In this document: positions 1 through 64,000 of the stretch, in pieces | Numbering within the stretch: the first letter of the stretch is position 1 | Layout: each line of letters begins with the position of its first letter | NCBI GenBank assembly: GCA_014191195.1 | Contig: BJGZ01000003.1 | Coordinates: forward strand, 62,001 to 126,000 | DNA length: 64,000 nt | Origin: Chlorobiota bacterium | GTDB taxonomy: Bacteria; Bacteroidota; Ignavibacteria; Kapaibacteriales; UBA961 | Reading direction: 5' to 3' | Notes under the pieces: model-generated | Databases searched by the model: none | What the model saw: only the letters and a program-made list of their open reading frames with translations | Told to the model about the DNA's origin: nothing | Made by a program: the position numbers and the translations under genes

Positions 1-1
1 T

Positions 2-949
2 ATTATTGCCAATAGGATGAAATTATCTCCCCAAAGTTCTATAGTTTTAACAGGAACTACTGATGGAAAAGAACTCTCATCAATTGCCAAAAGAAATCAA
101 TTGGCTTTGCAAAGAGCAGAATCTATAAAGAAAATTCTAGTTTCTCAATTTTTAATAGATTCAAAGAGAATTGCAGTCAAATACAGAGATGTACCTGTAT
201 CTTCTTCTTCAGATAAATATCCAGAAGGAATTGAAGAAAATAGAAGAGTGGAAATTTCATCTGATAATATTGAATTATTGCAGCCTGTTATTCATACAAA
301 ATTTCAAGAGTTTGCTCCTATTTATAGAACTCAAATGTTTAAGACAAGTGTAGATACCCCTTCTATTGTGCAATCATGGCGTCTTGATATTTCATATAAA
401 GGACAAGCTATTTCTAGTATTAATAATAGTGGAATCCCTCCAGAGCAGCTTGAATTAGAATTAGATGCTAAAGATCTTATTGCATTAGGAAATTCAATAA
501 ATATATCTGATTCTTTGGATGCTTCTTTAACCATTAAACAAGATAATGACATAGAACATGTATCCACTTGTAAATTGGCCATTAATAAAACAATGAATCA
601 ATTTGAAATCAGTAGACTTAGCTTGATTGTTTTTGATTTTGACCAAAGTGATATATCAGATGTAAATAAATCTATGATGAAGTCTTTTGTAAGAGATGCC
701 TTAAAACCTAATTCTATTGCTACTATTACAGGTTCTACAGACAGATTGGGTGAGATTGAATATAATGAAGAGTTATCTGTAAATAGAGCAAATACAGTAA
801 GAGATTATTTAAAAAGTATACAACCAACAGTTAATATTGGGTCCACAAAAGGTATAGGTGCTTCTCTTTTACCTTTTGATAATAATTTAGCAGAAGGTCG
901 TTATTACTGTAGAACCGTTTCGGTAGAAGTAAAAACCCCACGACAATAA
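2..949 (+). CDS. OmpA-domain outer-membrane protein, 5'-truncated by the window edge
   Basis: The reading frame is open to the window edge. The five codons before the first ATG (position 17) continue the OmpA-like fold, so this is the C-terminal part of a longer protein. Two OmpA-like peptidoglycan-binding domains are visible: the first holds SIVLTGTTDG and ends at ENRRVEI; the second starts near LIVFDFDQSDIS, has ITGSTDRLGE and an NRANTVRDYL helix, and ends at RTVSVEV. A beta-rich linker separates them. Such domains tether the outer membrane to peptidoglycan in the periplasm. The missing part may carry a barrel, signal peptide or repeats. It converges with the Rieske gene, four bases away. 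The family call is firm; the exact protein type is not. Confidence 0.8.
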   Translation: MIANRMKLSPQSSIVLTGTTDGKELSSIAKRNQLALQRAESIKKILVSQFLIDSKRIAVKYRDVPVSSSSDKYPEGIEENRRVEISSDNIELLQPVIHTKFQEFAPIYRTQMFKTSVDTPSIVQSWRLDISYKGQAISSINNSGIPPEQLELELDAKDLIALGNSINISDSLDASLTIKQDNDIEHVSTCKLAINKTMNQFEISRLSLIVFDFDQSDISDVNKSMMKSFVRDALKPNSIATITGSTDRLGEIEYNEELSVNRANTVRDYLKSIQPTVNIGSTKGIGASLLPFDNNLAEGRYYCRTVSVEVKTPRQ

Positions 950-953
950 TATA

Positions 954-1466
954 TTAGAATGTTATTGTAATGATATTTGTTACACTATTATACTTAACTG
1001 GAAATGAAGCTAATGATGTTGCACTTCCAGTGGTAGGTTGTTTCTCTACTTTGCCTGATTCCGGATTAAATTCAGCTCCATGGCATGCACAATATATATT
1101 TGAGTATTCTGTGTCAGGTGGTTGCACGGAACAACCTTGATGTGAGCATATACTTGTAACAGCTAAAAAAGAGGATTCAGTTAATCGAATAATTAAGATG
1201 TCTTTATCATTATTTTGATTAGGTACATTTTTATAAGCAGCCCCACCTACTTTACTCAATGCTTCTAATCCCGGTGTATTCAAAGGAAAGTCTATTTGAG
1301 TACCATTTAATGAATTTCCAGAGGGTGATTCATTGGATTCACAAGATTGTATTAAGCCAGCCAAACTTCCAGCACAGAATATTATACCAGCACTTTGTAA
1401 TGCATTCGATATGAATTGTCTTCTTGTTGGAATTACTGAGAATTGGGGTACAATGTCATCTTTCAT
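954..1466 (-). CDS. Rieske [2Fe-2S] protein, Tat-type or lipoprotein N-terminus
   Basis: The 170-residue protein has both Rieske boxes: C107-S-H-Q-G-C112 and C126-A-C-H129-G. These supply two Cys and two His iron ligands plus the extra Cys pair of high-potential Rieske proteins. The N-terminus has TRRQF (14-18) followed by a hydrophobic stretch, resembling a Tat signal, and then Cys42 after LIQS, a weak lipobox. It is therefore probably a membrane-anchored electron carrier on the periplasmic side. No cytochrome b or c1 gene is adjacent, so a bc1/b6f role is not supported here. It lies 15 bases downstream of, and on the same strand as, a haem-motif barrel gene, suggesting joint function. The domain call is firm; the electron partner is inferred. 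Confidence 0.88.
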   Translation of the reverse strand: MKDDIVPQFSVIPTRRQFISNALQSAGIIFCAGSLAGLIQSCESNESPSGNSLNGTQIDFPLNTPGLEALSKVGGAAYKNVPNQNNDKDILIIRLTESSFLAVTSICSHQGCSVQPPDTEYSNIYCACHGAEFNPESGKVEKQPTTGSATSLASFPVKYNSVTNIITITF

Positions 1467-1481
1467 TTATCATTTTTCATA

Positions 1482-2681
1482 TTAATAGTACAAATGTAAT
1501 TGGGCGCCCCAACGTGATATATATCCTGGAGCTGAAGTATCGAAAATTCTATATTCTGGTCTAATTTCAATATTTGGCAGAGGAAATACTTGTGCTCCAA
1601 ATACCATTTGTTTTATGATTGACTGATATGAGTTATTTACGATTAACTCTGAATATTCGAATCGAGTAAAAGGCAAAAACCAACTAGTTGCTTGCCAAGT
1701 AAGTTCTGCTAAATAGCTTGTATTTTTACCCTTTTCTCTGGTATTATTTATTAATGGCATTTTCCTGCTGGAAATATCTTGTAAGTCTGATAGAGACATA
1801 TCTACCATGAAAGAAAGCTTATCAGTTAATCCAATCCCCATAAATGCATTTATCAATGAAAAATCTTGATTATGTAATATAGATGTTCCAATATATGTAT
1901 TGATAGTATTATCAGAAAATCTTGGCCAATAGACAGCTCTAGCAGAATACATCAATGATCCATTCTCAACATTACTGACGCTATTTTGTTGAGCAGTCGC
2001 ATTAGAAAATATTCCAGCATTCACTGTTAATTCATGAATACTTTCATAGGTGAACTCAACTCCTGCAGCAGAAAAATAAGGAGCTAATATTGTCATTGAA
2101 TTATATGGTGTAATTACATTTTCATTTAACCAACCAGCAGATAATTGACGAATCATCATTGTATGATCATCATATCTAATGCCAATTGTTGGCTGAAAAA
2201 ATCCAAGTCTTAATTGTGGTAAAGAATTATCTGATTGTACAATCACAGAGGCAGACCAAGACTGCTGTCCAGGATATCTAACTGGCCCTATATTATAATT
2301 CCCCTCAGCCTGTAACCACGGTAATAATTGATAACTGCCATATATAGACATCTGCATTGGTAAGATTCTTTGCTCTTTTGATTCATTTCTTGAGCGTATT
2401 AGTTGTAATCTCATATCAAAACCGATATTGCCTTTATTACCAATCATTGACCTAATAGAATCTTGTAATCCCCACAAGCCTTCAGCATTAATGTTTTCAG
2501 GATTAAATGCACCAACATCTCTATAAGAATACCAACCTAGATCATTTCTTAAACCAGACCCTTGACTATTTACATGGCAACTAGAGCATCTATTTCCAGA
2601 TATGAGTGAAAATTGAGGAAGTGCAAATAATTGTACATTATATATCAAAATGCAAGCACAACACATAATCAAAAAACGCAT
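1482..2681 (-). CDS. Predicted outer-membrane beta-barrel with N-terminal c-type haem motif
   Basis: I chose the ATG at 2681 (399 residues); a GTG four codons upstream is the alternative. The product begins with a hydrophobic signal sequence (MRFLIMCCACILIY). A single haem-binding CSSCH motif follows at residues 32-36, inside GNRCSSCHVNSQGSGLRN. The remaining ~330 residues are rich in alternating aromatic/polar strands and end in LHLYY, as expected of an outer-membrane barrel with a C-terminal aromatic. I infer a porin-like protein carrying one covalent haem on its periplasmic face. It is the first gene of a two-gene unit with the Rieske protein. I do not recognise a named family. The barrel topology is from composition only. 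Confidence 0.65.
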   Translation of the reverse strand: MRFLIMCCACILIYNVQLFALPQFSLISGNRCSSCHVNSQGSGLRNDLGWYSYRDVGAFNPENINAEGLWGLQDSIRSMIGNKGNIGFDMRLQLIRSRNESKEQRILPMQMSIYGSYQLLPWLQAEGNYNIGPVRYPGQQSWSASVIVQSDNSLPQLRLGFFQPTIGIRYDDHTMMIRQLSAGWLNENVITPYNSMTILAPYFSAAGVEFTYESIHELTVNAGIFSNATAQQNSVSNVENGSLMYSARAVYWPRFSDNTINTYIGTSILHNQDFSLINAFMGIGLTDKLSFMVDMSLSDLQDISSRKMPLINNTREKGKNTSYLAELTWQATSWFLPFTRFEYSELIVNNSYQSIIKQMVFGAQVFPLPNIEIRPEYRIFDTSAPGYISRWGAQLHLYY

Positions 2682-2897
2682 GATTTTAAACACTTAGTAT
2701 GAAAATTAGAATGTAAATATTTTTTGATTGAACTAGGCAAATCTATCAAATATTATCATCTATTTTCCATTTTATTTTTACACTTTTAATAAATTTATAT
2801 ATTCATAATATTCAGATTTTATGCCTACAGTAATGGAAAATTAGCTATATTTAATGAACTATTTTTTGTTACAATATTTTTATCTTTTTGTATTTAG

Positions 2898-4634
2898 ATG
2901 TACCAATCGAAACTTTTTACTCCTACACTTAAAGAAGCACCTTCTGAAGCTCAAATTCCTTCTCATATATTGATGTTAAGGGCAGGTTTAGTTCGTCAAT
3001 TAGGAGCAGGAATTTTCTCATTCTTACCATTGGGATATCGTATTGTAAAAAAGGTAATGGGTATTATTCGTACAGAAATGGACAGAATTGGCGGACAAGA
3101 GTTTCATTTACCTGCTTTAAACCCAATAGAAATATGGGAGCAAACTGGTCGAGTTGAAGCCATGGGTGATGTTATGTTTCATATTAAGAATAGGGATGGT
3201 TTAGTATTAGCCCCTACTCATGAAGAAATAATGACATATCATGCAAGGCAACATGTAAAGTCTTATAGAGATATGCCTCAAATATGGTATCAAATACAAA
3301 CCAAATTTAGAAATGAGCCAAGGCCTAAATCTGGTGTTTTACGTGGAAGACAATTTACAATGAAAGATTCATATTCATTGGATAATTCATGGGAAGCATT
3401 AGATACTAGCTATGATAAACACGCCGAAGCATATAGAGAAATATATAAAAAGTCTGGATTAAAGTTTTTTGTTGTAGGTGCTTCTTCAGGTTCAATGGGT
3501 GGCAGTGATTCACAGGAATTTATGGTAGAATCTTCATTTGGTGAAGATACATGTGCTATATGTGATATTTCTGGATATGCAGCAAATATCGAAGTAGCAA
3601 CTAGTGCTTTACAGCCTATAGGTAGAATCCAAAGTGATGATTTACCCTCAAAATTTGCTACTCCACATGCTAAAACTATTAATGATTTAGTAGATCAGTT
3701 TTGCTTTGATAAAAATAGATGCGCTAAATCAGTAATATATATTGCAGATTCCAAGCCTTATTTAATTCTTATGCGTGGAAATGACGAGTTAAATGAAGCC
3801 AAGTTTCAACATTTTATTGGTGCTATTCAATGTCGAGCAGCTGATCCTGATGAATTATTACACATTACAGGTGCTCATGCTGGATCAATAGGGCCAATAG
3901 GTATTAGTTCAACATGTACTATTTATGCAGATAATCTTCTTAAAGATGCTAATGGTCTTATTTGTGGAGCAAATGAGGATGGTTATCATTATTCATCATT
4001 AGATTTATTAAGGGATACAAATGTTCATGCATATGCAGATTTTAGAGTAGTTCATGCAGGTGAACCTTGTATTAATGGAAATAATCCTTTAAGAATTGTT
4101 AATGCTATTGAAGTTGGACATATCTTTAAATTAGGGACGAGATATTCACAAGCTCTTGGTGCAACATTTGTAGATGAACAAGGAAAAGATCATCCGATTA
4201 TCATGGGCAGTTATGGCATAGGTGTAGAAAGAATAATAGCTTGTGCTATTGAACAAAATCATGATGATAAAGGAATTATGTGGCCTTTATCAATTGCACC
4301 ATATCATGTTCATTTACTAGGATTAGGTTTACATAAATCGGCAGAAGCAGTTAAAGCATGTTCTGATATCCATACAATGTTAGAAAATTCTGGTATTGAA
4401 TGTTTATTTGACGATAGAGATATTTCACCAGGAATAAAGTTTAATGATGCTGATTTAATTGGTATTACATTTCAACTTATTGTTGGGGACAAAGGCCTTA
4501 ATCAACGTCAATTAGAATTGAAAATTCGTGCAACTGGTGAACGTATTCTTATACCGATTAGCGAAGAATATGGTGGTTTAACGAATATATTAACGACGAT
4601 ACAAAAGCAAATAATACATAATACAATACAATGA
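2898..4634 (+). CDS. proS: Prolyl-tRNA synthetase, bacterial type with editing insertion
   Basis: Charges tRNA-Pro with proline in the cytoplasm. The 578 residues match the bacterial-type enzyme: class II motif 1 around residues 36-53, PTHEE at 106-110, motif 2 with FRNEPRPKSGVLRGRQF at about 137-153, and motif 3 GSYGIGVERI near 437-446. Between motifs 2 and 3 lies the ~180-residue editing (INS) domain that clears Ala-tRNA-Pro. The anticodon-binding domain follows, with FDDRD and GDKG signatures. The start ATG has no clear Shine-Dalgarno site. The stop overlaps the next gene's start as ATGA, so the two are probably translationally coupled. A tRNA-Pro gene lies 30 kb away in the same window. 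Confidence 0.97.
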   Translation: MYQSKLFTPTLKEAPSEAQIPSHILMLRAGLVRQLGAGIFSFLPLGYRIVKKVMGIIRTEMDRIGGQEFHLPALNPIEIWEQTGRVEAMGDVMFHIKNRDGLVLAPTHEEIMTYHARQHVKSYRDMPQIWYQIQTKFRNEPRPKSGVLRGRQFTMKDSYSLDNSWEALDTSYDKHAEAYREIYKKSGLKFFVVGASSGSMGGSDSQEFMVESSFGEDTCAICDISGYAANIEVATSALQPIGRIQSDDLPSKFATPHAKTINDLVDQFCFDKNRCAKSVIYIADSKPYLILMRGNDELNEAKFQHFIGAIQCRAADPDELLHITGAHAGSIGPIGISSTCTIYADNLLKDANGLICGANEDGYHYSSLDLLRDTNVHAYADFRVVHAGEPCINGNNPLRIVNAIEVGHIFKLGTRYSQALGATFVDEQGKDHPIIMGSYGIGVERIIACAIEQNHDDKGIMWPLSIAPYHVHLLGLGLHKSAEAVKACSDIHTMLENSGIECLFDDRDISPGIKFNDADLIGITFQLIVGDKGLNQRQLELKIRATGERILIPISEEYGGLTNILTTIQKQIIHNTIQ

Positions 4635-5455
4635 ATCAATTAGCAGATTTACATACTCATACCATATTTTCTGATGGTATACTATCTCCTACAGAGCTTT
4701 TTACCAAAGCTAAGGAAGTTGGTTTGAGTGCTATTGCTATTACCGATCACGATACTATGGATGGATATTTAGCTTCAATCCATATTGCCGAAGAACTTGG
4801 CATTCAGCTTGTACCAGGAATAGAATTAAGCTGTTATGAAAATGCAAGAGATTATCATTTATTAGGATTTTTTCAAGACCCTGATAATCCTAATCTAAAG
4901 AAGAATCTCGAATTATTTAGACATGAAAGAGAAAAAAGAGCTGAAAGAATTGTCAATAAGTTAAAAAGACATAATATTGATGTTAATTTTAATGATGTTT
5001 TAGATAAAGCTGGTGTTGCACCAGTTGCTAGACCTCATATTGCAGCTGTAATGATAGATCAAGGTCATTCCCCTGATATCAAAAAAGCTTTTGATCAATA
5101 TTTAAGTTATGGTAAACCAGCCTATGAACCAAAATGGAATTTCCCTGTAGAACTTGGGGTTAAGCTACTGAATGAAGCAGGTGGTGTTGCTGTTTTAGCT
5201 CATCCTGGAAGATATTTACCACAACAAATATTAGCTAATTTTATACAACAAGGCTTAGATGGAATCGAAGTTATCCATCCTTCTCATTCTGAAGAAACTC
5301 AAAATTATTATAAATCTTTAGTCGATCATTATTGTTTGCTTTCAACTGGTGGATCTGATTTCCATGGTTCGCGTGAATATGATGCAACAAATTTTGGAAA
5401 ATTTGCTGTTCCTGTTTCATCAATAGAAGCAATTCAGTCTTTTTTGAAACATTAA
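4631..5455 (+). CDS. PHP-domain phosphoesterase (TrpH/RNase AM-like)
   Basis: A PHP-superfamily metal-dependent phosphoesterase of 274 residues. Metal ligands are visible in [13 protein letters not shown] (H8, H10, D15), [23 protein letters not shown] and GGSDFHG. Length and motif order fit the YciV/TrpH group, known as 3',5'-nucleoside bisphosphate phosphatase or 5'-3' exonuclease acting on short RNA ends (RNase AM). Substrate preference cannot be read from sequence. The gene starts inside the proS stop codon (ATGA) and ends eight bases before ribH, so it belongs to a proS-PHP-ribH unit. Confidence 0.9.
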
Positions 5456-5463
5456 TAATTATT

Positions 5464-5937
5464 ATGAACTCTATCAAAACTATCGAAGGTAATTATAGTC
5501 ATGCATCCGGTAATTATGTTATTGTTGCAGCAAGGTGGAATTCTTTTATAGTACATCACTTAATTGAAGGTGCAATTGATACATTAAAACGTCATGGTAT
5601 TAATGAGTCTTCAATTCATCTTGTATATTGCCCAGGTTGCTATGAAATCCCTCTTATCACAAAAAAATTAGCTTCATCTGGGAAATATGATTCAATCATA
5701 ACATTAGGCGCTGTTATAAGAGGTTCAACCACCCATTTTGATTTAGTTGCATCTGAAGTATCAAAAGGGGTTGCACAAGCTTCATCAGATACAGGTATAC
5801 CATGTTTATTTGGTGTGTTAACTACCGATACCATAGAACAAGCAATAGAAAGAGCTGGTACAAAGGCAGGAAATAAAGGCTCTGAAGTAGCCCTAGCTGC
5901 AATTGAAATGGTTTCTTTAATGAGTAAATTATCATAG
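5464..5937 (+). CDS. ribH: 6,7-dimethyl-8-ribityllumazine synthase
   Basis: The penultimate step of riboflavin synthesis: condenses ribitylamino-uracil with dihydroxybutanone phosphate. The 157 residues contain the family signatures AARWNSF (substrate aromatic at about 25-28), PGCYEIP (usually PGAFEIP), [12 protein letters not shown] with the catalytic-region His91, and FGVLTTDT followed by [16 protein letters not shown]. Length is typical. It is the last gene of the proS-PHP-ribH unit and is followed by a strong hairpin terminator. No other rib gene and no FMN riboswitch were seen nearby, so its regulation is not evident here. Confidence 0.96.
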
Positions 5938-5965
5938 TTATCTTTAGATACATACTTCTTTTCAT

Positions 5966-5996
5966 AAAAGCAGATTGTTAATGATCTGCTTTTTTT
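5966..5996 (+). terminator. Rho-independent terminator after ribH
   Basis: A perfect 10-bp stem (AAAAGCAGAT / ATCTGCTTTT) with an 8-base loop runs into a T-tract. It lies 29 bases past the ribH stop and 40 bases before acs, separating the two transcription units. Confidence 0.88.
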
Positions 5997-6035
5997 ATAC
6001 TAAGTATGTACGAATTCATATTTTCTATTTTTATG

Positions 6036-8003
6036 ATGAATAATCAAAATATTACTTCTTTGCTTCAAGAAGAAAGACTTTTTGAACCTACAGAACAATT
6101 CAAACAGAATGCTAATTTTTCATCTAAACAAGAATATGATGATTTAAGAAAGCATGCTCATGAACATCCACTCGAATTTTGGGAACAACAAGCACAAAAT
6201 CTCCATTGGTTTGAATCATGGAAGACAACTCTTGAATGGGATTATCCCCATGCATCATGGTTTAAAGAAGGGAAAATCAATGCATCTTACAATTGTTTAG
6301 ATAGACATATTAACTCATCCCATAAAGATAAAATCGCTATTTATTGGGAGGGAGAACCTGGTGATACAAAATCTTTAACCTATTCTGAATTACATAAACA
6401 AGTATGTACAATGGCAAATGGTTTATTATCACTTGGTATAAAGAAAGGTGATATTGTTGCTATTTATATGGGTATGATTCCAGAGGCAATTATCGCAATG
6501 CTTGCATGTGCACGAATAGGTGCCACACACAATGTAATTTTTGGCGGATTTTCAGCAGACTCTTTAAGAGATAGAATACAAGATTCTCAAGCAAAATGCT
6601 TAATTACTCAAGATATTGTTTTTAGAAAAGGAATAGAGTTATCATTAAAACAAACGGCTCAAGAGGCGGTTCTTCAATGTAATAGTATACAACATATAAT
6701 TATATTTCAAAGGACAGAACATCAATGCTCTCTAAATTCTGAAAAAGAAATTTTGTGGCATGACTTGATTAAACAACAGCCAGATAATCACATCGCACAA
6801 GGATTTGATAGCGAACATCCCCTATTTATTCTGTATACTAGTGGTTCTACAGGAAAGCCAAAGGGATTACTTCATACTACGGGTGGCTATCTTACTCAAG
6901 CACATTATACTTTTTCGCAAGTATTCGATATAAAAAATGAAGATATTTTTTTCTGTACAGCAGATATAGGCTGGATAACTGGTCATAGTTATGTAGCATA
7001 TGGTCCATTATCAGCTGGAGCAACAATTTTGATATATGAAGGAGCTTTAATTTATCCAGATGCTCATAGAATTTGGAATATCATTGAAAAATATAAAGCT
7101 ACTATACTCTATACCGCTCCAACAGCTATTAGAACATTTTTGAAATTAGGAGATCAATTTCCATTAGCACATAATTTATCATCATTAAGACTTCTTGGAA
7201 CTGTTGGGGAACCGATAAATCCTGAAGCATGGATATGGTATAAATCTATCATCGGAAAAAACATATGTCCAATTGTAGATACTTGGTGGCAAACAGAAAC
7301 AGGTGGAATTATGATTGCTCCTATTCCAGGTATTATAGCTACAAAACCCGGAAGTGCTACTTTGCCATTACCTGGTATTTTAGCAAATGTAGTTCATAAA
7401 GATGGATCACAATGTGAAATCAATGAAGGTGGCTATTTGGTAATAATGTCTCCATGGCCTGGAATGGCAAGAACCATTTTTGGAGATAATGAACGCTATA
7501 AACAGGTATACTGGAGTGAATATCCACCTAATACTGAACATAAAGGATATTATTTCACAGGAGATGGTGCAAGAATTGATAAAGATGGATATTTCTGGAT
7601 TATGGGCCGAGTGGATGATGTAGTTAATGTAAGTGGACACCGTTTGGGAACTGCCGAAGTAGAAAGTGCATTAGTTTCTCATCCAGCTGTTGCAGAAGCA
7701 GCAGTAATTGCAAAACCAGATGAGATAAAAGGGAATGTTCTTATTGCTTTTGTAACAATAAAAATAAATGTGAATTATGATATAATTGCGCTCAAACAAG
7801 AATTAAAAGATCATGTTTCTATTCAGATTGGATCTATCGCAAGGCCAGAAGACATTCGTTTCACAGAATCTCTACCCAAAACAAGAAGTGGTAAAATTAT
7901 GAGGCGTCTTTTAAGAGAATTATCATCTACGGGAATGATAAGTGGAGATACAACAACACTAGAAGATTTCAATGTGTTAGAACAACTTAGAGAAGAAGAA
8001 TAG
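6036..8003 (+). CDS. acs: Acetyl-CoA synthetase (AMP-forming)
   Basis: Activates acetate to acetyl-CoA through an acetyl-AMP intermediate. I chose the ATG at 6036 (655 residues, MNNQNITS), the usual family length; in-frame ATGs at 6006 and 6033 would add a hydrophobic tail with no family counterpart. Visible motifs are IYWEGEPGD, YTSGSTGKPKGLLHTTGGYL (nucleotide-binding core A3), DTWWQTETGG, TGDGARIDKDGYFWIMGRVDDVVNVSGHR (hinge and A8) and PKTRSGKIMRRLLR, whose Lys is the catalytic residue controlled by acetylation in characterised Acs. It stands alone behind the ribH terminator and converges with the nitroreductase gene. It implies acetate scavenging. Confidence 0.97.
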   Translation: MNNQNITSLLQEERLFEPTEQFKQNANFSSKQEYDDLRKHAHEHPLEFWEQQAQNLHWFESWKTTLEWDYPHASWFKEGKINASYNCLDRHINSSHKDKIAIYWEGEPGDTKSLTYSELHKQVCTMANGLLSLGIKKGDIVAIYMGMIPEAIIAMLACARIGATHNVIFGGFSADSLRDRIQDSQAKCLITQDIVFRKGIELSLKQTAQEAVLQCNSIQHIIIFQRTEHQCSLNSEKEILWHDLIKQQPDNHIAQGFDSEHPLFILYTSGSTGKPKGLLHTTGGYLTQAHYTFSQVFDIKNEDIFFCTADIGWITGHSYVAYGPLSAGATILIYEGALIYPDAHRIWNIIEKYKATILYTAPTAIRTFLKLGDQFPLAHNLSSLRLLGTVGEPINPEAWIWYKSIIGKNICPIVDTWWQTETGGIMIAPIPGIIATKPGSATLPLPGILANVVHKDGSQCEINEGGYLVIMSPWPGMARTIFGDNERYKQVYWSEYPPNTEHKGYYFTGDGARIDKDGYFWIMGRVDDVVNVSGHRLGTAEVESALVSHPAVAEAAVIAKPDEIKGNVLIAFVTIKINVNYDIIALKQELKDHVSIQIGSIARPEDIRFTESLPKTRSGKIMRRLLRELSSTGMISGDTTTLEDFNVLEQLREEE

Positions 8004-8022
8004 TATAATATATCATTGTATG

Positions 8023-8616
8023 CTATAAAGATAGTTTGTCTAAGGAGTCAAAAACAAATGCATGAATGGGCTTTCTTGTTCTTGGAGTAATTTCTCGAGT
8101 TTTAAAAGGTTCAGGTAATAATTCATGACTATCCCGATAACCTAAAGCAATTATACTAACAATATTACAATTATTGGGAATTTTTAAAAGAGATTCAGCT
8201 ATTTCCCTATTGAATCCTCCCATTTGATGTCCTAATATTCCTAATTCGGCTGCTTGCAAAAGTAAATATGTTGAAGCTGCACCTACATCATGCCATGCAT
8301 GAAGATTCATAGATCCATCTGGAAAATGTGTATTAGCAATTACTGCAATTAATACTTGTGCTTCCTTTGCCCAAACCTGATTTCCACCGGCTAAAGTACT
8401 ATACAGTAATGAAAATAATTCTGAATCTTTAGCACCAAAAACAAAACGCCATGGTTGCTCATTCATACTGCTAGCTGCCCAAGAAGCTGCTTCAAATAGA
8501 TGATTAAGCGTTTCTATATGGATTGGTTTCGTAGAAAATGATCGCGCGCTCCACCTATCTAATAATAATGGATGGATTTCATATTGAGTTGATACTATTT
8601 TAGGGTGTTTTTTCAT
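8023..8616 (-). CDS. Nitroreductase-family FMN oxidoreductase
   Basis: An NAD(P)H-dependent flavin enzyme of the nitroreductase superfamily, 197 residues from the ATG at 8616. An ATG at 8631 and a TTG at 8661 are alternatives. The FMN-binding N-terminal signature LLDRWSARSFSTKPI is followed by AASWAASSMNEQPWRFVF, and the C-terminal flavin region by GHQMGGFN and IIALGYRD. Family members act as dimers with two FMN on nitroaromatics, quinones or flavins; the physiological substrate is not predictable. It faces acs tail to tail, 19 bases away, and is divergent from ftsK across ~200 bases. Confidence 0.9.
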   Translation of the reverse strand: MKKHPKIVSTQYEIHPLLLDRWSARSFSTKPIHIETLNHLFEAASWAASSMNEQPWRFVFGAKDSELFSLLYSTLAGGNQVWAKEAQVLIAVIANTHFPDGSMNLHAWHDVGAASTYLLLQAAELGILGHQMGGFNREIAESLLKIPNNCNIVSIIALGYRDSHELLPEPFKTREITPRTRKPIHAFVFDSLDKLSL

Positions 8617-8771
8617 ATTACTTTTTAACATTGCTTCCAGTGCAATTAGTTCATTAAACAATTCTTTCGATTCAAATACCCAGTACTATATAGTAAGGCA
8701 TAATTATTGATAGATTTACCATTACAATACAAGCATAGTAGATTATTATATTATAATAATTTTTAAGATAC

Positions 8772-8801
8772 AATTCACTTCTTTGCAGCATAGAAGTAAT
8801 T
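8772..8801. promoter_or_regulatory. Near-perfect inverted repeat in the ftsK leader
   Basis: AATTCACTTCT (8772-8782) and AGAAGTAATT (8792-8801) are complementary except for one missing base, with a 9-base loop. It sits just ahead of an unusually clear ribosome-binding site (GGAG at 8805-8808, five bases before the ftsK ATG). Most genes in this window lack a recognisable Shine-Dalgarno site. A role in translation or transcription of ftsK is a guess. Confidence 0.35.
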
Positions 8802-8813
8802 CATGGAGAAACT

Positions 8814-11513
8814 ATGGCATTACCACCAGATAATATAATAATTAAGCGATCAAAAGTTATATCTCATACTTCAGATTTTAATGCTGATGATAACGATATG
8901 GACGAATTTAAGCAAAAGTCTTTACATAAAAAGACAAAATACAAAGAAGATATTTTACCACAATTATCTAATAGGCAAACACAGATAATAGGAGTATTTC
9001 TCGCTTTATTTTCTTTATTGATTCTTATTGCTTTACTAAGCTATACTTCAAAGGACGAAGCTAATGCTGATATTCATCTACAAGATATCTTTAGTATCAT
9101 AAAGGGAGATCAAGATATCCAAGCAAAAGCAGATACAACTTATAATTTGCTAGGATTATTCGGAGCAGTATTAGCAGATATGCTATTTAATAAGTCATTT
9201 GGATTTATTTCAATTATATTCCCTTTCATTGGATTTATTTGGTCTAAAGAATTATTATTTAATGATAAAGTCTCATTACAATCTATCAGGTCAACAAGTT
9301 ATATTCTTCTCTTTAGTCTGATTATATCTGCATTTTTTGGAACATTATCATTACTAGTCCCACAAATAAGAATAGAATGGTATGGCACAATTGGTCTTTT
9401 TCAAGCAAATATATATAGTTCTTTAATTGGCAAATTTGGATCTTTATTATTATGTATTGTAGCTGGTTTTATAACAATTACTTTAGGATTAAATATCACC
9501 TTACATACTGCTATTTCTACTTTATCGCACTATATATCTTCTTTATTTTCATGGTTAAGAACATTTTTTGAAAGAACACATTCACAATCTTCATCTATTA
9601 AAGAAATTAAGAATAAGTCAATTTCATTTAATGACACATATCAACAACAAGAAATTGACAACAATGAAGAACCTGTGCAAATTGTCAAAAGGATGTCAAC
9701 AATCACTCAACATTCAGATGATATGCAACGTCATATGCCGGTAATTATTAGAGGCAATGAATTTAATGATAGCGATGATCCAGGAATCATCTTAGCAGAA
9801 CGCCCTAGAAAGAATACTAGTAATTTAACATTCGAAGAAGCACTTGCTGAACGTTCAGTATTCAAACCACCTGTTGAACATAAAGAAGAAAAAAAAGCAA
9901 GTGATAGTATTCAAATAGATTTTACTAATGAGGCAACACAACCATCACTAGTTCTTAATATTCAAGAAACTGTATTGCAATCTTATGATTTACCTCCTAA
10001 GGATTTACATCATTATCGTATGATGATACAGGATGAAAAGATAAAATATAGTCCACCAAACCTTGATTTATTAAAAAAACAAAATGAACATGTTATAAAG
10101 GTTGATGATGCAGAGTTAAAAGAAAATGCACGATTATTACAAGAGAAATTACTAACATTTAAAATTACTATTCAGGATTTAACTGTAACGCCTGGCCCTG
10201 TAGTTACACAATATGAATTTGTTCCTGCAGCAGGTATAAAGATATCTCAAATCGAGAATCTATCTGATGATATAGCATTAGCTCTTAAAGCACGTGGAAT
10301 TAGAATAATTGCACCAGTACCAGGTAGAGGTACAGTTGCAATCGAGATTCCAAATCATAAACCATCACTTGTTTTATTTAGCAGTATTATTAAATCATCT
10401 AAGTTTCATGATTCTGAACATCGTTTATCGTTGGCTCTTGGCAAAACGATTTCAGGCGAAGTATACTGTGCAGATTTATCCAAAATGCCTCATTTATTAA
10501 TTGCTGGTTCAACTGGGGCAGGAAAAAGCGTTGGAATAAATACAGTTATATGTTCCTTATTATATAAGATGCATCCTAAAGATTTAAAATTTGTGATCAT
10601 TGATCCCAAAAAAGTAGAGATGACTTATTATGGGTTTTTAAAGAATCATTTTCTTGCAATATCTCCAGATACAGATGAACATATCATAACAACCCCACAA
10701 AATGCTGTAGCCGTGCTTAAATCTTTATGTGTTGAGATGATGAATCGTTATGAAATATTAGCAAAGGTTGGACAAAGAAATATTGTTGATTATAATCAAA
10801 AAGTAAAAGAAGGTAAATATAAAGATAGTGGAACAGACCATTCTCCTATGCCTTATATTGTATGTGTTATCGATGAATTAGCAGATTTAATGCTAACAGC
10901 TGGAAGAGAAGTAGAAGAGCCAATTATTAGATTAGCCCAATTAGCCAGAGCTGTCGGTATCCATATGATTGTAGCAACTCAAAGGCCTTCTGTAGATGTT
11001 ATAACTGGCCTTATAAAAGCGAATTTTCCTGCTAGGATCTCCTATCAAGTAGCATCTAAAATAGATTCTAGAACAATCATCGATGGCGGAGGAGCTGATC
11101 AACTATTAGGTAATGGTGATATGTTGTTTTTACCAGGTGGCTCTCCAAAACCAATTCGAATTCAAAATTCATTTTTATCTACCGATGAAGTTGAAAATAT
11201 ATGTATGCATATAGGAAATCAACAAGGATATTCTAAACCGTATATGTTACCTACTTCTATCGAAAAAACAACTGGTGGTAGTAGTTTGATTGATGATTCC
11301 AGAGATGAATTATTTGAAGAAGCAGCCAAAACAATTATTAGACATCAACAAGGTTCTGTATCATTATTACAAAGACGATTAAAAGTTGGATATGCCAGAG
11401 CAGCCAGAATAATGGATGAATTAGAAGCAGCTGGCATTGTTGGCTCTTTTGATGGTTCTAAAGGAAGAGAAGTATTATTAAATAATGAAACAGATTTAGA
11501 AGCATTATTATAA
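8814..11513 (+). CDS. ftsK: FtsK/SpoIIIE-type DNA translocase
   Basis: Hexameric septal motor that pumps chromosome termini during division. The 899 residues comprise a charged N-terminus, about four membrane segments between residues 60 and 250, a low-complexity linker to about 390, the alpha/beta motor with Walker A GSTGAGKS (565-572) and Walker B IDE (686-688), and the C-terminal gamma winged helix (QGSVSLLQRRLKVGYARAARIMDELEAAG) that reads polar KOPS-type sites. Length and order are typical. The start has a good GGAG site. kdsA begins 11 bases after the stop, suggesting co-transcription. Confidence 0.97.
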   Translation: MALPPDNIIIKRSKVISHTSDFNADDNDMDEFKQKSLHKKTKYKEDILPQLSNRQTQIIGVFLALFSLLILIALLSYTSKDEANADIHLQDIFSIIKGDQDIQAKADTTYNLLGLFGAVLADMLFNKSFGFISIIFPFIGFIWSKELLFNDKVSLQSIRSTSYILLFSLIISAFFGTLSLLVPQIRIEWYGTIGLFQANIYSSLIGKFGSLLLCIVAGFITITLGLNITLHTAISTLSHYISSLFSWLRTFFERTHSQSSSIKEIKNKSISFNDTYQQQEIDNNEEPVQIVKRMSTITQHSDDMQRHMPVIIRGNEFNDSDDPGIILAERPRKNTSNLTFEEALAERSVFKPPVEHKEEKKASDSIQIDFTNEATQPSLVLNIQETVLQSYDLPPKDLHHYRMMIQDEKIKYSPPNLDLLKKQNEHVIKVDDAELKENARLLQEKLLTFKITIQDLTVTPGPVVTQYEFVPAAGIKISQIENLSDDIALALKARGIRIIAPVPGRGTVAIEIPNHKPSLVLFSSIIKSSKFHDSEHRLSLALGKTISGEVYCADLSKMPHLLIAGSTGAGKSVGINTVICSLLYKMHPKDLKFVIIDPKKVEMTYYGFLKNHFLAISPDTDEHIITTPQNAVAVLKSLCVEMMNRYEILAKVGQRNIVDYNQKVKEGKYKDSGTDHSPMPYIVCVIDELADLMLTAGREVEEPIIRLAQLARAVGIHMIVATQRPSVDVITGLIKANFPARISYQVASKIDSRTIIDGGGADQLLGNGDMLFLPGGSPKPIRIQNSFLSTDEVENICMHIGNQQGYSKPYMLPTSIEKTTGGSSLIDDSRDELFEEAAKTIIRHQQGSVSLLQRRLKVGYARAARIMDELEAAGIVGSFDGSKGREVLLNNETDLEALL

Positions 11514-11524
11514 GTGGATTATAC

Positions 11525-12307
11525 GTGAAAAATAAATTTAAATTAATTGCAGGACCTTGCCTAGCTGAATCAAAGGAATTATTGCAAGAAATTGCTGAAA
11601 CTCTTAATCCTATTGCAATAGAACTTGATTTTGATTTTATATTTAAAGCTTCATATAGAAAAGCTAATCGCACAAGTGGTAATAGTTTTACTGGTATTGG
11701 AGATCTACAGGCATTACAATATATATCAGAAATAGCACATTCCATTAACAGACAATCCATTACCGATATTCATGAAACATCAGAAGCTGAGATAGCAGCT
11801 TCATATGTTGATATTTTACAGATACCTGCATTTTTATGCAGACAAACCGCATTATTAGAATCAGCTGGCAAAACAGGTAAAATTGTAAATATAAAAAAAG
11901 GACAATTTCTAGCTCCAGACGATATGAAAAAACAAGCAGATAAAGTGTTTCATATTGGTGGCAAAGAAGTGTGGTTAACAGAAAGAGGAACTACTTTTGG
12001 TTATCATGATTTAGTAGTTGATTTTAGATCTTTAATTATCATGAAAGAAACTGGATTACCTGTTATTTATGATGCTACCCATTCATTACAACAACCTGGC
12101 GGAGGAGAGCAATCAGGTGGCCTTAGACAATATATTGCACCTTTAGCAAAAGCTGCTGTTGCCTGCGGCATCGATGGGATTTTCATAGAAACTCATCCAT
12201 ATCCACATTTAGCAAAATCCGATGCTGCCACTCAATTCCCACTTGATAAAATGCGTGATTTTCTTCATGAATTAGCTGATATTCATTCTCTTGTTTCAAA
12301 ATCATGA
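11525..12307 (+). CDS. kdsA: KDO-8-phosphate synthase, metal-dependent type
   Basis: Condenses phosphoenolpyruvate with arabinose-5-phosphate to make KDO-8-P for lipopolysaccharide. The 260 residues show IAGPC (Cys12), FKASYRKANRTS, TDIHE, LQIPAFLCRQT, NIKKGQFLAP, DATHSLQQPGG and IETHPYP, the standard family order. Cys12, where the E. coli enzyme has Asn, indicates the metal-dependent class; this follows family knowledge. The stop overlaps the lptC start as ATGA, pairing two lipopolysaccharide genes. Conserved start and length make the call firm. Confidence 0.97.
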   Translation: MKNKFKLIAGPCLAESKELLQEIAETLNPIAIELDFDFIFKASYRKANRTSGNSFTGIGDLQALQYISEIAHSINRQSITDIHETSEAEIAASYVDILQIPAFLCRQTALLESAGKTGKIVNIKKGQFLAPDDMKKQADKVFHIGGKEVWLTERGTTFGYHDLVVDFRSLIIMKETGLPVIYDATHSLQQPGGGEQSGGLRQYIAPLAKAAVACGIDGIFIETHPYPHLAKSDAATQFPLDKMRDFLHELADIHSLVSKS

Positions 12308-12840
12308 ACTATCTGTTAATGATATTAATGTGTAGTTTTCTTTTGTCTTGTCAAGATGAAAACAAACAAACTATCCAGATAAAAGATACAATAATAACTA
12401 AAGATATTCCTACACATGAAATATGGAATTTCTCTATGGTTTTTACTGATTCTAATAAAACTAGAGCTATTCTTAAAGCGGGAAAAGCAAGAGTATTCGA
12501 GCAAAGATATGAAACATTATTAGACTCTTCGGTTCATGTAGACTTTATGAATAAATCATCTAATGCAGTTGGCTTTATGATTTCAGATTCAGCTAGAATT
12601 GATGAAAATACAAGAGACATGTTTGCTTCTGGACATGTGTTTGTTCGCTCAGATAGTACAAATACAACGCTAAAAACAGCTACTTTAATGTGGAAAGAAA
12701 AACAGCAACATTTTTACACTAAAGATAAAGTTCATATAACTACATCAACCGAGATAATCGATGGTTATGGAATGGAAAGCGATATATGGCTTAAAAGCTA
12801 TAAAATCTTCAAAGTTAGTGGTACTAAACAAATAGAATAA
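12304..12840 (+). CDS. lptC: LPS transport component LptC, lipoprotein form
   Basis: Periplasmic bridge protein that hands lipopolysaccharide from the LptBFG ABC transporter to LptA. The 178-residue product has a short signal ending in FLLSC (Cys16), so it is likely a lipoprotein, as in the Bacteroidetes form rather than the transmembrane E. coli form. The body shows the beta-jellyroll pattern of LptC: MVFTDSNKTRAILKAGKARVF, then DSARIDENTRDMFASGHVFVRS, ending ISTSTEIIDGYGMESD-like strands near residues 145-165. Coupling to kdsA by a 4-base overlap supports the role. Overall similarity is modest, so the call rests on fold pattern and context. Confidence 0.82.
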   Translation: MNYLLMILMCSFLLSCQDENKQTIQIKDTIITKDIPTHEIWNFSMVFTDSNKTRAILKAGKARVFEQRYETLLDSSVHVDFMNKSSNAVGFMISDSARIDENTRDMFASGHVFVRSDSTNTTLKTATLMWKEKQQHFYTKDKVHITTSTEIIDGYGMESDIWLKSYKIFKVSGTKQIE

Positions 12841-12845
12841 ATAAC

Positions 12846-14474
12846 ATGATTATATCTGGCCAATACATTGATATTTCTAAAAGAGAAATATATCCTGCCG
12901 ATATTGGAATCGACAATGGAATCATTGTTTCTATTACTCCGTGTATTAAGGCCCCAGAAAACTATATAATGCCTGGTTTTGTAGATGCCCATATCCATAT
13001 TGAAAGTTCTATGCTTATCCCTTCAGAATTTTCAAAACTTGCATTAGTACATGGCACAATCGGTACTGTTTCAGATCCACATGAAATTGCCAATGTTTTG
13101 GGAATAAAAGGCATTGATTTCATGATAGAAAATGCTAAACTCTCCCCTCTTAAATGTTTGTTTGGAGCCCCTAGTTGTGTACCAGCAACATCATTTGAAC
13201 ATTCAGGTGCAACTATTTCAGCAGACGATATTCACCAACTTTTATCAAGAGATGATATTGGATATTTAAGTGAAATGATGAATTTTCCTGGTGTGCTCAA
13301 TAATGACGAAGAAATATTAAAAAAGATTGCTTCAGCACGATTTTATAATAAGCCAATAGATGGGCATGCTCCTGGATTATTAGGTAATGATGCTAAAGCA
13401 TATATATCTCATGGTATTAGTACCGATCATGAATGTACTTCTCTGCAAGAAGCATTAGATAAAATCTCATATGGTATGAAGATATTAATCAGGGAAGGGT
13501 CTGCTGCGAAAAATTTTGATGCATTACATCCATTGATTTCATTATTTCCAGATATGTGCATGTTTTGTAGTGATGATAAACATCCTGATAGTTTATTGGA
13601 AGGTCACATCAATATTCTTGTTAAAAAAGCTATTGATTTAGGATATGATCTTTTTGATATACTATCAATTGCATGTATTCATCCAGTTATTCATTATTCA
13701 ATGCCTATTGGTTTATTGAATATAGGTGATCCTGCCGATTTTATTATTGTAGATTCACTCATTGATTTTACAGTACAATCTGTGTTTATCAATGGTGAAC
13801 AAGTAGTTCAACATGGAATATTACAGTGTTCTATACCTTCTTATTCATATAATGATATGTCAATATGTAATACCAATTTAATTACAGAAAAAGACATCAT
13901 TCTTTATGGAGACACTTCACTTGTACATGTGATAGAGGCTATTCCTGGACAAATAGTAACTGGCAGATCTATCTATAGAATGGAATCTATAAATGGTATA
14001 TTATCTTCTTCTTGCAACGATGATATTTTAAAGATTGTAGTTATAAATAGATATAGTATTTCCAAGCCTGCAATTGGTTTTATCAAGGGATTTGGTTTAA
14101 AAAGCGGAGCAATTGCATCAACTATAGCCCATGATTCTCATAATATTATAACTATTGGAGTGGATGATACTTCTATAATAGAAGTTGTTAATGCACTTAT
14201 AGAAGTAAAAGGAGGAATTTCTTTATATAACAATACTTTATCAGTATTACCATTAGATATAGCAGGTTTAATGAGTAGTCAAGATGCATATACTATTGCG
14301 AACAGATATATAGAAATAGAAACTTTAGTTAAACAAACTGGTTGCATAATGCCTGCTCCATATATGGCTTTATCATTTATGGCATTACTTGTTATTCCAA
14401 CCCTAAAATTGAGTGATATAGGATTATTTGATGGTGAGATTTTCCAGTGTATAAACCTTATTCAATCAACGTAA
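12846..14474 (+). CDS. ade: Adenine deaminase
   Basis: Converts adenine to hypoxanthine in purine salvage. This amidohydrolase-superfamily enzyme of 542 residues has metal ligands in PGFVDAHIHIESSM, a conserved VSDPHEIANVLG, GHAPGL, STDHECTS and CSDDKHPD. It also has the C-terminal Ade-specific part with IGFIKGFGLKSGAIASTIAHDSHN and a late GCIMPAPYMALSFMALLVIP segment. Length fits the family. It follows lptC by five bases, probably the same transcript, although functionally unrelated. The 3' end overlaps the convergent GT-C gene by nine bases. Confidence 0.95.
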   Translation: MIISGQYIDISKREIYPADIGIDNGIIVSITPCIKAPENYIMPGFVDAHIHIESSMLIPSEFSKLALVHGTIGTVSDPHEIANVLGIKGIDFMIENAKLSPLKCLFGAPSCVPATSFEHSGATISADDIHQLLSRDDIGYLSEMMNFPGVLNNDEEILKKIASARFYNKPIDGHAPGLLGNDAKAYISHGISTDHECTSLQEALDKISYGMKILIREGSAAKNFDALHPLISLFPDMCMFCSDDKHPDSLLEGHINILVKKAIDLGYDLFDILSIACIHPVIHYSMPIGLLNIGDPADFIIVDSLIDFTVQSVFINGEQVVQHGILQCSIPSYSYNDMSICNTNLITEKDIILYGDTSLVHVIEAIPGQIVTGRSIYRMESINGILSSSCNDDILKIVVINRYSISKPAIGFIKGFGLKSGAIASTIAHDSHNIITIGVDDTSIIEVVNALIEVKGGISLYNNTLSVLPLDIAGLMSSQDAYTIANRYIEIETLVKQTGCIMPAPYMALSFMALLVIPTLKLSDIGLFDGEIFQCINLIQST

Positions 14475-15977
14475 ATCCCAGATATATGTTCTACATTGAT
14501 CATTATTTTTATATATAATCGTATCTGGATTCCCCAAATACCCTGTCATTTTTTTTGAATATATTCCTGCCTGTTTAGGATGAGGTTGATAGACAATATA
14601 TCTCCCACTTTTATCTGTTAATAATTTCTCATATACAGATACAATGAGCGCTTCACTTCTAAATTCCTTTAATGTTGCTTGCAATTCAGCTTGAGCTTCT
14701 ATTGAATCAATTAGTTTTCTATTTGAAACCAATCCTTCCAAATTAATTATCGTACCTTTATGAATGTATCCGGTTAAACCTGATCGATCTCCCATTGCTG
14801 CAATTTTTATATTATTATGCAGAAGCCATGTATGAATCGAATGTGCATGAGTATAATTACTAGATTCAGATGATAGCGCATTGTGAACTCTATACATATA
14901 TTTAATACTCCACAAGCCTATTATTATCATGAATAAATACAAGATAGATTGCTTTAGATATAATGTTTGAACATCATTACTAAACAATAGTATACTACTT
15001 GGTACAACTAATATTAGTGGATAAAAATACCAATCAAATAAAGCCCAATCACTTCTTGTACTTACTACTATAAAGTATAAAATGATAGAAAACAGCATTG
15101 ATTGAACAATTAAATCACGTTTTTTAGATAAAGATATGATGAAAAATACGATAGAAATAACATACAATGATAGTTCAAATGGATGATAAAAGAAGTCCTG
15201 CCAAAAATGAAAACTTAGTATAAAGGGATAGATTGTTAATCCCTTTGCTAAGCCACTAATAGGAATGATACTTTGAAATGACAGTGTATTGATATATAGA
15301 TAAGAAGCTATTACGATACACGCAGGAAGAAAATGTATGAAAAAGAGATATTTATTTTTTCTTTCTAATGCAGAAAAATAAAAGAACAAAGGCAAAGTAA
15401 GAAGGATTACAGTATCAATTCTTGATAATAAGATAAACAAACAAAGACTTGATAATATAGTATAACTTGCTTGTAATTGTGGTTTTACAATATTGTAAAA
15501 GAACATATACAATAAGGGAATTGTAATAACAATTTCCATATGTAATAAAATTAGCTTATAAGAAATGAACCAAGATATAAGGAGTATTAGATCTTTTTTA
15601 ATGCCAGATAATGAATATAAAGAATACAATTTATTACAAGATCGATATATCTGAATACTTGAGCTTATAATTAATACTTGTAATAAAATATAGAATAAAA
15701 GGGATTTTGTACTTCCTGAAATGAAAGCTAATACTACAATTATTGCAAGATATAATGGATGATAACCATTTGTTAAAGTAATGCCATCAAAGCTAGACAT
15801 TCCCTTTTGGAGAATAGTATCAGCTATAGTTGTATAGTAAAAATAATCATCTGGAACAAAGGCAGAAATAGCATATTGGTTATAATAAAAAGTATAGACA
15901 GAGAATAATGAAATGAAAGCCGTTATAATATAAATAGAATATGCAACTATCTTTTCAGGAATATGATCACTTTGCAT
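14466..15977 (-). CDS. Polytopic membrane protein, GT-C glycosyltransferase-like
   Basis: About a dozen hydrophobic segments over 503 residues, with a first periplasmic loop holding PDDYFYYTTIADTILQKG and then GITLTNGYHPLYLAIIV. This arrangement (paired acidic residues, then TNGxHPL) recurs in GT-C type polyprenyl-phosphate-sugar transferases. A soluble C-terminal part follows (HSIHTWLLHNN onward). It would transfer a sugar from a lipid carrier on the periplasmic face; donor and acceptor are unknown. It lies eight bases downstream of an SDR gene resembling the DprE2 epimerase partner, which would fit lipid-linked sugar chemistry. The family call is moderate, specificity none. Confidence 0.6.
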   Translation of the reverse strand: MQSDHIPEKIVAYSIYIITAFISLFSVYTFYYNQYAISAFVPDDYFYYTTIADTILQKGMSSFDGITLTNGYHPLYLAIIVVLAFISGSTKSLLFYILLQVLIISSSIQIYRSCNKLYSLYSLSGIKKDLILLISWFISYKLILLHMEIVITIPLLYMFFYNIVKPQLQASYTILSSLCLFILLSRIDTVILLTLPLFFYFSALERKNKYLFFIHFLPACIVIASYLYINTLSFQSIIPISGLAKGLTIYPFILSFHFWQDFFYHPFELSLYVISIVFFIISLSKKRDLIVQSMLFSIILYFIVVSTRSDWALFDWYFYPLILVVPSSILLFSNDVQTLYLKQSILYLFMIIIGLWSIKYMYRVHNALSSESSNYTHAHSIHTWLLHNNIKIAAMGDRSGLTGYIHKGTIINLEGLVSNRKLIDSIEAQAELQATLKEFRSEALIVSVYEKLLTDKSGRYIVYQPHPKQAGIYSKKMTGYLGNPDTIIYKNNDQCRTYIWDLR

Positions 15978-15985
15978 AAAGTATA

Positions 15986-16726
15986 TTAAATAGACAATTT
16001 CTTAAAAATAAATTCAGGCAGGTCTTTGATAATTCTCATGATAAATCGCCAATAGAAAGGGACATAGATACTATCCTTACGATTAATCATCCCCTTATAT
16101 ATAATGTTTGCAGCTGATGTTGCACTGATAAATAAAGGGCTTTTGGGTAAATGTGATGTCATAGGTGTTTCTATTAAACCAGGCTTGACAGTCATAACAT
16201 GAATATTATGAGGAGCTAATCTACCTCTCAGTCCAGACATTAGCGAAGTAAATGCTGATTTTGCGCTACCATATATATATATAGTTTTACGACCTCTTTC
16301 CCCTGCTACCGATGAAATTCCTATAATTTGTCCTTTTTGTCTTTTTTCAAAATACTCTGCATATAATAATGCTGGTATGGCCATACTTTCAAAATTCAAA
16401 AAGAATTCATCTAATGCATAATCTATATCTGTATTTGCTTTCAATTGATCAGTTAATGATCCTTGTGCAAGGATAAGTGTATCTATTTCTTTAAGCACTA
16501 ACAATGCTTCTATAAATGTCTGCTTTAAAGACTCTTTATTCAAAAAGTCACATAGAATAAATTCAGCAGATTGTGCTCCTCTACTTTTTAAATCTTTACA
16601 TACAGTATCGAGTCTATCTTTATTCCTTCCTATCAACACAAAAAAACATTCTTCATTGTGTGCAAGAAGTCTCGTCAATTGATGAGCTATTTCAGATGTT
16701 GCTCCATATACAACGATTCTTTTCAT
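15986..16726 (-). CDS. Short-chain dehydrogenase/reductase, DprE2-like
   Basis: A 246-residue Rossmann-fold oxidoreductase. The nucleotide-binding start is VVYGATSEIAHQLTRLLA, followed by LIGRNKDRLD and LILAQGS (NNAG position). The catalytic Ser lies in GISSVAGERG, with YGSAK as the YxxxK pair. GATSEIA rather than GxSxGIG, and the C-terminal basic amphipathic tail, resemble decaprenylphosphoryl-ribose 2-epimerase subunit 2 (DprE2). No DprE1-type FAD oxidase is in view, so other substrates are possible. It is part of a reverse run: subtilase, SDR, GT-C protein, with 8-base gaps. Confidence 0.75.
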   Translation of the reverse strand: MKRIVVYGATSEIAHQLTRLLAHNEECFFVLIGRNKDRLDTVCKDLKSRGAQSAEFILCDFLNKESLKQTFIEALLVLKEIDTLILAQGSLTDQLKANTDIDYALDEFFLNFESMAIPALLYAEYFEKRQKGQIIGISSVAGERGRKTIYIYGSAKSAFTSLMSGLRGRLAPHNIHVMTVKPGLIETPMTSHLPKSPLFISATSAANIIYKGMINRKDSIYVPFYWRFIMRIIKDLPEFIFKKLSI

Positions 16727-16733
16727 ACATTCT

Positions 16734-18779
16734 TTAATAAGTTGGAGTAATAATATGCGTTGTTAATAAAGCATTATTTTTAAAAATTGCAAGTGCAGTC
16801 CATGAACTTATATGAACGATATGTGGAAGTTCATTTATTAAATAATTTCCCTCTGGTAGAGCTAATGTACTATTACTAAGTAAGCCTCCCTGAATATCAT
16901 ATTGATATATTGTAAGTATCTCTCCAGCTTTTACTTCTATGTGATCATTAATATTTATCGATTGCTGTTCTTCAACAAGCATTGGATATGTATGTTTTGG
17001 TAAGAGTCTCGTATCGATGCCACATGGATATGTTTCTTGATTGATAGAAATCGATATAATAGAATCATATCCTGGTAAAAGAACAGGATATCTTCTTTTT
17101 CTGAATTCTGAATCCTTTACTTCTACATAACATGTAATTGTATTATTCTTTATTTGATTATGTGGTATATCTGCAGCAAATAAATGTGGGGTATCAGTTG
17201 GATATAAAGTATACAATTGCAATCTATTTGCATTATAGACACTAAGTTTTGGATTCACAATTGCTGTTTTGGACATGATATAACATGCAACTCTCTGCAA
17301 ATTATTAATAGGATACGTAATAAAAGGTGATACGATTATACCAGCTTCTAGCATTGCTTGTTTAACATTAGCTAATCCATAACCAATAGCATTATTTTTT
17401 TCATTTGCATTCTTTGCTGTTGCATAAAAAACACGTCTTACTTCACTTGAAGTTAATTCTGGGAATGCAGACAATAAAAGACCACTTATACCAGCCATCA
17501 AAGGGGTAGCTAAAGAAGTGCCATTTGCAGCTGTTAACTTTGTTGTATCATTATATTGGATGCAAATTACTCCAACACCTTGAGTAGCTATATCAGGTTT
17601 AATTTTACCATCGCCTCTGGGGCCTCGAGAAGTAAATCCAGCAATAGTTGTATCTGGAGCTAATGCAGCGACAGCAATAACACTATCAGCATCAGATGGA
17701 GTGATAAGCGTACTATCTTTGGGACCATCATTTCCTGCAGCTGTTATACAAACAACGCCTCTTTTTACAGCTTTATTTACCCATTTGGAGGTTATTGTTG
17801 TTTTGCCATCAAAGTCTGTAAACAGATAATTTTCTTCATCTGGTTGATTAAATACACTGTATCCCAATGAGGATGTTACAATATCAGTTCCTTGTGATTC
17901 TGTCCATTCAATAGCTGCTGCATAATTATCTTCTTCAAGATGCTGCTCTGTGGGAATATCTTCAGTTTTTGCCAACAAAAAAGATGAGTGTGGCGATATT
18001 CCAATCAAGGAGTCTTGAAGAAATCCAGAAACAGTTGAAAAACAAATTGTTCCATGATTATCTTGTCCATCAACATCCCCTGGTTGATTTTCGGTAATGG
18101 AATCTAATTGAATATAATCTCTTTCATCAATTACTTGTGCATATTTTGTAGCAAAATGTTGTTTCCACCTAAAGCCTGAATCTAAAAATGATATTAAAGC
18201 ATCTTTCCCTGTGATACCCATGGAGTGAACAAATGGTACTTGTAATAAAGCCGCTTGATTGTATGATGGGCCATATCGGAATATTCCGCAATTATCAATG
18301 TCTGGTGTAATAATTTTTAGATTATTAATTGGATCTTTTATAAAAGTTGAATTTATACTTATCGTTTTTTGTTGTGGAAACAGTTTATTAGCTGTTCTTT
18401 GTATATTCTTTACAAATGATAATTTTTTTACTAAGTTCATTTGATTTGAATCTGCGCTAACAACTACATAATTACCCCATCGCAAATGTAATCGAACACG
18501 GTTTACATATGTTTGTAGAGTATCTATATAAGGTTGATAAATAGGTGCATCTTCAATTGTAAAAAGCAATGAATCTGGATTATTTTTTATTCTTCGATTT
18601 TTTGACTTTTCTGTATGTAAAGCCTCTGTGCTAATATATAGAAGAGATCCACTCTTAAATTCTAAAGTGCCTTTATCTTTTAAAAATATACGCCAATACA
18701 AGCTGTTTTGAGCATGAATGTGTATCGAGTACAATGACTGAATAATAACACATAAAACGAGAATATTTTTAATAGACAT
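16734..18779 (-). CDS. Secreted subtilisin-like serine protease (S8)
   Basis: I chose the ATG at 18779, which starts a good signal peptide (MSIKNILVLCVIIQSLYSIHIHAQ); an ATG 14 codons upstream is the alternative. The mature 681-residue product has an N-terminal pro-like region of about 150 residues. The S8 domain follows, with catalytic Asp200 (FLDSG), His242 (DNHGT), oxyanion Asn350 (AAGND) and Ser422 (GTSLATP). A C-terminal beta-rich tail of about 190 residues may serve secretion but is not a clear T9SS domain. It is likely an extracellular or surface protease. It heads the reverse run with SDR and GT-C genes and is divergent from ygfZ. Confidence 0.9.
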   Translation of the reverse strand: MSIKNILVLCVIIQSLYSIHIHAQNSLYWRIFLKDKGTLEFKSGSLLYISTEALHTEKSKNRRIKNNPDSLLFTIEDAPIYQPYIDTLQTYVNRVRLHLRWGNYVVVSADSNQMNLVKKLSFVKNIQRTANKLFPQQKTISINSTFIKDPINNLKIITPDIDNCGIFRYGPSYNQAALLQVPFVHSMGITGKDALISFLDSGFRWKQHFATKYAQVIDERDYIQLDSITENQPGDVDGQDNHGTICFSTVSGFLQDSLIGISPHSSFLLAKTEDIPTEQHLEEDNYAAAIEWTESQGTDIVTSSLGYSVFNQPDEENYLFTDFDGKTTITSKWVNKAVKRGVVCITAAGNDGPKDSTLITPSDADSVIAVAALAPDTTIAGFTSRGPRGDGKIKPDIATQGVGVICIQYNDTTKLTAANGTSLATPLMAGISGLLLSAFPELTSSEVRRVFYATAKNANEKNNAIGYGLANVKQAMLEAGIIVSPFITYPINNLQRVACYIMSKTAIVNPKLSVYNANRLQLYTLYPTDTPHLFAADIPHNQIKNNTITCYVEVKDSEFRKRRYPVLLPGYDSIISISINQETYPCGIDTRLLPKHTYPMLVEEQQSININDHIEVKAGEILTIYQYDIQGGLLSNSTLALPEGNYLINELPHIVHISSWTALAIFKNNALLTTHIITPTY

Positions 18780-18904
18780 CGAGATACTATAAAATGTAGA
18801 AAGAATATATTTACGGCACATAAAGTGATAAATACTTTAGAATATCATAATAATAACCTAACAAATTAGGCATTTTTAGAATTAACATAATACTTACATA
18901 GAAT

Positions 18905-19873
18905 ATGACAGCAAGATTTTCTTTCCACCATCAAGCCGTTTGGTCTAAAGCTAATGTATACGGAATCATCATTGCCAAAGGGAACGATACATTAGACTTA
19001 CTACATAGATTATCAACTAATAATTGTAATACTTTACAAGTATTAGAGGGCACTCAAACTGTTTTAACAAATGAAAAAGGAAGAATAATTGATATTATCT
19101 CAATTATTCAATGTCCTGATTGTACTATGTTACTTACATCATATGGTGCTGAAGAATCAGTTCTACAATGGATTAAGAAGTTTATTATTATGGATGATGT
19201 AATACTTCATATTGCAACAAGTGATTATAAGATGATACAAGTTCATGGACCTCAAACTTTACAATGTATTTCATCATTTGCTGGTAATTCATTAATACAT
19301 CTTCCATTGCATCATTGTACTATAAGCACAGTTGAATCACGTAATGTATATATCATAAGGGTACCTGCACTTTCAGAACTTTGTTATACTTTAATATATA
19401 GTTCATTAGACATATCAATTGATACGTTTTTTGAGACACAGAATGATATCCCTTTTTTAGAAGATAATCAATATTGGATAATGCGATTAGAAGCAGGTAT
19501 GGGAACATATAATAATGAGTATTCTCATATGTATAATCCCTTGGAAGCAGGATTATTACATCTTATAAATTTTAAAAAGGGATGTTATATAGGGCAAGAA
19601 GTCATTGCTAGATTAGATAGCTATAATAAGGTAAACAAAAGATTAATTGGTATAAAGTCAGAATATCCCATAATCAAAAATTCAATTATTACACATGATG
19701 ATAAAGAAATAGGAATGATTACTACTTCATGTTTCTCAGATATGCATGGAAATATTGCTTTAGCATATATTCGTTCAGAATATGCGTTTCAGAATGATAC
19801 TATAACTTTTGAACTAGAGAAACAACAATATAGTGGTATCATTAATCTTTTACCTTTTTCTGATGAATCATGA
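18905..19873 (+). CDS. ygfZ: YgfZ/GcvT-domain folate-binding protein
   Basis: A 322-residue protein of the aminomethyltransferase-fold family that supports iron-sulfur enzyme maturation or repair. The diagnostic signature is KGCYIGQEVIARLD, preceded by EAGMGTYNNEYSHMYNPLEAGL. The N-terminal lobe has DTLDLLHRLSTNN and TVLTNEKGRIID. The Cys in KGCYxGQE is the conserved residue. Length fits. Its stop codon TGA sits in ATGA with the former start of the decayed LOG gene, indicating an ancestral coupled operon. Confidence 0.93.
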   Translation: MTARFSFHHQAVWSKANVYGIIIAKGNDTLDLLHRLSTNNCNTLQVLEGTQTVLTNEKGRIIDIISIIQCPDCTMLLTSYGAEESVLQWIKKFIIMDDVILHIATSDYKMIQVHGPQTLQCISSFAGNSLIHLPLHHCTISTVESRNVYIIRVPALSELCYTLIYSSLDISIDTFFETQNDIPFLEDNQYWIMRLEAGMGTYNNEYSHMYNPLEAGLLHLINFKKGCYIGQEVIARLDSYNKVNKRLIGIKSEYPIIKNSIITHDDKEIGMITTSCFSDMHGNIALAYIRSEYAFQNDTITFELEKQQYSGIINLLPFSDES

Positions 19874-20468
19874 AAAGACTCAATTAGAGGTAAAACTAAT
19901 ATATTACTGCATCAAAAAGAACTCATTCATTACTATAAAGAAGCCAAAGAATTGTCTTCTTTATTAACAGAGTGGTCATTGCAATTGGAACAAGAACATA
20001 CCTTTACGATTTGTACTGGTGGTGGACCAGGAATCATGGAAGGAGCAAATAGGGGTGCTTTCGAAGCTGAAGGCACATTAATTGAATTAAATATTAGCCT
20101 ACCTTTCTAACAAAATCCTAATCCATTTTTTACACCTGATTTACACATAAAATTCCATTGTTTCTTTATGAGAAAGCTGTGGTTTGTTCATATGAAAAAA
20201 AGCTATGATTATATTTCCTGGAGGATTTGGAACTTGAGGAGAGTTATTTGAAATATTAGCCCTTATTTCAACAAAAAAGATACTTATAAGCATCCCAATT
20301 CTAATTTATGGCGAAGAATTTTGAAAAAAGACAGTATATTTTGTGTACTTAGCTGAATTGGGTATGATTTCTGTAGAGCATTTATTATTATATCGATATG
20401 TAAATTCTCCTCAAGAAGCATTTAATGTATTAAAAGCTTCATTTACAAATAATCAGAAATCAACATGA
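19870..20468 (+). pseudogene. Decayed LOG-family (lysine-decarboxylase-like nucleotide phosphoribohydrolase) gene
   Basis: Translation with frame changes gives clear LOG-family pieces: EAKELSSLLTEWS, TGGGPGIMEGANRGAFEAEG, LNISLPF, PNPFFTPDLHIKFHCFFMRKLWFV, then PGGFGT-x-GELFEIL, ILIYGEEF and YVNSPQEAFNVLKA. The gene cannot be read through. The N-terminal part with the usual FGSAR motif is missing. A TAA stop lies at 20108 where the family has an acidic residue. A 7-A run at 20195-20201 has one base too many. TGA stops lie at 20235 (inside the PGGxGTxxE motif) and 20322 (where the family has Trp). The remnant starts and ends in ATGA overlaps with ygfZ and the SirB1-type gene. It fills the only long stretch without an intact gene. 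Confidence 0.92.
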
Positions 20469-21352
20469 TGATATCACATACTCAAAATCATGAATTAGAA
20501 CTAAGAAAAAAGATTAGTCCTGCATTATTATTAATTGATGACCCCGATGAAACAGTGTCTTCTCATATAATTGAGCATCTTATTTCATTCGGTGGATCAA
20601 TTGCGCCAATCATTAGGACAGAACTAAAACACCAAGACAATCCTATAGCTTATAGAACATTACACACTGTATTAAGTTCTATAAGAACTAGTTCTTTAGA
20701 AGATTTAACTAATTATATAGAAAGACATAGATCTAAAAATACGACTATCGATTTATTTACTACATTTGAATTACTATCACATTTTGGTTTCCCAGAAACA
20801 AAAGCATGGATAATTGATGCTCATTTGAATGCACTTGCAGATTCTGTTAGAGATGATATTATAATAACATGTGCAACAAATGAGCAAAGTAGAATTAATT
20901 CACTTAATTCTGTATTTTTTACTCAGTATAATTATCGCCCTCCAACTTCTCATTATTATCTACCTGAACATTGTTATCTTCATAGTGTTATAGAACATAA
21001 AATTGGTATTCCTCTTGCCCTTTCTGTTTTATACATGTTAGTTGCTAAAAAGTGCGGAATTGTTTTACAAGGTATAGGAATGCCTTTACATTTCTTGGTA
21101 AAAAGCCCTGATTTACCCACTTTTATTGATGTGTATAATTATGGTATTTCTATCACAAAAGAGGATTGTTACAATTTCTTAGCTAAAGCACATATTCCCT
21201 ATCAAGAAAAAATGATTAATGCTGTTTCTTATGAAGATATGATAATTCGTATGCTAAGAAATTTGCAATACTGTTATAAGAGAGAAGAAATGGATTGGGA
21301 ATACGAACATATAGAACGAGTATTAACAGATTTAACTATTCAAAATGCATAA
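20465..21352 (+). CDS. SirB1-type transglutaminase-like protein
   Basis: A 295-residue protein whose central and C-terminal part matches the SirB1/transglutaminase-core-2 domain: LNSVFFTQYNYRPPTSHYYLPEHCYLHSVIEHKIGIPLALSVLYMLVAKKCGI, then GIGMPLHFLVKS and FIDVYNYG. The first ~140 residues are helical with a HEAT-like look (DDPDETVSSHIIEHLISFGGSIAPIIRTEL). Biochemical function is unknown for the family. The start overlaps the old stop of the dead LOG gene (ATGA). A second ATG follows immediately. The next gene begins directly after the stop. Confidence 0.82.
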   Translation: MMISHTQNHELELRKKISPALLLIDDPDETVSSHIIEHLISFGGSIAPIIRTELKHQDNPIAYRTLHTVLSSIRTSSLEDLTNYIERHRSKNTTIDLFTTFELLSHFGFPETKAWIIDAHLNALADSVRDDIIITCATNEQSRINSLNSVFFTQYNYRPPTSHYYLPEHCYLHSVIEHKIGIPLALSVLYMLVAKKCGIVLQGIGMPLHFLVKSPDLPTFIDVYNYGISITKEDCYNFLAKAHIPYQEKMINAVSYEDMIIRMLRNLQYCYKREEMDWEYEHIERVLTDLTIQNA

Positions 21353-21718
21353 ATGAATCACTCCCCTTCTTTTTTTATATTTACTGATGATATAATGGAA
21401 CAATTAGAGTTCCGTTCTATTTTAAGTAACTATTCTTTAGATTTCCCTACGAAATTTGATAGTGAGTATTTTAAAGAGCAACACGATTATTCTATACTTA
21501 TTGTCAACCTTCATTTATGGAATAATAATCCTTATGATATAATTATGCATTGGAAAGAATCCATAAATTCTCATCAGACAATATTATTAGCATATACTTC
21601 AGAAAAACATGATCACCCAAGCATACATAAAGCTAAAAGTGCTGGTGCTGAATTAATTTTAGATAAAAATCAGTTACTTGAATTATTACAATCTATCATT
21701 GAAGGTTTTTCACATTAA
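21353..21718 (+). CDS. Receiver-like protein lacking the phospho-acceptor Asp
   Basis: A 121-residue stand-alone domain with a CheY-like pattern: hydrophobic strand FFIFTDD with the acidic pair, strand SILIVNLHL where the phospho-accepting Asp is Asn, strand TILLAYTS with the conserved Thr, KAKSAGAELILDK with the conserved Lys, and a final amphipathic helix. All hallmarks except the acceptor Asp are present, so it is probably a pseudo-receiver acting by protein contact rather than phosphorylation. It starts at the base after the SirB1-type stop and overlaps the convergent amidase gene by four bases. Function is unknown. Confidence 0.65.
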   Translation: MNHSPSFFIFTDDIMEQLEFRSILSNYSLDFPTKFDSEYFKEQHDYSILIVNLHLWNNNPYDIIMHWKESINSHQTILLAYTSEKHDHPSIHKAKSAGAELILDKNQLLELLQSIIEGFSH

Positions 21719-23550
21719 TGTGAATTTCCAATTATATCTTCTGAATATGTAATAATCGCCTTAACAATTCCTGCGGCAATATTGTTTTGCCCTGCATCTG
21801 AGATAAGAATCTTTTCATCTGTAGAATTTGATAAAAATCCCGTTTCAAACAGTACATTTGGCATAGAAGCACCAACTAATACTAGAAATCCAGCTTGATT
21901 CACCCCTCGATTATACATCTTTGTATTCTTTGCAACATTCTTTTGCAATAAAGCAGCAAAACGCTCGCTGAATCTAACAAATGCAGCTTGAGCCATTGTT
22001 GCTACAATAAGTTTTTCTTCATTTAAATCTTCATAGCTTGATTGTTCTTTTTCAAGCTTTATAGATCCGTTTTCTTTTTCAGCAACACGAACAGCTTCAG
22101 AATTTCTGCCAGATCTTAGAATATATGATTCACAGCCATTAGCTTGATGTGGTTTGGTTGGCATGGAATTACAATGAATACTTATAAATAACTTCCCTTT
22201 ATATTGATTAGCAATATGTCCACGACGATACAATTCTATAAACGTATCATCAGTTCTTGTCATAATTACTCTTGTAGAAGGCAAGGATTCTTTTAGCTGA
22301 TCTCTTACTTTTTTTGCAATTGCTAATGCAATATCTTTTTCTTTATATCCATTTATACTAAGTGCACCAGCATCTTCGCCACCATGTCCAGGATCTACAA
22401 CAATAACATCTAATTCCCATTTTTTCTTTTCTGTAATTGAAGGTTTAGGAATTGGTGTAGTTGGGGTATATTCTATTGATAATGATATTTGATTTGAAAG
22501 TATTTTTTTTATTGAAACAGATTTAATTTCATGTTTTAATCGAATTTTATACAGTAAATATGTTTTTATCTGCTCTGTTTTAAATGACACAATGGGATCG
22601 CCATCAATTAATGAGCTTAAATCCCTAATTCCATTAATTGTATTGGGAAATCGTACAATAATTTCTCTACCAGAAAACTCGGGTTTTTGATAAGAAGAAA
22701 TAGACATTACAGAATTAAATAGAATGTGAATATGAGAATCTTTAGCAGATATAGTTGCATTTGTTATAGCAATTTGTCCTTTACCAGAAATTTCTGCTTC
22801 TATTGATAATTGCTCAATACTTTTTAGTTCTTCTTTTTTTTCTTCATTATTTTGATGTGATGTATTCATTAATTCATCTTCGGAATGATGCAAATTCTCT
22901 GGAATTACATAATGTCCTGGTATTGAATGAATTATATTATTCACATGTTCTGTAGATGGATCTTTATATAATTCATTATTAAAGCTTTCATGTTGCTTTT
23001 GATCTATTGCAGATAAAGATTCATCTTGATCAGTTATATCTTGATATTCATTGACAGTTTCTGCGGCAAATGTTCCAGCTAATACTGGATTTTCTACTGA
23101 GGATAAAGAGTATGTATTTTCATCAATTTTGGTGGTAGAAATGATACCTAGATTTGATAAAGCTTTTAGGAAGGATTGTATAGGTACTGCAAGAATCTCT
23201 TGCTTATATAGTGCAGGAAATTGCATTGCTGCTATATAGGATTGTCCATGAGATTTTAATTCTACAAATGTATTGCCAGATTTGCACGTTAAGTCCCCAT
23301 TTCTCAGCTTTATCATTGATTTGATAGGATTATATGTACTACCAGGAAATACTGAGTGGCTTATATCAGCCAATGTGCAAAAATGAGTAGATTTATAGAG
23401 GAATGTAGGAACCTTTGTAAGTCTTCCATTTGGTAATGAAAACTTGAATTGAAAGGTTGATTCGTCACATTGTACTAAAGATGAATATGAAATGACACTT
23501 GAAAAACACAAGTTCAATACTATATATAAAGTACGAAACAATGATAACAC
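21715..23550 (-). CDS. N-acetylmuramoyl-L-alanine amidase (Amidase_3)
   Basis: Cleaves the amide bond between MurNAc and L-Ala in septal peptidoglycan. The 611-residue protein starts at GTG (23550) with a signal peptide, and has N-terminal beta-rich regions and an AMIN-like domain near residues 250-345. The catalytic domain begins at VIVDPGHGGEDAGA and holds the zinc ligands His (DPGHGG), Glu (GYKEKDIAL) and His (FISIHCNS), plus the catalytic Glu in LFETGFLSN. The insert after NGCESYILRSG (residues ~500-530) is acidic/basic and could be regulatory. It lies 32 bases after gatA on the same strand. It resembles AmiC in layout, but I give no symbol. Confidence 0.92.
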   Translation of the reverse strand: MLSLFRTLYIVLNLCFSSVISYSSLVQCDESTFQFKFSLPNGRLTKVPTFLYKSTHFCTLADISHSVFPGSTYNPIKSMIKLRNGDLTCKSGNTFVELKSHGQSYIAAMQFPALYKQEILAVPIQSFLKALSNLGIISTTKIDENTYSLSSVENPVLAGTFAAETVNEYQDITDQDESLSAIDQKQHESFNNELYKDPSTEHVNNIIHSIPGHYVIPENLHHSEDELMNTSHQNNEEKKEELKSIEQLSIEAEISGKGQIAITNATISAKDSHIHILFNSVMSISSYQKPEFSGREIIVRFPNTINGIRDLSSLIDGDPIVSFKTEQIKTYLLYKIRLKHEIKSVSIKKILSNQISLSIEYTPTTPIPKPSITEKKKWELDVIVVDPGHGGEDAGALSINGYKEKDIALAIAKKVRDQLKESLPSTRVIMTRTDDTFIELYRRGHIANQYKGKLFISIHCNSMPTKPHQANGCESYILRSGRNSEAVRVAEKENGSIKLEKEQSSYEDLNEEKLIVATMAQAAFVRFSERFAALLQKNVAKNTKMYNRGVNQAGFLVLVGASMPNVLFETGFLSNSTDEKILISDAGQNNIAAGIVKAIITYSEDIIGNSH

Positions 23551-23582
23551 TGTTTATCTACCTCGAAATTGAAGAGAAATAA

Positions 23583-24998
23583 TTATACAATAAGAGAAGC
23601 TATCTGCTTTGTAAGATGCAATAACTTTTCGTCTTGATTAAATGTTGCTTGTAATTGTAATCCAATGGGTAAACCTTGATCATTATAACCAGCTGGAAAA
23701 CTAATAGCAGGAATTCCAGCGATATTAGCTGAAACAGTAAAATAATCTGATAAATACATCTCTAATGGATTAGATGATTTTTCTCCTCTTTTAAAAGGCG
23801 CAGTAGGAGTAGTAGGTAATAACATGAGATCAGCTTGATCAAAAATTGATTTATATCCATTTACTATGACGCGTCTTGCTTTTTGTGCTTTTTTATAATA
23901 AGCTTCATAATATCCTGATGAAAGCACATAAGTACCAAGCATAATTCTTCTTTGCACTTCTTTTCCAAAACCATCCGATCTAGAAGCTGTTGTCATATCT
24001 TGACTTATATCATTATTCACTCTAGCACCATATCTAACTCCATCATATCTTGCCAGATTTGATGATGCTTCAGCAGTGGCTAAAATATAATATGTAGGTA
24101 TCCATGCAGAACTAGCTGGTATAGATAATTCCTTAAATGTACATCCTGCTTTTTTAAGAGATTGAATCGTAGTATCATATACTTTTCTTACATCTTGAGA
24201 AAGACCCAACAATTCATTTTCTGGCAAGATTGCTATAGTAAGTGAATGATAATCTATAGAATTATCTACGTTGGAAAATGAATCTGATGGAGATAATCGA
24301 GAACATGTTGAATCATATTCATCTTCCCCACTAATGGAATCAAAGACTAAAGACACTGTATCAATATCTCTTGCAAAAATCCCTATTTGATCTAATGATG
24401 ATGCAAATGCAATTAATCCATATCTGGAAATTCTTCCATAACTTGGTTTGAATCCGTATACACCACAAAATGCAGCGGGCTGTCTAACAGATCCTCCTGT
24501 ATCAGATCCAAGTGCTGCATGACAAAACCCTGCAGCTACAGCAGCTGCAGATCCAGATGATGAACCTCCAGGAACATAGCCAGAAAACAAAGGATGATCT
24601 GTTGCACCAAAATACGAAGTCTCGCCACTTGATCCCATTGCAAATTCATCCATATTGGCTTTACCAAGAATGATTGCACCTTTTTGCTTTAATCTAGATA
24701 TAACAGTTGCATCGTATACTGGTATAAAATCTTGTAGCATTTTAGATGCACATGTAGTTCTTATACCTTTTGTAGAAATATTATCTTTAATAGCGATATT
24801 GATACCATCAATAGATGATAATGAACATGCTCTTTTATCAGTTTCTTTAGATGATTGAATTGCATTATCGTTTAACAGTAAAAAGGCATTCATTGAACTG
24901 TTAGCATTGATATTACCAATATGTTGTTGCACAATAGTATCAAATGTGGTAATTCCAGATATCACATTTTCTCTATCTTTACTATAACTGTTAGTCAT
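23583..24998 (-). CDS. gatA: Glutamyl-tRNA(Gln) amidotransferase subunit A
   Basis: Glutaminase subunit of GatCAB, which turns Glu-tRNA-Gln (or Asp-tRNA-Asn) into the amidated form. The 471 residues have the amidase-signature triad Lys71 (AIKDNIS), Ser146 (GGSSSGSA) and Ser170 (DTGGSVRQPA), plus the KANMDEFAMGSS and GFKPSYGRISRYG segments. Length is normal. gatB and gatC are not adjacent. It lies 18 bases from the small membrane-protein gene upstream and 32 bases before the amidase gene. Confidence 0.96.
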   Translation of the reverse strand: MTNSYSKDRENVISGITTFDTIVQQHIGNINANSSMNAFLLLNDNAIQSSKETDKRACSLSSIDGINIAIKDNISTKGIRTTCASKMLQDFIPVYDATVISRLKQKGAIILGKANMDEFAMGSSGETSYFGATDHPLFSGYVPGGSSSGSAAAVAAGFCHAALGSDTGGSVRQPAAFCGVYGFKPSYGRISRYGLIAFASSLDQIGIFARDIDTVSLVFDSISGEDEYDSTCSRLSPSDSFSNVDNSIDYHSLTIAILPENELLGLSQDVRKVYDTTIQSLKKAGCTFKELSIPASSAWIPTYYILATAEASSNLARYDGVRYGARVNNDISQDMTTASRSDGFGKEVQRRIMLGTYVLSSGYYEAYYKKAQKARRVIVNGYKSIFDQADLMLLPTTPTAPFKRGEKSSNPLEMYLSDYFTVSANIAGIPAISFPAGYNDQGLPIGLQLQATFNQDEKLLHLTKQIASLIV

Positions 24999-25016
24999 TC
25001 CAACCTGAGACTTTGA

Positions 25017-25352
25017 TTAGAAATTAAATTGTTTTGCTTGAGCCAAAAGGAATATTCCTGTTCCGCCAAAAAACATAATTAAGCCAACCCATTCGAACAT
25101 ATTAGTAAATTGAGAAGAAGCTTCTTCTGGATGATCTAGGGGATTTGGTGCATAAGTCGAAGTTATACCAATTACCATCCCCATAAATGATGCTACAGAA
25201 CCTGTCATCCATAAATGTGAGCCAAATGGATTTGCACCATGTGATATTTTAGACACTATCATTGTGTCTAATATTAGGCAAATAGCACTAATAACAATAG
25301 CACCAAGAAATTTACCAATTCCTTTGCCAATAGATGATGTGTGTGAACTCAT
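25017..25352 (-). CDS. Small three-helix membrane protein, unknown function
   Basis: 111 residues with three hydrophobic segments: about 14-34 (FLGAIVISAICLILDTMIV), 46-66 (LWMTGSVASFMGMVIGITSTY) and 86-106 (WVGLIMFFGGTGIFLLAQ). Between the second and third lies an acidic loop NPLDHPEEASSQF. I recognise no family. It sits between the Omp28-type gene and gatA on the same strand with short gaps, so it is probably a real co-transcribed gene rather than a chance frame. Confidence 0.7.
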   Translation of the reverse strand: MSSHTSSIGKGIGKFLGAIVISAICLILDTMIVSKISHGANPFGSHLWMTGSVASFMGMVIGITSTYAPNPLDHPEEASSQFTNMFEWVGLIMFFGGTGIFLLAQAKQFNF

Positions 25353-25394
25353 TGTATTTGTCCAATTTAGAGTATTATAAATATATATGCTTTT

Positions 25395-26246
25395 TTACAT
25401 TTTAACTTTCTTTTCATCAACCAAGACTATAGAGCCTTCTATCTTATTATGCAGTATTGCAACTACATGACAATGTTCTGGCTTCCAAGGCTTACCTTGA
25501 AAACTAATTGTATATGTTTTACTAACTTTAGAGCCTGGATTTTGCATTCCTAAAGATTCACCCCAAGTACCAAAATTTCCAATTGCTGCTCTTAACATGT
25601 GCATGTGTACATAAACACTATCATCTTCTGGAGTTTTACGATAATCTTTTTGCCAATACACTATAGAGTCTTCACTTACATACACTGATAAATATTGATC
25701 AGCATTTCCTTCTTCAATCCAAGTAGTAGATACATTTACGGATAATTCTTGTGTAGATGCATTATATGTTGGAACAATTTCCATAGCTGCAGTTGCTTTT
25801 TTGGAGAGTTGATTGGCAACTTCATTGGCCCAGCCATCTGGGGCGATAATTTTTGAGCTACCTAATGTTGATCTATTCACCATACCATTAGGTTGGCCAC
25901 CAGTAGCACCTAAAAATGTATTAAATAATTCATCACCAGGACTTGTCCTAAAATCTACTTTATATTTAGAGCCGCTTGGCCTTGCAAATGTTTCACCACT
26001 ATGAATAGCTAGAAGAATTACTTTATCAGGATACGATTCACTTAATGCCTTTGCTTTATCTGCTGCTGCAGGACAATTTCCGCATTTGAAGCCAGTAAAA
26101 TCTTCAATCAATACTTTTTGAGTACCTGTAACTTCTATTACAGTACCAGATGTCTTATAGGGAGTTTTTAATGGGTCAATTTCATCACAACCACTTATCA
26201 ATAATATAGAAGTGAAGAAAACTGTAAGATTCACAATTTGTTTCAT
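25395..26246 (-). CDS. Omp28-related lipoprotein with thioredoxin-like fold
   Basis: I chose the ATG at 26246 because it begins a lipoprotein signal MKQIVNLTVFFTSILLISGC (Cys20); a longer frame upstream would overlap the preceding gene. The 283-residue product has VLIEDFTGFKCGNCPAAADKA, a thioredoxin-like CxxC site, then GGQPNGMVNR (the cis-Pro region), and a C-terminal beta-sandwich with RAAIGNFGTWGE. This is the Omp28 pattern from Bacteroidetes, where such proteins sit in the outer membrane or on vesicles. It starts ten bases after the DUF6029-type barrel gene. Possible roles are thiol chemistry on surface proteins; substrate unknown. Confidence 0.85.
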   Translation of the reverse strand: MKQIVNLTVFFTSILLISGCDEIDPLKTPYKTSGTVIEVTGTQKVLIEDFTGFKCGNCPAAADKAKALSESYPDKVILLAIHSGETFARPSGSKYKVDFRTSPGDELFNTFLGATGGQPNGMVNRSTLGSSKIIAPDGWANEVANQLSKKATAAMEIVPTYNASTQELSVNVSTTWIEEGNADQYLSVYVSEDSIVYWQKDYRKTPEDDSVYVHMHMLRAAIGNFGTWGESLGMQNPGSKVSKTYTISFQGKPWKPEHCHVVAILHNKIEGSIVLVDEKKVKM

Positions 26247-26256
26247 AAAATAAGCT

Positions 26257-28041
26257 TTAAAAAGTTGATGAAATAGACAGAGAAAAACCATTAGAAGCAG
26301 GTACTGGACGGCAAACACCACCTACACACAAAATTCCGCCTCTTACTCTTCCATAGCCCATACTTATCCTTAATGCATCCTTTACATAGATAATATTACC
26401 ACTTAGATAATTCAATCTTCTATCAGGATCTTCATTCCCATAATTATATTCATTAAAAACAGAAATAAACCATGATGGAGCAATTGTATATTCAGCTAAT
26501 GCATATATCCAATTGCCATTATTATTGTCTAACTTTGGATGAATTGTTTTTCCTAAAGAATCTAATTCTCGGGGTTGATCAACTCCTAAGCTATCAATAA
26601 ATCTATGATCTGCAGACATATGTTGGAATTCAAATCTGATTGTATGAGTAGCATTAAATGAATAAATAAATTCACTTGTAAAAACATTAGAAAGGATTGC
26701 ACCTGTTCCAGGAGCAACTTCAATCAATTCTTTAAGATAGTATTGGCGCATGAAACCAAAATTGGTTTTAAATTCTTTACTCCATTTCTTTTGAACTTCT
26801 ATATTGAAATCCTCGAAAAACAGTTTTTTTCCAAAAGAGAGAAATTTTGTAGAATACAAATTTCCTTCTGATAACAACTTGCCATTTACTGTATTTGTAT
26901 CATATACATTTTTGGTTGTATCAATTGCATGGACTCTAGAATAATTAAGATTGATAGTAGTTCCATATTTTCCACCCAAAAAGCTTCCTTTAGTAAAAGA
27001 ATATAATACATCAGCTTGAAGCCCTATTTCTCCATTTGGTTGAGTTGAATATGGATATAGTGTTAAAAGCCTACTTGTATATTGTTTTGTTACTGCTGGT
27101 AAAAAATTAAGGACTAAATCAGTAAGCTGGGATCTTCTACTTGAGCGAAAATCCATATTATCAATAGATTTAAGTGATATTGACACACCCAAACCAGGCT
27201 CTGAATAGGAACCATTAATATATAAGGCTTTACCTTCATTAAAGGTATTATTATTTGTTCCCTTTGGATCATTTATTTTATGTGCATACTCTGCTGTAAG
27301 TGCTAATCCTCCTGCAAGGAGAGTCATTCTAGAGCTATAAGAAAGTACATTTTCTGGTAATTTATATGTTGGATCTAAATCTTGTTCATATTTACTTACT
27401 ATGCCTCCTCCAAAACGCAATTGCCAACCACTTGGCATTATAGAAGCTTGTTCACTAAAGTTTTTCAGGAAATCATCTACGTTTAATTCACCATCTATAC
27501 CGCGAACTATTCCAGGCCCCAAAGAAAAGAAGGAACGTTGTTTACCAAATACCCCTGTCAATTGCAAACCTTTTACCATTGATACTTTGGCACGAATACC
27601 ATCTAAGGCATTATCTAAACCTAGTCCTCTCTCTTCATAGGTTCTCAATATCATCCCATTACCAAACTGTTCATAAAAATTTCCTATCGTTATATCATAA
27701 TCATCATTTGTATAACGAGCATAACGATAAGCAACTCCATTATTTCCTTCTTTGCCTCCCCAATTAGGAGAAAACCCTAATATTTCTTTCATATACGCTT
27801 CATATCTTATACCAGCACTAAAATTTCCCCTTGTAAAATTAATATTCATAAAAGAATTTGAACGTAATTTTTCAGGAACAAATTGAGCTCCAATTAGTGA
27901 ATCTTTGGTATAAGATTGAACATCTACTTGAAAATTACCACCTAAAGTACTATTGTCAGAATTCTGAGCAAATACAGAAACGTGGATGGTAGATATAATA
28001 ATAAGTAATAAGAAAGGAGTACATAGTCTTTTCATAATCAT
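26257..28041 (-). CDS. DUF6029-type outer-membrane beta-barrel protein
   Basis: 594 residues with a signal peptide (MKRLCTPFLLLIIISTIHVSVFAQ from the third codon; ATG at 28041 or 28035). A barrel rich in alternating strands follows. NFQVDVQSYTKDSLIGAQFVPEKLRSN and the following RGNFSAGIRYEAYM are, from memory, characteristic of the DUF6029 family found beside Omp28 genes. It ends in GFSLSISSTF with a C-terminal Phe, as outer-membrane proteins do. Function is unknown. It follows the TlpA-like gene by 88 bases and precedes the Omp28-type gene by ten, forming a probable functional set. Confidence 0.72.
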   Translation of the reverse strand: MIMKRLCTPFLLLIIISTIHVSVFAQNSDNSTLGGNFQVDVQSYTKDSLIGAQFVPEKLRSNSFMNINFTRGNFSAGIRYEAYMKEILGFSPNWGGKEGNNGVAYRYARYTNDDYDITIGNFYEQFGNGMILRTYEERGLGLDNALDGIRAKVSMVKGLQLTGVFGKQRSFFSLGPGIVRGIDGELNVDDFLKNFSEQASIMPSGWQLRFGGGIVSKYEQDLDPTYKLPENVLSYSSRMTLLAGGLALTAEYAHKINDPKGTNNNTFNEGKALYINGSYSEPGLGVSISLKSIDNMDFRSSRRSQLTDLVLNFLPAVTKQYTSRLLTLYPYSTQPNGEIGLQADVLYSFTKGSFLGGKYGTTINLNYSRVHAIDTTKNVYDTNTVNGKLLSEGNLYSTKFLSFGKKLFFEDFNIEVQKKWSKEFKTNFGFMRQYYLKELIEVAPGTGAILSNVFTSEFIYSFNATHTIRFEFQHMSADHRFIDSLGVDQPRELDSLGKTIHPKLDNNNGNWIYALAEYTIAPSWFISVFNEYNYGNEDPDRRLNYLSGNIIYVKDALRISMGYGRVRGGILCVGGVCRPVPASNGFSLSISSTF

Positions 28042-28129
28042 GTTGGGAAAGTAAAAAACAATAACTTTTTAAAGAAATAATAAAAAGCTTTCATGCTGCA
28101 TATGAATAATTTTTATACAGACTAATCAA

Positions 28130-28663
28130 TTAGTGTTCTTTAACTGGTTGTCCTGCAACAACTTGTTTAATAACTTCATATAATTTATCTTCATCGCCAG
28201 GAGCATAAGAATTATGCTGCCATACAACTTTTCCATTCCCATCTATCAGGAATGCATGCGGAACATTATTTACATTCATTGCTCTTTTTAAATCACCATT
28301 TTCATCAAGATAGACTTCATATTCCCAACGTTTTCCATTGATAAATGGGGCAACCTTAGCAGAATTACGAACATCATCAACTGAAATTGCAACTACTTTA
28401 ACTCCAGTAGCCTCTCTCCACTCATCATATACATTACTTATATTTGTTAATTCTTGAATACAAGGTTTGCACCATGTAGCCCAAAAGTTTAACAGAATGG
28501 GTTTTCCATTATTAGTGATTGAACTTGCATTAACTTTTTCTCCCTTAATATTTTTTATCGAGGCAGACGGAATTACTGCTTTTGTAGAATCAGATTCTTG
28601 AGCGTGAATTGATGACAAAGAGCTAATCATCAATAATGAAATGAAAAACAAGAAGGATTTCAT
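28130..28663 (-). CDS. TlpA-like periplasmic thiol-disulfide oxidoreductase
   Basis: I chose the ATG at 28663 (177 residues), which begins the signal peptide MKSFLFFISLLMISSLSSIHAQ; a TTG four codons upstream is not needed. The thioredoxin-fold domain has LNFWATWCKPCIQEL with the redox CxxC, VVAISVDD, and NVPHAFLIDGNGKVVWQH with the cis-Pro. Such proteins reduce or oxidise cysteines in exported proteins, for example during cytochrome c assembly. Here it heads the reverse run to the DUF6029 barrel and the CxxC-containing Omp28 lipoprotein. It is divergent from a secreted protein gene. Confidence 0.92.
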   Translation of the reverse strand: MKSFLFFISLLMISSLSSIHAQESDSTKAVIPSASIKNIKGEKVNASSITNNGKPILLNFWATWCKPCIQELTNISNVYDEWREATGVKVVAISVDDVRNSAKVAPFINGKRWEYEVYLDENGDLKRAMNVNNVPHAFLIDGNGKVVWQHNSYAPGDEDKLYEVIKQVVAGQPVKEH

Positions 28664-28850
28664 GGTGATTTCCAATATTTACAAATATTTACAAGGTAAT
28701 CTAGTGTTTAATATATTTAAAATATATTATGTTTTTAATTACTTTTCAGAAATGTTAAACCTAAATTAAAAAAAATCTTGTACTAATGTGATGTATTATG
28801 TAGATTCTGCGTGTTTACAAGATGTTTTTACACTTATGCTTTGCAAATTT

Positions 28851-29573
28851 ATGAAATCTTATCCCAAATATTTTCTATTTACCTTATTCATATCAACTTT
28901 GATTTTTTGTTCTACATTTAATGAAACTTTTGGACAAAGTATTGAACTTTTTGAATTCCCCACCGAACCTGTATTGTTCTCATCCATTGAAGATATTGCT
29001 GATATTCATTGCAAGGTAAAAAATACTAGTACCCAACCAGTAAGAGTATGGGTAACAATGGATACATCTGATTGCTTTAATAAACATAGGGCATACTTTT
29101 GTTGGGAGCAATGTTATTCTTATGGTGTAACTGATCCTCGAAAATTTTCAACTGGCAAGCCTATTACAATTGCTGCTGGAAAAGACACGAATGCTTTTAA
29201 AGCATATATAGACCCAACAGCCATCATTCCGGAAGGTATAGCAGGAAAAAGTACTTTATCCTTTGATTTTTTTAATGATGATGATCCTTCTGATAGAGTA
29301 TCTGCTAGGTTTACTTTTATCATAGGTAATGCATCCTCGATTAAGGAATTTAATGCTGAATCTATCAATATTGTTTATAATACTGTATTAGACCAATTAT
29401 TTTATACTGGAAATGCCTCTATCAAAAGTGCTTTTCTGTATTCTCCTTGTGGTAGTGCAATAGACATACATTCTACACTATCTCTTCATGGAACTCCTAA
29501 TGGATTTTATGGATATAGAATTATTACAGAAGACAATAAAATATTAAATGGTGGTTTGCTATTGCATAGATAA
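28851..29573 (+). CDS. Secreted protein, possible T9SS-type C-terminal tail
   Basis: I chose the ATG at 28851 (240 residues), which starts a signal-like sequence (MKSYPKYFLFTLFISTLIFCSTFNETFGQ). The body is beta-rich, with a Cys-containing stretch (DTSDCFNKHRAYFCWEQCYSYG) and an Ig-like CKVKNTSTQPVRVWVTM start. The end (SLHGTPNGFYGYRIITEDNKILNGGLLLHR) resembles the type A C-terminal signal of T9SS cargo. I do not recognise a specific function. Its neighbours, divergent tlpA and Omp28 genes, suggest it could be part of the same extracytoplasmic redox set. A terminator follows. Confidence 0.7.
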   Translation: MKSYPKYFLFTLFISTLIFCSTFNETFGQSIELFEFPTEPVLFSSIEDIADIHCKVKNTSTQPVRVWVTMDTSDCFNKHRAYFCWEQCYSYGVTDPRKFSTGKPITIAAGKDTNAFKAYIDPTAIIPEGIAGKSTLSFDFFNDDDPSDRVSARFTFIIGNASSIKEFNAESINIVYNTVLDQLFYTGNASIKSAFLYSPCGSAIDIHSTLSLHGTPNGFYGYRIITEDNKILNGGLLLHR

Positions 29574-29597
29574 TAATGCAGCATTAATATTATTTTT

Positions 29598-29627
29598 AAG
29601 CTCATTTTTCACATGAGCTTTTTTTTT
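29598..29627 (+). terminator. Rho-independent terminator
   Basis: Perfect 8-bp stem AAGCTCAT / ATGAGCTT with a 7-base loop, followed by a T-tract, 24 bases after the secreted-protein stop. Confidence 0.85.
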
Positions 29628-29684
29628 GAGAACTGTTCGCCATTTAATTGAAGAATAATAAACAATCTTTTGTATTTTAGAGTT

Positions 29685-29731
29685 GAAATAGTTGCAGCTA
29701 TTTCGAATTTAAATGCTTGATTTCGAGCATT
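29685..29731. promoter_or_regulatory. Two consecutive perfect inverted repeats upstream of the NtrC-type gene
   Basis: GAAATAG (29685-29691) pairs with CTATTTC (29698-29704) across TTGCAG. AATGCT (29712-29717) pairs with AGCATT (29726-29731) across 8 bases. Neither has a T-tract, so they are not terminators. They end 43 bases before the start codon and could be operator sites or leader hairpins. Confidence 0.4.
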
Positions 29732-29774
29732 CCCCTATTGCCAAAACTATAACATTACTAAGTGTAAGCACTAT

Positions 29775-31175
29775 ATGTCACAAGGCGCATCTAAAATCGT
29801 TGTAATTGAAGATGATGAAATCGTATGTTCTACCATAAAGAAGGCTTTAGAAAGTAAGTATGATCACGTTTCAACTTTTACAGATCCAGAACTTGGAATT
29901 AAAGCCTTAGAAGAAATTCAACCTGATTTGCTTTTGCTTGATATTTTTTTAGGACATCTAAATGGTATCGAGTTATTAGAAGATATACGTTATCGTGGCT
30001 TTACTATGCCCGTAATTATGATGACAGGGTTTTCTGATATCAAATTAGCAGTTAGGGCAATGAAGATTGGTGCTGAAGATTTTATCATAAAACCATTTGA
30101 TATTGAACAATTAGAAGTAATCGTAGATAGAACATTAGTTAATCAAGCACTAAGAAAAAAAGTAAAACAATTAGAAGAAGTGCTTAATAGTGAAATTTCA
30201 ACAGAAATTCTGGGGAATTCTGCAGGAATTATTAATGCTATTCAAATAGCACATATTGTATCCAAAGCTGAGGATACAACGGCATTAATTTTAGGAGAAT
30301 CAGGCACTGGCAAAGAATTAATGGCTCGTTTTATTCATAAAAGTTCTGGAAGAAGTCGACATCCTTTTGTAACCATAAATTGCGGAGCAATACCAAAAGA
30401 TTTGGCAGAGAATGAATTTTTTGGCTATGAAAAAGGTGCATTTACTGGTGCTACTGAGAAGATAAAACCTGGAAGATTTGAGCAAGCAGACAAAGGCACT
30501 ATTATGCTTGATGAAGTTGGTGAACTCAGTTTAGAAATGCAAGTAAAACTTCTGAGAGTTCTTCAAGAAAAGTCATTCTACCGTTTAGGTGGTACCAAAG
30601 AAATTGAAGTTGATGTTCGTATTATTGCTGCAACAAATCGTGACTTAGAACAATTAGTAGAAGAAGGCAAATTTAGGGAAGATTTATTTTATAGATTAAA
30701 TGTTGCGCTTATAGAATTACCTCCACTTCGAGAACGTCAAGAAGATATCCTTCCTCTTGCTAGTGTCTTTATCAATGAATTCAATAAAAAATTTGGTAAA
30801 AATATTACAGGGTTTACAAATGAAGCCTCAGAGATTATGCAAAACTACTATTGGAAAGGAAATATTAGAGAATTACGCAATGTTATAGAAAGAGTTTTAT
30901 TGTTGGAATCAGAACAGATTATTACAAAAGATTCTTTGTCATTTTTAAAACAGCATAATTCTCAAATGCAAAAACAAATTGACTTAAATGAAGGTCAACA
31001 TATCTTACAATTGCATTCTCAGGGTGTATTAATGAATAATGTAATTAAAGATCTTATTCAACAAACTCTTATTATCAGTGGCAGTAATCAAATTAAAGCA
31101 GCTAAAATTTTAGGTGTATCGAAAGATAAACTTCGTTATAGAATGGAACAATTAGGTATTCAAACAAATAAATAG
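29775..31175 (+). CDS. NtrC-family sigma-54-dependent response regulator
   Basis: 466 residues in three parts. The receiver (1-120) has acidic D13/D14, phospho-acceptor Asp56 (LLLLDIF), Thr84 and Lys106. The AAA+ sigma-54 activation domain (~145-375) has Walker A GESGTGKE (174-181), the sigma-54-contacting GAFTGA loop (221-226) and LDEVGEL. The Fis-type helix-turn-helix lies at the end (NQIKAAKILGVSKDKLRYRM). It would switch on sigma-54 promoters on phosphorylation by a histidine kinase. No kinase is adjacent, so it is an orphan here. Tandem inverted repeats precede it. Family firm; regulon unknown. Confidence 0.96.
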   Translation: MSQGASKIVVIEDDEIVCSTIKKALESKYDHVSTFTDPELGIKALEEIQPDLLLLDIFLGHLNGIELLEDIRYRGFTMPVIMMTGFSDIKLAVRAMKIGAEDFIIKPFDIEQLEVIVDRTLVNQALRKKVKQLEEVLNSEISTEILGNSAGIINAIQIAHIVSKAEDTTALILGESGTGKELMARFIHKSSGRSRHPFVTINCGAIPKDLAENEFFGYEKGAFTGATEKIKPGRFEQADKGTIMLDEVGELSLEMQVKLLRVLQEKSFYRLGGTKEIEVDVRIIAATNRDLEQLVEEGKFREDLFYRLNVALIELPPLRERQEDILPLASVFINEFNKKFGKNITGFTNEASEIMQNYYWKGNIRELRNVIERVLLLESEQIITKDSLSFLKQHNSQMQKQIDLNEGQHILQLHSQGVLMNNVIKDLIQQTLIISGSNQIKAAKILGVSKDKLRYRMEQLGIQTNK

Positions 31176-31247
31176 GACATATTTGAAAATCTATTCCTTC
31201 AAAGCTTGCCCTATCCTTTATTCATTCATTATCTTTTCTATATTGTT

Positions 31248-34200
31248 ATGAATACATTCTTAAAAAGACTTCACGCATTTTCTATACTATCTATTCATGC
31301 ATATTTCATTATTAGTATATGCGTCTGCTCTCATACTATCCAAGCACAACCAAAGATTGCTACTATAATACCTGATATTTGTTCTCCTGGTATGAATATA
31401 TATCTAGAAATTATGGCTCCTAGTGATTCAATTGGTGCATTTGGGAAATCAGGGTTTTCTCTAAATAATCCAAATAGTAGAGTAATTGTTCGTGCTTTAA
31501 GGGATACAGATACATCAAAAGTAATTTTTAGTCCTTGTATTATAAGTTGGGATGGACGCCTGATTTCTACTCATGTATTTGTACCGCCCGTAGAATTAGG
31601 CGGACCTAATCCTCCAACAGATTTATGGAATCAAAATCCAATTGAATTTCATATTCCAATTCAGGTTATCGTTAATGGTATTTCATCTAGCATTGATACC
31701 TTATATATAGTTCAACCTTTTGGGTTTAATGATAGAGGTGGTGATATTTTCAATAGAGTGTTAGGTGCTGGTGGTTGGGGTAGGCGATCAAGAAAAGGAG
31801 CTATGATAGTTACAAATATGGCATTACCGGCTAATTCAATTATTACAGTTGATACGTCTGATTGTGATCCATATCTACTAGGAAATCAAGGCTATTTACC
31901 ATTTATTCTAATATCCAAAACAGCAATCAATGGAAGAAATTCAATAATATCAGTAAATGCATCAAATCAACATGCTGGTCCTGGTGGTGGAGGCGGAGCT
32001 GGTGCATTTTGTGATGTTGTAAGTACAAATAGTAATGGTGGTAATGGTTATACCGGAGGAGCGCCTGGTGGCAGAAATGGTGCTAAATTACCTTTTATAA
32101 GTGATTTTTATACCAAACCAGGATTAGGTACCGCTCCTTCATTGAATAATCGATCTGGAGGTTCTTCAATTACCGGAGTTGTTGGTGGAGAAATAAGAGC
32201 TTTTGAGGGAGGTGGAGGTGGCACTGGACATCCATTTGGAAGTTCTGGTACAGGCTGGAATGGAACAAATAATGATATTTTTGGAGGAAATGGTGGTGGC
32301 TCATCACCTTCAGATCGATTATATGGAGGTGGTGGTGGTTTTAGAACTCCTGGCGTATCCTCTAATGCTATAAATGGTGGTAATGCACATGGCAATACAT
32401 GTGTAGTGCCTATAGCTGGTGGGAGTGGTGGTGCTACTGGAAATCCTCAACTTGGATTTGGTACAATTACCTGTTCTGGTAGAGGCGGAGGTGGTGGTGG
32501 CACAATTCGTTTATATGCAAATGAAATACGAGACTTGAAAATAAATGCTAAAGGTGCAGATGGAGAAGCAAATAATCCTAATGGTGGTTCTGGAAGTGGT
32601 GGACATATAGGCATAGGAGCTAAGAATTCTCTTAGTAATATTATCCCTGATATTAGTGGTGGAACCAGTATTCCTGCAGGTGGTGAAGGAAGATTTAGAT
32701 TTGATGCAGCCACATATTCAGATACAACTTTTTATATGTATCAAAAAACTAATTCTATAAGCCAACCTTATTTTAGAGGGCCATCTACTGGTGAAAAGAA
32801 TCTTGTTATCAGACAAGGTATAACGCTACTCCCCTTTTCTGGTGGTTCTAATGAAATTACATTTTATATTAAACCAGATTCTGGCATTTGGAGAGTATTA
32901 GATGTTCCAAGGAACAATTACTCTTATAAAGGGGATAGCATTGGAATAGATTTTTCTGATATGATAAACTATCCTGAAAAACTATTTTATATAGTTGCTT
33001 TACAAGATAATTCCATGTTTTCTTCAAAAAATGCATTTTCTCAAGAACCATCTTTTGTCATGTCTCAAGCTGGAGCTAATATCTTGTATTTAAGCGATCA
33101 GCCAATTATTAAGTCCGATAGTGCCGTTGATATTCAACCAGCTTTGATATGTCCTACAGATAAAAGATTTGACACCTTAACAATTTACAATGTTGGAGGG
33201 GCAGATCTTGAACTTAATTCAGTGTATTTAAAGAAAAACAATACAGGAATAACATTAAATGATATTCCAGGTAATGGTACAATCATTAAACCAAAAGATT
33301 CATTAAGACTATATTTCACTTTTGAAAACCCTATAACTAAAGGTGATATATATGATACTTTATATATTTTTCATAATGATTTAGGGAAAAATAAAAATCC
33401 TTGGATTATACCAATTCACGGCAAAAAAGATGAGATTGCCTTAGCATATTTAGATGGAAATAAAAGTACGATTATTAAAGAGTTAAAGTTTGGTAAGGGT
33501 TGTATTGGATCTACTTTATTTAATGAAGCTGCTATTTTAAATAGGTCAAGCTTTCAATTACAAAAAAGTGATATTCAATTAATCAATAGAAGTAAAGGTA
33601 TTTTTTCTTTTACATTACAAAACACCTTTATTGATTCTAATTCAAGCGGTTTGATTCAAGTTATGTATACAAGTTCTTCTTTAGGAGCTGATACTGCTTT
33701 CATTATATCTTCGGTTGGAAAATGTAATTATGCTGATACACTTTTATTGATTGGCGAAGGTATCGAAACTAATCTCAGCTTAGATAAATCGATACTTTCT
33801 TTTCCAGCCATTCCAGTAGGACAATCAAATATCCAATCAATTACATTGAAAAACAAAGGAACAAGCAATGCCTATATTGCTTCTGCTCCACTTCCAAATC
33901 CCCCATTTTCTCTGTTCAAAACAACTCCATTTACTCCTATTCTTCTTTTGTCAGGTGATTCTATCATATGTGAATATCAATATTCACCAAAGAAAAAAGG
34001 GAGTGATTCTACTACTATACAATTCATCTCTTTAAATACATTGGGTGCATGTAATGATACTGTTTTTTGTTTATTAAAAGGTTCATCATCTTTACCTCAA
34101 CTTACTGTATCATTACCTATTATAGATCTTATAGATCCTTCAGAATCTACATTTACTTTTCCGATTAAGTATACCATTAACCCCAAAGATTCCATTAAAG

Positions 34201-34811
34201 CAAATATGGTTCTTAACTTTTTAGTTGATAGCCGTTTATTTTATCCTAAATCTTGTACTAAAGGTATATTGAAATCATGGATTCTTAATACATATAATCG
34301 TATTGTTTCTTTAGAATTACAAGATGAGTGGATTTCACCAAAGGATTCTGTGCTTACTGAAATAAGTGGTATAGTTCAATTAAGTGAGATTGAATCAACA
34401 ACATTAATTTGGGATACTATTTATTGGAAAACAATGCTTCAATCAGTAGATAGTTCTATCAATGGTTCTTTAAAGATCTCGATTTGTCAGAAAGGTGGAG
34501 ACAGATTAGTAAAACATTCATCTACATTATTTACTGCAACAATATCTCCAAATCCAACTCATATTGATGGAATTCATTCATTAGAATGCAATTTCCCACT
34601 TATTGAATTAGGAACATATTCTATTACCGTTCTAGATCAAACTGGAAAAAAGATTTGGCAAGAATATCTGTATGAACATACTATTAATATGATTGGACAT
34701 ACAATGTCAGTTAATATTCCTATGAATAATGTTAGTTCAGGGGTATATTCTGTTATTGTTTCATCCCCAACGCAGAGTACTGTTGAACGTTGTATTTTAT
34801 TGTCACATTAA
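31248..34811 (+). CDS. Giant Gly-rich secreted surface protein with ASH-like domains and T9SS-type tail
   Basis: I chose the ATG at 31248 (1187 residues, MNTFLKRLHAF, signal peptide ending at IQAQ); upstream in-frame codons lack an ATG. After about 160 residues of beta-rich sequence comes a Gly-rich region (~residues 235-475) with many GGGGG runs spaced by 30-60 residues. ASPM/SPD-2/hydin-like Ig modules follow (LTIYNVGGADLELNSV and ILSFPAIPVGQSNIQSITLKNKG). It ends with a type IX secretion-like tail (ATISPNPTHIDG, TYSITVLDQTGKKIW, VSSGVYSVIVSS). It is likely exported and anchored outside. It resembles the Gly-rich protein at 55796. Function unknown; adhesin or sheath is a guess. Confidence 0.8.
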   Translation: MNTFLKRLHAFSILSIHAYFIISICVCSHTIQAQPKIATIIPDICSPGMNIYLEIMAPSDSIGAFGKSGFSLNNPNSRVIVRALRDTDTSKVIFSPCIISWDGRLISTHVFVPPVELGGPNPPTDLWNQNPIEFHIPIQVIVNGISSSIDTLYIVQPFGFNDRGGDIFNRVLGAGGWGRRSRKGAMIVTNMALPANSIITVDTSDCDPYLLGNQGYLPFILISKTAINGRNSIISVNASNQHAGPGGGGGAGAFCDVVSTNSNGGNGYTGGAPGGRNGAKLPFISDFYTKPGLGTAPSLNNRSGGSSITGVVGGEIRAFEGGGGGTGHPFGSSGTGWNGTNNDIFGGNGGGSSPSDRLYGGGGGFRTPGVSSNAINGGNAHGNTCVVPIAGGSGGATGNPQLGFGTITCSGRGGGGGGTIRLYANEIRDLKINAKGADGEANNPNGGSGSGGHIGIGAKNSLSNIIPDISGGTSIPAGGEGRFRFDAATYSDTTFYMYQKTNSISQPYFRGPSTGEKNLVIRQGITLLPFSGGSNEITFYIKPDSGIWRVLDVPRNNYSYKGDSIGIDFSDMINYPEKLFYIVALQDNSMFSSKNAFSQEPSFVMSQAGANILYLSDQPIIKSDSAVDIQPALICPTDKRFDTLTIYNVGGADLELNSVYLKKNNTGITLNDIPGNGTIIKPKDSLRLYFTFENPITKGDIYDTLYIFHNDLGKNKNPWIIPIHGKKDEIALAYLDGNKSTIIKELKFGKGCIGSTLFNEAAILNRSSFQLQKSDIQLINRSKGIFSFTLQNTFIDSNSSGLIQVMYTSSSLGADTAFIISSVGKCNYADTLLLIGEGIETNLSLDKSILSFPAIPVGQSNIQSITLKNKGTSNAYIASAPLPNPPFSLFKTTPFTPILLLSGDSIICEYQYSPKKKGSDSTTIQFISLNTLGACNDTVFCLLKGSSSLPQLTVSLPIIDLIDPSESTFTFPIKYTINPKDSIKANMVLNFLVDSRLFYPKSCTKGILKSWILNTYNRIVSLELQDEWISPKDSVLTEISGIVQLSEIESTTLIWDTIYWKTMLQSVDSSINGSLKISICQKGGDRLVKHSSTLFTATISPNPTHIDGIHSLECNFPLIELGTYSITVLDQTGKKIWQEYLYEHTINMIGHTMSVNIPMNNVSSGVYSVIVSSPTQSTVERCILLSH

Positions 34812-34844
34812 TATGTACAGCCAATATGTACAATATAAATACAC

Positions 34845-34852
34845 TATATTTG
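34845..34852 (+). promoter_or_regulatory. Possible Bacteroidetes-type -7 element before tRNA-Pro
   Basis: TATATTTG matches the TAnnTTTG -7 consensus described for Bacteroidetes, 16 bases before the tRNA. No convincing -33 TTG was found at the right distance. A 10-base direct repeat AATATGTACA (34810-34819, 34823-34832) lies just upstream. Confidence 0.35.
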
Positions 34853-34867
34853 CGCCCTTATATAAAT

Positions 34868-34941
34868 CGGTGTGTAGCGCAGCCCGGTAGCGCACTACTT
34901 TGGGGTAGTAGGGGTCGTGGGTTCGAATCCCGCCACACCGA
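34868..34941 (+). tRNA. tRNA-Pro, anticodon GGG
   Basis: The 74-base cloverleaf folds fully: acceptor CGGTGTG / CACACCG, D-stem GCGC / GCGC, anticodon stem CTACT / AGTAG with loop TTGGGGT (anticodon GGG, then G37 as usual for tRNA-Pro), a T-arm containing TTCGAAT, and discriminator A. The CCA end is not encoded and must be added. It decodes CCC and CCT codons. A strong hairpin terminator follows directly. Confidence 0.96.
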
Positions 34942-34945
34942 CAAA

Positions 34946-34979
34946 AAAAAAGCTCTGATTATAGTATCAGAGCTTTTTT
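34946..34979. terminator. Bidirectional terminator between tRNA-Pro and TonB receptor
   Basis: Stem AGCTCTGAT / ATCAGAGCT, extended by A/T pairs, with a 6-base loop, flanked by A-runs on the left and T-runs on the right. It can end the tRNA transcript on the plus strand and the receptor transcript (stop at 34995) on the minus strand. Confidence 0.9.
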
Positions 34980-34994
34980 ACTTTATCATAATGA

Positions 34995-37253
34995 TTAGAA
35001 ATTATAGGTAATATTAAGGCTAGACATTCTTTGCAAGATTGATCCACCAAATATTTGATAATGTCTTCTATCTAAAACATTAAAAATAGTTCCGCTTACT
35101 GTCAATTCTTTATTAACTTCATAAGATGCATTCAAGTTTACTAGCCAATATTCAGGAACATATCCTTCGAATAATCCAGCTACCCATGTAAATCCAGTGA
35201 CACCACGTACTTGTACTCCAGCAGAAAAACCATTACTTTCATATTGAAGTCCAATATTTAGTTTATGAGGTGCAGAATTTGGGACAATTTTATTAGCGAA
35301 TAATGGATTATTTTCTTTTACATCAAAACCTAAATAGGCATAATTTGCTTGCATGAACAATTGGCTTGATAGATAATAATTGACGCCAATTTCCACTCCA
35401 TATTCATCGATGATACCAATATTTGTTGGAGTAATAATTAGAGCTGGCTTTTTAGTTAAAGGATCAATTGACAATCTATCATAAAACAAAGGATTTTTTG
35501 AAGCTAATGCACTCTTTAATGCAATATTAGCTGAATCTGAACTGTATCTTAGTGGTGAATAAACATCAGGAGCTAAACCACCTAAAGGAACTGAAATAAA
35601 ATTAGTTCTTCTATTGGTATACATATCAATTGTTATAAACAGATCTTTGGATATTATCCCTTTATATCCTAGTTCATACGATAATGCAGTTTCTACTTTT
35701 GTTTGTGGATTTCCTAGATTCCATTGTGATAATGTACCTAAGCCAAGAGGCTGTACATTATATTGAGTAGCAATCGCTTTGTCGATAGAATCAACATTAA
35801 CTGGTGCTCCGGCTGCAGATCTTCTGTATAAATCTGGATAGCTAGGTCTTAAAAATGATCTATTTACCGTAAATCTTACAGTATGATTAGTAATTGGATT
35901 ATAGACTAATGCTAATTTTGGAGAGAACTGAGTTTCAAAAAAAGTTGATTTATCTATTCTTGCTGCACCTACAATTCTTAGATTAGAAAGCATAGAATAA
36001 TCGATTTGAGCATAAACACCGCTAAATGAATTAACTAAGCCATCAGGATTTAACAAAGGTGTAGCACCAATAATAGTAGTATTTACATCTTGAATTTCAT
36101 GTGATGCACCAAGAATCAGTTTTAATTTATCGTCTAATAATGATTTGTTCCATTGGGCATCAATTACATACACATCACTTTTTTCAGCAGAACTTGCAGC
36201 AGCATTAAGAACAATCTGTGGTGAAGCAGTATTTCTTCTGTTCCAGTGTGCTTGAACATTAATATCTTGAGAATTATATGCTAAACGAACATATGGCTTT
36301 TCAGTATCATTAATAAGGATACGACCTGTTTGATTAACAAAATATTCTCCACCATATTTTGAAAACCCAAATTCGGTTGTAATACGCGCATCTGGATTTA
36401 GAGAATAATCAATTCTAGCTGAACCAAACATATTTATAGCATTCTTATTTGCATTAATTAAAGAATCAATACTTCCTATAACTCCAACACCTGCTCTATT
36501 TCCTGTTACATCACTAGATAAACCAGGATATTCAAGAATTCCACCATTTTTGATATCTCTTGAATTAATCCAACTTTGTCTTTGAGTAGAATATCCTGCA
36601 TTCAGTTTATAAGAAATATCACCAAATTCACCTGCATGTCTGATATCACCTCTCAAGGTATTAAAATCACCAGCGGTTAGGCTTAGTTTGGTACCTAATA
36701 CATCTTTTGGAGCAGAAGAAATGATATTGATAACGCCATTATATGCATTAGGACCATATAATGCAGATCCTGGGCCACGAACTACTTCTATATGAGCGAT
36801 ATCCCCCATATTTGTTTGGAAAGAGTTCCATTCAACTAAATTTAATAATGGTGTCGAAGGGTCTCTACCATCTAGTAATATAAGAACACGTCTATTAATT
36901 GAATTATTAAACCCTCTCATATTGACATTAAAATCATTCATGCCGCTTTGTACTACATCAACGCCTTGAATATTTTCGATAGACTTTGCTACTTGTCCAT
37001 GAGAAGCAGCTCTTGTAATTTCTTTTGGGAGAAGAACAGAAATAGCAGCAGGTGCATCAGTAATTTTTTGTTGAATTCTTGAAGCGCCATATACAGTAAA
37101 TTCTTCTGTTCTGGCTTCTTTTAATAAATCAATATTTTTATTTCTTTTTGCTTTGATTTTACCATCTATTTGGGAAAAAGCAGTAAATGCTCCCATATAG
37201 CAAATCACAGCAAAAGACATACTTATAGAAACAGTTCGGCACACATTAAACAT
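34995..37253 (-). CDS. TonB-dependent outer-membrane receptor
   Basis: Imports a scarce ligand across the outer membrane using TonB energy. The 752 residues have a signal peptide, a plug domain with APAAISVLLPKEITRAASHGQVAKSIENIQGVDV, NVNMRGFNNSINRRVLILLDGRDPS and HIEVVRGPGSALYGPNAYNGVINI, then a 22-strand-type barrel ending RMSSLNITYNF with C-terminal Phe. Plug motifs resemble siderophore, cobalamin or iron-chelate receptors; the ligand is not predictable. It lies 22 bases downstream of a TetR-family gene on the same strand and is probably co-transcribed and regulated by it. Confidence 0.95.
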   Translation of the reverse strand: MFNVCRTVSISMSFAVICYMGAFTAFSQIDGKIKAKRNKNIDLLKEARTEEFTVYGASRIQQKITDAPAAISVLLPKEITRAASHGQVAKSIENIQGVDVVQSGMNDFNVNMRGFNNSINRRVLILLDGRDPSTPLLNLVEWNSFQTNMGDIAHIEVVRGPGSALYGPNAYNGVINIISSAPKDVLGTKLSLTAGDFNTLRGDIRHAGEFGDISYKLNAGYSTQRQSWINSRDIKNGGILEYPGLSSDVTGNRAGVGVIGSIDSLINANKNAINMFGSARIDYSLNPDARITTEFGFSKYGGEYFVNQTGRILINDTEKPYVRLAYNSQDINVQAHWNRRNTASPQIVLNAAASSAEKSDVYVIDAQWNKSLLDDKLKLILGASHEIQDVNTTIIGATPLLNPDGLVNSFSGVYAQIDYSMLSNLRIVGAARIDKSTFFETQFSPKLALVYNPITNHTVRFTVNRSFLRPSYPDLYRRSAAGAPVNVDSIDKAIATQYNVQPLGLGTLSQWNLGNPQTKVETALSYELGYKGIISKDLFITIDMYTNRRTNFISVPLGGLAPDVYSPLRYSSDSANIALKSALASKNPLFYDRLSIDPLTKKPALIITPTNIGIIDEYGVEIGVNYYLSSQLFMQANYAYLGFDVKENNPLFANKIVPNSAPHKLNIGLQYESNGFSAGVQVRGVTGFTWVAGLFEGYVPEYWLVNLNASYEVNKELTVSGTIFNVLDRRHYQIFGGSILQRMSSLNITYNF

Positions 37254-37275
37254 AATCTTAGGTCCATATAATAGT

Positions 37276-37962
37276 TTATGATTGATTCGAAGACAGAAAA
37301 CCTTTCTTCAGTTTTTTTTCAATTTTATCTGCAACAAGTAACCTTAAAGCTGGCATCATTAATCCAGATCCAATCACTGATTGCCTAAATTTATAGGCTT
37401 CTCTTAAAGAATACGATTTACCATCAAGAATCCATTGTAAAAATATTCCATCTGATATTCCTAATTCTAATACGGAAAAAGAAGCTGAGTCAACGGATTT
37501 AAATAATTTTAATTTTTGCATTTGTTGAGTAACTTCTTTGCCAATTAATTCTAATTTTTTTTTCATGCTTCTAATTCTGTCAAGAAAGTGATCATCTTTA
37601 CTTCTAAGAGCGTGCGCCCAAAATTCGAGTAATATTGAAGCATATTCAGCATGTTTTTCATAAAAATTGACTGTAGTGTCGATTAATGCATCTGCTTTTG
37701 ATACCGGATCTAAATGAGATTCAACAGCTTGTTCCATTGCCATTTCATAATCATCCATCCAATAATCATATACAGCTAAAAATAATTCTTCCTTTGTAGA
37801 AAAATACTCATATATAGTACCTTTCCCTATCATTGCTGCCTCTGCAATGTCTTGCATTTTTGCAGAATAAAAACCCTTTTCTGCAAATACACCTATAGCA
37901 CACTGTATAATAGACATCTTCTTTTCGGATCTTAAGGATTCTTCTATTTTATTTCTAGACAT
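37276..37962 (-). CDS. TetR/AcrR-family transcriptional regulator
   Basis: 228 residues with an N-terminal TetR helix-turn-helix: IIQCAIGVFAEKGFYSAKMQDIAEAAMIGKGTIYEYFSTKEELFLAV. The C-terminal ligand-binding part is helical (TVNFYEKHAEYASILLEFWAHALRS) and of ordinary length. It is followed by the TonB receptor gene, so it likely controls its own operon in response to a ligand linked to uptake. An imperfect palindrome about 28 bases upstream of its start is a candidate operator. Confidence 0.93.
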   Translation of the reverse strand: MSRNKIEESLRSEKKMSIIQCAIGVFAEKGFYSAKMQDIAEAAMIGKGTIYEYFSTKEELFLAVYDYWMDDYEMAMEQAVESHLDPVSKADALIDTTVNFYEKHAEYASILLEFWAHALRSKDDHFLDRIRSMKKKLELIGKEVTQQMQKLKLFKSVDSASFSVLELGISDGIFLQWILDGKSYSLREAYKFRQSVIGSGLMMPALRLLVADKIEKKLKKGFLSSNQS

Positions 37963-37989
37963 AGTATTAACAAGTTATGTATTCTCTTT

Positions 37990-38008
37990 TTTGACCAACG
38001 AGTCGAAA
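37990..38008. promoter_or_regulatory. Candidate operator upstream of the TetR-TonB receptor operon
   Basis: TTTGAC (37990-37995), six bases, then GTCGAAA (38002-38008): an imperfect dyad of a size and form common for TetR-family operators, 28 bases upstream of the tetR-type start. The assignment rests on position and symmetry only. Confidence 0.35.
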
Positions 38009-38076
38009 TATAGATGTATTTACAATAATCACCAAACAGAATAATAATTCTTGATATTAAAACTATAAATCATGAA

Positions 38077-38114
38077 AATCTCATGTATTTCTTTTTAGGA
38101 TTTTTCATGAGATT
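38077..38114. repeat. 9-bp perfect inverted repeat between TetR and clpS genes
   Basis: AATCTCATG (38077-38085) and CATGAGATT (38106-38114) flank 20 bases. A third TCATG copy (38070-38074) lies just left. There is no T-tract on either side. It could be an operator for clpS or a hairpin; nothing decides between them. Confidence 0.35.
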
Positions 38115-38164
38115 ACACTTTCTTATTTTTGCATAAGAAATTCTATAAACAAGATTAAGATATC

Positions 38165-38473
38165 ATGTTCCTTATGCATTCTACAGAGCAAGCTCCAGAT
38201 ATACTAGAAATTTATGAAATAGAAACAGTTGATTCTCAAAATGCCAATGGTAATGGAAATGTGATTCTTTTTAATGATGATTATCATACTTTTGATGATG
38301 TTATCGTTCAAATTTTAAAAGCAACACATTGTTCAATACAAAAGGCAGAACAGTATACGTGGGAAGTTCATAATAATGGGAAATCAAATGTATTCCAAGG
38401 TTCCATTGTAGATTGTCTTTTTGTAAGTGCTGTACTTGAAGAGATTGATTTAAAAACACATATCGAGTATTAA
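38165..38473 (+). CDS. clpS: ClpS-like adaptor of the Clp protease
   Basis: A 102-residue protein with the ClpS core: [48 protein letters not shown], then an AVLEEI helix near residue 92. The NDDxHTxxxV segment lines the N-degron pocket in ClpS; the following helix meets ClpA/ClpC. It would deliver N-end-rule substrates to a Clp ATPase. The start could also be the ATG three codons later. It leads a forward run with a small membrane-protein gene and a Ppx/GppA gene at spacings of five bases. Confidence 0.9.
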
Positions 38474-38477
38474 TTTT

Positions 38478-38675
38478 ATGGGAAAGATTTTTCTTATAAT
38501 TATTGCAATCATATTATTTATAACTTTTTTTATAACATTTATCAAGGGAGTTTTTAGGAGATTTTTTATAAGAATTATTAATACATCTCAACAAAAACAA
38601 ACAACATCAGATACAGTATTATTTAAAAATGATAAAATCACTGTTTTAGAAGAAAAAAAGAATCCCCGGAAATAG
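38478..38675 (+). CDS. Small single-pass membrane protein, unknown function
   Basis: 65 residues with one long hydrophobic segment (3-26, KIFLIIIAIILFITFFITFIKG), then a basic stretch (VFRRFFIRII) and a polar tail (TSQQKQTTSDTVLFKNDKITVLEEKK). The inner-positive charge suggests the tail is cytoplasmic. It is tightly placed between clpS and the Ppx/GppA gene (four- and five-base gaps), which supports a real gene. I recognise no confident family; small Bacteroidetes DUF membrane proteins look similar. Confidence 0.65.
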   Translation: MGKIFLIIIAIILFITFFITFIKGVFRRFFIRIINTSQQKQTTSDTVLFKNDKITVLEEKKNPRK

Positions 38676-38680
38676 AACAA

Positions 38681-40246
38681 ATGCATTCGATTCAAACCAA
38701 AGATACTCCATTAATAATGGCTATTGATTTAGGAACAAACTCTTTTCATGCTATCATAGGATCTGTGAATTCTAAAGGTATACTAAAAATACATAGTAAG
38801 GATAAAGATCAAGTAAGGCTTGGCAGTGGAGCAACAGATATGAAGCAATTGCATACAGATTCCATCAAGAGAGGAATACAGGCAATGAAAAAATTTAGTG
38901 CTATGTCTGAAAAAGCTGGTTCTACGATTAAAGCTATTGGAACAAGTGCTTTAAGAGAAGCTGAGAACAGAGATGACTTTATTGAAAAAGTAGCATTTGC
39001 AACTGGTATTCATGTTGAAGTAGTTTCAGGATATGAGGAAGGGCGATTAATTTATGTTGGTGCAGTGCATGCTTTACCAATTTTAACTAAAAAAGCACTC
39101 ATCATAGATATAGGTGGTGGAAGTACAGAAACGGCAATTGGAGTTCTTGGTGAAGTTAGTTATGTTCATAGTGCTAAGCTTGGTTCTATTCGATTAACCC
39201 AAAGGTTTTTTCCTAATGGTATTGCTAATGAACAATCTATCAAAGAATGTAGACTACTGATTCAAGGTGATTTAGCCCCAACATTCTCTTCTTTATTAGA
39301 GCATGGATTTGAAACAGTAGTAGGGACAAGTGGAACAATATATACTATTGCAAATATGTGTTTACTATCTAAGGGCATCGTACAAAATGAATCATTAAAT
39401 GGCATAACAATTTCGAGAGAAGAAATTTTAAAACATATTTCTCTTATAACTGCTGCTTACTCAACACAAGAAAGAAGTCTTATACCAGGAATAGAACAAA
39501 AAAGGGCAGATATTATTCTTGCAGGAGCATTAATATTTGAACAAATTATTTTAGGATTAAACATTCAAAAAGTCACAATATCTGCTTATGCATTAAGGGA
39601 AGGAATTATTTTTGATACAATTCAAAAAGAAAAAGATATCAGAGAATTTCATCATTTAAGCAGATTGAGATATGAAACTGTCTACCATTTATGTGAAGTA
39701 TACACAGTAAATATTGAACATGCAGAACATGTAAAGAATATCGCATTAAAATTGTTTGACGATACAATTACATTACATGGATTGGGTGACTCAGAAAGAG
39801 AACTTTTAGAAGCTGCATCATTATTACATGATGTTGGTTATCATGTATCCCCAGAGCAACATCATAAGCACAGTTATTATATTATATCAAATTGCGTAAT
39901 GCCAGGTTTTACAAATGATGAATCTGATATCATTGCAAATATTGCACGATATCATCGAAAAAGCCATCCTAAAAAGAAACATCTTAGCTTTTCACATCTA
40001 TCTTTAGAAAAACAAAGAATAGTAACGATTTTATCTGGTATTCTAAGAATTGCGGAAGGTTTAGATAGAAGACAACATCAGATCGTTGATGATTTATATT
40101 GTACGATTAAACAACATGAAGTTACGATAAGTGTCAAATCCTTAAAAGGTTTATTAGCTGATATTGAGATTTGGGGAGCAATCAGAAGAAAAGGATTATT
40201 AGAAGAAGCTCTGAGAATATCTGTATCATTACATATCTCAAACTAA
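38681..40246 (+). CDS. Ppx/GppA-type phosphatase with C-terminal HD domain
   Basis: 521 residues. The N-terminal actin-like ATPase-fold domain starts MAIDLGTNSFHAIIG and has GTSALREAENRDDFI, ALIIDIGGGSTETAIG and ETVVGTSGTIYTIA. These are the exopolyphosphatase/guanosine-pentaphosphatase motifs. The C-terminal HD domain has HAEHVKNIALKLFD, LLEAASLLHDVGYHV, NIARYHRKSHPKKKH. It hydrolyses polyphosphate or pppGpp; these cannot be separated from sequence. Located after clpS and the small membrane gene, probably in one operon. Confidence 0.93.
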   Translation: MHSIQTKDTPLIMAIDLGTNSFHAIIGSVNSKGILKIHSKDKDQVRLGSGATDMKQLHTDSIKRGIQAMKKFSAMSEKAGSTIKAIGTSALREAENRDDFIEKVAFATGIHVEVVSGYEEGRLIYVGAVHALPILTKKALIIDIGGGSTETAIGVLGEVSYVHSAKLGSIRLTQRFFPNGIANEQSIKECRLLIQGDLAPTFSSLLEHGFETVVGTSGTIYTIANMCLLSKGIVQNESLNGITISREEILKHISLITAAYSTQERSLIPGIEQKRADIILAGALIFEQIILGLNIQKVTISAYALREGIIFDTIQKEKDIREFHHLSRLRYETVYHLCEVYTVNIEHAEHVKNIALKLFDDTITLHGLGDSERELLEAASLLHDVGYHVSPEQHHKHSYYIISNCVMPGFTNDESDIIANIARYHRKSHPKKKHLSFSHLSLEKQRIVTILSGILRIAEGLDRRQHQIVDDLYCTIKQHEVTISVKSLKGLLADIEIWGAIRRKGLLEEALRISVSLHISN

Positions 40247-40376
40247 GTGTAGATATTCTTTAATACTTGTGTTCAAAGCCACGAACATAGCTTATGGTTT
40301 TTATTGTACAATCTAAATACTATCGTTGATAGAATTGTTAATTTACTATGCACTTTCTATAGTAAATCCATATATC

Positions 40377-43070
40377 ATGAGAATTCTCAGTAAACATATC
40401 TGTATCATATTGATAGTATTATTCATTATGAATAATAGTTCTTTATATGGTTATACCCTAGAAGTACATACTCGCATTACTAATCCACCTGATTGGCTGA
40501 TTAAATCACCTCAAAAATTACAACCCAAAATAGCATTAGTCCTATCTGGTGGAGGTTCTAGGGGCTTATCTCAAATTGGAGTTTTAAAGGTTTTAGAACA
40601 AAACAAAATACCTATAGACTATATAGTAGGAACAAGTATTGGTGCAATTGTAGGTGGTTTATATGCATCTGGATATTCGGCTGATACTTTAGAACATATC
40701 GTAAATAACACAGCTTGGGACGAGATGTTTTCTTTATTGAAAGATCAAGATAGAAATGATATGTTTTTAGATCAGAAAATTGATAATGATCGAATGCTGA
40801 TTACACTTCGCTTTAATGATTTTTCTTTTGTTGTTCCAGAAGCTATTTCCAATGGAAATAACTTTCAATATTTTCTTCAAAAGTTACTTTGGGATGCACC
40901 CTATTTTACTTCTCATTCTTTTGATAGTCTAAAAATTCCTTTTAGAGCAATAACCACAGATTTAACTCATGGAAAAGAGTATATCATTAAAGAAGGGAAT
41001 CTTATCAGAGCAATAAGGGCAAGTGCTACCATACCATTGCGTTATACCCCTATTATTATAGATAGTTCTCTACTAGTTGATGGTGGAATTAAGAATAATA
41101 TACCAGTAGAAGCAGCTCAATCGGAATTTTCACCAGATATTATTATTGCCGTCAATACAGTATCTCCTTTACTAGTCAATCAAGATTTGAATACACCTTG
41201 GTCTATTGCCGATCAAGTTGTGGGTATCTTGTTAAGAGATAATGAACAAAAAAGTTTATCTCTTGCCGATATAACAATTAGTCCTGATTTAGGATATACA
41301 AAAAACACAGATTTTTCTGATATTCATTCTTTGCTAACCAAAGGTGAGAATGCAGCACAATTACAAATAGAATCTATTAAACAATTGATTATCCTTAAAC
41401 AAGACTCAATATTTAATCAACAATTAATAAAACCTCTTGAAAATATTGATTCAATAAAGTTTAATCAACAAATAGTATCTGGAAATACGCATGTCTTGCG
41501 CACTCAGTTTTCAAATATTCTTAAAGCATATTTTCAGAATCAATCTCTTTGTAATGATATAGAATGTATCAATATAAAAGAAGGTATGTTGAATGCAGAG
41601 CCCTTGTATCCATCAATCATATCTGCAAGCACCGTTCAAATACAAGATTCATTGCATATTTTATCAGAAAATGTAAAAAAAACTATTCAAGAATCAGTAA
41701 GTGGATTAATACTTACACAGTTCAATCTTGATACAATTATTAAAACAAAAGAGAAGATTCTACATGTTCTTAGGAATAATCACTATAGTTTTATTGATGT
41801 TGACTATATATATGATAATCAAGGAGATAGAAAACTCACATGGATAATAACAATACCAAAAGTTCAAAATATAATCATTAGAACAAATTCAAAAACTGTA
41901 AGTGATATACTTAAAAGAGAGATTGAAACAATCCCCTCACTTTTACATAGTAAACTTGTAAATGATTCTTGGGAGAAAATTTCTGGGAGTAATGCTTATC
42001 AGGATATAAATTTTAAAACAAAGATTATCAATGATACTTTCCTATTAGATATTGCAGTAAAACAATACCCAAATCAAAGTATCAAATTAGGTGCTCGTGT
42101 AGATAATGAAAGATTTGGTCAGCTTAGTTTAGAAGCTAAACAAATGGAGCTTTTTGGTAAAGATATAGAAGCATATATCAATATTGCGGGTGGACAAAGA
42201 AATTACAAAATCGAAGGAACATTAAAATTCCCAAGTATACTTAGTTCTTTGTGGAATTGGAATCTGACCGCTTATTCTTTATCAAAAGGTATCTATACAT
42301 ACTCAGATATTTTTTCTAGTGATTTTAATAGTTATACTAAGAGAAAAGGAAATGAGCTTACCGAAGAACATTTTGGGATAAAAAGTGTTTTTTCAAGATA
42401 TTTAGGGAGATCTGGTTTATTATTACTTGATATACGATATGATAAACAACGATTCTTTGATAAAATAGAAAAACCAGATTTTATGTACAGTAAGATATGT
42501 ACGGCTAAATTGACTGGGAAATATGATACAAGAGATAATGCTGATTTACCCAGTAAAGGAACATTTCTGGAATTTTCTTTAGAGTCAAGTATTTTTTCCT
42601 TCGAGAACAATCCTTCTTTTTCTAAAGCTCAATTTGCATTAAAAAAATCATTTACTTTTGATAACCATACATTTACACCTTCAGTAATATTTGGCTTTTC
42701 AGATAATACATTACCCATTGCAGAATACTTTTCATTAGGTAGAGATGATATGTTCTATGGGAAAAGAGAAGATGATAAGCGTGGTTTACAATTAGCACTA
42801 GCTTCACTAGAATATAGAATCAAATCTTCTGTAAAATTATTTTTTCCTACATATCTTTCTATACGATACGATATGGGATCTACTTGGTCTTCTTTTGAAA
42901 CTATTAAAATCGTAGAACTACAACATGGATTAGGTATAGGAATAATAGCTGATACACCCATTGGAAATGCCAGAATTACCGCTGGCAAAAGCTTCTATTT
43001 TGTAAAAAATCCAGATGGTATTGTTCAAGGACCCCTTTTATTTTCTTTTGCGATTGGCACAAATTTCTAA
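40377..43070 (+). CDS. Patatin-like phospholipase fused to a BamA-like barrel (PlpD/type Vd)
   Basis: I chose the ATG at 40377 (897 residues), which starts a signal sequence; an upstream TTG frame has no support. The patatin domain (~50-330) has IALVLSGGGSRGLSQIGVL (oxyanion loop), GTSIGAIVGG with Ser87 in GxSxG, and VDGGIKNN with Asp235, the Ser-Asp dyad. A POTRA-like region (~500-560) and a 16-strand-type barrel (~560-897, ending LLFSFAIGTNF) follow. This is the type Vd autotransporter layout: the barrel may export or anchor the lipase at the outer membrane. The neighbouring genes do not specify a target. Confidence 0.9.
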   Translation: MRILSKHICIILIVLFIMNNSSLYGYTLEVHTRITNPPDWLIKSPQKLQPKIALVLSGGGSRGLSQIGVLKVLEQNKIPIDYIVGTSIGAIVGGLYASGYSADTLEHIVNNTAWDEMFSLLKDQDRNDMFLDQKIDNDRMLITLRFNDFSFVVPEAISNGNNFQYFLQKLLWDAPYFTSHSFDSLKIPFRAITTDLTHGKEYIIKEGNLIRAIRASATIPLRYTPIIIDSSLLVDGGIKNNIPVEAAQSEFSPDIIIAVNTVSPLLVNQDLNTPWSIADQVVGILLRDNEQKSLSLADITISPDLGYTKNTDFSDIHSLLTKGENAAQLQIESIKQLIILKQDSIFNQQLIKPLENIDSIKFNQQIVSGNTHVLRTQFSNILKAYFQNQSLCNDIECINIKEGMLNAEPLYPSIISASTVQIQDSLHILSENVKKTIQESVSGLILTQFNLDTIIKTKEKILHVLRNNHYSFIDVDYIYDNQGDRKLTWIITIPKVQNIIIRTNSKTVSDILKREIETIPSLLHSKLVNDSWEKISGSNAYQDINFKTKIINDTFLLDIAVKQYPNQSIKLGARVDNERFGQLSLEAKQMELFGKDIEAYINIAGGQRNYKIEGTLKFPSILSSLWNWNLTAYSLSKGIYTYSDIFSSDFNSYTKRKGNELTEEHFGIKSVFSRYLGRSGLLLLDIRYDKQRFFDKIEKPDFMYSKICTAKLTGKYDTRDNADLPSKGTFLEFSLESSIFSFENNPSFSKAQFALKKSFTFDNHTFTPSVIFGFSDNTLPIAEYFSLGRDDMFYGKREDDKRGLQLALASLEYRIKSSVKLFFPTYLSIRYDMGSTWSSFETIKIVELQHGLGIGIIADTPIGNARITAGKSFYFVKNPDGIVQGPLLFSFAIGTNF

Positions 43071-43105
43071 ATCTTCATTTTTTTTCAATAATTCTATGTC
43101 GGTAT

Positions 43106-43135
43106 ACTGACAATATTTCATATTTTGCTGTCAGT
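43106..43135. promoter_or_regulatory. 7-bp perfect inverted repeat upstream of the rhodanese gene
   Basis: ACTGACA (43106-43112) and TGTCAGT (43129-43135) flank 16 bases, 28 bases before the ATG at 43164. TATTTTG inside the loop could be a -7-like element. Candidate operator or leader hairpin, not more. Confidence 0.3.
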
Positions 43136-43163
43136 TTGCCTTATTTTACATCCAGAGTCAATC

Positions 43164-43796
43164 ATGAAATCAAATCAACAATTAAAAGATATTGCTTTTA
43201 TTCTAGGCTTATCAATGATACTAGCATTATGGTTCAACTTTTTTGGACATTCTAATGGTATCAGTCTTATCAGAGAAAAGCAAGAAGTTGCTATTGCTTC
43301 TGATGATGAGTTTTTACTGATAGATACTGCTTCAACACTTACTGCAGATACTGTAAAAGTAGCAATTGACAGCGTTTCTTTGATGAAAAAAGCATTACAA
43401 GATTCTCTGAAGAATGTAAAAAGACTTCAAGATTCACTTAAAAATATCTCTGTTGAGAGTGGACCAATAAAAGCTAAATCTATTGTGTATAAACAAATAT
43501 TACAATTATTAAAAGACCCAAATGTACTTGTGATTGATGCCAGAAATGAGCATGAATTTGCTGAAGGTCATATTCCTAATGCTAAGCATGTTTTTGCCAT
43601 GGAATTCGAGCAACATATCCCAGAATTAATTGCATTACCAAAAGATAAAAGAATAATAGTGTATTGTGGCGGTGGAGACTGTGAACTTAGCCATGATGTT
43701 TGTAATGGATTAATTGGATTAGGATTTCAAAAAGTATATATCTACATAGGTGGATGGGAAGATTGGAAGAAAAATGGATCAGGTAAAGGTGTCTAA
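43164..43796 (+). CDS. Membrane-anchored rhodanese-domain protein
   Basis: I chose the ATG at 43164 (210 residues). An N-terminal hydrophobic helix (IAFILGLSMILALWFNFFG) is followed by a polar linker with a coiled-coil-like DSLKNVKRLQDSLKNI. The rhodanese domain follows: VLVIDARNEHEFAEGHIPNAKHV, active-site loop YCGGGDCELS (Cys for persulfide), and IYIGGWEDWKKNG. It may handle sulfur or sense redox on the periplasmic side. The stop and the next gene's start overlap as TAATG, coupling it to a sigma-54 activator, which suggests a signalling link. Confidence 0.87.
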   Translation: MKSNQQLKDIAFILGLSMILALWFNFFGHSNGISLIREKQEVAIASDDEFLLIDTASTLTADTVKVAIDSVSLMKKALQDSLKNVKRLQDSLKNISVESGPIKAKSIVYKQILQLLKDPNVLVIDARNEHEFAEGHIPNAKHVFAMEFEQHIPELIALPKDKRIIVYCGGGDCELSHDVCNGLIGLGFQKVYIYIGGWEDWKKNGSGKGV

Positions 43797-45034
43797 TGAA
43801 AGCAGAGGTTATTGACAATACTACACAACATTTTTTACAAGTACGATATGGAATCATTGGTAACTCTCAGGTAATTTCAGAAGTTATTCAAAAATTATTG
43901 TCTGTTGCTCCAACTGATTTAAGCGTTTTAATTACTGGGGAAACTGGCACAGGTAAAGAGGTATTTGCTCAGGCTATTCATGGATTAAGCAATAGAAAAA
44001 AGTACGCTTTTGTGTCTGTTAATTGTGGAGCAATTCCAGAGACATTATTAGAATCAGAATTATTTGGTCATGAAAAAGGAGCCTTTACAGGAGCTGTTGA
44101 ACAAAGAAAAGGCTTTTTTGAAGTTGCTAATCATGGTTCAATATTTTTAGATGAAATTGGAGAAATACCAATTAGCACTCAAGTAAAATTATTAAGAGTG
44201 TTAGAAAGCGGTGAATTTTCTCGATTAGGGTCTTCGGATATTCATAAAGTAGATGTACGTATCATTACGGCTACAAATAGGGATTTAGAATATGAAGTTA
44301 GAAATCAACAATTTAGGCATGACCTCTTTTTTAGATTAAACTCTGTCCATTTACGATTACCTGCCTTAAGGAAACATCCTGAAGATATTCCCCTATTAAT
44401 TGAATTCTTTAGTGATAAAGTTGCTCGTAAATTAGGAATTGAATGTAAAGGTGTTTCTTTTGAAGCAGAACTTTTATTAAAAAGTTTTCCATGGCAAGGT
44501 AATATTCGTGAATTAAGAAATTTTATAGAAACTGTTGTAACACTAGAGCGTGGGGCTTTAATAACTCCTGATCTTATTAAAAGACATCTAAGAATACAAG
44601 TTGATGATTTTTCAAGCTCAATTCGTAAAGAAGAATCAATCATTATACTGCCTAAACCAAATGATCAACATAGCCAGTCAACATCACAAGATGAATCTCT
44701 TCTTCTGAGAACTTTATTAGAGCTACATACTGATGTAGCCGATATTAAACGAGCATTAGCTGCTATATTTGATAAAATCACTCATATCGAAGTAAATCAA
44801 TTACAAACAAACGAGATGCACAATGAATCTACTCAGCAGGTAGAACATTCTACAATTTCAGACAATATGACCCAAGAACTAGATTTTCGATTAGAAGAAA
44901 TGGAAAGGAAATTAATTATAGCTGCATTAAAGCGTTTTGATGGTAATAGACGATTAGCTGCAAAAGTTTTAGGAATTAGTGAAAGAACATTATATAGGAA
45001 AATAGTAGATTATCATTTAATGGAGCTTTTCTAA
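43796..45034 (+). CDS. Sigma-54-dependent activator without a receiver domain
   Basis: 412 residues. The AAA+ domain starts almost at once: GIIGNSQVISEVIQKLL, Walker A GETGTGKE (48-55), GAFTGA (95-100), LDEIGEIP, NRDLEYEV. A linker of ~100 residues includes a run predicted helical (LLLRTLLELHTDVADIKRAL). The C-terminal Fis-type helix-turn-helix is FDGNRRLAAKVLGISERTLYRKI. With no receiver or sensory domain it must be controlled by abundance, a partner protein or the linker. It is translationally coupled to the rhodanese gene. A terminator follows. Confidence 0.94.
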   Translation: MKAEVIDNTTQHFLQVRYGIIGNSQVISEVIQKLLSVAPTDLSVLITGETGTGKEVFAQAIHGLSNRKKYAFVSVNCGAIPETLLESELFGHEKGAFTGAVEQRKGFFEVANHGSIFLDEIGEIPISTQVKLLRVLESGEFSRLGSSDIHKVDVRIITATNRDLEYEVRNQQFRHDLFFRLNSVHLRLPALRKHPEDIPLLIEFFSDKVARKLGIECKGVSFEAELLLKSFPWQGNIRELRNFIETVVTLERGALITPDLIKRHLRIQVDDFSSSIRKEESIIILPKPNDQHSQSTSQDESLLLRTLLELHTDVADIKRALAAIFDKITHIEVNQLQTNEMHNESTQQVEHSTISDNMTQELDFRLEEMERKLIIAALKRFDGNRRLAAKVLGISERTLYRKIVDYHLMELF

Positions 45035-45080
45035 TCTTCGATATAAACTTTATACAAGAAACTTCATATATATTCTATCG

Positions 45081-45111
45081 ATCTCTTTTGAATCCCTTTA
45101 AGAGATTTTTT
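45081..45111 (+). terminator. Rho-independent terminator after the sigma-54 activator
   Basis: ATCTCTT (45081-45087) pairs with AAGAGAT (45100-45106) over a 12-base loop and runs into six T's. It separates the activator from the MoxR gene 97 bases later. Confidence 0.65.
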
Positions 45112-45207
45112 ACTTAGAAGTATTCCTTATCTTAAACATATAGAGTTCTAATCTCAATAGAATTCTTACTGATTTCACATGTTATATTCAAAATAGAGAA
45201 CAGTTCT

Positions 45208-46503
45208 ATGGACTCTCAATTCTCATTAGAAGAAATAGCCTTAACTATTAAACAAGCTCAAGAATTTGTAGCTCGTAGAGTAATAAATAGAGAGGAAGTT
45301 ATCGAGCAAGCTTTTTGTGCATTTCTTACAGGCGAGCACTTACTTCTTCAAAGTAGAACAGGTGCTGGTAAATCATTATTGGCTGAACAGTTATTTGCAT
45401 GCATAGAAGGTGCAAGAACTTTTAGAGTGCAAGCAAGTAAAGAGCAGCAACCAGATACCTACTTTGGTGGATTAGATATTGAAAAGTTAAAAACTGGTAA
45501 GATTTTTCATAATACCGAAGGTTCATTAGTTGAATCTGAATTTGGCTTTATAGATGAAATTTTTGATGCAAATGATTTTACTTTAAGAGCCTTGCTTTCT
45601 CTATTAAATGAACGCAGATTAATAAGAGGTGTTCAAAATGTTGAAGCAAACATTCATACTGTGATAGCTGCTACTAATTATCTAAGAATCAGCGAAGTTA
45701 CAGAGGCAATTCTTGATAGATTTCTTTTTAAAGCAATTATATTACCTGATAAAGACCCCTTGATTCAATTTAAAATTGGAGTGCAATATTCTCAACATTC
45801 TAATCGCATAATTGCACCAACAAAAAAAATACCATACAATCATTTATATCGTTTAAAAAGAATGATTAATGGTCTTGATTCTACCTATGAATTCAGAATC
45901 TCTGCAGAAATGCTTTACTTTACTAATTTGGTTATCAGGCATTATGAGTTTGCTAGAAATAGAGGCCTAAGAGAGAAATTTAAGGGACATCAAAGTAATG
46001 AATATTCAGACTTTTACATTTCCCCAAGAACTCAAGCAAAAGCTTTAGATTTATTAAGAGCATTAGCATTTCTGGATGGCAGAACATTAGCTGATTCTCA
46101 AGATGTAAGAAAATTATCATTGATTTTTGCAACTGCAGGGCTACCAGAAGAAACTCATTTATTTGATAAATCATTTACGGCGGTATTTAACTCGCTAAAT
46201 GCTGGTAATGGTTTTGAACAAATCAGAACACTTATTGCCTATGAATCATTGCTAGAACAAATTGAAAAAGATCCCTTTATCCTTCAGCAACCTTTAGATA
46301 AAACCCTTTCTAATTCACAACTTAGACGATCTCTATTAGACTGGATTAAAGATGCTTTGCAAATTGATCATACTGTGCAACAGAATAAAAAAGTCCTAGA
46401 ATCTTTCCTTAAAAATTTGATTCCAGTATGCGATGAAGTGCGTGAGTTAAAGAATTCATTAGAAAAAGAAACAACAAAAATATTTCAACAAATCGAGAAT
46501 TAA
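45208..46503 (+). CDS. MoxR/RavA-type AAA+ ATPase
   Basis: 431 residues. The AAA+ core has Walker A LQSRTGAGKSLLAEQL (~46-61), a MoxR-type insert after FRVQASKEQQPDTYFGGLDIEKLKTG, Walker B GFIDEIFDAND, sensor 1 TVIAATNYL and an arginine-finger-like ILDRFLFK. The C-terminal lid and a helical tail (LKNSLEKETTKIFQQIEN) follow. RavA/MoxR ATPases act as chaperones that insert metals or remodel complexes with a von Willebrand A partner. The partner is the next gene, 36 bases on. Substrate unknown. Confidence 0.93.
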   Translation: MDSQFSLEEIALTIKQAQEFVARRVINREEVIEQAFCAFLTGEHLLLQSRTGAGKSLLAEQLFACIEGARTFRVQASKEQQPDTYFGGLDIEKLKTGKIFHNTEGSLVESEFGFIDEIFDANDFTLRALLSLLNERRLIRGVQNVEANIHTVIAATNYLRISEVTEAILDRFLFKAIILPDKDPLIQFKIGVQYSQHSNRIIAPTKKIPYNHLYRLKRMINGLDSTYEFRISAEMLYFTNLVIRHYEFARNRGLREKFKGHQSNEYSDFYISPRTQAKALDLLRALAFLDGRTLADSQDVRKLSLIFATAGLPEETHLFDKSFTAVFNSLNAGNGFEQIRTLIAYESLLEQIEKDPFILQQPLDKTLSNSQLRRSLLDWIKDALQIDHTVQQNKKVLESFLKNLIPVCDEVRELKNSLEKETTKIFQQIEN

Positions 46504-46539
46504 TCTCTTTATTTTTTTGTATCAATATATCTTATAGTC

Positions 46540-48108
46540 ATGATATCCAAACGTAATGAAATAGAGAATATGGATTTTTTTGGAAAAATGATTGAATTAG
46601 GGTTTCTAGATACAGTTGAAAATGACTTACCAGAGGACTTCACTCTCATTTATGAGATTGCACGTATCCTTGAAAACGAGCTAAATCCACTAACTAAACA
46701 ATTAGCTCCTATTTTATGGTTAACTCAAACACAAGAAGATAATTCTTCACATGAAAAAGAGATTATCCCACATCTACCTTCAGGCGATGATTATGAAGCT
46801 AATCTAATTTCTAGTTTTAGAGATATTTCTAAAATTTACCCTCATCAGTTTTTACTTCCTGATGAAGTATTCATGCAGAAATTAGCTGAAAGATCATTGT
46901 GGATGCCTACACCAAAAGCACCAAGAAATTATCGATATCAAGCTGAATCAGATCAGTTTGCACCAGATTCTAGAAAGCAAAAAATATATCTATTATTTGA
47001 TACTTCTAAATCAATGCAAGAATTGTTTAGAATACATTTGGCTAAAGCCATTGCATATTTTTTTCTGAAACAAAATCAAAAAGAAATGGGGACAATCTTC
47101 TTTAGGACTTTTGATGCAGATATTGGCCCTTTACAATTAGTAAAAGATAAAATCGCTTTTGATAATTTAATTGCTCATATAATGGGTTTAAAAGCAGAGG
47201 GGCGCGGTACTGCTATAGAAAAGGCTTTAATGACTGCTATTCAAGATATACGTGTAGACAGTTTTATGGCGGAAGCTGAAATACTTGTTATTACAGATGG
47301 TGCAGCACATATTGATGTTGACAAAGTCAAACATTCTCTTGGTGAATCTATTCGTATACATTGTATCAAAATAGGTTCTGCAAGCTTAAAACCAGATACA
47401 AAAACAATATTGAATCTTATTCATTCAGCAGAATCTGATGATGCAAAACTGATAAGAGAACTTCAGCATAAACTAAAAGATTTAGAATATTCACATAAAG
47501 CTACTCAAGCTGATTCTAGAAAATTATTTATACTTGGTGAAATTCAACATCTTAATAAACAAATACATGCCCAATTAGATAGATATTCTCAAAGGACCAT
47601 GGCTAATTATGGAAATGAAATTTCAGAATTGTCTGATATTTTTATCAATGTTGAAGATATCAAATCAGAAAAGTTATTTGCATTATCTAAAGATAGAATT
47701 GATGAATTTGTTCAATTATCATCTGAACTATTAACAATATTAAAAGATGATCCTTCTGTAGAAGACGCAAAAAAGGCTGCTGTCTTATATGATCATTTAC
47801 ACTTATTATTAAAGTATAATAATATAGAAATACAGAAATTATCACAAAATACAGATGAATTAAAACATATTTTAAGTTCATTCTTGCAACAACAACAATC
47901 TCAATCTGCAAACAATACCAGTTTAGACTTATCAGATAATGACCATATACAATTATCCAGATTACTTAAAACCGGAATGCAATCTGCAGCTAGAATTCCA
48001 TTGGCTAAATTATTATTGATTTTATATCGAAAAATTAAACGATCTATTGTTTTATGGAGAAAGAATAGATTAAGACCAAAAAAGAGAAAACATAATAATT
48101 ACAAATAA
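46540..48108 (+). CDS. VWA-domain partner of the MoxR ATPase (ViaA-like)
   Basis: 522 residues. The N-terminal half is helical; the VWA domain (~145-290) has the metal-ion-dependent adhesion site: DTSKS (DxSxS), a Thr in GRGTAIEKAL, and ITDGAAH. A long helical, Gln/Lys-rich C-terminus ends in a basic tail (LYRKIKRSIVLWRKNRLRPKKRKHNN). The pairing with a MoxR-type ATPase resembles RavA-ViaA of enterobacteria, which modulates respiratory complexes and aminoglycoside sensitivity. That similarity is by domain pairing only. Confidence 0.85.
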   Translation: MISKRNEIENMDFFGKMIELGFLDTVENDLPEDFTLIYEIARILENELNPLTKQLAPILWLTQTQEDNSSHEKEIIPHLPSGDDYEANLISSFRDISKIYPHQFLLPDEVFMQKLAERSLWMPTPKAPRNYRYQAESDQFAPDSRKQKIYLLFDTSKSMQELFRIHLAKAIAYFFLKQNQKEMGTIFFRTFDADIGPLQLVKDKIAFDNLIAHIMGLKAEGRGTAIEKALMTAIQDIRVDSFMAEAEILVITDGAAHIDVDKVKHSLGESIRIHCIKIGSASLKPDTKTILNLIHSAESDDAKLIRELQHKLKDLEYSHKATQADSRKLFILGEIQHLNKQIHAQLDRYSQRTMANYGNEISELSDIFINVEDIKSEKLFALSKDRIDEFVQLSSELLTILKDDPSVEDAKKAAVLYDHLHLLLKYNNIEIQKLSQNTDELKHILSSFLQQQQSQSANNTSLDLSDNDHIQLSRLLKTGMQSAARIPLAKLLLILYRKIKRSIVLWRKNRLRPKKRKHNNYK

Positions 48109-48125
48109 TGATGTACATCATTATT
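48104..48125. promoter_or_regulatory. 22-bp perfect palindrome before the UspA gene
   Basis: AATAATGATGT is followed directly by its exact reverse complement, with no loop. It covers the stop codon of the VWA gene and ends 57 bases before the UspA start. There is no T-tract, so it is not a terminator. A loopless dyad of this length is typical of a dimeric regulator's operator; the regulator is unknown. Confidence 0.5.
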
Positions 48126-48182
48126 ACCTTTAATTGAATTGTCTAGTTTAGTATCATACAATCACTATTAAGGCTTTTGATA

Positions 48183-48629
48183 ATGTTACCACTTACTTCA
48201 ATTGTTGTACCTACCGATTTTTCTGAGCATTCTGATATTGCTATTGTATATGCTAAAGAATGGGCTGTACAATTTTCGGCAACTATACATTTAGTTCATA
48301 TAATAGAACCAGTAGTTTTCCCTATGGATTGGGGTTATTCTCCTATTGATTTATCTACTGTTGAAAAACAATATGTAGACGCAGCTCATCAACAACTTAT
48401 ACAAAAAGTTGAATCAATAAGAAAAGAAGGAATTTCTATCATTCCTGCTATTGTTCATGGTGGAAGAGCTTCTGAAGAGATTAATAATTATTGCATTCAA
48501 CATGCTATCTCTATGATATGTATGGCAACACATGGAAGGGGTGGAATGGAGCATTTATTATTAGGCAGTACAACAGAAAGGTTAATGAGAAAATCTGCTT
48601 GCCCAATAATGGTAATAAAAGTTCCATAA
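48183..48629 (+). CDS. Universal stress protein (UspA family)
   Basis: I chose the ATG at 48183 (148 residues); a TTG two codons upstream is not needed. The Usp fold is clear: SIVVPTDFSEHSDIAIVYAKEWA, VHIIEP, then ATHGRGGMEHLLLGSTTERLMRKSACPIMVIKVP. The GxxG...GS/T loop is the ATP-binding type. It acts as a dimer in stress survival; targets unknown. A perfect palindrome lies upstream. It follows the MoxR-VWA pair and converges with hpnD with a four-base gap. Confidence 0.94.
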   Translation: MLPLTSIVVPTDFSEHSDIAIVYAKEWAVQFSATIHLVHIIEPVVFPMDWGYSPIDLSTVEKQYVDAAHQQLIQKVESIRKEGISIIPAIVHGGRASEEINNYCIQHAISMICMATHGRGGMEHLLLGSTTERLMRKSACPIMVIKVP

Positions 48630-48633
48630 AGCA

Positions 48634-49521
48634 CTATGAGAAGCGTCCAACAAATAGTCTTGTAGATAACCAATGCTTTAAGGCTATCATTATTTTGTGA
48701 ATAGAAGAGACAGTTATCTTCTTCATGCTAAAAACATTATAATCATTCAATTCTATCTTTTCTAATAAGCGATAATAAATTGCATCCATAATTTCAGCGG
48801 CTAACATTGTATTTCTTTCATCTGGACGCAGTGCTGTCCTAGCTTTATGATAGTATTCTCTTGCCCTTTGAGTTTCATATTGCATTAAAGCTATAAAGTT
48901 TTCATTATACACTTCATTCATTAAGTCTTTTTCTGAATATTTGAATTTATCCATATCTTCTTTTGGTAAATAGATATATCCTTTATCTTTATCAGCTTTA
49001 AGATCTCTTAATATATTAGTTAATTGTAATGCATAGCCTAAATTGACAGCATATTGCTTTGTCTCTTCATATTTGTAACCAAAAATCTCAATACACATCA
49101 ATCCAACAACGCCAGCTACGCCATAGCAATATTCTTTCAATTCTGCGAATGTTGTATATCGATATTGATACAAATCCCTTTCGCAACCATCAATCAATGT
49201 TAAAAAATATTGTTTTGGAATATCAAAACGCTTTATAACTTTACTTAAAGGGTAGAAATATGGCTGCAAATTCTTATTTGCATAAATCTTTTCGATTTCA
49301 TTACGCCAGTTGGATAAAATTCCTTTCTTCTTATTTATTATGTCTACATTCTTGGATGGATATTCATCAACTATATCATCTATTTCTCGACAAAAAGCAT
49401 AGACTGTATTAATTGCTTTTCTTTCATCTTTGGGTAAAAAAGTAAACGAATAGTAAAAACTCGTTTTTGATTGATGAGGAGCAATCTTAATATCTGATTC
49501 TATGTGTTCAGTATCTTTCAT
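48634..49521 (-). CDS. hpnD: Presqualene diphosphate synthase-like (HpnD)
   Basis: A 295-residue all-helical prenyl-synthase. The two metal-binding motifs are DDIVDE (after AFCREI) and LRDLKADKDKGYIYLP; YYSFTFLPKDERKAINTVYAFCREID is typical of HpnD. HpnD joins two farnesyl diphosphates into presqualene diphosphate, which HpnC and HpnE turn into squalene for hopanoids or sterols. hpnC lies six bases upstream on the same strand, supporting the name. hpnE is not in the window, so the pathway must finish elsewhere. A squalene or carotenoid role remains possible. Confidence 0.88.
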   Translation of the reverse strand: MKDTEHIESDIKIAPHQSKTSFYYSFTFLPKDERKAINTVYAFCREIDDIVDEYPSKNVDIINKKKGILSNWRNEIEKIYANKNLQPYFYPLSKVIKRFDIPKQYFLTLIDGCERDLYQYRYTTFAELKEYCYGVAGVVGLMCIEIFGYKYEETKQYAVNLGYALQLTNILRDLKADKDKGYIYLPKEDMDKFKYSEKDLMNEVYNENFIALMQYETQRAREYYHKARTALRPDERNTMLAAEIMDAIYYRLLEKIELNDYNVFSMKKITVSSIHKIMIALKHWLSTRLFVGRFS

Positions 49522-49527
49522 AATGAT

Positions 49528-50472
49528 TTAGGTATATGATCTTAATACTCGAATTAATGCTTTACAGGCCGTAACTAGGATTCTATGAACAGACAATGAT
49601 ATTTTTTGTGATAATAATACTTTTCTATGCGCTCTAGTTATCTCTAAAATAGCATTTCCTCCCTCAATAATAAGTGCTATTTCACATCTTAATCTAAAAG
49701 AGTCTAAATGACATATTAAATGAGAACCTTTGTCAAATAGTTCTTTAGTCTTCATGTACATCATATCAAATGCATGATTAAATACTTCATCAGATATGAT
49801 GTCATCAGTGTGCAAAGATACACCATTTAAAAAATCTTTCGGAATATATGTTCTCCCATTTATCTTATCTATATATATGTCTTGCAAGAAGTTTGCCAAT
49901 TGTAATCCTGTACATATATAATTTGATAATTCTATGGTAGTTTCATTCTTATTTTTATGTAATTGTAAAATGATATCTCCTACAGGATTTGCTGAATGTG
50001 CACAATAATCATATACATCTTCCATAGACTTTGGTTGCGTAAAGACACAGTCTTGTTTAAAAGCTTTTAATAATTGTAAAAATGGTGCAAGACTAATCTT
50101 TGTTTGACAGAACATATCTTGCAAGGCTATCCACAATGGATTATCTCCTGTATATTGTTGTGAAAAACATATTGTTATATGATTCTCCATCATCTGGAGA
50201 TAATATAATTGCTTTTCTACATCAATTTCTAAAGATCCTTCATCGGCTATATCATCTGCGATTCTACTAAATGAATAGATTGCTGCAGTATACTTTCTTA
50301 TGTGCTGTGGTATACATAAGGAAGCTACAGGAAAATTCTCATAATGCATCTTTGTTATATTCAAACAAAAAACATACGATTCTTGTATAGAACTAACCCT
50401 AAATACTGGTGAACTATATTCAACCAGATCAATCAATTCTTGCAGGCTAAACCAATGATGTATTTTTTGCAT
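49528..50472 (-). CDS. hpnC: Squalene synthase-like (HpnC), start likely after the terminator
   Basis: Isoprenoid synthase of 314 residues from the ATG at 50472. Motifs are HYENFPVAS, AAIYSFSRIADDIADE (first metal site) and LANFLQDIYIDKINGRTYIP (second), matching HpnC, which hydrolyses presqualene diphosphate to hydroxysqualene. Two longer starts (50502, 50493) are in frame, but both fall inside a strong terminator hairpin belonging to the upstream foldase gene. I therefore prefer 50472, six bases past its T-tract. It is followed six bases later by hpnD. How it is transcribed is discussed under findings. Confidence 0.86.
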   Translation of the reverse strand: MQKIHHWFSLQELIDLVEYSSPVFRVSSIQESYVFCLNITKMHYENFPVASLCIPQHIRKYTAAIYSFSRIADDIADEGSLEIDVEKQLYYLQMMENHITICFSQQYTGDNPLWIALQDMFCQTKISLAPFLQLLKAFKQDCVFTQPKSMEDVYDYCAHSANPVGDIILQLHKNKNETTIELSNYICTGLQLANFLQDIYIDKINGRTYIPKDFLNGVSLHTDDIISDEVFNHAFDMMYMKTKELFDKGSHLICHLDSFRLRCEIALIIEGGNAILEITRAHRKVLLSQKISLSVHRILVTACKALIRVLRSYT

Positions 50473-50477
50473 AAAGT

Positions 50478-50510
50478 AAAAAAAAACCCGCATGAAAATC
50501 ATACGGGTTT
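50478..50510 (-). terminator. Strong Rho-independent terminator after the PpiD-like gene
   Basis: Read on the minus strand, AAACCCG, then after one mismatch TGAT, pair with ATCA and CGGGTTT around a 3-base loop, followed by a run of T's. It lies 21 bases past the stop codon at 50531. Confidence 0.9.
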
Positions 50511-50530
50511 CTTAAAATAGTTTTTAGAAA

Positions 50531-52729
50531 TTAATCACGAAATAATTTACCGCGATTGTCTTCGATTTCAGCATTATCTTTTAAAGCTTGAAACCATTGA
50601 GGATAAGCTGAATTCTTTGCTGAAGCAGACATTGATTTTTTCATTTCGGCACTTTGCATCTTAAATGCTTTCATATCAGCATCTGTTTTTTGCAGTACTT
50701 GTGTAATAAACCAACCTTTCTCTCCTGCAACTGGTGCATTAATTTTATTAATAGGAGCATTCATTACCGATTGAGTTAAAACAGGTTCTAAGCCAAGCCC
50801 AGGAACTGAAGCTGTGTTTTTAACATCAGTAACAGACTTTACTTCAATAGAAGGATCAAATTCTGCAACCTTAAATAATCTATCTGCATTTCTTTGTTGT
50901 AATTGCTTTACAATATTTTGTGCTTTGGATTTAATAAATGCTAGCTTTTTTGAACGCATTACTTTTTCAGTAAGTTCATCCTTCATATCTTCAAATTGTT
51001 TTAAACCATTTTGTCTTTCGCCAGTTACTAGAGCAACCACAAAACCATAATACTTTAATTCTAGAGGATCAGAAACAGTTCCAACTTTTTCTGAGAATGT
51101 AAAATTGGTAAGAAAACGAGATCCTAATATTGGCATATCTTTATCAAAAAACATTGTTTCTACGATGTTTTTCTTTAATGATTTACCTAATTGGTCGATA
51201 TCTGTTCCATTTTCAACTTGCTGTTTAAAAGAAAGTGCATCTCTTTTTAATTGCTTCTTTGTGTTTTGAGACATAGAAATATTAATAAGAATTTCACTGT
51301 ACTTCATTTCTTCAGATGCTTTATCTTGAACTTTAATAATATGATATCCAAAATCAGTTTCAATTGGCCCAACAATAGAGCCAGGTGCATTATTGAAACA
51401 GGCATCTTCAAATGGTTTTACCATTCTACCTTTAGGAAAGAAATCATATTCACCACCGCGATCTTTAGATCCCTGATCTTGAGAATATGTTTTAGCCAAT
51501 AAAGCAAAATCTTCACCTTTTTTAGCTCTTCCTAAAATTTGTTGTGCCAATGCTTTAGAACTATCTTTATTTGTTCCAAAATTAATGAGGATATGGCTAG
51601 CTTTTACTACTTCGTTTTCTCCAGCTCTTGTACTATCAACATGATAAATATATGTTCCAGACATTACCTGTACTGGACCAACAATATCCCCTGGCTTAGA
51701 TGTTTCAAGCAAACTTTTAACATCAGGTGCCATTGTTTTAATCATCACATATTCATTCTGTTTACCACTATATTCAGCTAAATATTGTTGAAACACTGCT
51801 TCGCGAATCTCTGGAGTAATTGCTTCATTGATAGATTGCTGAATACGTGCAATTTTTTTCTGAGCAATTAATGTATCGCCCTTTGAAGGCTCTAAAGGAA
51901 AAGATACATATTTAATTTTTCTAGCATCTTTTTGTTTGGTAAACTCTTTTACCTTTTCATATTCAGCTTTTAATTCTTGATCTGAAGGCTTACCACCTAC
52001 TTCTTTATCGGAAACTTTTAAAATGTCTAATAAAATATAATCGAAAGACATATTTGTATTTTCATTTTTAAATTTCTGTTCTAGGAAAGTAGGAGATACA
52101 ATAGATGAAGCAGCACCAACGGCTCTGCGAAAATGATCAGCTAATCTAGACTTGTACAGAAAATCTTCGATTTTAATCAAACTTTTTTTGAATTTTCCAA
52201 CTTCTTCAGCTGGATCAACTGTTTGAGGAATCACTCCTCTCTTTTTACCTTCATTGATATTTTGAGCAATGATGTCTGGATTAGTCATAACTTCAAGATA
52301 TGCTTGACGATTAAATTTTCCAGTTGAATCAGTAAAATTCTTGGTAAGATAATCCGGTGGGCTGTCTAACATTAAATCTAGAACTTCATCTTGTGTAACT
52401 TTGATTCCTGCTTTATTTGCAGATTGTTTAATAAGAATCTCTTCTACATACTGATCCCAAACGGATTGACGTATCTGATTCTCATCTACTTCTGCTTGAG
52501 GATTCTGCTGTGTTTGTAATTCAGCTTGTTCTTTAACACGAAGTTCAAATTCTTGATACGGAATATTTTCACCATTAATTACGCCAACAACTGCATTCGC
52601 TGCTGTGGTACCACTGTTGAACACTGTGCTTATACTAGAATCTGATATCACCATAAATGCAATAAAAGAAATAACAAATAGCACCAACAGATACGGCGAA
52701 ATATCTCGCATACGTGAGATTATACCCAT
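50531..52729 (-). CDS. PpiD/SurA-like periplasmic peptidyl-prolyl isomerase
   Basis: 732 residues. The N-terminus has a cytoplasmic stub (MGIISRMRDISPYLLVLF) and a membrane anchor (~12-33), then a SurA-N-like chaperone region (NGENIPYQEFELRVKEQAELQTQQNPQ). A parvulin domain follows: VKASHILINFGTN, AKTYSQDQGSKDRGGEYDFFPKGRMVKPFEDA, GPIETDFGYHIIKV. A second less conserved isomerase-like part precedes it (KARKIKYVSF to YIYHVDS), and a third segment follows. This matches PpiD, which helps fold outer-membrane and secreted proteins at the translocon exit. It has its own terminator and is divergent from osmC. Confidence 0.92.
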   Translation of the reverse strand: MGIISRMRDISPYLLVLFVISFIAFMVISDSSISTVFNSGTTAANAVVGVINGENIPYQEFELRVKEQAELQTQQNPQAEVDENQIRQSVWDQYVEEILIKQSANKAGIKVTQDEVLDLMLDSPPDYLTKNFTDSTGKFNRQAYLEVMTNPDIIAQNINEGKKRGVIPQTVDPAEEVGKFKKSLIKIEDFLYKSRLADHFRRAVGAASSIVSPTFLEQKFKNENTNMSFDYILLDILKVSDKEVGGKPSDQELKAEYEKVKEFTKQKDARKIKYVSFPLEPSKGDTLIAQKKIARIQQSINEAITPEIREAVFQQYLAEYSGKQNEYVMIKTMAPDVKSLLETSKPGDIVGPVQVMSGTYIYHVDSTRAGENEVVKASHILINFGTNKDSSKALAQQILGRAKKGEDFALLAKTYSQDQGSKDRGGEYDFFPKGRMVKPFEDACFNNAPGSIVGPIETDFGYHIIKVQDKASEEMKYSEILINISMSQNTKKQLKRDALSFKQQVENGTDIDQLGKSLKKNIVETMFFDKDMPILGSRFLTNFTFSEKVGTVSDPLELKYYGFVVALVTGERQNGLKQFEDMKDELTEKVMRSKKLAFIKSKAQNIVKQLQQRNADRLFKVAEFDPSIEVKSVTDVKNTASVPGLGLEPVLTQSVMNAPINKINAPVAGEKGWFITQVLQKTDADMKAFKMQSAEMKKSMSASAKNSAYPQWFQALKDNAEIEDNRGKLFRD

Positions 52730-52860
52730 TTTACCTTACTCCTATGCTTAATAATTGAAGTTCGTCTTACATAAAGAACATAAGAATTCTTTAAAATTTT
52801 AGAAGTGCAAAATTACCTCTGTTTATGCTAATTTCCAACAATGAATTTGCCTATGTGGAT

Positions 52861-52879
52861 AATGTAATTTCATTACATT
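52861..52879. promoter_or_regulatory. Perfect inverted repeat between ppiD-like and osmC genes
   Basis: AATGTAA / TTACATT with a 5-base loop in the 270-base divergent region (52730-52999). It lies 132 bases upstream of the ppiD-like start and 121 upstream of the osmC start. The rest of the region shows nothing else I can name. Possible operator for either gene. Confidence 0.35.
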
Positions 52880-52999
52880 TATTGATTGCTCTTAATTACC
52901 ATTGCTTGTATTATACATTTGGCTTTTTCTCTTCATTGGCTTGATTACAAATTGATTATTTTGTATAAGTACAATTTATTTTACTTTCTGTGTTTCCAT

Positions 53000-53413
53000 A
53001 TGGTTTCTATCTCAATCCAATATCATGGTGATTTACATTGCCAAGCAATTCATGGCCCTTCACATGCTGAGTTATCAACAGATGCACCAATTGATAATAA
53101 TGGCAAAGGAGAAAGTTTCTCACCCACCGATTTATTAGCTACTGCATTAGGTACGTGCATGTTAACAATTATGGGTATAGCAGCTAATAATCATAATATT
53201 AATATTAAAGGAACAACATTAACAGTAGAAAAGCACATGATTAATCAACCTGTAAGAAGAGTAGGATCATTATCTGTTTCTATCGTGTTACCACAACAAG
53301 AATATTCTGCAAAAGAACGTGATATTTTAATTCTTGCTGCTAAAACGTGTCCTGTAATGCAAAGTATACATCCAGATATTTCAGTTAATACTACTATGGA
53401 GATAGCATCTTGA
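53000..53413 (+). CDS. OsmC-family protein, likely peroxidase
   Basis: 137 residues from the ATG at 53000; a longer frame upstream begins at TTG and adds a hydrophobic stretch of no family value. The OsmC/Ohr fold has the two conserved cysteines in TALGTCMLTIMGIAA and AAKTCPVMQSI. Family members reduce organic hydroperoxides using a dihydrolipoyl-type donor. Subgroup (OsmC, YhfA or Ohr) is not clear. The stop codon TGA overlaps a TTG start (TTGA) of the next gene. Confidence 0.88.
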   Translation: MVSISIQYHGDLHCQAIHGPSHAELSTDAPIDNNGKGESFSPTDLLATALGTCMLTIMGIAANNHNINIKGTTLTVEKHMINQPVRRVGSLSVSIVLPQQEYSAKERDILILAAKTCPVMQSIHPDISVNTTMEIAS

Positions 53414-54843
53414 TTTCCTATTCTACAATAATATGTTCTTCTATTTCAGCATTATGTGTTTTGTCTACATTTTGTATGCAAGCACAATCTGTATGGTCTT
53501 CCAAAAAATCATCATGGATTGGAATATCTTCTGCAGATAAAACTGCAATAGAGGATTTTAGTAAAAAATATACTAACTATCTATACAATGCAAGAACCGA
53601 GCTTTCATCAACAAAAGAGTTAATAGAAGAATCCAAAAAGAATGGCTTTACAATCTATTCAAAGCTTTCTGATATAAAGCCAGGAGCAAAATTACTTTTT
53701 ATCAATAGGGACAGAGCATTAATCGCATGTATCATTGGTGCACAACCATTTATAAAAGGTAGTCGATTAATTGCAGCTCATCATGATAGCCCTAGAATTG
53801 ATATAAAAGCTAGGCCATTATATGAAACCGAAGGTTTTGCGATGTTTCAAACTATTTATTATGGTGGCATTAAAAAGTATCAATGGGCAAATTTACCATT
53901 GATGATTTCTGGAAGAATTGATACTAAAGATGGCAAAACTACCTGGATTGATATAGGTAAGAACCCTGAAGACCCAGTTTTTGTTATTCCCGATGCTGCG
54001 CCACATGTTGATTCACCTTTAAGGAATAGAACTTATACAAGTGTATTAGAAGGCGAAGAATTAGACCCAGTCATTGGAAGTATTCCAGATGATAAAAATT
54101 CAGTGTTTAATGGTGTTATGTCTTTATTACATCAACAATTTGGCTTTCAAGAAGAAGATTTTGTTAGTGCTGAATTACATATTACTCCAGCATCTCCACC
54201 AAGAGAAATTGGTTTTGACAGAGGTTTGATTGGTAGTTATGGTCAAGACGATAGATCTTGCAGTTTCGCTGCTATGCATTCTTTACTTTCACTGAATGAT
54301 ATTCCAGAGTTTACTTCCCTAGCATATATTGTAGATAATGAAGAAACAGGAAATGTTAATAATACTGGAGCAGCATCAATCTTTTTAAATTCAGTGTATA
54401 GTATTATTTCTGAAGCTACTACAAAACAACAGTTTAACACAAATATTACAAATCAAGCCCTACATAATGCATTAGTTATTTCTGCAGACGCAAATGATGG
54501 GATTAGCCCTTTATTCCCAGGATTATCAGAAAAGTCGAATGCTGCAAAACTAGGCTATGGTATTTGCATTAAACGATATGGCCGTTCTTTTGATGCTAAT
54601 TCTGAATTCACAGCTAAGATTAGAAATTTACTTGATATCAATGTAATACCATGGCAAACAGTTACCTATAAAGTAGAAACCGGTGGCGGTGGTACTATCG
54701 GTGGACAAATGAGCAAGGATGATATGAATGTTATCGATATCGGTATTCCTTTGCTTTCTATGCATTCTCCATTTGAAATCAGTTCTAAAATTGATTTATG
54801 GAATTTAAATAAGTTTTTCACCGTATTCTACTCATCTAAATGA
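53410..54843 (+). CDS. M18-family aminopeptidase with signal peptide
   Basis: 477 residues starting with TTG (53410), overlapping the osmC stop. The frame's hydrophobic N-terminus (ISYSTIICSSISALCVLSTFCMQAQ) looks like a signal peptide; the next internal Met (residue 23) would cut it off. The catalytic part has M18 metal ligands: AAHHDSPRIDIKARP, GQDDRSC, VDNEETGN and HSPFE, with the GGGGTIGGQM loop. M18 enzymes release N-terminal residues, usually acidic or neutral, and form dodecamers. They are normally cytosolic, so export is unusual. The stop overlaps the ctaA start (ATGA). Confidence 0.85.
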   Translation: MISYSTIICSSISALCVLSTFCMQAQSVWSSKKSSWIGISSADKTAIEDFSKKYTNYLYNARTELSSTKELIEESKKNGFTIYSKLSDIKPGAKLLFINRDRALIACIIGAQPFIKGSRLIAAHHDSPRIDIKARPLYETEGFAMFQTIYYGGIKKYQWANLPLMISGRIDTKDGKTTWIDIGKNPEDPVFVIPDAAPHVDSPLRNRTYTSVLEGEELDPVIGSIPDDKNSVFNGVMSLLHQQFGFQEEDFVSAELHITPASPPREIGFDRGLIGSYGQDDRSCSFAAMHSLLSLNDIPEFTSLAYIVDNEETGNVNNTGAASIFLNSVYSIISEATTKQQFNTNITNQALHNALVISADANDGISPLFPGLSEKSNAAKLGYGICIKRYGRSFDANSEFTAKIRNLLDINVIPWQTVTYKVETGGGGTIGGQMSKDDMNVIDIGIPLLSMHSPFEISSKIDLWNLNKFFTVFYSSK

Positions 54844-55775
54844 AACAGTATCTATCTGCATTAGCTAAGATAAATGTAGTACTTATACTATTAGTAATAC
54901 TTGCTGGAAGTGTTGTTCGATCTACTCAATCCGGTATGGGTTGTCCTGATTGGCCTAAATGTTATGGATTATTTATTCCACCAACACATATTGATCAATT
55001 ACCACAGAATTATAAACAGATATATGCTCATCAAGGTATTCCAGCAGAAGATTTTGATGCGGTGAAAACGTGGATTGAATATATAAATAGATTATTGGGT
55101 GCAATTCTTGGCATTACTGTCTTTTTACAATTATTATCTTCTTTATATCATTGGAAACAAGATAAAACCATAACACTATTAAGTATTGCTATTTTTTTAT
55201 TAACAGGTTTTCAGGGATGGCTTGGTGCATTAGTTGTTGCTTCAAATTTAGCACCCTTAAAAATTACTATTCATATGCTAATGGCTATGGCCTTGTTATT
55301 ATTGGGTACACATATCGCCTGGAAGCCAAAAATTATATCTAGTATTGTTTCTAATAAAAAAATATCATACTTCATCGGACTTAGCATAGTAGCTGTGATT
55401 ATTCAGATTTTGCTTGGTACACAAGTAAGACAAGAGATCGATCAATTAGCAAAGGCACTCAATTATTCTCAAAGAGATATTTGGATTAGCAATGTGTCTT
55501 CAATATTCTCAATACATAGATCCTTTGCTCATGTGATTCTTCTGATACATGCATATATTATCTATATAATTTTTAAAACTAAAACAGATCTATCTTCCAT
55601 TAAGACAATAACTTATATGATAGCATTTACTCTATTTTTAGAAATTAGTGCAGGAATCATATTGAACTATATGGATATGCCTGCAAGTATTCAACCTATT
55701 CATCTATTACTTGCTTCTGTTCTTTTGTGCTTGGATTATATTCTGTTTTTAAATAGTAAGCCTGTAAAAGCCTAA
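54840..55775 (+). CDS. ctaA: Haem A synthase (CtaA/Cox15)
   Basis: Converts haem O to haem A for aa3-type cytochrome oxidase in the inner membrane. The 311-residue polytopic protein has the family start LAGSVVRSTQSGMGCPDWPKCYG, WIEYINRLLGAILG and TGFQGWLGALVVASNLAPLKITIHMLMA, with His residues of the haem sites, and about eight membrane helices. The ATGA overlap with the M18 gene indicates co-transcription without a clear functional link. Oxidase genes are not in the window. It implies aerobic respiration. Confidence 0.94.
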   Translation: MKQYLSALAKINVVLILLVILAGSVVRSTQSGMGCPDWPKCYGLFIPPTHIDQLPQNYKQIYAHQGIPAEDFDAVKTWIEYINRLLGAILGITVFLQLLSSLYHWKQDKTITLLSIAIFLLTGFQGWLGALVVASNLAPLKITIHMLMAMALLLLGTHIAWKPKIISSIVSNKKISYFIGLSIVAVIIQILLGTQVRQEIDQLAKALNYSQRDIWISNVSSIFSIHRSFAHVILLIHAYIIYIIFKTKTDLSSIKTITYMIAFTLFLEISAGIILNYMDMPASIQPIHLLLASVLLCLDYILFLNSKPVKA

Positions 55776-55795
55776 TCAATATTTCTGGAAAATAA

Positions 55796-58700
55796 ATGTA
55801 TACATGTAGAAGAGATCTTTATAACAAATGCATCATACTGTTCATATGTTTTTATGCATGTATATCTAGTATCAATGCTCAGAATATTAGGGATAATTGG
55901 TTTTTTGGAAATAGGGCTGCTATACATTTTTCTAATACAAGTCCCAAAGCACTAAACAGCTCTGCAATGGTGGCACCAGAAGGTTGTGCAACACTCAATG
56001 ATAGTTCAGGTACATTATTATGCTATACAGATGGCAATGCGATTTGGAATGCAAATCATATCATCATAAATGGCACTAATTTTCTTGGGGGAAATCCTTC
56101 GGTTGCCCAAAATATTCAAATCATTCCATATCCTGGAAAACTATCTCAATATGTATTTGTTTATATAAAAGGATCTGCAGAAAATCCGCCGATGAGTCTT
56201 TGGTATACTGTTTATGATTCCATTTCAACAAATAATGCTATTCAAATTATTCCACCTTCGCTGTTATATGATAATATCACAGAAAAGTTAGTTGTTATAG
56301 AAAATAATATAGGGAATGGTTATTGGATTTTTACTCATGGTTTTGCTGATAATAATTATTTAGCGTTTCAGCTAACAAATACTGGTATATCTAAAAGTCC
56401 TATAATATCTACTGGTAGTTATAACTTTAAAACAAGTAAGTGGAATGCAAGCGGCGTAATGAAATGTTCTCATAATAGTAAAAAACTTGCAACATGTATT
56501 AGAGGAGAATCAGATACAAGTTTTGTAGAATTAACAGATATTAATATTAGTAATGGTAAAGTAAGTAATCCAGTTTTAATTCCTTTTCCAATGTTAACCT
56601 ATGGAGCCGAGTTTTCTAGAGATAATAAGTATTTATATATAAGCTGTGGACTATCAACTAAAAAAGGGATTTTATATCAAGTAGATATAGGATCTAGTAC
56701 TTTTAATAAAACAGAAGTTTATAATTCCCCCACAGAATGGTTTGGACAATTGCAATTAGGTAATGATTGTAAAATATATTTAGCAAAACAATCCTCTGAG
56801 TCCTTAGGTACAATAACTAATCCTTCTGGTACAGGACCAAGCTGTGGCTTTTTGATAAGTGGATTGATAGTGTCTCCCGGCACTTCTACATTAGGCTTAC
56901 CTACTTTTATTCAAACAAATTCCTCAATCATTTCAAATTCTATTCGATATTCTTCTGACAATATTCTTGATAGTACTCAGTTCTCAATACAATATCCAAA
57001 TGCAACAAATTATTATTGGGATTTTGGAGATCCTTCCTCTGGTTCACAAAATGTTTCTAGCGAGAATCAGCCAAAACATGTATTCAATAAAGCAGGCTCC
57101 TATTATGTAAAAGTATATCTAAGTGGACCATGTGGATATGATACATTATATCAATTACTTGAAATTAAAAGCAAAAAGAGTCTTATTGTTAATGTGAATT
57201 CTGCAGTATTAGACATTGTATCAAATACATGCAATTCACACATAATAGTTAAAGATTCCTGGCCATTTATAAAGGGCGATTTGGTTCTGCTTATTCAGAT
57301 AAAAGGCGCTGATATTGATTCTTTATATCCACAAAAAGAAGATGGTTATCCACATCAACTTAATGCTGCAGGACTATTTGAATATGCTAGAGTTAGTTCT
57401 GTTAATGGTAATACCATATATCTTCAACAAAGATTACAACAATCGTGGAATGACACATTATCATGGAAACAAACTTCTGTTCAATTAGTAAAAGTTTTCG
57501 AAAAAGATAATTATACATTAAATCAATCTGTTAATTGCGCGGTATATGATGGAGAAAAAGGAGGAATAATCTCTATTTATGTACATGATACTCTTACATT
57601 ATACTCAAATATATCTGCTAATGGCGTAGGTTTTAGAAGCCCTCCTTATAATAATTCAATTACTATTTCTGAATATTCGAATGACTCTTTTATCACTTCT
57701 CTATCACAATATGGTTCTAGAAAAGGAGAATCAATCATAGCAGATTCCTTTATTGGTGAATATACAAAAGGTAGAATGAATCTAGCCACAGCCGGTGGTG
57801 GCGGAAATGCCCTCAATGCCGGAGGAGGAGGAGGGGCACAATTTGGTAATGGTGGTAATGGTGGATTTGGTTGGAAGGATACTGTCAATAAATCAAATAA
57901 TATTAATGAGTTAAGTGCAGGATTAGGTGGAGTAAATGGTTATATATCACAAAATGTTATAGTATCATTTTATTCACAATCTTTTGGACAAAGAGCTTTT
58001 CTTGGTGGTGGTGGTGGTGCTGGTTTTTCACCTATTAACACTGCATCTGGACAACCCACAAGCGGTGTTGGTGGAGGTATAATATTTGTAAGAGCTAAGA
58101 CTATTATTGTAAAAAATCAGAATGTTTTGATTGAAGCTAATGGAAATGCAGGATACCCTTCAAACAAAGGAGGAGCCTCTGGTGGTGGTGGTGGTGGCTA
58201 TATCCATATTCAAGCAGATACTATCATCGGGAATATTCAATGTTCTGTTCAAGGTGGTAATGGAGGCGATAATAGATCTTCTAAAGACTTAGGACAATTT
58301 GCCCCAGGTGGTGGTGGTGGTGGTGGTATCATTGTAACAAATACATCAAGAAATGCTTTTTCTTTGAAGCCAAACTTTAATGGTGGAAAAAAAGGTATAT
58401 GCACACAATTTGCTGATTCATTTGGAGCACAAGACGGATATTCTGGAACTATACATTCAAGTGCTGATAAATTTGACTTAAGCTTACAAAATAATTCTGG
58501 TTATTCTCCTACCCTTCCAAATGAATATTATATCATTGATTCTATCCATAAAAGTAATGATAGAATAACTCTAAAGAAACCCTATCAATTATGTATGGGA
58601 AGTAAAATCCTATTAATGCAATTAAATACAAGCGATAGCTTTATAATTAATGCACAAGGAAAACAATATGGCGAACTTTCTGACAGAGGCACTGCCGGTA

Positions 58701-60031
58701 ATTTTGAATTTGCAAGAGTTAAATCCATTGAAGGAAATGATATTATTTTGGAACAAACTGTTGTACGTTCATATAGAAATTATGTAAACAAATTTGGCAT
58801 TACAGTTTCCTCCTTTGTAGTTAATGTACCCGAATACGAAAATTTAACAATACAGCAGCCATTAACAGGAAATTCGTGGCTAGGTAATAATGGTAATGGT
58901 GGTGTACTAGCAATAAGTGTTAAAAATACATTGTCATTACAAGCTCCTATCCATATGGATGGCAAAGGTTTTAGAGGAGGAATAGGACTCAAAAGTCCAA
59001 TATGTGCTGATTCTCATATTATTGATCTATTTGGAGTTAAAGACTCTTCTTTATATGCTCAAAAAGGTGAAGGTATAAGTAATATTGGCTGGAATATAAC
59101 CAGCAATGTACATTATGCTGGAAAAGGTGCTATTGTAAATGGTGGTGGCGGTGGAAATAATCATAATGGTGGTGGTGGTGGTGGTTCTAATTTGGGATGT
59201 GGTGGAAATGGAGGTTGGGGCTGGAATTCGATAACGATTAATGACAATAAACTTTCTGGAGGAATAGGTGGATGGCCTTTCTCTATAGCTATGATCAAGA
59301 ATGAGCGTGTTATTTTTATGGGTGGTGGTGGCGGTGCAGGCCATACAAATGATTTGCATGGAAGTAATGGAGCCAATGGTGGTGGTATTATTATCATACA
59401 AGCCAAAACTATTCAAGGAAATAATCAGACTATTTCTGCTAATGGATTACATGCAAAGGATGCCGATTATGATGGTTCCGGTGGAGGTGGTGCAGCAGGT
59501 TCTATAATATTAGATTGCCAAGATATACAATCACATCTCTTCTTAGAAACCATGGGTGGTAATGGAGGAAACACGAATATACATTTTGATGGTCCTGGTG
59601 GAGGTGGAGGTGGTGGATTTATTGGATTTACCTCACAAACATCGCCAAACAATACTAGTGTCAATGTAAATGGTGGTTATTCTGGAAGACATCTTTTTGA
59701 CAGATATGGTGCCGAAGATGGATGTTCTGGAACAGTAGTTTCTGATATTGTTTTATACGGTGATAAACCAACAAATATTAATATTCAAAATGATGATATA
59801 TCCTCTATTCAGATATTACAAACTGATAATAGCATTCAAGTGGTAAATCTACCAATACATAGCTCTATCGAATGTTTTGATATATTAGGAAAAGGGTGGC
59901 TTCTACATAGAAATATTCAATCAAGAGATTTTAATATTTCTACAGAGCAATTTCCCAATGGAGTATACTATCTTGTTATTTCACATAATGGCTTGATACA
60001 TAATTCACATCCATTTTGCATCATTAAGTAA
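55796..60031 (+). CDS. Giant Gly-rich surface protein: propeller-like start, PKD domain, two Gly-rich modules, T9SS-type tail
   Basis: 1411 residues with a signal peptide (to INAQ). The first ~360 residues have NWFFGNRAAIHFSN, EGCATLNDSSGTLLCYTDGNAIWN, a type common in Bacteroidetes surface proteins. A PKD domain follows (~400-460; YWDFGDPSSGSQNVSS then HVFNKAGSYYVKVYL). Then come two tandem ~430-residue modules (~460-900, ~910-1330), each with a haem-free beta-rich start, FExARVxSxxGN, and GGGGG runs. It ends with a T9SS-like tail (SSIECFDILGKGW, FPNGVYYLVISHNG). Likely exported and surface-attached; function unknown. It may be polycistronic with the preceding ctaA (20-base gap). Confidence 0.83.
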   Translation: MYTCRRDLYNKCIILFICFYACISSINAQNIRDNWFFGNRAAIHFSNTSPKALNSSAMVAPEGCATLNDSSGTLLCYTDGNAIWNANHIIINGTNFLGGNPSVAQNIQIIPYPGKLSQYVFVYIKGSAENPPMSLWYTVYDSISTNNAIQIIPPSLLYDNITEKLVVIENNIGNGYWIFTHGFADNNYLAFQLTNTGISKSPIISTGSYNFKTSKWNASGVMKCSHNSKKLATCIRGESDTSFVELTDINISNGKVSNPVLIPFPMLTYGAEFSRDNKYLYISCGLSTKKGILYQVDIGSSTFNKTEVYNSPTEWFGQLQLGNDCKIYLAKQSSESLGTITNPSGTGPSCGFLISGLIVSPGTSTLGLPTFIQTNSSIISNSIRYSSDNILDSTQFSIQYPNATNYYWDFGDPSSGSQNVSSENQPKHVFNKAGSYYVKVYLSGPCGYDTLYQLLEIKSKKSLIVNVNSAVLDIVSNTCNSHIIVKDSWPFIKGDLVLLIQIKGADIDSLYPQKEDGYPHQLNAAGLFEYARVSSVNGNTIYLQQRLQQSWNDTLSWKQTSVQLVKVFEKDNYTLNQSVNCAVYDGEKGGIISIYVHDTLTLYSNISANGVGFRSPPYNNSITISEYSNDSFITSLSQYGSRKGESIIADSFIGEYTKGRMNLATAGGGGNALNAGGGGGAQFGNGGNGGFGWKDTVNKSNNINELSAGLGGVNGYISQNVIVSFYSQSFGQRAFLGGGGGAGFSPINTASGQPTSGVGGGIIFVRAKTIIVKNQNVLIEANGNAGYPSNKGGASGGGGGGYIHIQADTIIGNIQCSVQGGNGGDNRSSKDLGQFAPGGGGGGGIIVTNTSRNAFSLKPNFNGGKKGICTQFADSFGAQDGYSGTIHSSADKFDLSLQNNSGYSPTLPNEYYIIDSIHKSNDRITLKKPYQLCMGSKILLMQLNTSDSFIINAQGKQYGELSDRGTAGNFEFARVKSIEGNDIILEQTVVRSYRNYVNKFGITVSSFVVNVPEYENLTIQQPLTGNSWLGNNGNGGVLAISVKNTLSLQAPIHMDGKGFRGGIGLKSPICADSHIIDLFGVKDSSLYAQKGEGISNIGWNITSNVHYAGKGAIVNGGGGGNNHNGGGGGGSNLGCGGNGGWGWNSITINDNKLSGGIGGWPFSIAMIKNERVIFMGGGGGAGHTNDLHGSNGANGGGIIIIQAKTIQGNNQTISANGLHAKDADYDGSGGGGAAGSIILDCQDIQSHLFLETMGGNGGNTNIHFDGPGGGGGGGFIGFTSQTSPNNTSVNVNGGYSGRHLFDRYGAEDGCSGTVVSDIVLYGDKPTNINIQNDDISSIQILQTDNSIQVVNLPIHSSIECFDILGKGWLLHRNIQSRDFNISTEQFPNGVYYLVISHNGLIHNSHPFCIIK
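57190..58490 (+). repeat. First of two tandem internal Gly-rich modules
   Basis: In-frame coding repeat, about 430 codons, beginning near SLIVNVNSAVLDIV. It contains LFEYARVSSVNGNTIYL, GGIISIYVHDTLTL, GNGGNGGFGW and AFLGGGGGAGF, and ends near GYSGTIHSS. It is matched segment by segment by the next copy. Confidence 0.7.
58525..59790 (+). repeat. Second of two tandem internal Gly-rich modules
   Basis: Matches the first copy in order: NFEFARVKSIEGNDIIL, GGVLAISVKNTLSL, GCGGNGGWGW, IFMGGGGGAGH, GCSGTVVSDI. Divergence outside the Gly runs shows an old duplication rather than recent copying. Confidence 0.7.
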
Positions 60032-60036
60032 GATTT

Positions 60037-60885
60037 ATGAAAGAGACAATACACGGAAACAAAAAAAGAATCAAATTTATATCAGAATGCTTGAACAGAT
60101 TTAAACCTGTCTCTGTATTAGATATTGGCTGTGGAAATGGTATTTTTTTAACAATTCCCTTAGCACAACATTTCGATAACATTACTTTTTGTGGTATAGA
60201 TTCAGATGAACCAACTATAGCATTAGCAAAAAAACATAATGAATTAAATAATTTATCATATTATACAAATGATGAGTTTTTACATCATCACAAATATGAT
60301 TTAATCATAGCCTCTGAAGTTATCGAACATGTAGAAGAACCGCATCAGTTTTTACTGTGGACAAAAACTCATCTGTCTGAACATGGTCATATTATCATCA
60401 CAACTCCTAATGGTTTTGGTTGTTTCGAATTCACTACATTTTTTGAAACAATTCTAGACTTATCAGGAATAATGAAATTGTTAAGTTCATTACCTTTTTT
60501 ATCTTCATTAAAAGTTGGTAATTCATATACAAATAACGATATACAAGAAAAGCAACATGATACATTAGCAATAAGCCCGCATGTTAATTTCTTTAGCTAT
60601 CGAAAATTAAAAAAGGTATTTGCAGAAAGCGGATTAATTGAAAAAATGTATAAACCACGATCAATGTTCGGAGGTTTAGGATTTAATCAATTGTTTAGAT
60701 CGGAGTCTGTGCTAGAATGGAATGCATCAATTTCAGATTCGATGCCAAGACAAATAGTGAGTGGCTGGATGTTTGTGTTAAAAAATAATCCAGATTTTTC
60801 ACCTAATACAACAACTGTATACAAGCGTAGTCTAAATGAACAATTTCGCCGATGGTTAACTGCTAAGCGTTGGAATATTATATAA
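60037..60885 (+). CDS. Class I SAM-dependent methyltransferase
   Basis: 282 residues. The Rossmann-like SAM site is VLDIGCGNGIFLTI, followed by FCGIDSDEPTIALAKKH, ASEVIEHVEEPHQFL and ITTPNGFG, the pattern of broad small-molecule and sugar-/lipid-type methyltransferases. The C-terminal third (SISDSMPRQIVSGWMFVLKN) is family-variable. The substrate is unknown. It lies five bases after the Gly-rich surface-protein gene, so a role in surface-structure decoration is a weak guess. It overlaps the convergent peroxiredoxin gene by eight bases. Confidence 0.82.
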   Translation: MKETIHGNKKRIKFISECLNRFKPVSVLDIGCGNGIFLTIPLAQHFDNITFCGIDSDEPTIALAKKHNELNNLSYYTNDEFLHHHKYDLIIASEVIEHVEEPHQFLLWTKTHLSEHGHIIITTPNGFGCFEFTTFFETILDLSGIMKLLSSLPFLSSLKVGNSYTNNDIQEKQHDTLAISPHVNFFSYRKLKKVFAESGLIEKMYKPRSMFGGLGFNQLFRSESVLEWNASISDSMPRQIVSGWMFVLKNNPDFSPNTTTVYKRSLNEQFRRWLTAKRWNII

Positions 60886-61330
60886 TATCAAACACTCTTA
60901 ATGCTTCATTTACATGGTTATCAGCAGAAAATGAAGAGTTAAATATATACTTGATGATACCATGTTCATCAATACAAAAAGTAACCCTGCCTGGCAGCAA
61001 TCCAAATAAACCATTAGGAATGCCCATAATTTCTCTTACTTTACTGGATTCATCACTTAATAGTGGATAAGGTAAAGAATTTTTCTTAATAAAAGATTGA
61101 TGCGAATCCATAGAATCTGAGCTTATACCTATCACTTGAATATTATGCTTGATAAACTCTTGATAATGATCCCTAAAAGAGCAAGCTTCCTTAGTACATA
61201 AAAAAGTATCATCTTTAGGATAGAAGAACAAGACAGTCTTTTTGCCATAAAAAGAAGAACTATAAACACATTCGCCAGTTTGATTTTGCAAACTAAACTC
61301 TGGGATTGTCATCCCTATACTTATTTTCAT
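60878..61330 (-). CDS. bcp: Peroxiredoxin, BCP type
   Basis: 150 residues, thioredoxin fold. The peroxidatic site is FFYPKDDTFLCTKEACSFRD: Pro38, Thr42 and Cys45 give PxxxTxxC, and Cys50 in EAC is the likely resolving Cys, as in E. coli BCP. The usual PGC is FLC here, a small departure. ISSDSMDSHQSFIKK and the LLPGRVTFCIDEHG strand fit. It reduces hydroperoxides using thioredoxin. It lies two bases after the dolichol-kinase-like gene on the same strand. Confidence 0.93.
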   Translation of the reverse strand: MKISIGMTIPEFSLQNQTGECVYSSSFYGKKTVLFFYPKDDTFLCTKEACSFRDHYQEFIKHNIQVIGISSDSMDSHQSFIKKNSLPYPLLSDESSKVREIMGIPNGLFGLLPGRVTFCIDEHGIIKYIFNSSFSADNHVNEALRVFDII

Positions 61331-61332
61331 TC

Positions 61333-61974
61333 TTAATATGATCCATTACAATAGTATAAAATAAGCCAAGAGATCCCACCAGCAACTATTGGTATAACGA
61401 TATTATCATCTACTTTTAATCTATATGCAGCTGCTTCTGCAATAGCAGCAAAAAAAGTACCTGTGCTAACCGCAATAAAAAAAAGAAAGTCTAAATGGAA
61501 AATCTGCGTCCAGGTATAACAAACAATAATTCCAACGATAAAAAAGGTTATGCTTCCCTCTAAAGATTTATCTATAAACTTTGTTTTACCGATTTTTCTG
61601 CCAATTAATGCTGCAAACATATCACAAAGAATGACAATCGAGAAAGCGATAATTGCAATCGTTTTTGGGAAAACAAAGACTGTTAATACCGCAGCTACCA
61701 TTACCCATGAGGCACCATTAAGAACCAAAGATGTTCGATTAAGCTCATGAGGACGCATCAAATGACCAATAATACCATGAGAAAATGATCTAAAAGCCGG
61801 ATTATAATGAATAAAAAGATCTATAATTAATGTTATGCATGTTAAAGGAAAAAGTATAGATAAGGCGGTTGGCCTATCTATAAAATAATAGATAATTGGA
61901 ATCAGCATTGAAGTTATATGAATTCCCTTTCGCTGTAATTCATTAGTATAGGTGATTTGCTGATTATTTGTCAT
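61333..61974 (-). CDS. Dolichol/phytol-kinase-like membrane protein
   Basis: I chose the ATG at 61974 (213 residues, MTNNQQITYTNELQRKGIH); a TTG frame further upstream would overlap the divergent ispE gene. The family signature is visible: ELQRKGIHITSMLIPIIYY, ILCDMFAALIGRKIGKTKFIDKSLEGSITFF, with about seven hydrophobic segments. Members include yeast Sec59/Dgk1 (CTP-dependent dolichol or diacylglycerol kinase) and plant VTE5 phytol kinase. The substrate lipid alcohol is not predictable, but adjacent ispE (isoprenoid) is suggestive. Promoter region shared with ispE. Confidence 0.8.
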   Translation of the reverse strand: MTNNQQITYTNELQRKGIHITSMLIPIIYYFIDRPTALSILFPLTCITLIIDLFIHYNPAFRSFSHGIIGHLMRPHELNRTSLVLNGASWVMVAAVLTVFVFPKTIAIIAFSIVILCDMFAALIGRKIGKTKFIDKSLEGSITFFIVGIIVCYTWTQIFHLDFLFFIAVSTGTFFAAIAEAAAYRLKVDDNIVIPIVAGGISWLILYYCNGSY

Positions 61975-62009
61975 TTTTGTACATATAATAAAGTGTAAAG
62001 GACAAGATC

Positions 62010-62849
62010 GTGTTGCAATTATTTGCACCTGCAAAAATAAACCTTGGGCTCCAAATAATTGGAAAAAGGAATGATGGTTATCATAATATTCACTCTCTTT
62101 TTTTTCCAATCAAAAGTATTGCAGATATTTTAACAATAGAATTAGCTCAATCTGTTACTCTAATTTGTAGTCAAGAATTAGATATTCCTAATGAAAACAA
62201 TATAGTGTGGAAAGCAGCCAATTTATTAAAGCAAAGATACAATATAGACATGGGAGCTAAGATATCACTACAAAAAAATATTCCTCATGGTGCAGGATTA
62301 GGTGGTGGAAGTTCAGATGCTGCTACAATATTAAAGGGTCTACAATTATTATGGAATATAGATATATCACCCAAAGAACTATCCGAAACAGCCTCTGAAT
62401 TAGGAAGCGATGTCCCTTTCTTTTTACAAGATCATCCAGCACTTATTCAAGGAAGAGGAGAAATTGTTCATCCATTTATGTTTTCTTGTGAATGGACAAT
62501 ACTCATTGTATTTCCCGCTTTACATTCTAATACTTCACGTGCATATGCTGGTTTATACACAAGTAATTTCCCCAAAATTGAAGTAAATTTTATTGATGCT
62601 TTACAACAATCAAAAGATGATTGTTCAAAAATGAAAGATTTATTATTTAATGATTTTGAATATAGTATTTTTACACAATTTCCTGAATTAGCAGAGATAA
62701 AGTCACAGTTGTATACACAAGGTGCCTTTTTTGCTAGCATGAGTGGTAGTGGATCTACAATGTTTGGTTTATTTTTAGATACAACTACTGCACACAAAGC
62801 AAAATCTGCTTTTCTAGCGCAACAATGCATTGTAGCTCCATTTACATAA
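62010..62849 (+). CDS. ispE: 4-diphosphocytidyl-2-C-methyl-D-erythritol kinase
   Basis: Fourth step of the MEP pathway to isoprenoid precursors. The 279-residue GHMP kinase starts at GTG (62010) with LFAPAKINLGLQIIGKRNDGYHNI. It has the ATP loop IPHGAGLGGGSSDAATIL, SDVPFFL and a C-terminal SGSGSTMFGLF loop. A TTG next to it is a possible alternative. It is divergent from the dolichol-kinase-like gene and 34 bases before glgA. Together with hpnC/hpnD it shows the organism makes isoprenoids by MEP. Confidence 0.95.
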   Translation: MLQLFAPAKINLGLQIIGKRNDGYHNIHSLFFPIKSIADILTIELAQSVTLICSQELDIPNENNIVWKAANLLKQRYNIDMGAKISLQKNIPHGAGLGGGSSDAATILKGLQLLWNIDISPKELSETASELGSDVPFFLQDHPALIQGRGEIVHPFMFSCEWTILIVFPALHSNTSRAYAGLYTSNFPKIEVNFIDALQQSKDDCSKMKDLLFNDFEYSIFTQFPELAEIKSQLYTQGAFFASMSGSGSTMFGLFLDTTTAHKAKSAFLAQQCIVAPFT

Positions 62850-62883
62850 TATAGAACTTTTCATTTATCTTCACATTTTTACT

Positions 62884-64000
62884 ATGAATATTGCACTTAT
62901 CAGTGCCGAAGTATCTCCCTTCGCAAAAGAAGGTGGATTATCAGATATTACTTCAGCATTACCAAAGGCTTGGCAAAGTTTAGGGCATAATGCAATCATT
63001 ATTCTTCCCAAATATGGAGATATAGATACCGATTATTTTAAATTAGAACCATTAGACATAACAATAAGTGTCCCCATTGGTTACTGGACAGAATATGCTA
63101 GTCTTTGGAAAACAACTTTGCCTGGTAGAGATGATGTTACTGTCTATTTTATAGAGAATCAAGACTATTTTGCTAGACATGGCATTTATGGTAATCCCGA
63201 AGGATTTAAAGATAATGATAGGCGTTTTTTGTTTTTAAGCAGAGCAAGTTTTGAATTATGTAAAGCTATAGGATTCAAACCTGATATTATGCATGCACAT
63301 GATTATCATACCGCAATGGTAATGCCTTTTCTTAAAATGCAGTATAAGAATGATCCTTTTTTCTATACAACTGTTGGAGTTCTAACTCTGCATAATTTAG
63401 CATATCAAGGATGGTTTAACCCCAAAAAGATATTTGAATTAAGTGGTTGGCCTTGGCAAGAATTTTACCCTGGTAGTTTTTTTGAAATGAAGGGTCAATT
63501 CAATGCAATGAAAACTGGAATTATGTTTGCCGATAAAATAACTACAGTAAGCCCTACGTATGCAAATGAAATTCGGTGGACAGAATATGGTGAAGGATTA
63601 CAAGAATATTTACATCAAAGAAGTGCAGATTTAATTGGCGTTCTTAATGGTGCGGATTATCAAGAATGGAGTCCAGAAAAGGATGCACATATAGTTATCC
63701 CTTACTCATTAAAAAATCTTGAATCAAAACAATCGAATAAAAATTTCCTCCTAAGGGATTTTCAAGTTCCAGCATATGACCTAGAACGAGACATACCATT
63801 AGTGGGTATGGTTAGTAGATTAACAGATCAGAAAGGAATTGAGTTATTAGAACAAACAATTGAAGATTTTATAAAATATGGTGCAATACGGCTTGCTTTA
63901 CTTGGTTCTGGTGAAAAAAGATATGAGCAATTCTTTCATTATTTAGCTAATAAGTATCCTACAAGAGTATTTGTAACTATAGGATATAACAATACACTTT
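62884..64000 (+). CDS. glgA: Glycogen synthase, 3'-truncated by the window edge
   Basis: The frame runs off the end of the window after 372 residues. The start MNIALISAEVSPFAKEGGLSDITSALPKAW has the ADP-glucose-binding KxGGL motif. HAHDYHTAMVMPFL, LTLHNLAYQGWF, ITTVSPTYANEI, GVLNGADYQEWSP and the second Rossmann start PLVGMVSRLTDQKGIELL follow. The GT5 fold extends to about 480 residues, so roughly the last fifth is outside. It elongates glycogen or starch-like alpha-1,4-glucan from ADP- or UDP-glucose. It is 34 bases after ispE. Confidence 0.96.
   Translation, partial: MNIALISAEVSPFAKEGGLSDITSALPKAWQSLGHNAIIILPKYGDIDTDYFKLEPLDITISVPIGYWTEYASLWKTTLPGRDDVTVYFIENQDYFARHGIYGNPEGFKDNDRRFLFLSRASFELCKAIGFKPDIMHAHDYHTAMVMPFLKMQYKNDPFFYTTVGVLTLHNLAYQGWFNPKKIFELSGWPWQEFYPGSFFEMKGQFNAMKTGIMFADKITTVSPTYANEIRWTEYGEGLQEYLHQRSADLIGVLNGADYQEWSPEKDAHIVIPYSLKNLESKQSNKNFLLRDFQVPAYDLERDIPLVGMVSRLTDQKGIELLEQTIEDFIKYGAIRLALLGSGEKRYEQFFHYLANKYPTRVFVTIGYNNTL

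Follow-up and report, generated by a model that had tools for sequence, protein, structure and literature searches.

The open reading frame (ORF) at positions 55796-60031 of the window, by which we mean the whole analysed stretch of 64,000 nucleotides, encodes a protein with two tandem copies of an AgmC-type module, placed after an N-terminal domain and a PKD spacer and before a putative C-terminal sorting tail (Table 1), and we lean slightly towards reading it as a surface protein exported by the type IX secretion system (T9SS), in which the modules would be rigid binding or spacer units. A first-pass annotation had described a giant T9SS-type surface protein with an internally duplicated glycine-rich module; "giant" was an overstatement for 1411 residues, and the duplication stands. 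All four motif blocks were found in both copies and in the same order: LFEYARVSSVNGN and NFEFARVKSIEGN (block 1, copies 1 and 2, respectively), GGIISIYVHDTLTL and GGVLAISVKNTLSL (block 2), GNGGFGW and GNGGWGW (block 3), and AFLGGGGGAG and IFMGGGGGAG (block 4). The Smith-Waterman score between the copies (m1 and m2) was 491, compared to 74 ± 12 (maximum 115) for 200 full shuffles and 182 ± 22 (maximum 228) for 200 shuffles in which the glycines were fixed in place, and with all glycines masked it was 112 against 33 ± 4.5 (maximum 56), thus these last two controls rule out glycine composition alone as the source of the similarity. BLASTP with composition adjustment aligned m1 and m2 over 251 residues at 34% identity (E 7e-10), including the glycine-poor first part. 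Self-BLASTP of the whole protein, with or without SEG, returned the main diagonal only; the isolated modules do align. Glycine runs of three or more residues begin at 667, 676, 737, 759, 796, and 838 in copy 1 and at 1116, 1125, 1176, 1195, 1229, and 1268 in copy 2, hence equal in number and order, with spacings of 9/61/22/37/42 and 9/51/19/34/39, so that the spacing, which had been called fixed, is conserved but not exactly fixed.

The copies are old, since m2 shares more identity with the second module of a protein from another genus (G007; 45.1%) than with m1 (34%). In a module tree of 59 rows, m2 and the second G007 module fell in a clade of five with a support of 100/97, and m1 grouped with the first G007 module with a weak support of 90/61. 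The identities and this grouping rule out a recent duplication. The main alignment (A1) comprised 41 modules and the two window copies (43 in total), after exclusion of loci L001, L003, and L004, which are the window itself, and of modules whose E exceeded 1e-10 or whose match spanned fewer than 300 profile positions; loci L032, L033, L040, and L041 have no row, and L096 was unused. Two further alignments (A2 and A3) combined the two window copies with the 16 loci confirmed in an alignment-based contig scan.

Table 1. Features of the two-module protein and its downstream neighbour (window positions).
Feature	Position	Strand	Basis
Two-module protein, 1411 aa	55796..60031	+	ORF
Probable Sec signal peptide, aa 1-28	55796..55879	+	Sequence reading: basic start, hydrophobic core, SSINA-QN
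N-terminal domain, aa 29-390	55880..56965	+	Sequence matches for query aa 1-460
PKD domain, aa 396-447	56981..57136	+	PF00801, E 3.4e-7, 30.6 bits against a gathering score of 23.5
Module copy 1 (m1), aa 462-892	57179..58471	+	Profile matches
m1 barrel part	57179-57499	+	Subdivision of module copy 1
m1 Gly-rich part	57500-58471	+	Predicted alone: pLDDT 74.6, pTM 0.80
Module copy 2 (m2), aa 905-1321	58508..59758	+	Profile matches; predicted whole: pLDDT 77.7, pTM 0.84
m2 barrel part	58508-58831	+	Subdivision of module copy 2
m2 Gly-rich part	58832-59758	+	Subdivision of module copy 2
T9SS type A C-terminal sorting domain	59834..59992	+	Marginal match to TIGR04183
Methyltransferase neighbour	60037..60885	+	PF13489, E 2e-19

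The N-terminal domain has the look of a beta-propeller, a putative assignment. With residues 1-460 as query, matches were obtained in 25 of 41 genomes, the own genome counted, some of which (e.g. in G019) span the PKD end only, and a 1292-residue ORF in G022 combines the same N-terminal part with one module. The copy in congener G004 is 92.8% identical across the first 540 residues, where the contig of that genome stops. Within the genus, close matches to the downstream methyltransferase were confined to the own genome and G004, the latter being a 37-residue fragment at the contig end, and the gene pair was missing at the same place in the three congeners that were read there besides G004; G002, which gave no CtaA match, and G006, with a CtaA match across two contigs, were left out of this neighbourhood comparison.

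The proposal that this is a T9SS-type surface protein held up, in that the protein is probably T9SS cargo. The C-terminal match to TIGR04183 is marginal (17.7 bits, or 22.9, rising to 23.6 with frame neighbours, against a cut-off of 23), the Por_Secre_tail model PF18962 scored 16.1 bits against a cut-off of 27, and the T9SS protein SprA is present in the genome above its cut-off (877.1 bits with frame neighbours). Pfam searches of 14 module proteins (13 from other loci and one from the same genome) identified, among other named co-domains, PKD, Ig, cadherin, Calx-beta, GEVED, and SprB repeats as well as T9SS tails, a set of the kind that surface proteins carry; DUF11 and a weak DUF7107 also occurred. 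Among 61 near-relative genomes, 30 had a match to the module, as did 34 of 296 genomes sampled from the phylum; the two sets overlap. A scan of genome contigs with the alignment as query confirmed at least 16 loci and, among the matches listed, reached Myxococcota, a Photobacterium, and a cyanobacterium; the same kind of scan run with the two modules themselves gave no relatives among 29 stretches. In all 16 named loci among the matches listed, the stretch that was read contained one module, and two-module ORFs, read from shared ORFs, were found in 4 of the 61 near-relative genomes. The module is thus widespread and usually single, and it is already catalogued as NCBIfam NF047640, so it is not new; the first-pass annotation had missed these points.

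In the AlphaFold prediction the module opens with a small beta-barrel, behind which lies a glycine-rich part whose beta-hairpins are spaced at about 39 residues (pTM 0.84 for m2 and 0.80 for the glycine-rich part of m1). In the last part of m2 (residues 291-417) the pLDDT was 81-95 per block, and in that of m1 70-95, save for an end block at 56. The glycine-rich centre contained several stretches with pLDDT below 50, so the suggestion that the unit is folded and not disordered is borne out by the prediction for most of the module, for which we reject disorder, with the low-confidence centre exempt. Hydrophobic autocorrelation over residues 285-417 of m2 peaked at 39 residues with 0.59, compared to 0.41 or less in 99% of shuffles. 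Over the 43 aligned modules the mean entropy was 1.05 bits for the glycine-motif columns, 2.61 for the rest of the glycine-rich part, and 2.16 for the barrel, part of the low value for the motif columns being built in because these were chosen as glycine-rich in m2. In the 14 closest pairs printed, identity was 0.79-0.92 in the glycine motifs versus 0.48-0.79 in the rest. The low conservation between the tracts also fits a plain absence of constraint. Foldseek against the PDB matched neither model at E 0.001 or better, the module profile found no PDB sequence at E up to 1, and Pfam-A gave no match within either module at E up to 1; across the 43 modules, Pfam returned one single weak, unrelated match in one module.

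Similarity had also been noted to a protein placed at 31248, which is ORF 31206-34811, and had been taken to suggest a family of surface polymers. The unmasked scores of 138 (m1) and 157 (m2) exceeded the mean of full shuffles (91 ± 13, maxima 146 and 136) but lay inside the range of shuffles with glycine in place (123 ± 14 and 133 ± 15, maxima 178 and 180), and with glycine masked the scores were 34 and 30 against 30 ± 4 and 28 ± 3.5. The module profile did not match this ORF at E up to 10, and no barrel match was seen. A local match did appear, in profile-profile comparison only: hhalign aligned the families over 60-99 profile columns with a probability of 90% and a score of 57.9 (58.2 on rerun), whereas reversed profiles scored 35.5 and 34.2 and none of 20 column shuffles exceeded 36.0. 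This leaves a few glycine-rich rungs in common. As judged from sequence comparison, ORF 31206-34811 belongs to a separate family, which is represented in 31 of 41 genomes, by a single match in 27 of those 31. A family of surface polymers is therefore not supported.

Both copies match NF047640 (gliding_AgmC_N) and are homologous to it along most of its length (positions 41-409 and 45-411 of 412, the first 40 positions being uncovered); the protein studied here differs in having two copies, preceded by the N-terminal domain and PKD and followed by a probable T9SS tail. The NCBIfam name would make it a gliding-motility surface protein, which we consider very unlikely. The whole protein does score 365 bits, and the module protein of a Flavobacteriales relative (L058) has SprB repeats and a CHU_C tail. 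However, the 275-bit cut-off is cleared because two module scores add up; each module by itself stays below it (196.6 bits for m2; 194.5 and 181.5 bits in another run), which means that the cut-off can be passed by carrying two copies. Among 10 named genomes, one deltaproteobacterial alone passes with a single module (334.3 bits), a Myxococcales genome gave partial matches (best 140.7), and the match of all 43 A1 members to the profile is partly circular, as A1 was collected with it. A search of the window's genome for GldJ, a component of Bacteroidota-type gliding, also gave no match, although no control genome passed the GldJ cut-off either. A literature search on AgmC turned up nothing relevant, and the name is poorly justified here.

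A structural polymer, with the modules building a sheath, fibre, or S-layer-like coat, would be in keeping with the regular internal repeat, the few two-module ORFs in near relatives, and the widely matched second glycine-rich, probable T9SS protein in the window. We nevertheless give it a small chance, since the module was single at the named loci, the absence of the gene pair from the three congeners would be odd for a coat protein, and the family of ORF 31206-34811 is separate. The sequence and structure-prediction results gave no sign of polymerisation, a sheath, or a fibre. It is rather improbable, too, that the module binds or acts on carbohydrate in the manner of beta-helix tailspikes and GH110 enzymes. 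VIA-align returned GH110B and blood-group-B galactosidase chains, which we take to be GH110 as well, aligned over 71-78 residues at Z 7.5-8.0, K1 capsule lyase (Z 8.4, 94 residues, rmsd 5.1), and tailspike LKA1 gp49 (4ru4; Z 8.3, 182 residues, rmsd 7.4), but in most rows the aligned part is residues 1-108, whose arrangement is a common one and occurs also in the V-ATPase and phage tail proteins listed, and the glycine-rich part by itself gave no such matches.

Under the preferred reading of a T9SS-exported protein with binding or spacer modules, export would probably proceed via Sec and then the T9SS, followed by display at the cell surface or release. In the predicted models, each small beta-barrel would lead into a glycine-rich bundle whose conserved tracts, probably polyglycine-II helices alongside the short beta-hairpins, are packed as a scaffold, the variable segments between the tracts would be the likeliest contact surface, and the module would most likely serve an adhesin-like protein as a rigid unit for binding or spacing. 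The snow flea antifreeze protein 3bog, a polyglycine-II bundle and the third of five chains aligned, superposed on model residues 210-318 in the glycine-rich part of m1 with a weak Z of 5.2 (below 8; 81 of 81 residues, rmsd 2.5); its 30% identity is probably mostly glycine, and the module differs in having beta-hairpins between the tracts. This weak match hints at polyglycine-II packing in the modelled module. Another antifreeze-like protein is described in part of its report as a beta-solenoid (PMC13413566). The polyglycine sandwich of Salmonella phage S16 gp38 has, according to a portion of its report, glycine-rich motifs with variable segments between them on a beta scaffold (PMC6851490). 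It shares this layout with the module in principle only, being a phage tail-fibre tip that gave no sequence match and was not among the fold matches listed. Excerpts on the mycobacterial PE_PGRS proteins present modelled polyglycine-II sandwiches in which the glycine tracts are a packed scaffold and not disorder (PMC10216338); those have many GGX triplets in variable number, whereas the module has six tracts at conserved places, a barrel, and hairpins. That ALK, gp38, and PE_PGRS are missing from the PDB fold lists is no evidence against those likenesses.

A bolder and more doubtful proposal is that the module represents an undescribed fold class, a beta-barrel running into a mixed beta-hairpin/polyglycine-II bundle, which would be an interchangeable recognition unit with an invariant glycine scaffold and variable binding loops, used in Bacteroidota, Ignavibacteriota, and Myxococcota, and sporadically elsewhere, and corresponding in bacteria to the tip of S16 gp38. 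If so, the name AgmC hides its nature as a recognition unit. Titles and abstract openings of the papers listed on AgmC, glycine-rich T9SS or gliding surface proteins, and polyglycine folds contained no description of the module. Yet secreted proteins of one phylum commonly carry it, and at E up to 1 neither window copy had a Pfam-A match and the module profile no PDB sequence match. A structure of it would bear on whether the long glycine tracts in surface proteins of bacteria form packed polyglycine-II scaffolds.

A viral origin of the module gained little. None of 599 pattern stretches from viral contigs was confirmed as a relative, and both copies weakly matched a PHROG without assigned function (E 6e-5 and 2.9e-6). 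Among viral predicted structures, Foldseek returned eight matches at E 0.001 or better with query TM-scores of 0.48 and below, two of which are named collagen-related; the best was an Ostreococcus virus protein (7.7e-9).

The internal duplication in the 1411-residue module protein (Table) is real. Aligned end to end, the first module (residues 462-892) and the second (residues 905-1321) gave a local alignment score of 491, versus 74±12 for full shuffles and 182±22 for shuffles with the glycines held in place, and after masking of glycine the score was 112 versus 33±4.5 for shuffles (200 shuffles in each case). BLASTP of the isolated modules matched them across 251 residues (E 7e-10), although self-BLASTP of the whole protein returned the main diagonal alone. 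These scores confirm the two aligned segments described in the first-pass annotation, the interpretation of which was supported in part. In each module the leading 107-108 residues contain little Gly (5-6%) and the remainder contains 21-24%, with runs of up to 7, thus each module consists of two parts, a predicted barrel followed by a Gly-rich part.

Coordinates of the module protein, the third module and other features
Feature	Position	Remarks
Module protein	55796-60031	1411 aa, one ORF
Signal peptide, probable	N-terminus of the 1411-aa protein	Judged by eye
Two sub-threshold modules	57179-59758	Sum past the NF047640 cut-off
Third module, same genome	C7:30490-31593	209.7 bits, other protein
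Locus swap	55775-61330	Surface protein and PF13489 methyltransferase here; different methyltransferase-like ORF in G001, G003 and G005
Gly-rich protein	31206-34811	Probable T9SS cargo
Two adjoining squalene/phytoene synthase genes	48634-50502, minus strand	

We found no description of the structure of this module in the literature. AlphaFold, run on the second module with 17 other rows, returned a mean pLDDT of 77.7 and a pTM of 0.84, and for the Gly-rich part of the first module these values were 74.6 and 0.80; in the centre of the predicted fold the pLDDT was below 50 in several stretches. In the last part of the models, strands start at residues 294, 332 and 371 (second module) and at 194, 234, 277 and 317 (first module), and the hydrophobic autocorrelation over relatives peaked at 39 residues. 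Foldseek gave no match in the PDB at E 0.001 or better. Using VIA-align, the barrel superposed over 76 residues on a phage tail tube, at an rmsd of 1.9 and Z 10.0, as well as on GH110B chains (Z near 8), and the full 81 residues of the snow flea antifreeze protein, the third of five chains aligned, superposed on the Gly-rich part (rmsd 2.5, but Z no higher than 5.2). The Gly-rich part is likely a polyglycine-II scaffold, as predicted from these models.

Over 43 modules, constraint was strongest in the Gly-motif columns, chosen on the second module (entropy 1.05 bits), weaker in the barrel (2.16 bits) and weakest in the remaining columns of the Gly-rich part (2.61 bits). The Gly motifs had the highest identity in all 14 of the closest pairs listed, and in 12 of these pairs the barrel ranked above the remainder of the Gly-rich part. 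The Gly motifs could act as a scaffold and the segments between them as a variable surface; the constraint pattern fits such an arrangement, and a plain lack of constraint on these segments would also be compatible with it. An arrangement of this kind is described for S16 gp38 (PMC6851490). The co-domains in module proteins are of kinds typical of surface proteins and make an adhesin-like role our best guess.

The 1411-residue protein matched the NCBIfam model NF047640 "AgmC" in two stretches (4.9e-109, 365 bits). Taken singly, the modules reached 181.5-196.6 bits, below the cut-off of 275, so the 'equivalog' threshold is passed because there are two copies, and the AgmC name should therefore not be transferred to this protein as a function. 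Such summing of sub-threshold modules is a possible source of misnaming. A single module exceeded 275 bits in one of the 10 named genomes, which is deltaproteobacterial (334.3 bits), and a Myxococcales genome gave partial matches only (best 140.7 bits). GldJ had no match in the window's genome in a search run without a positive control.

Following the order of its domains, the protein comprises the probable signal peptide, residues 29-390, which look propeller-like, a PKD domain, the two modules and a sorting tail. Residues 1-460 matched in 25 of 41 genomes, own genome included, a few of them at the PKD end alone. The tail straddles the 23-bit cut-off of TIGR04183, the T9SS type A sorting domain, depending on the method (17.7, 22.9 and, with neighbours, 23.6 bits). 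The genome, which comprises 2,413,275 bases in 29 contigs and has the window on contig C3, contains SprA, and the tail profile has 110 matches in it at E ≤1, many above the cut-off; 13 of the 14 control genomes also match at E ≤1, but only one above the cut-off. Judged from these sequence matches, T9SS is the likely export route.

Searching related genomes for the module, a check proposed in the first-pass annotation, yielded matches in 30 of the 61 genomes of near relatives. Of 296 genomes sampled from the phylum, a set that overlaps the first and like it includes the own genome, 34 had matches; none of the 14 control genomes did. The third module of the own genome lies in an ORF of 1101 aa with an Ig-like domain. 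Named relatives among the at least 16 loci listed included Saprospiraceae, Flavobacterium, Carboxylicivirga, Calothrix and Photobacterium damselae, and two of the listed matches were Myxococcota. The P. damselae locus, the sole gammaproteobacterial one among these matches, carries the module within a very large ORF of 7234 aa; the 3769 aa of it that were scanned contain 11 GEVED stretches.

Two modules share an ORF in 4 of the 61 genomes: the own genome, G007 (another genus), G021 and G029, where the ORF is partial at a contig end. Compared with the G007 modules, the own second module had 45.1% identity with the second and 33.7% with the first; for the own first module the values were 36.5% (with the first) and 34.3% (with the second). 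The tree placed the second modules in one clade (support 100/97) and grouped the first modules with support of only 90/61. From these identities and groupings, the tandem arrangement probably predates the split of the two genera. Two genomes of the genus yielded the gene, the window's own and G004, whose contig breaks off within the first module. G001, G003 and G005, the congeners compared at this site (G002 and G006 were left out), have a different ORF between the CtaA and AhpC genes, by its look presumably an FkbM-type methyltransferase.

The first-pass annotation had also suggested a family of surface polymers from the similarity of both modules to the Gly-rich protein starting at 31206 (placed there at 31248); the likeness proved to be only local. 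When the two family profiles were compared with each other, they matched locally with a probability of 90% and a score of 57.9 (rerun 58.2); reversed profiles scored 35.5 and 34.2, and none of 20 column shuffles exceeded 36.0. The module profile had no match in the 31206 protein at E ≤10, thus the two have a few Gly-rich rungs in common and not an architecture. The 31206 protein belongs to a family of its own: of 41 near-relative genomes, the own one among them, 31 had matches to its N-terminal 558-aa stretch, mostly at 43-54% identity, and 27 of these had just one. The mean column identity over 20 rows was 51%, versus 34% for the module. No member was found in G004, the closest congener (85% complete), and the first 850 residues had no match in Pfam. 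Elsewhere in the window, the products of the adjoining squalene/phytoene synthase genes are 27-29% alike in cross-matches with their G004 orthologues.
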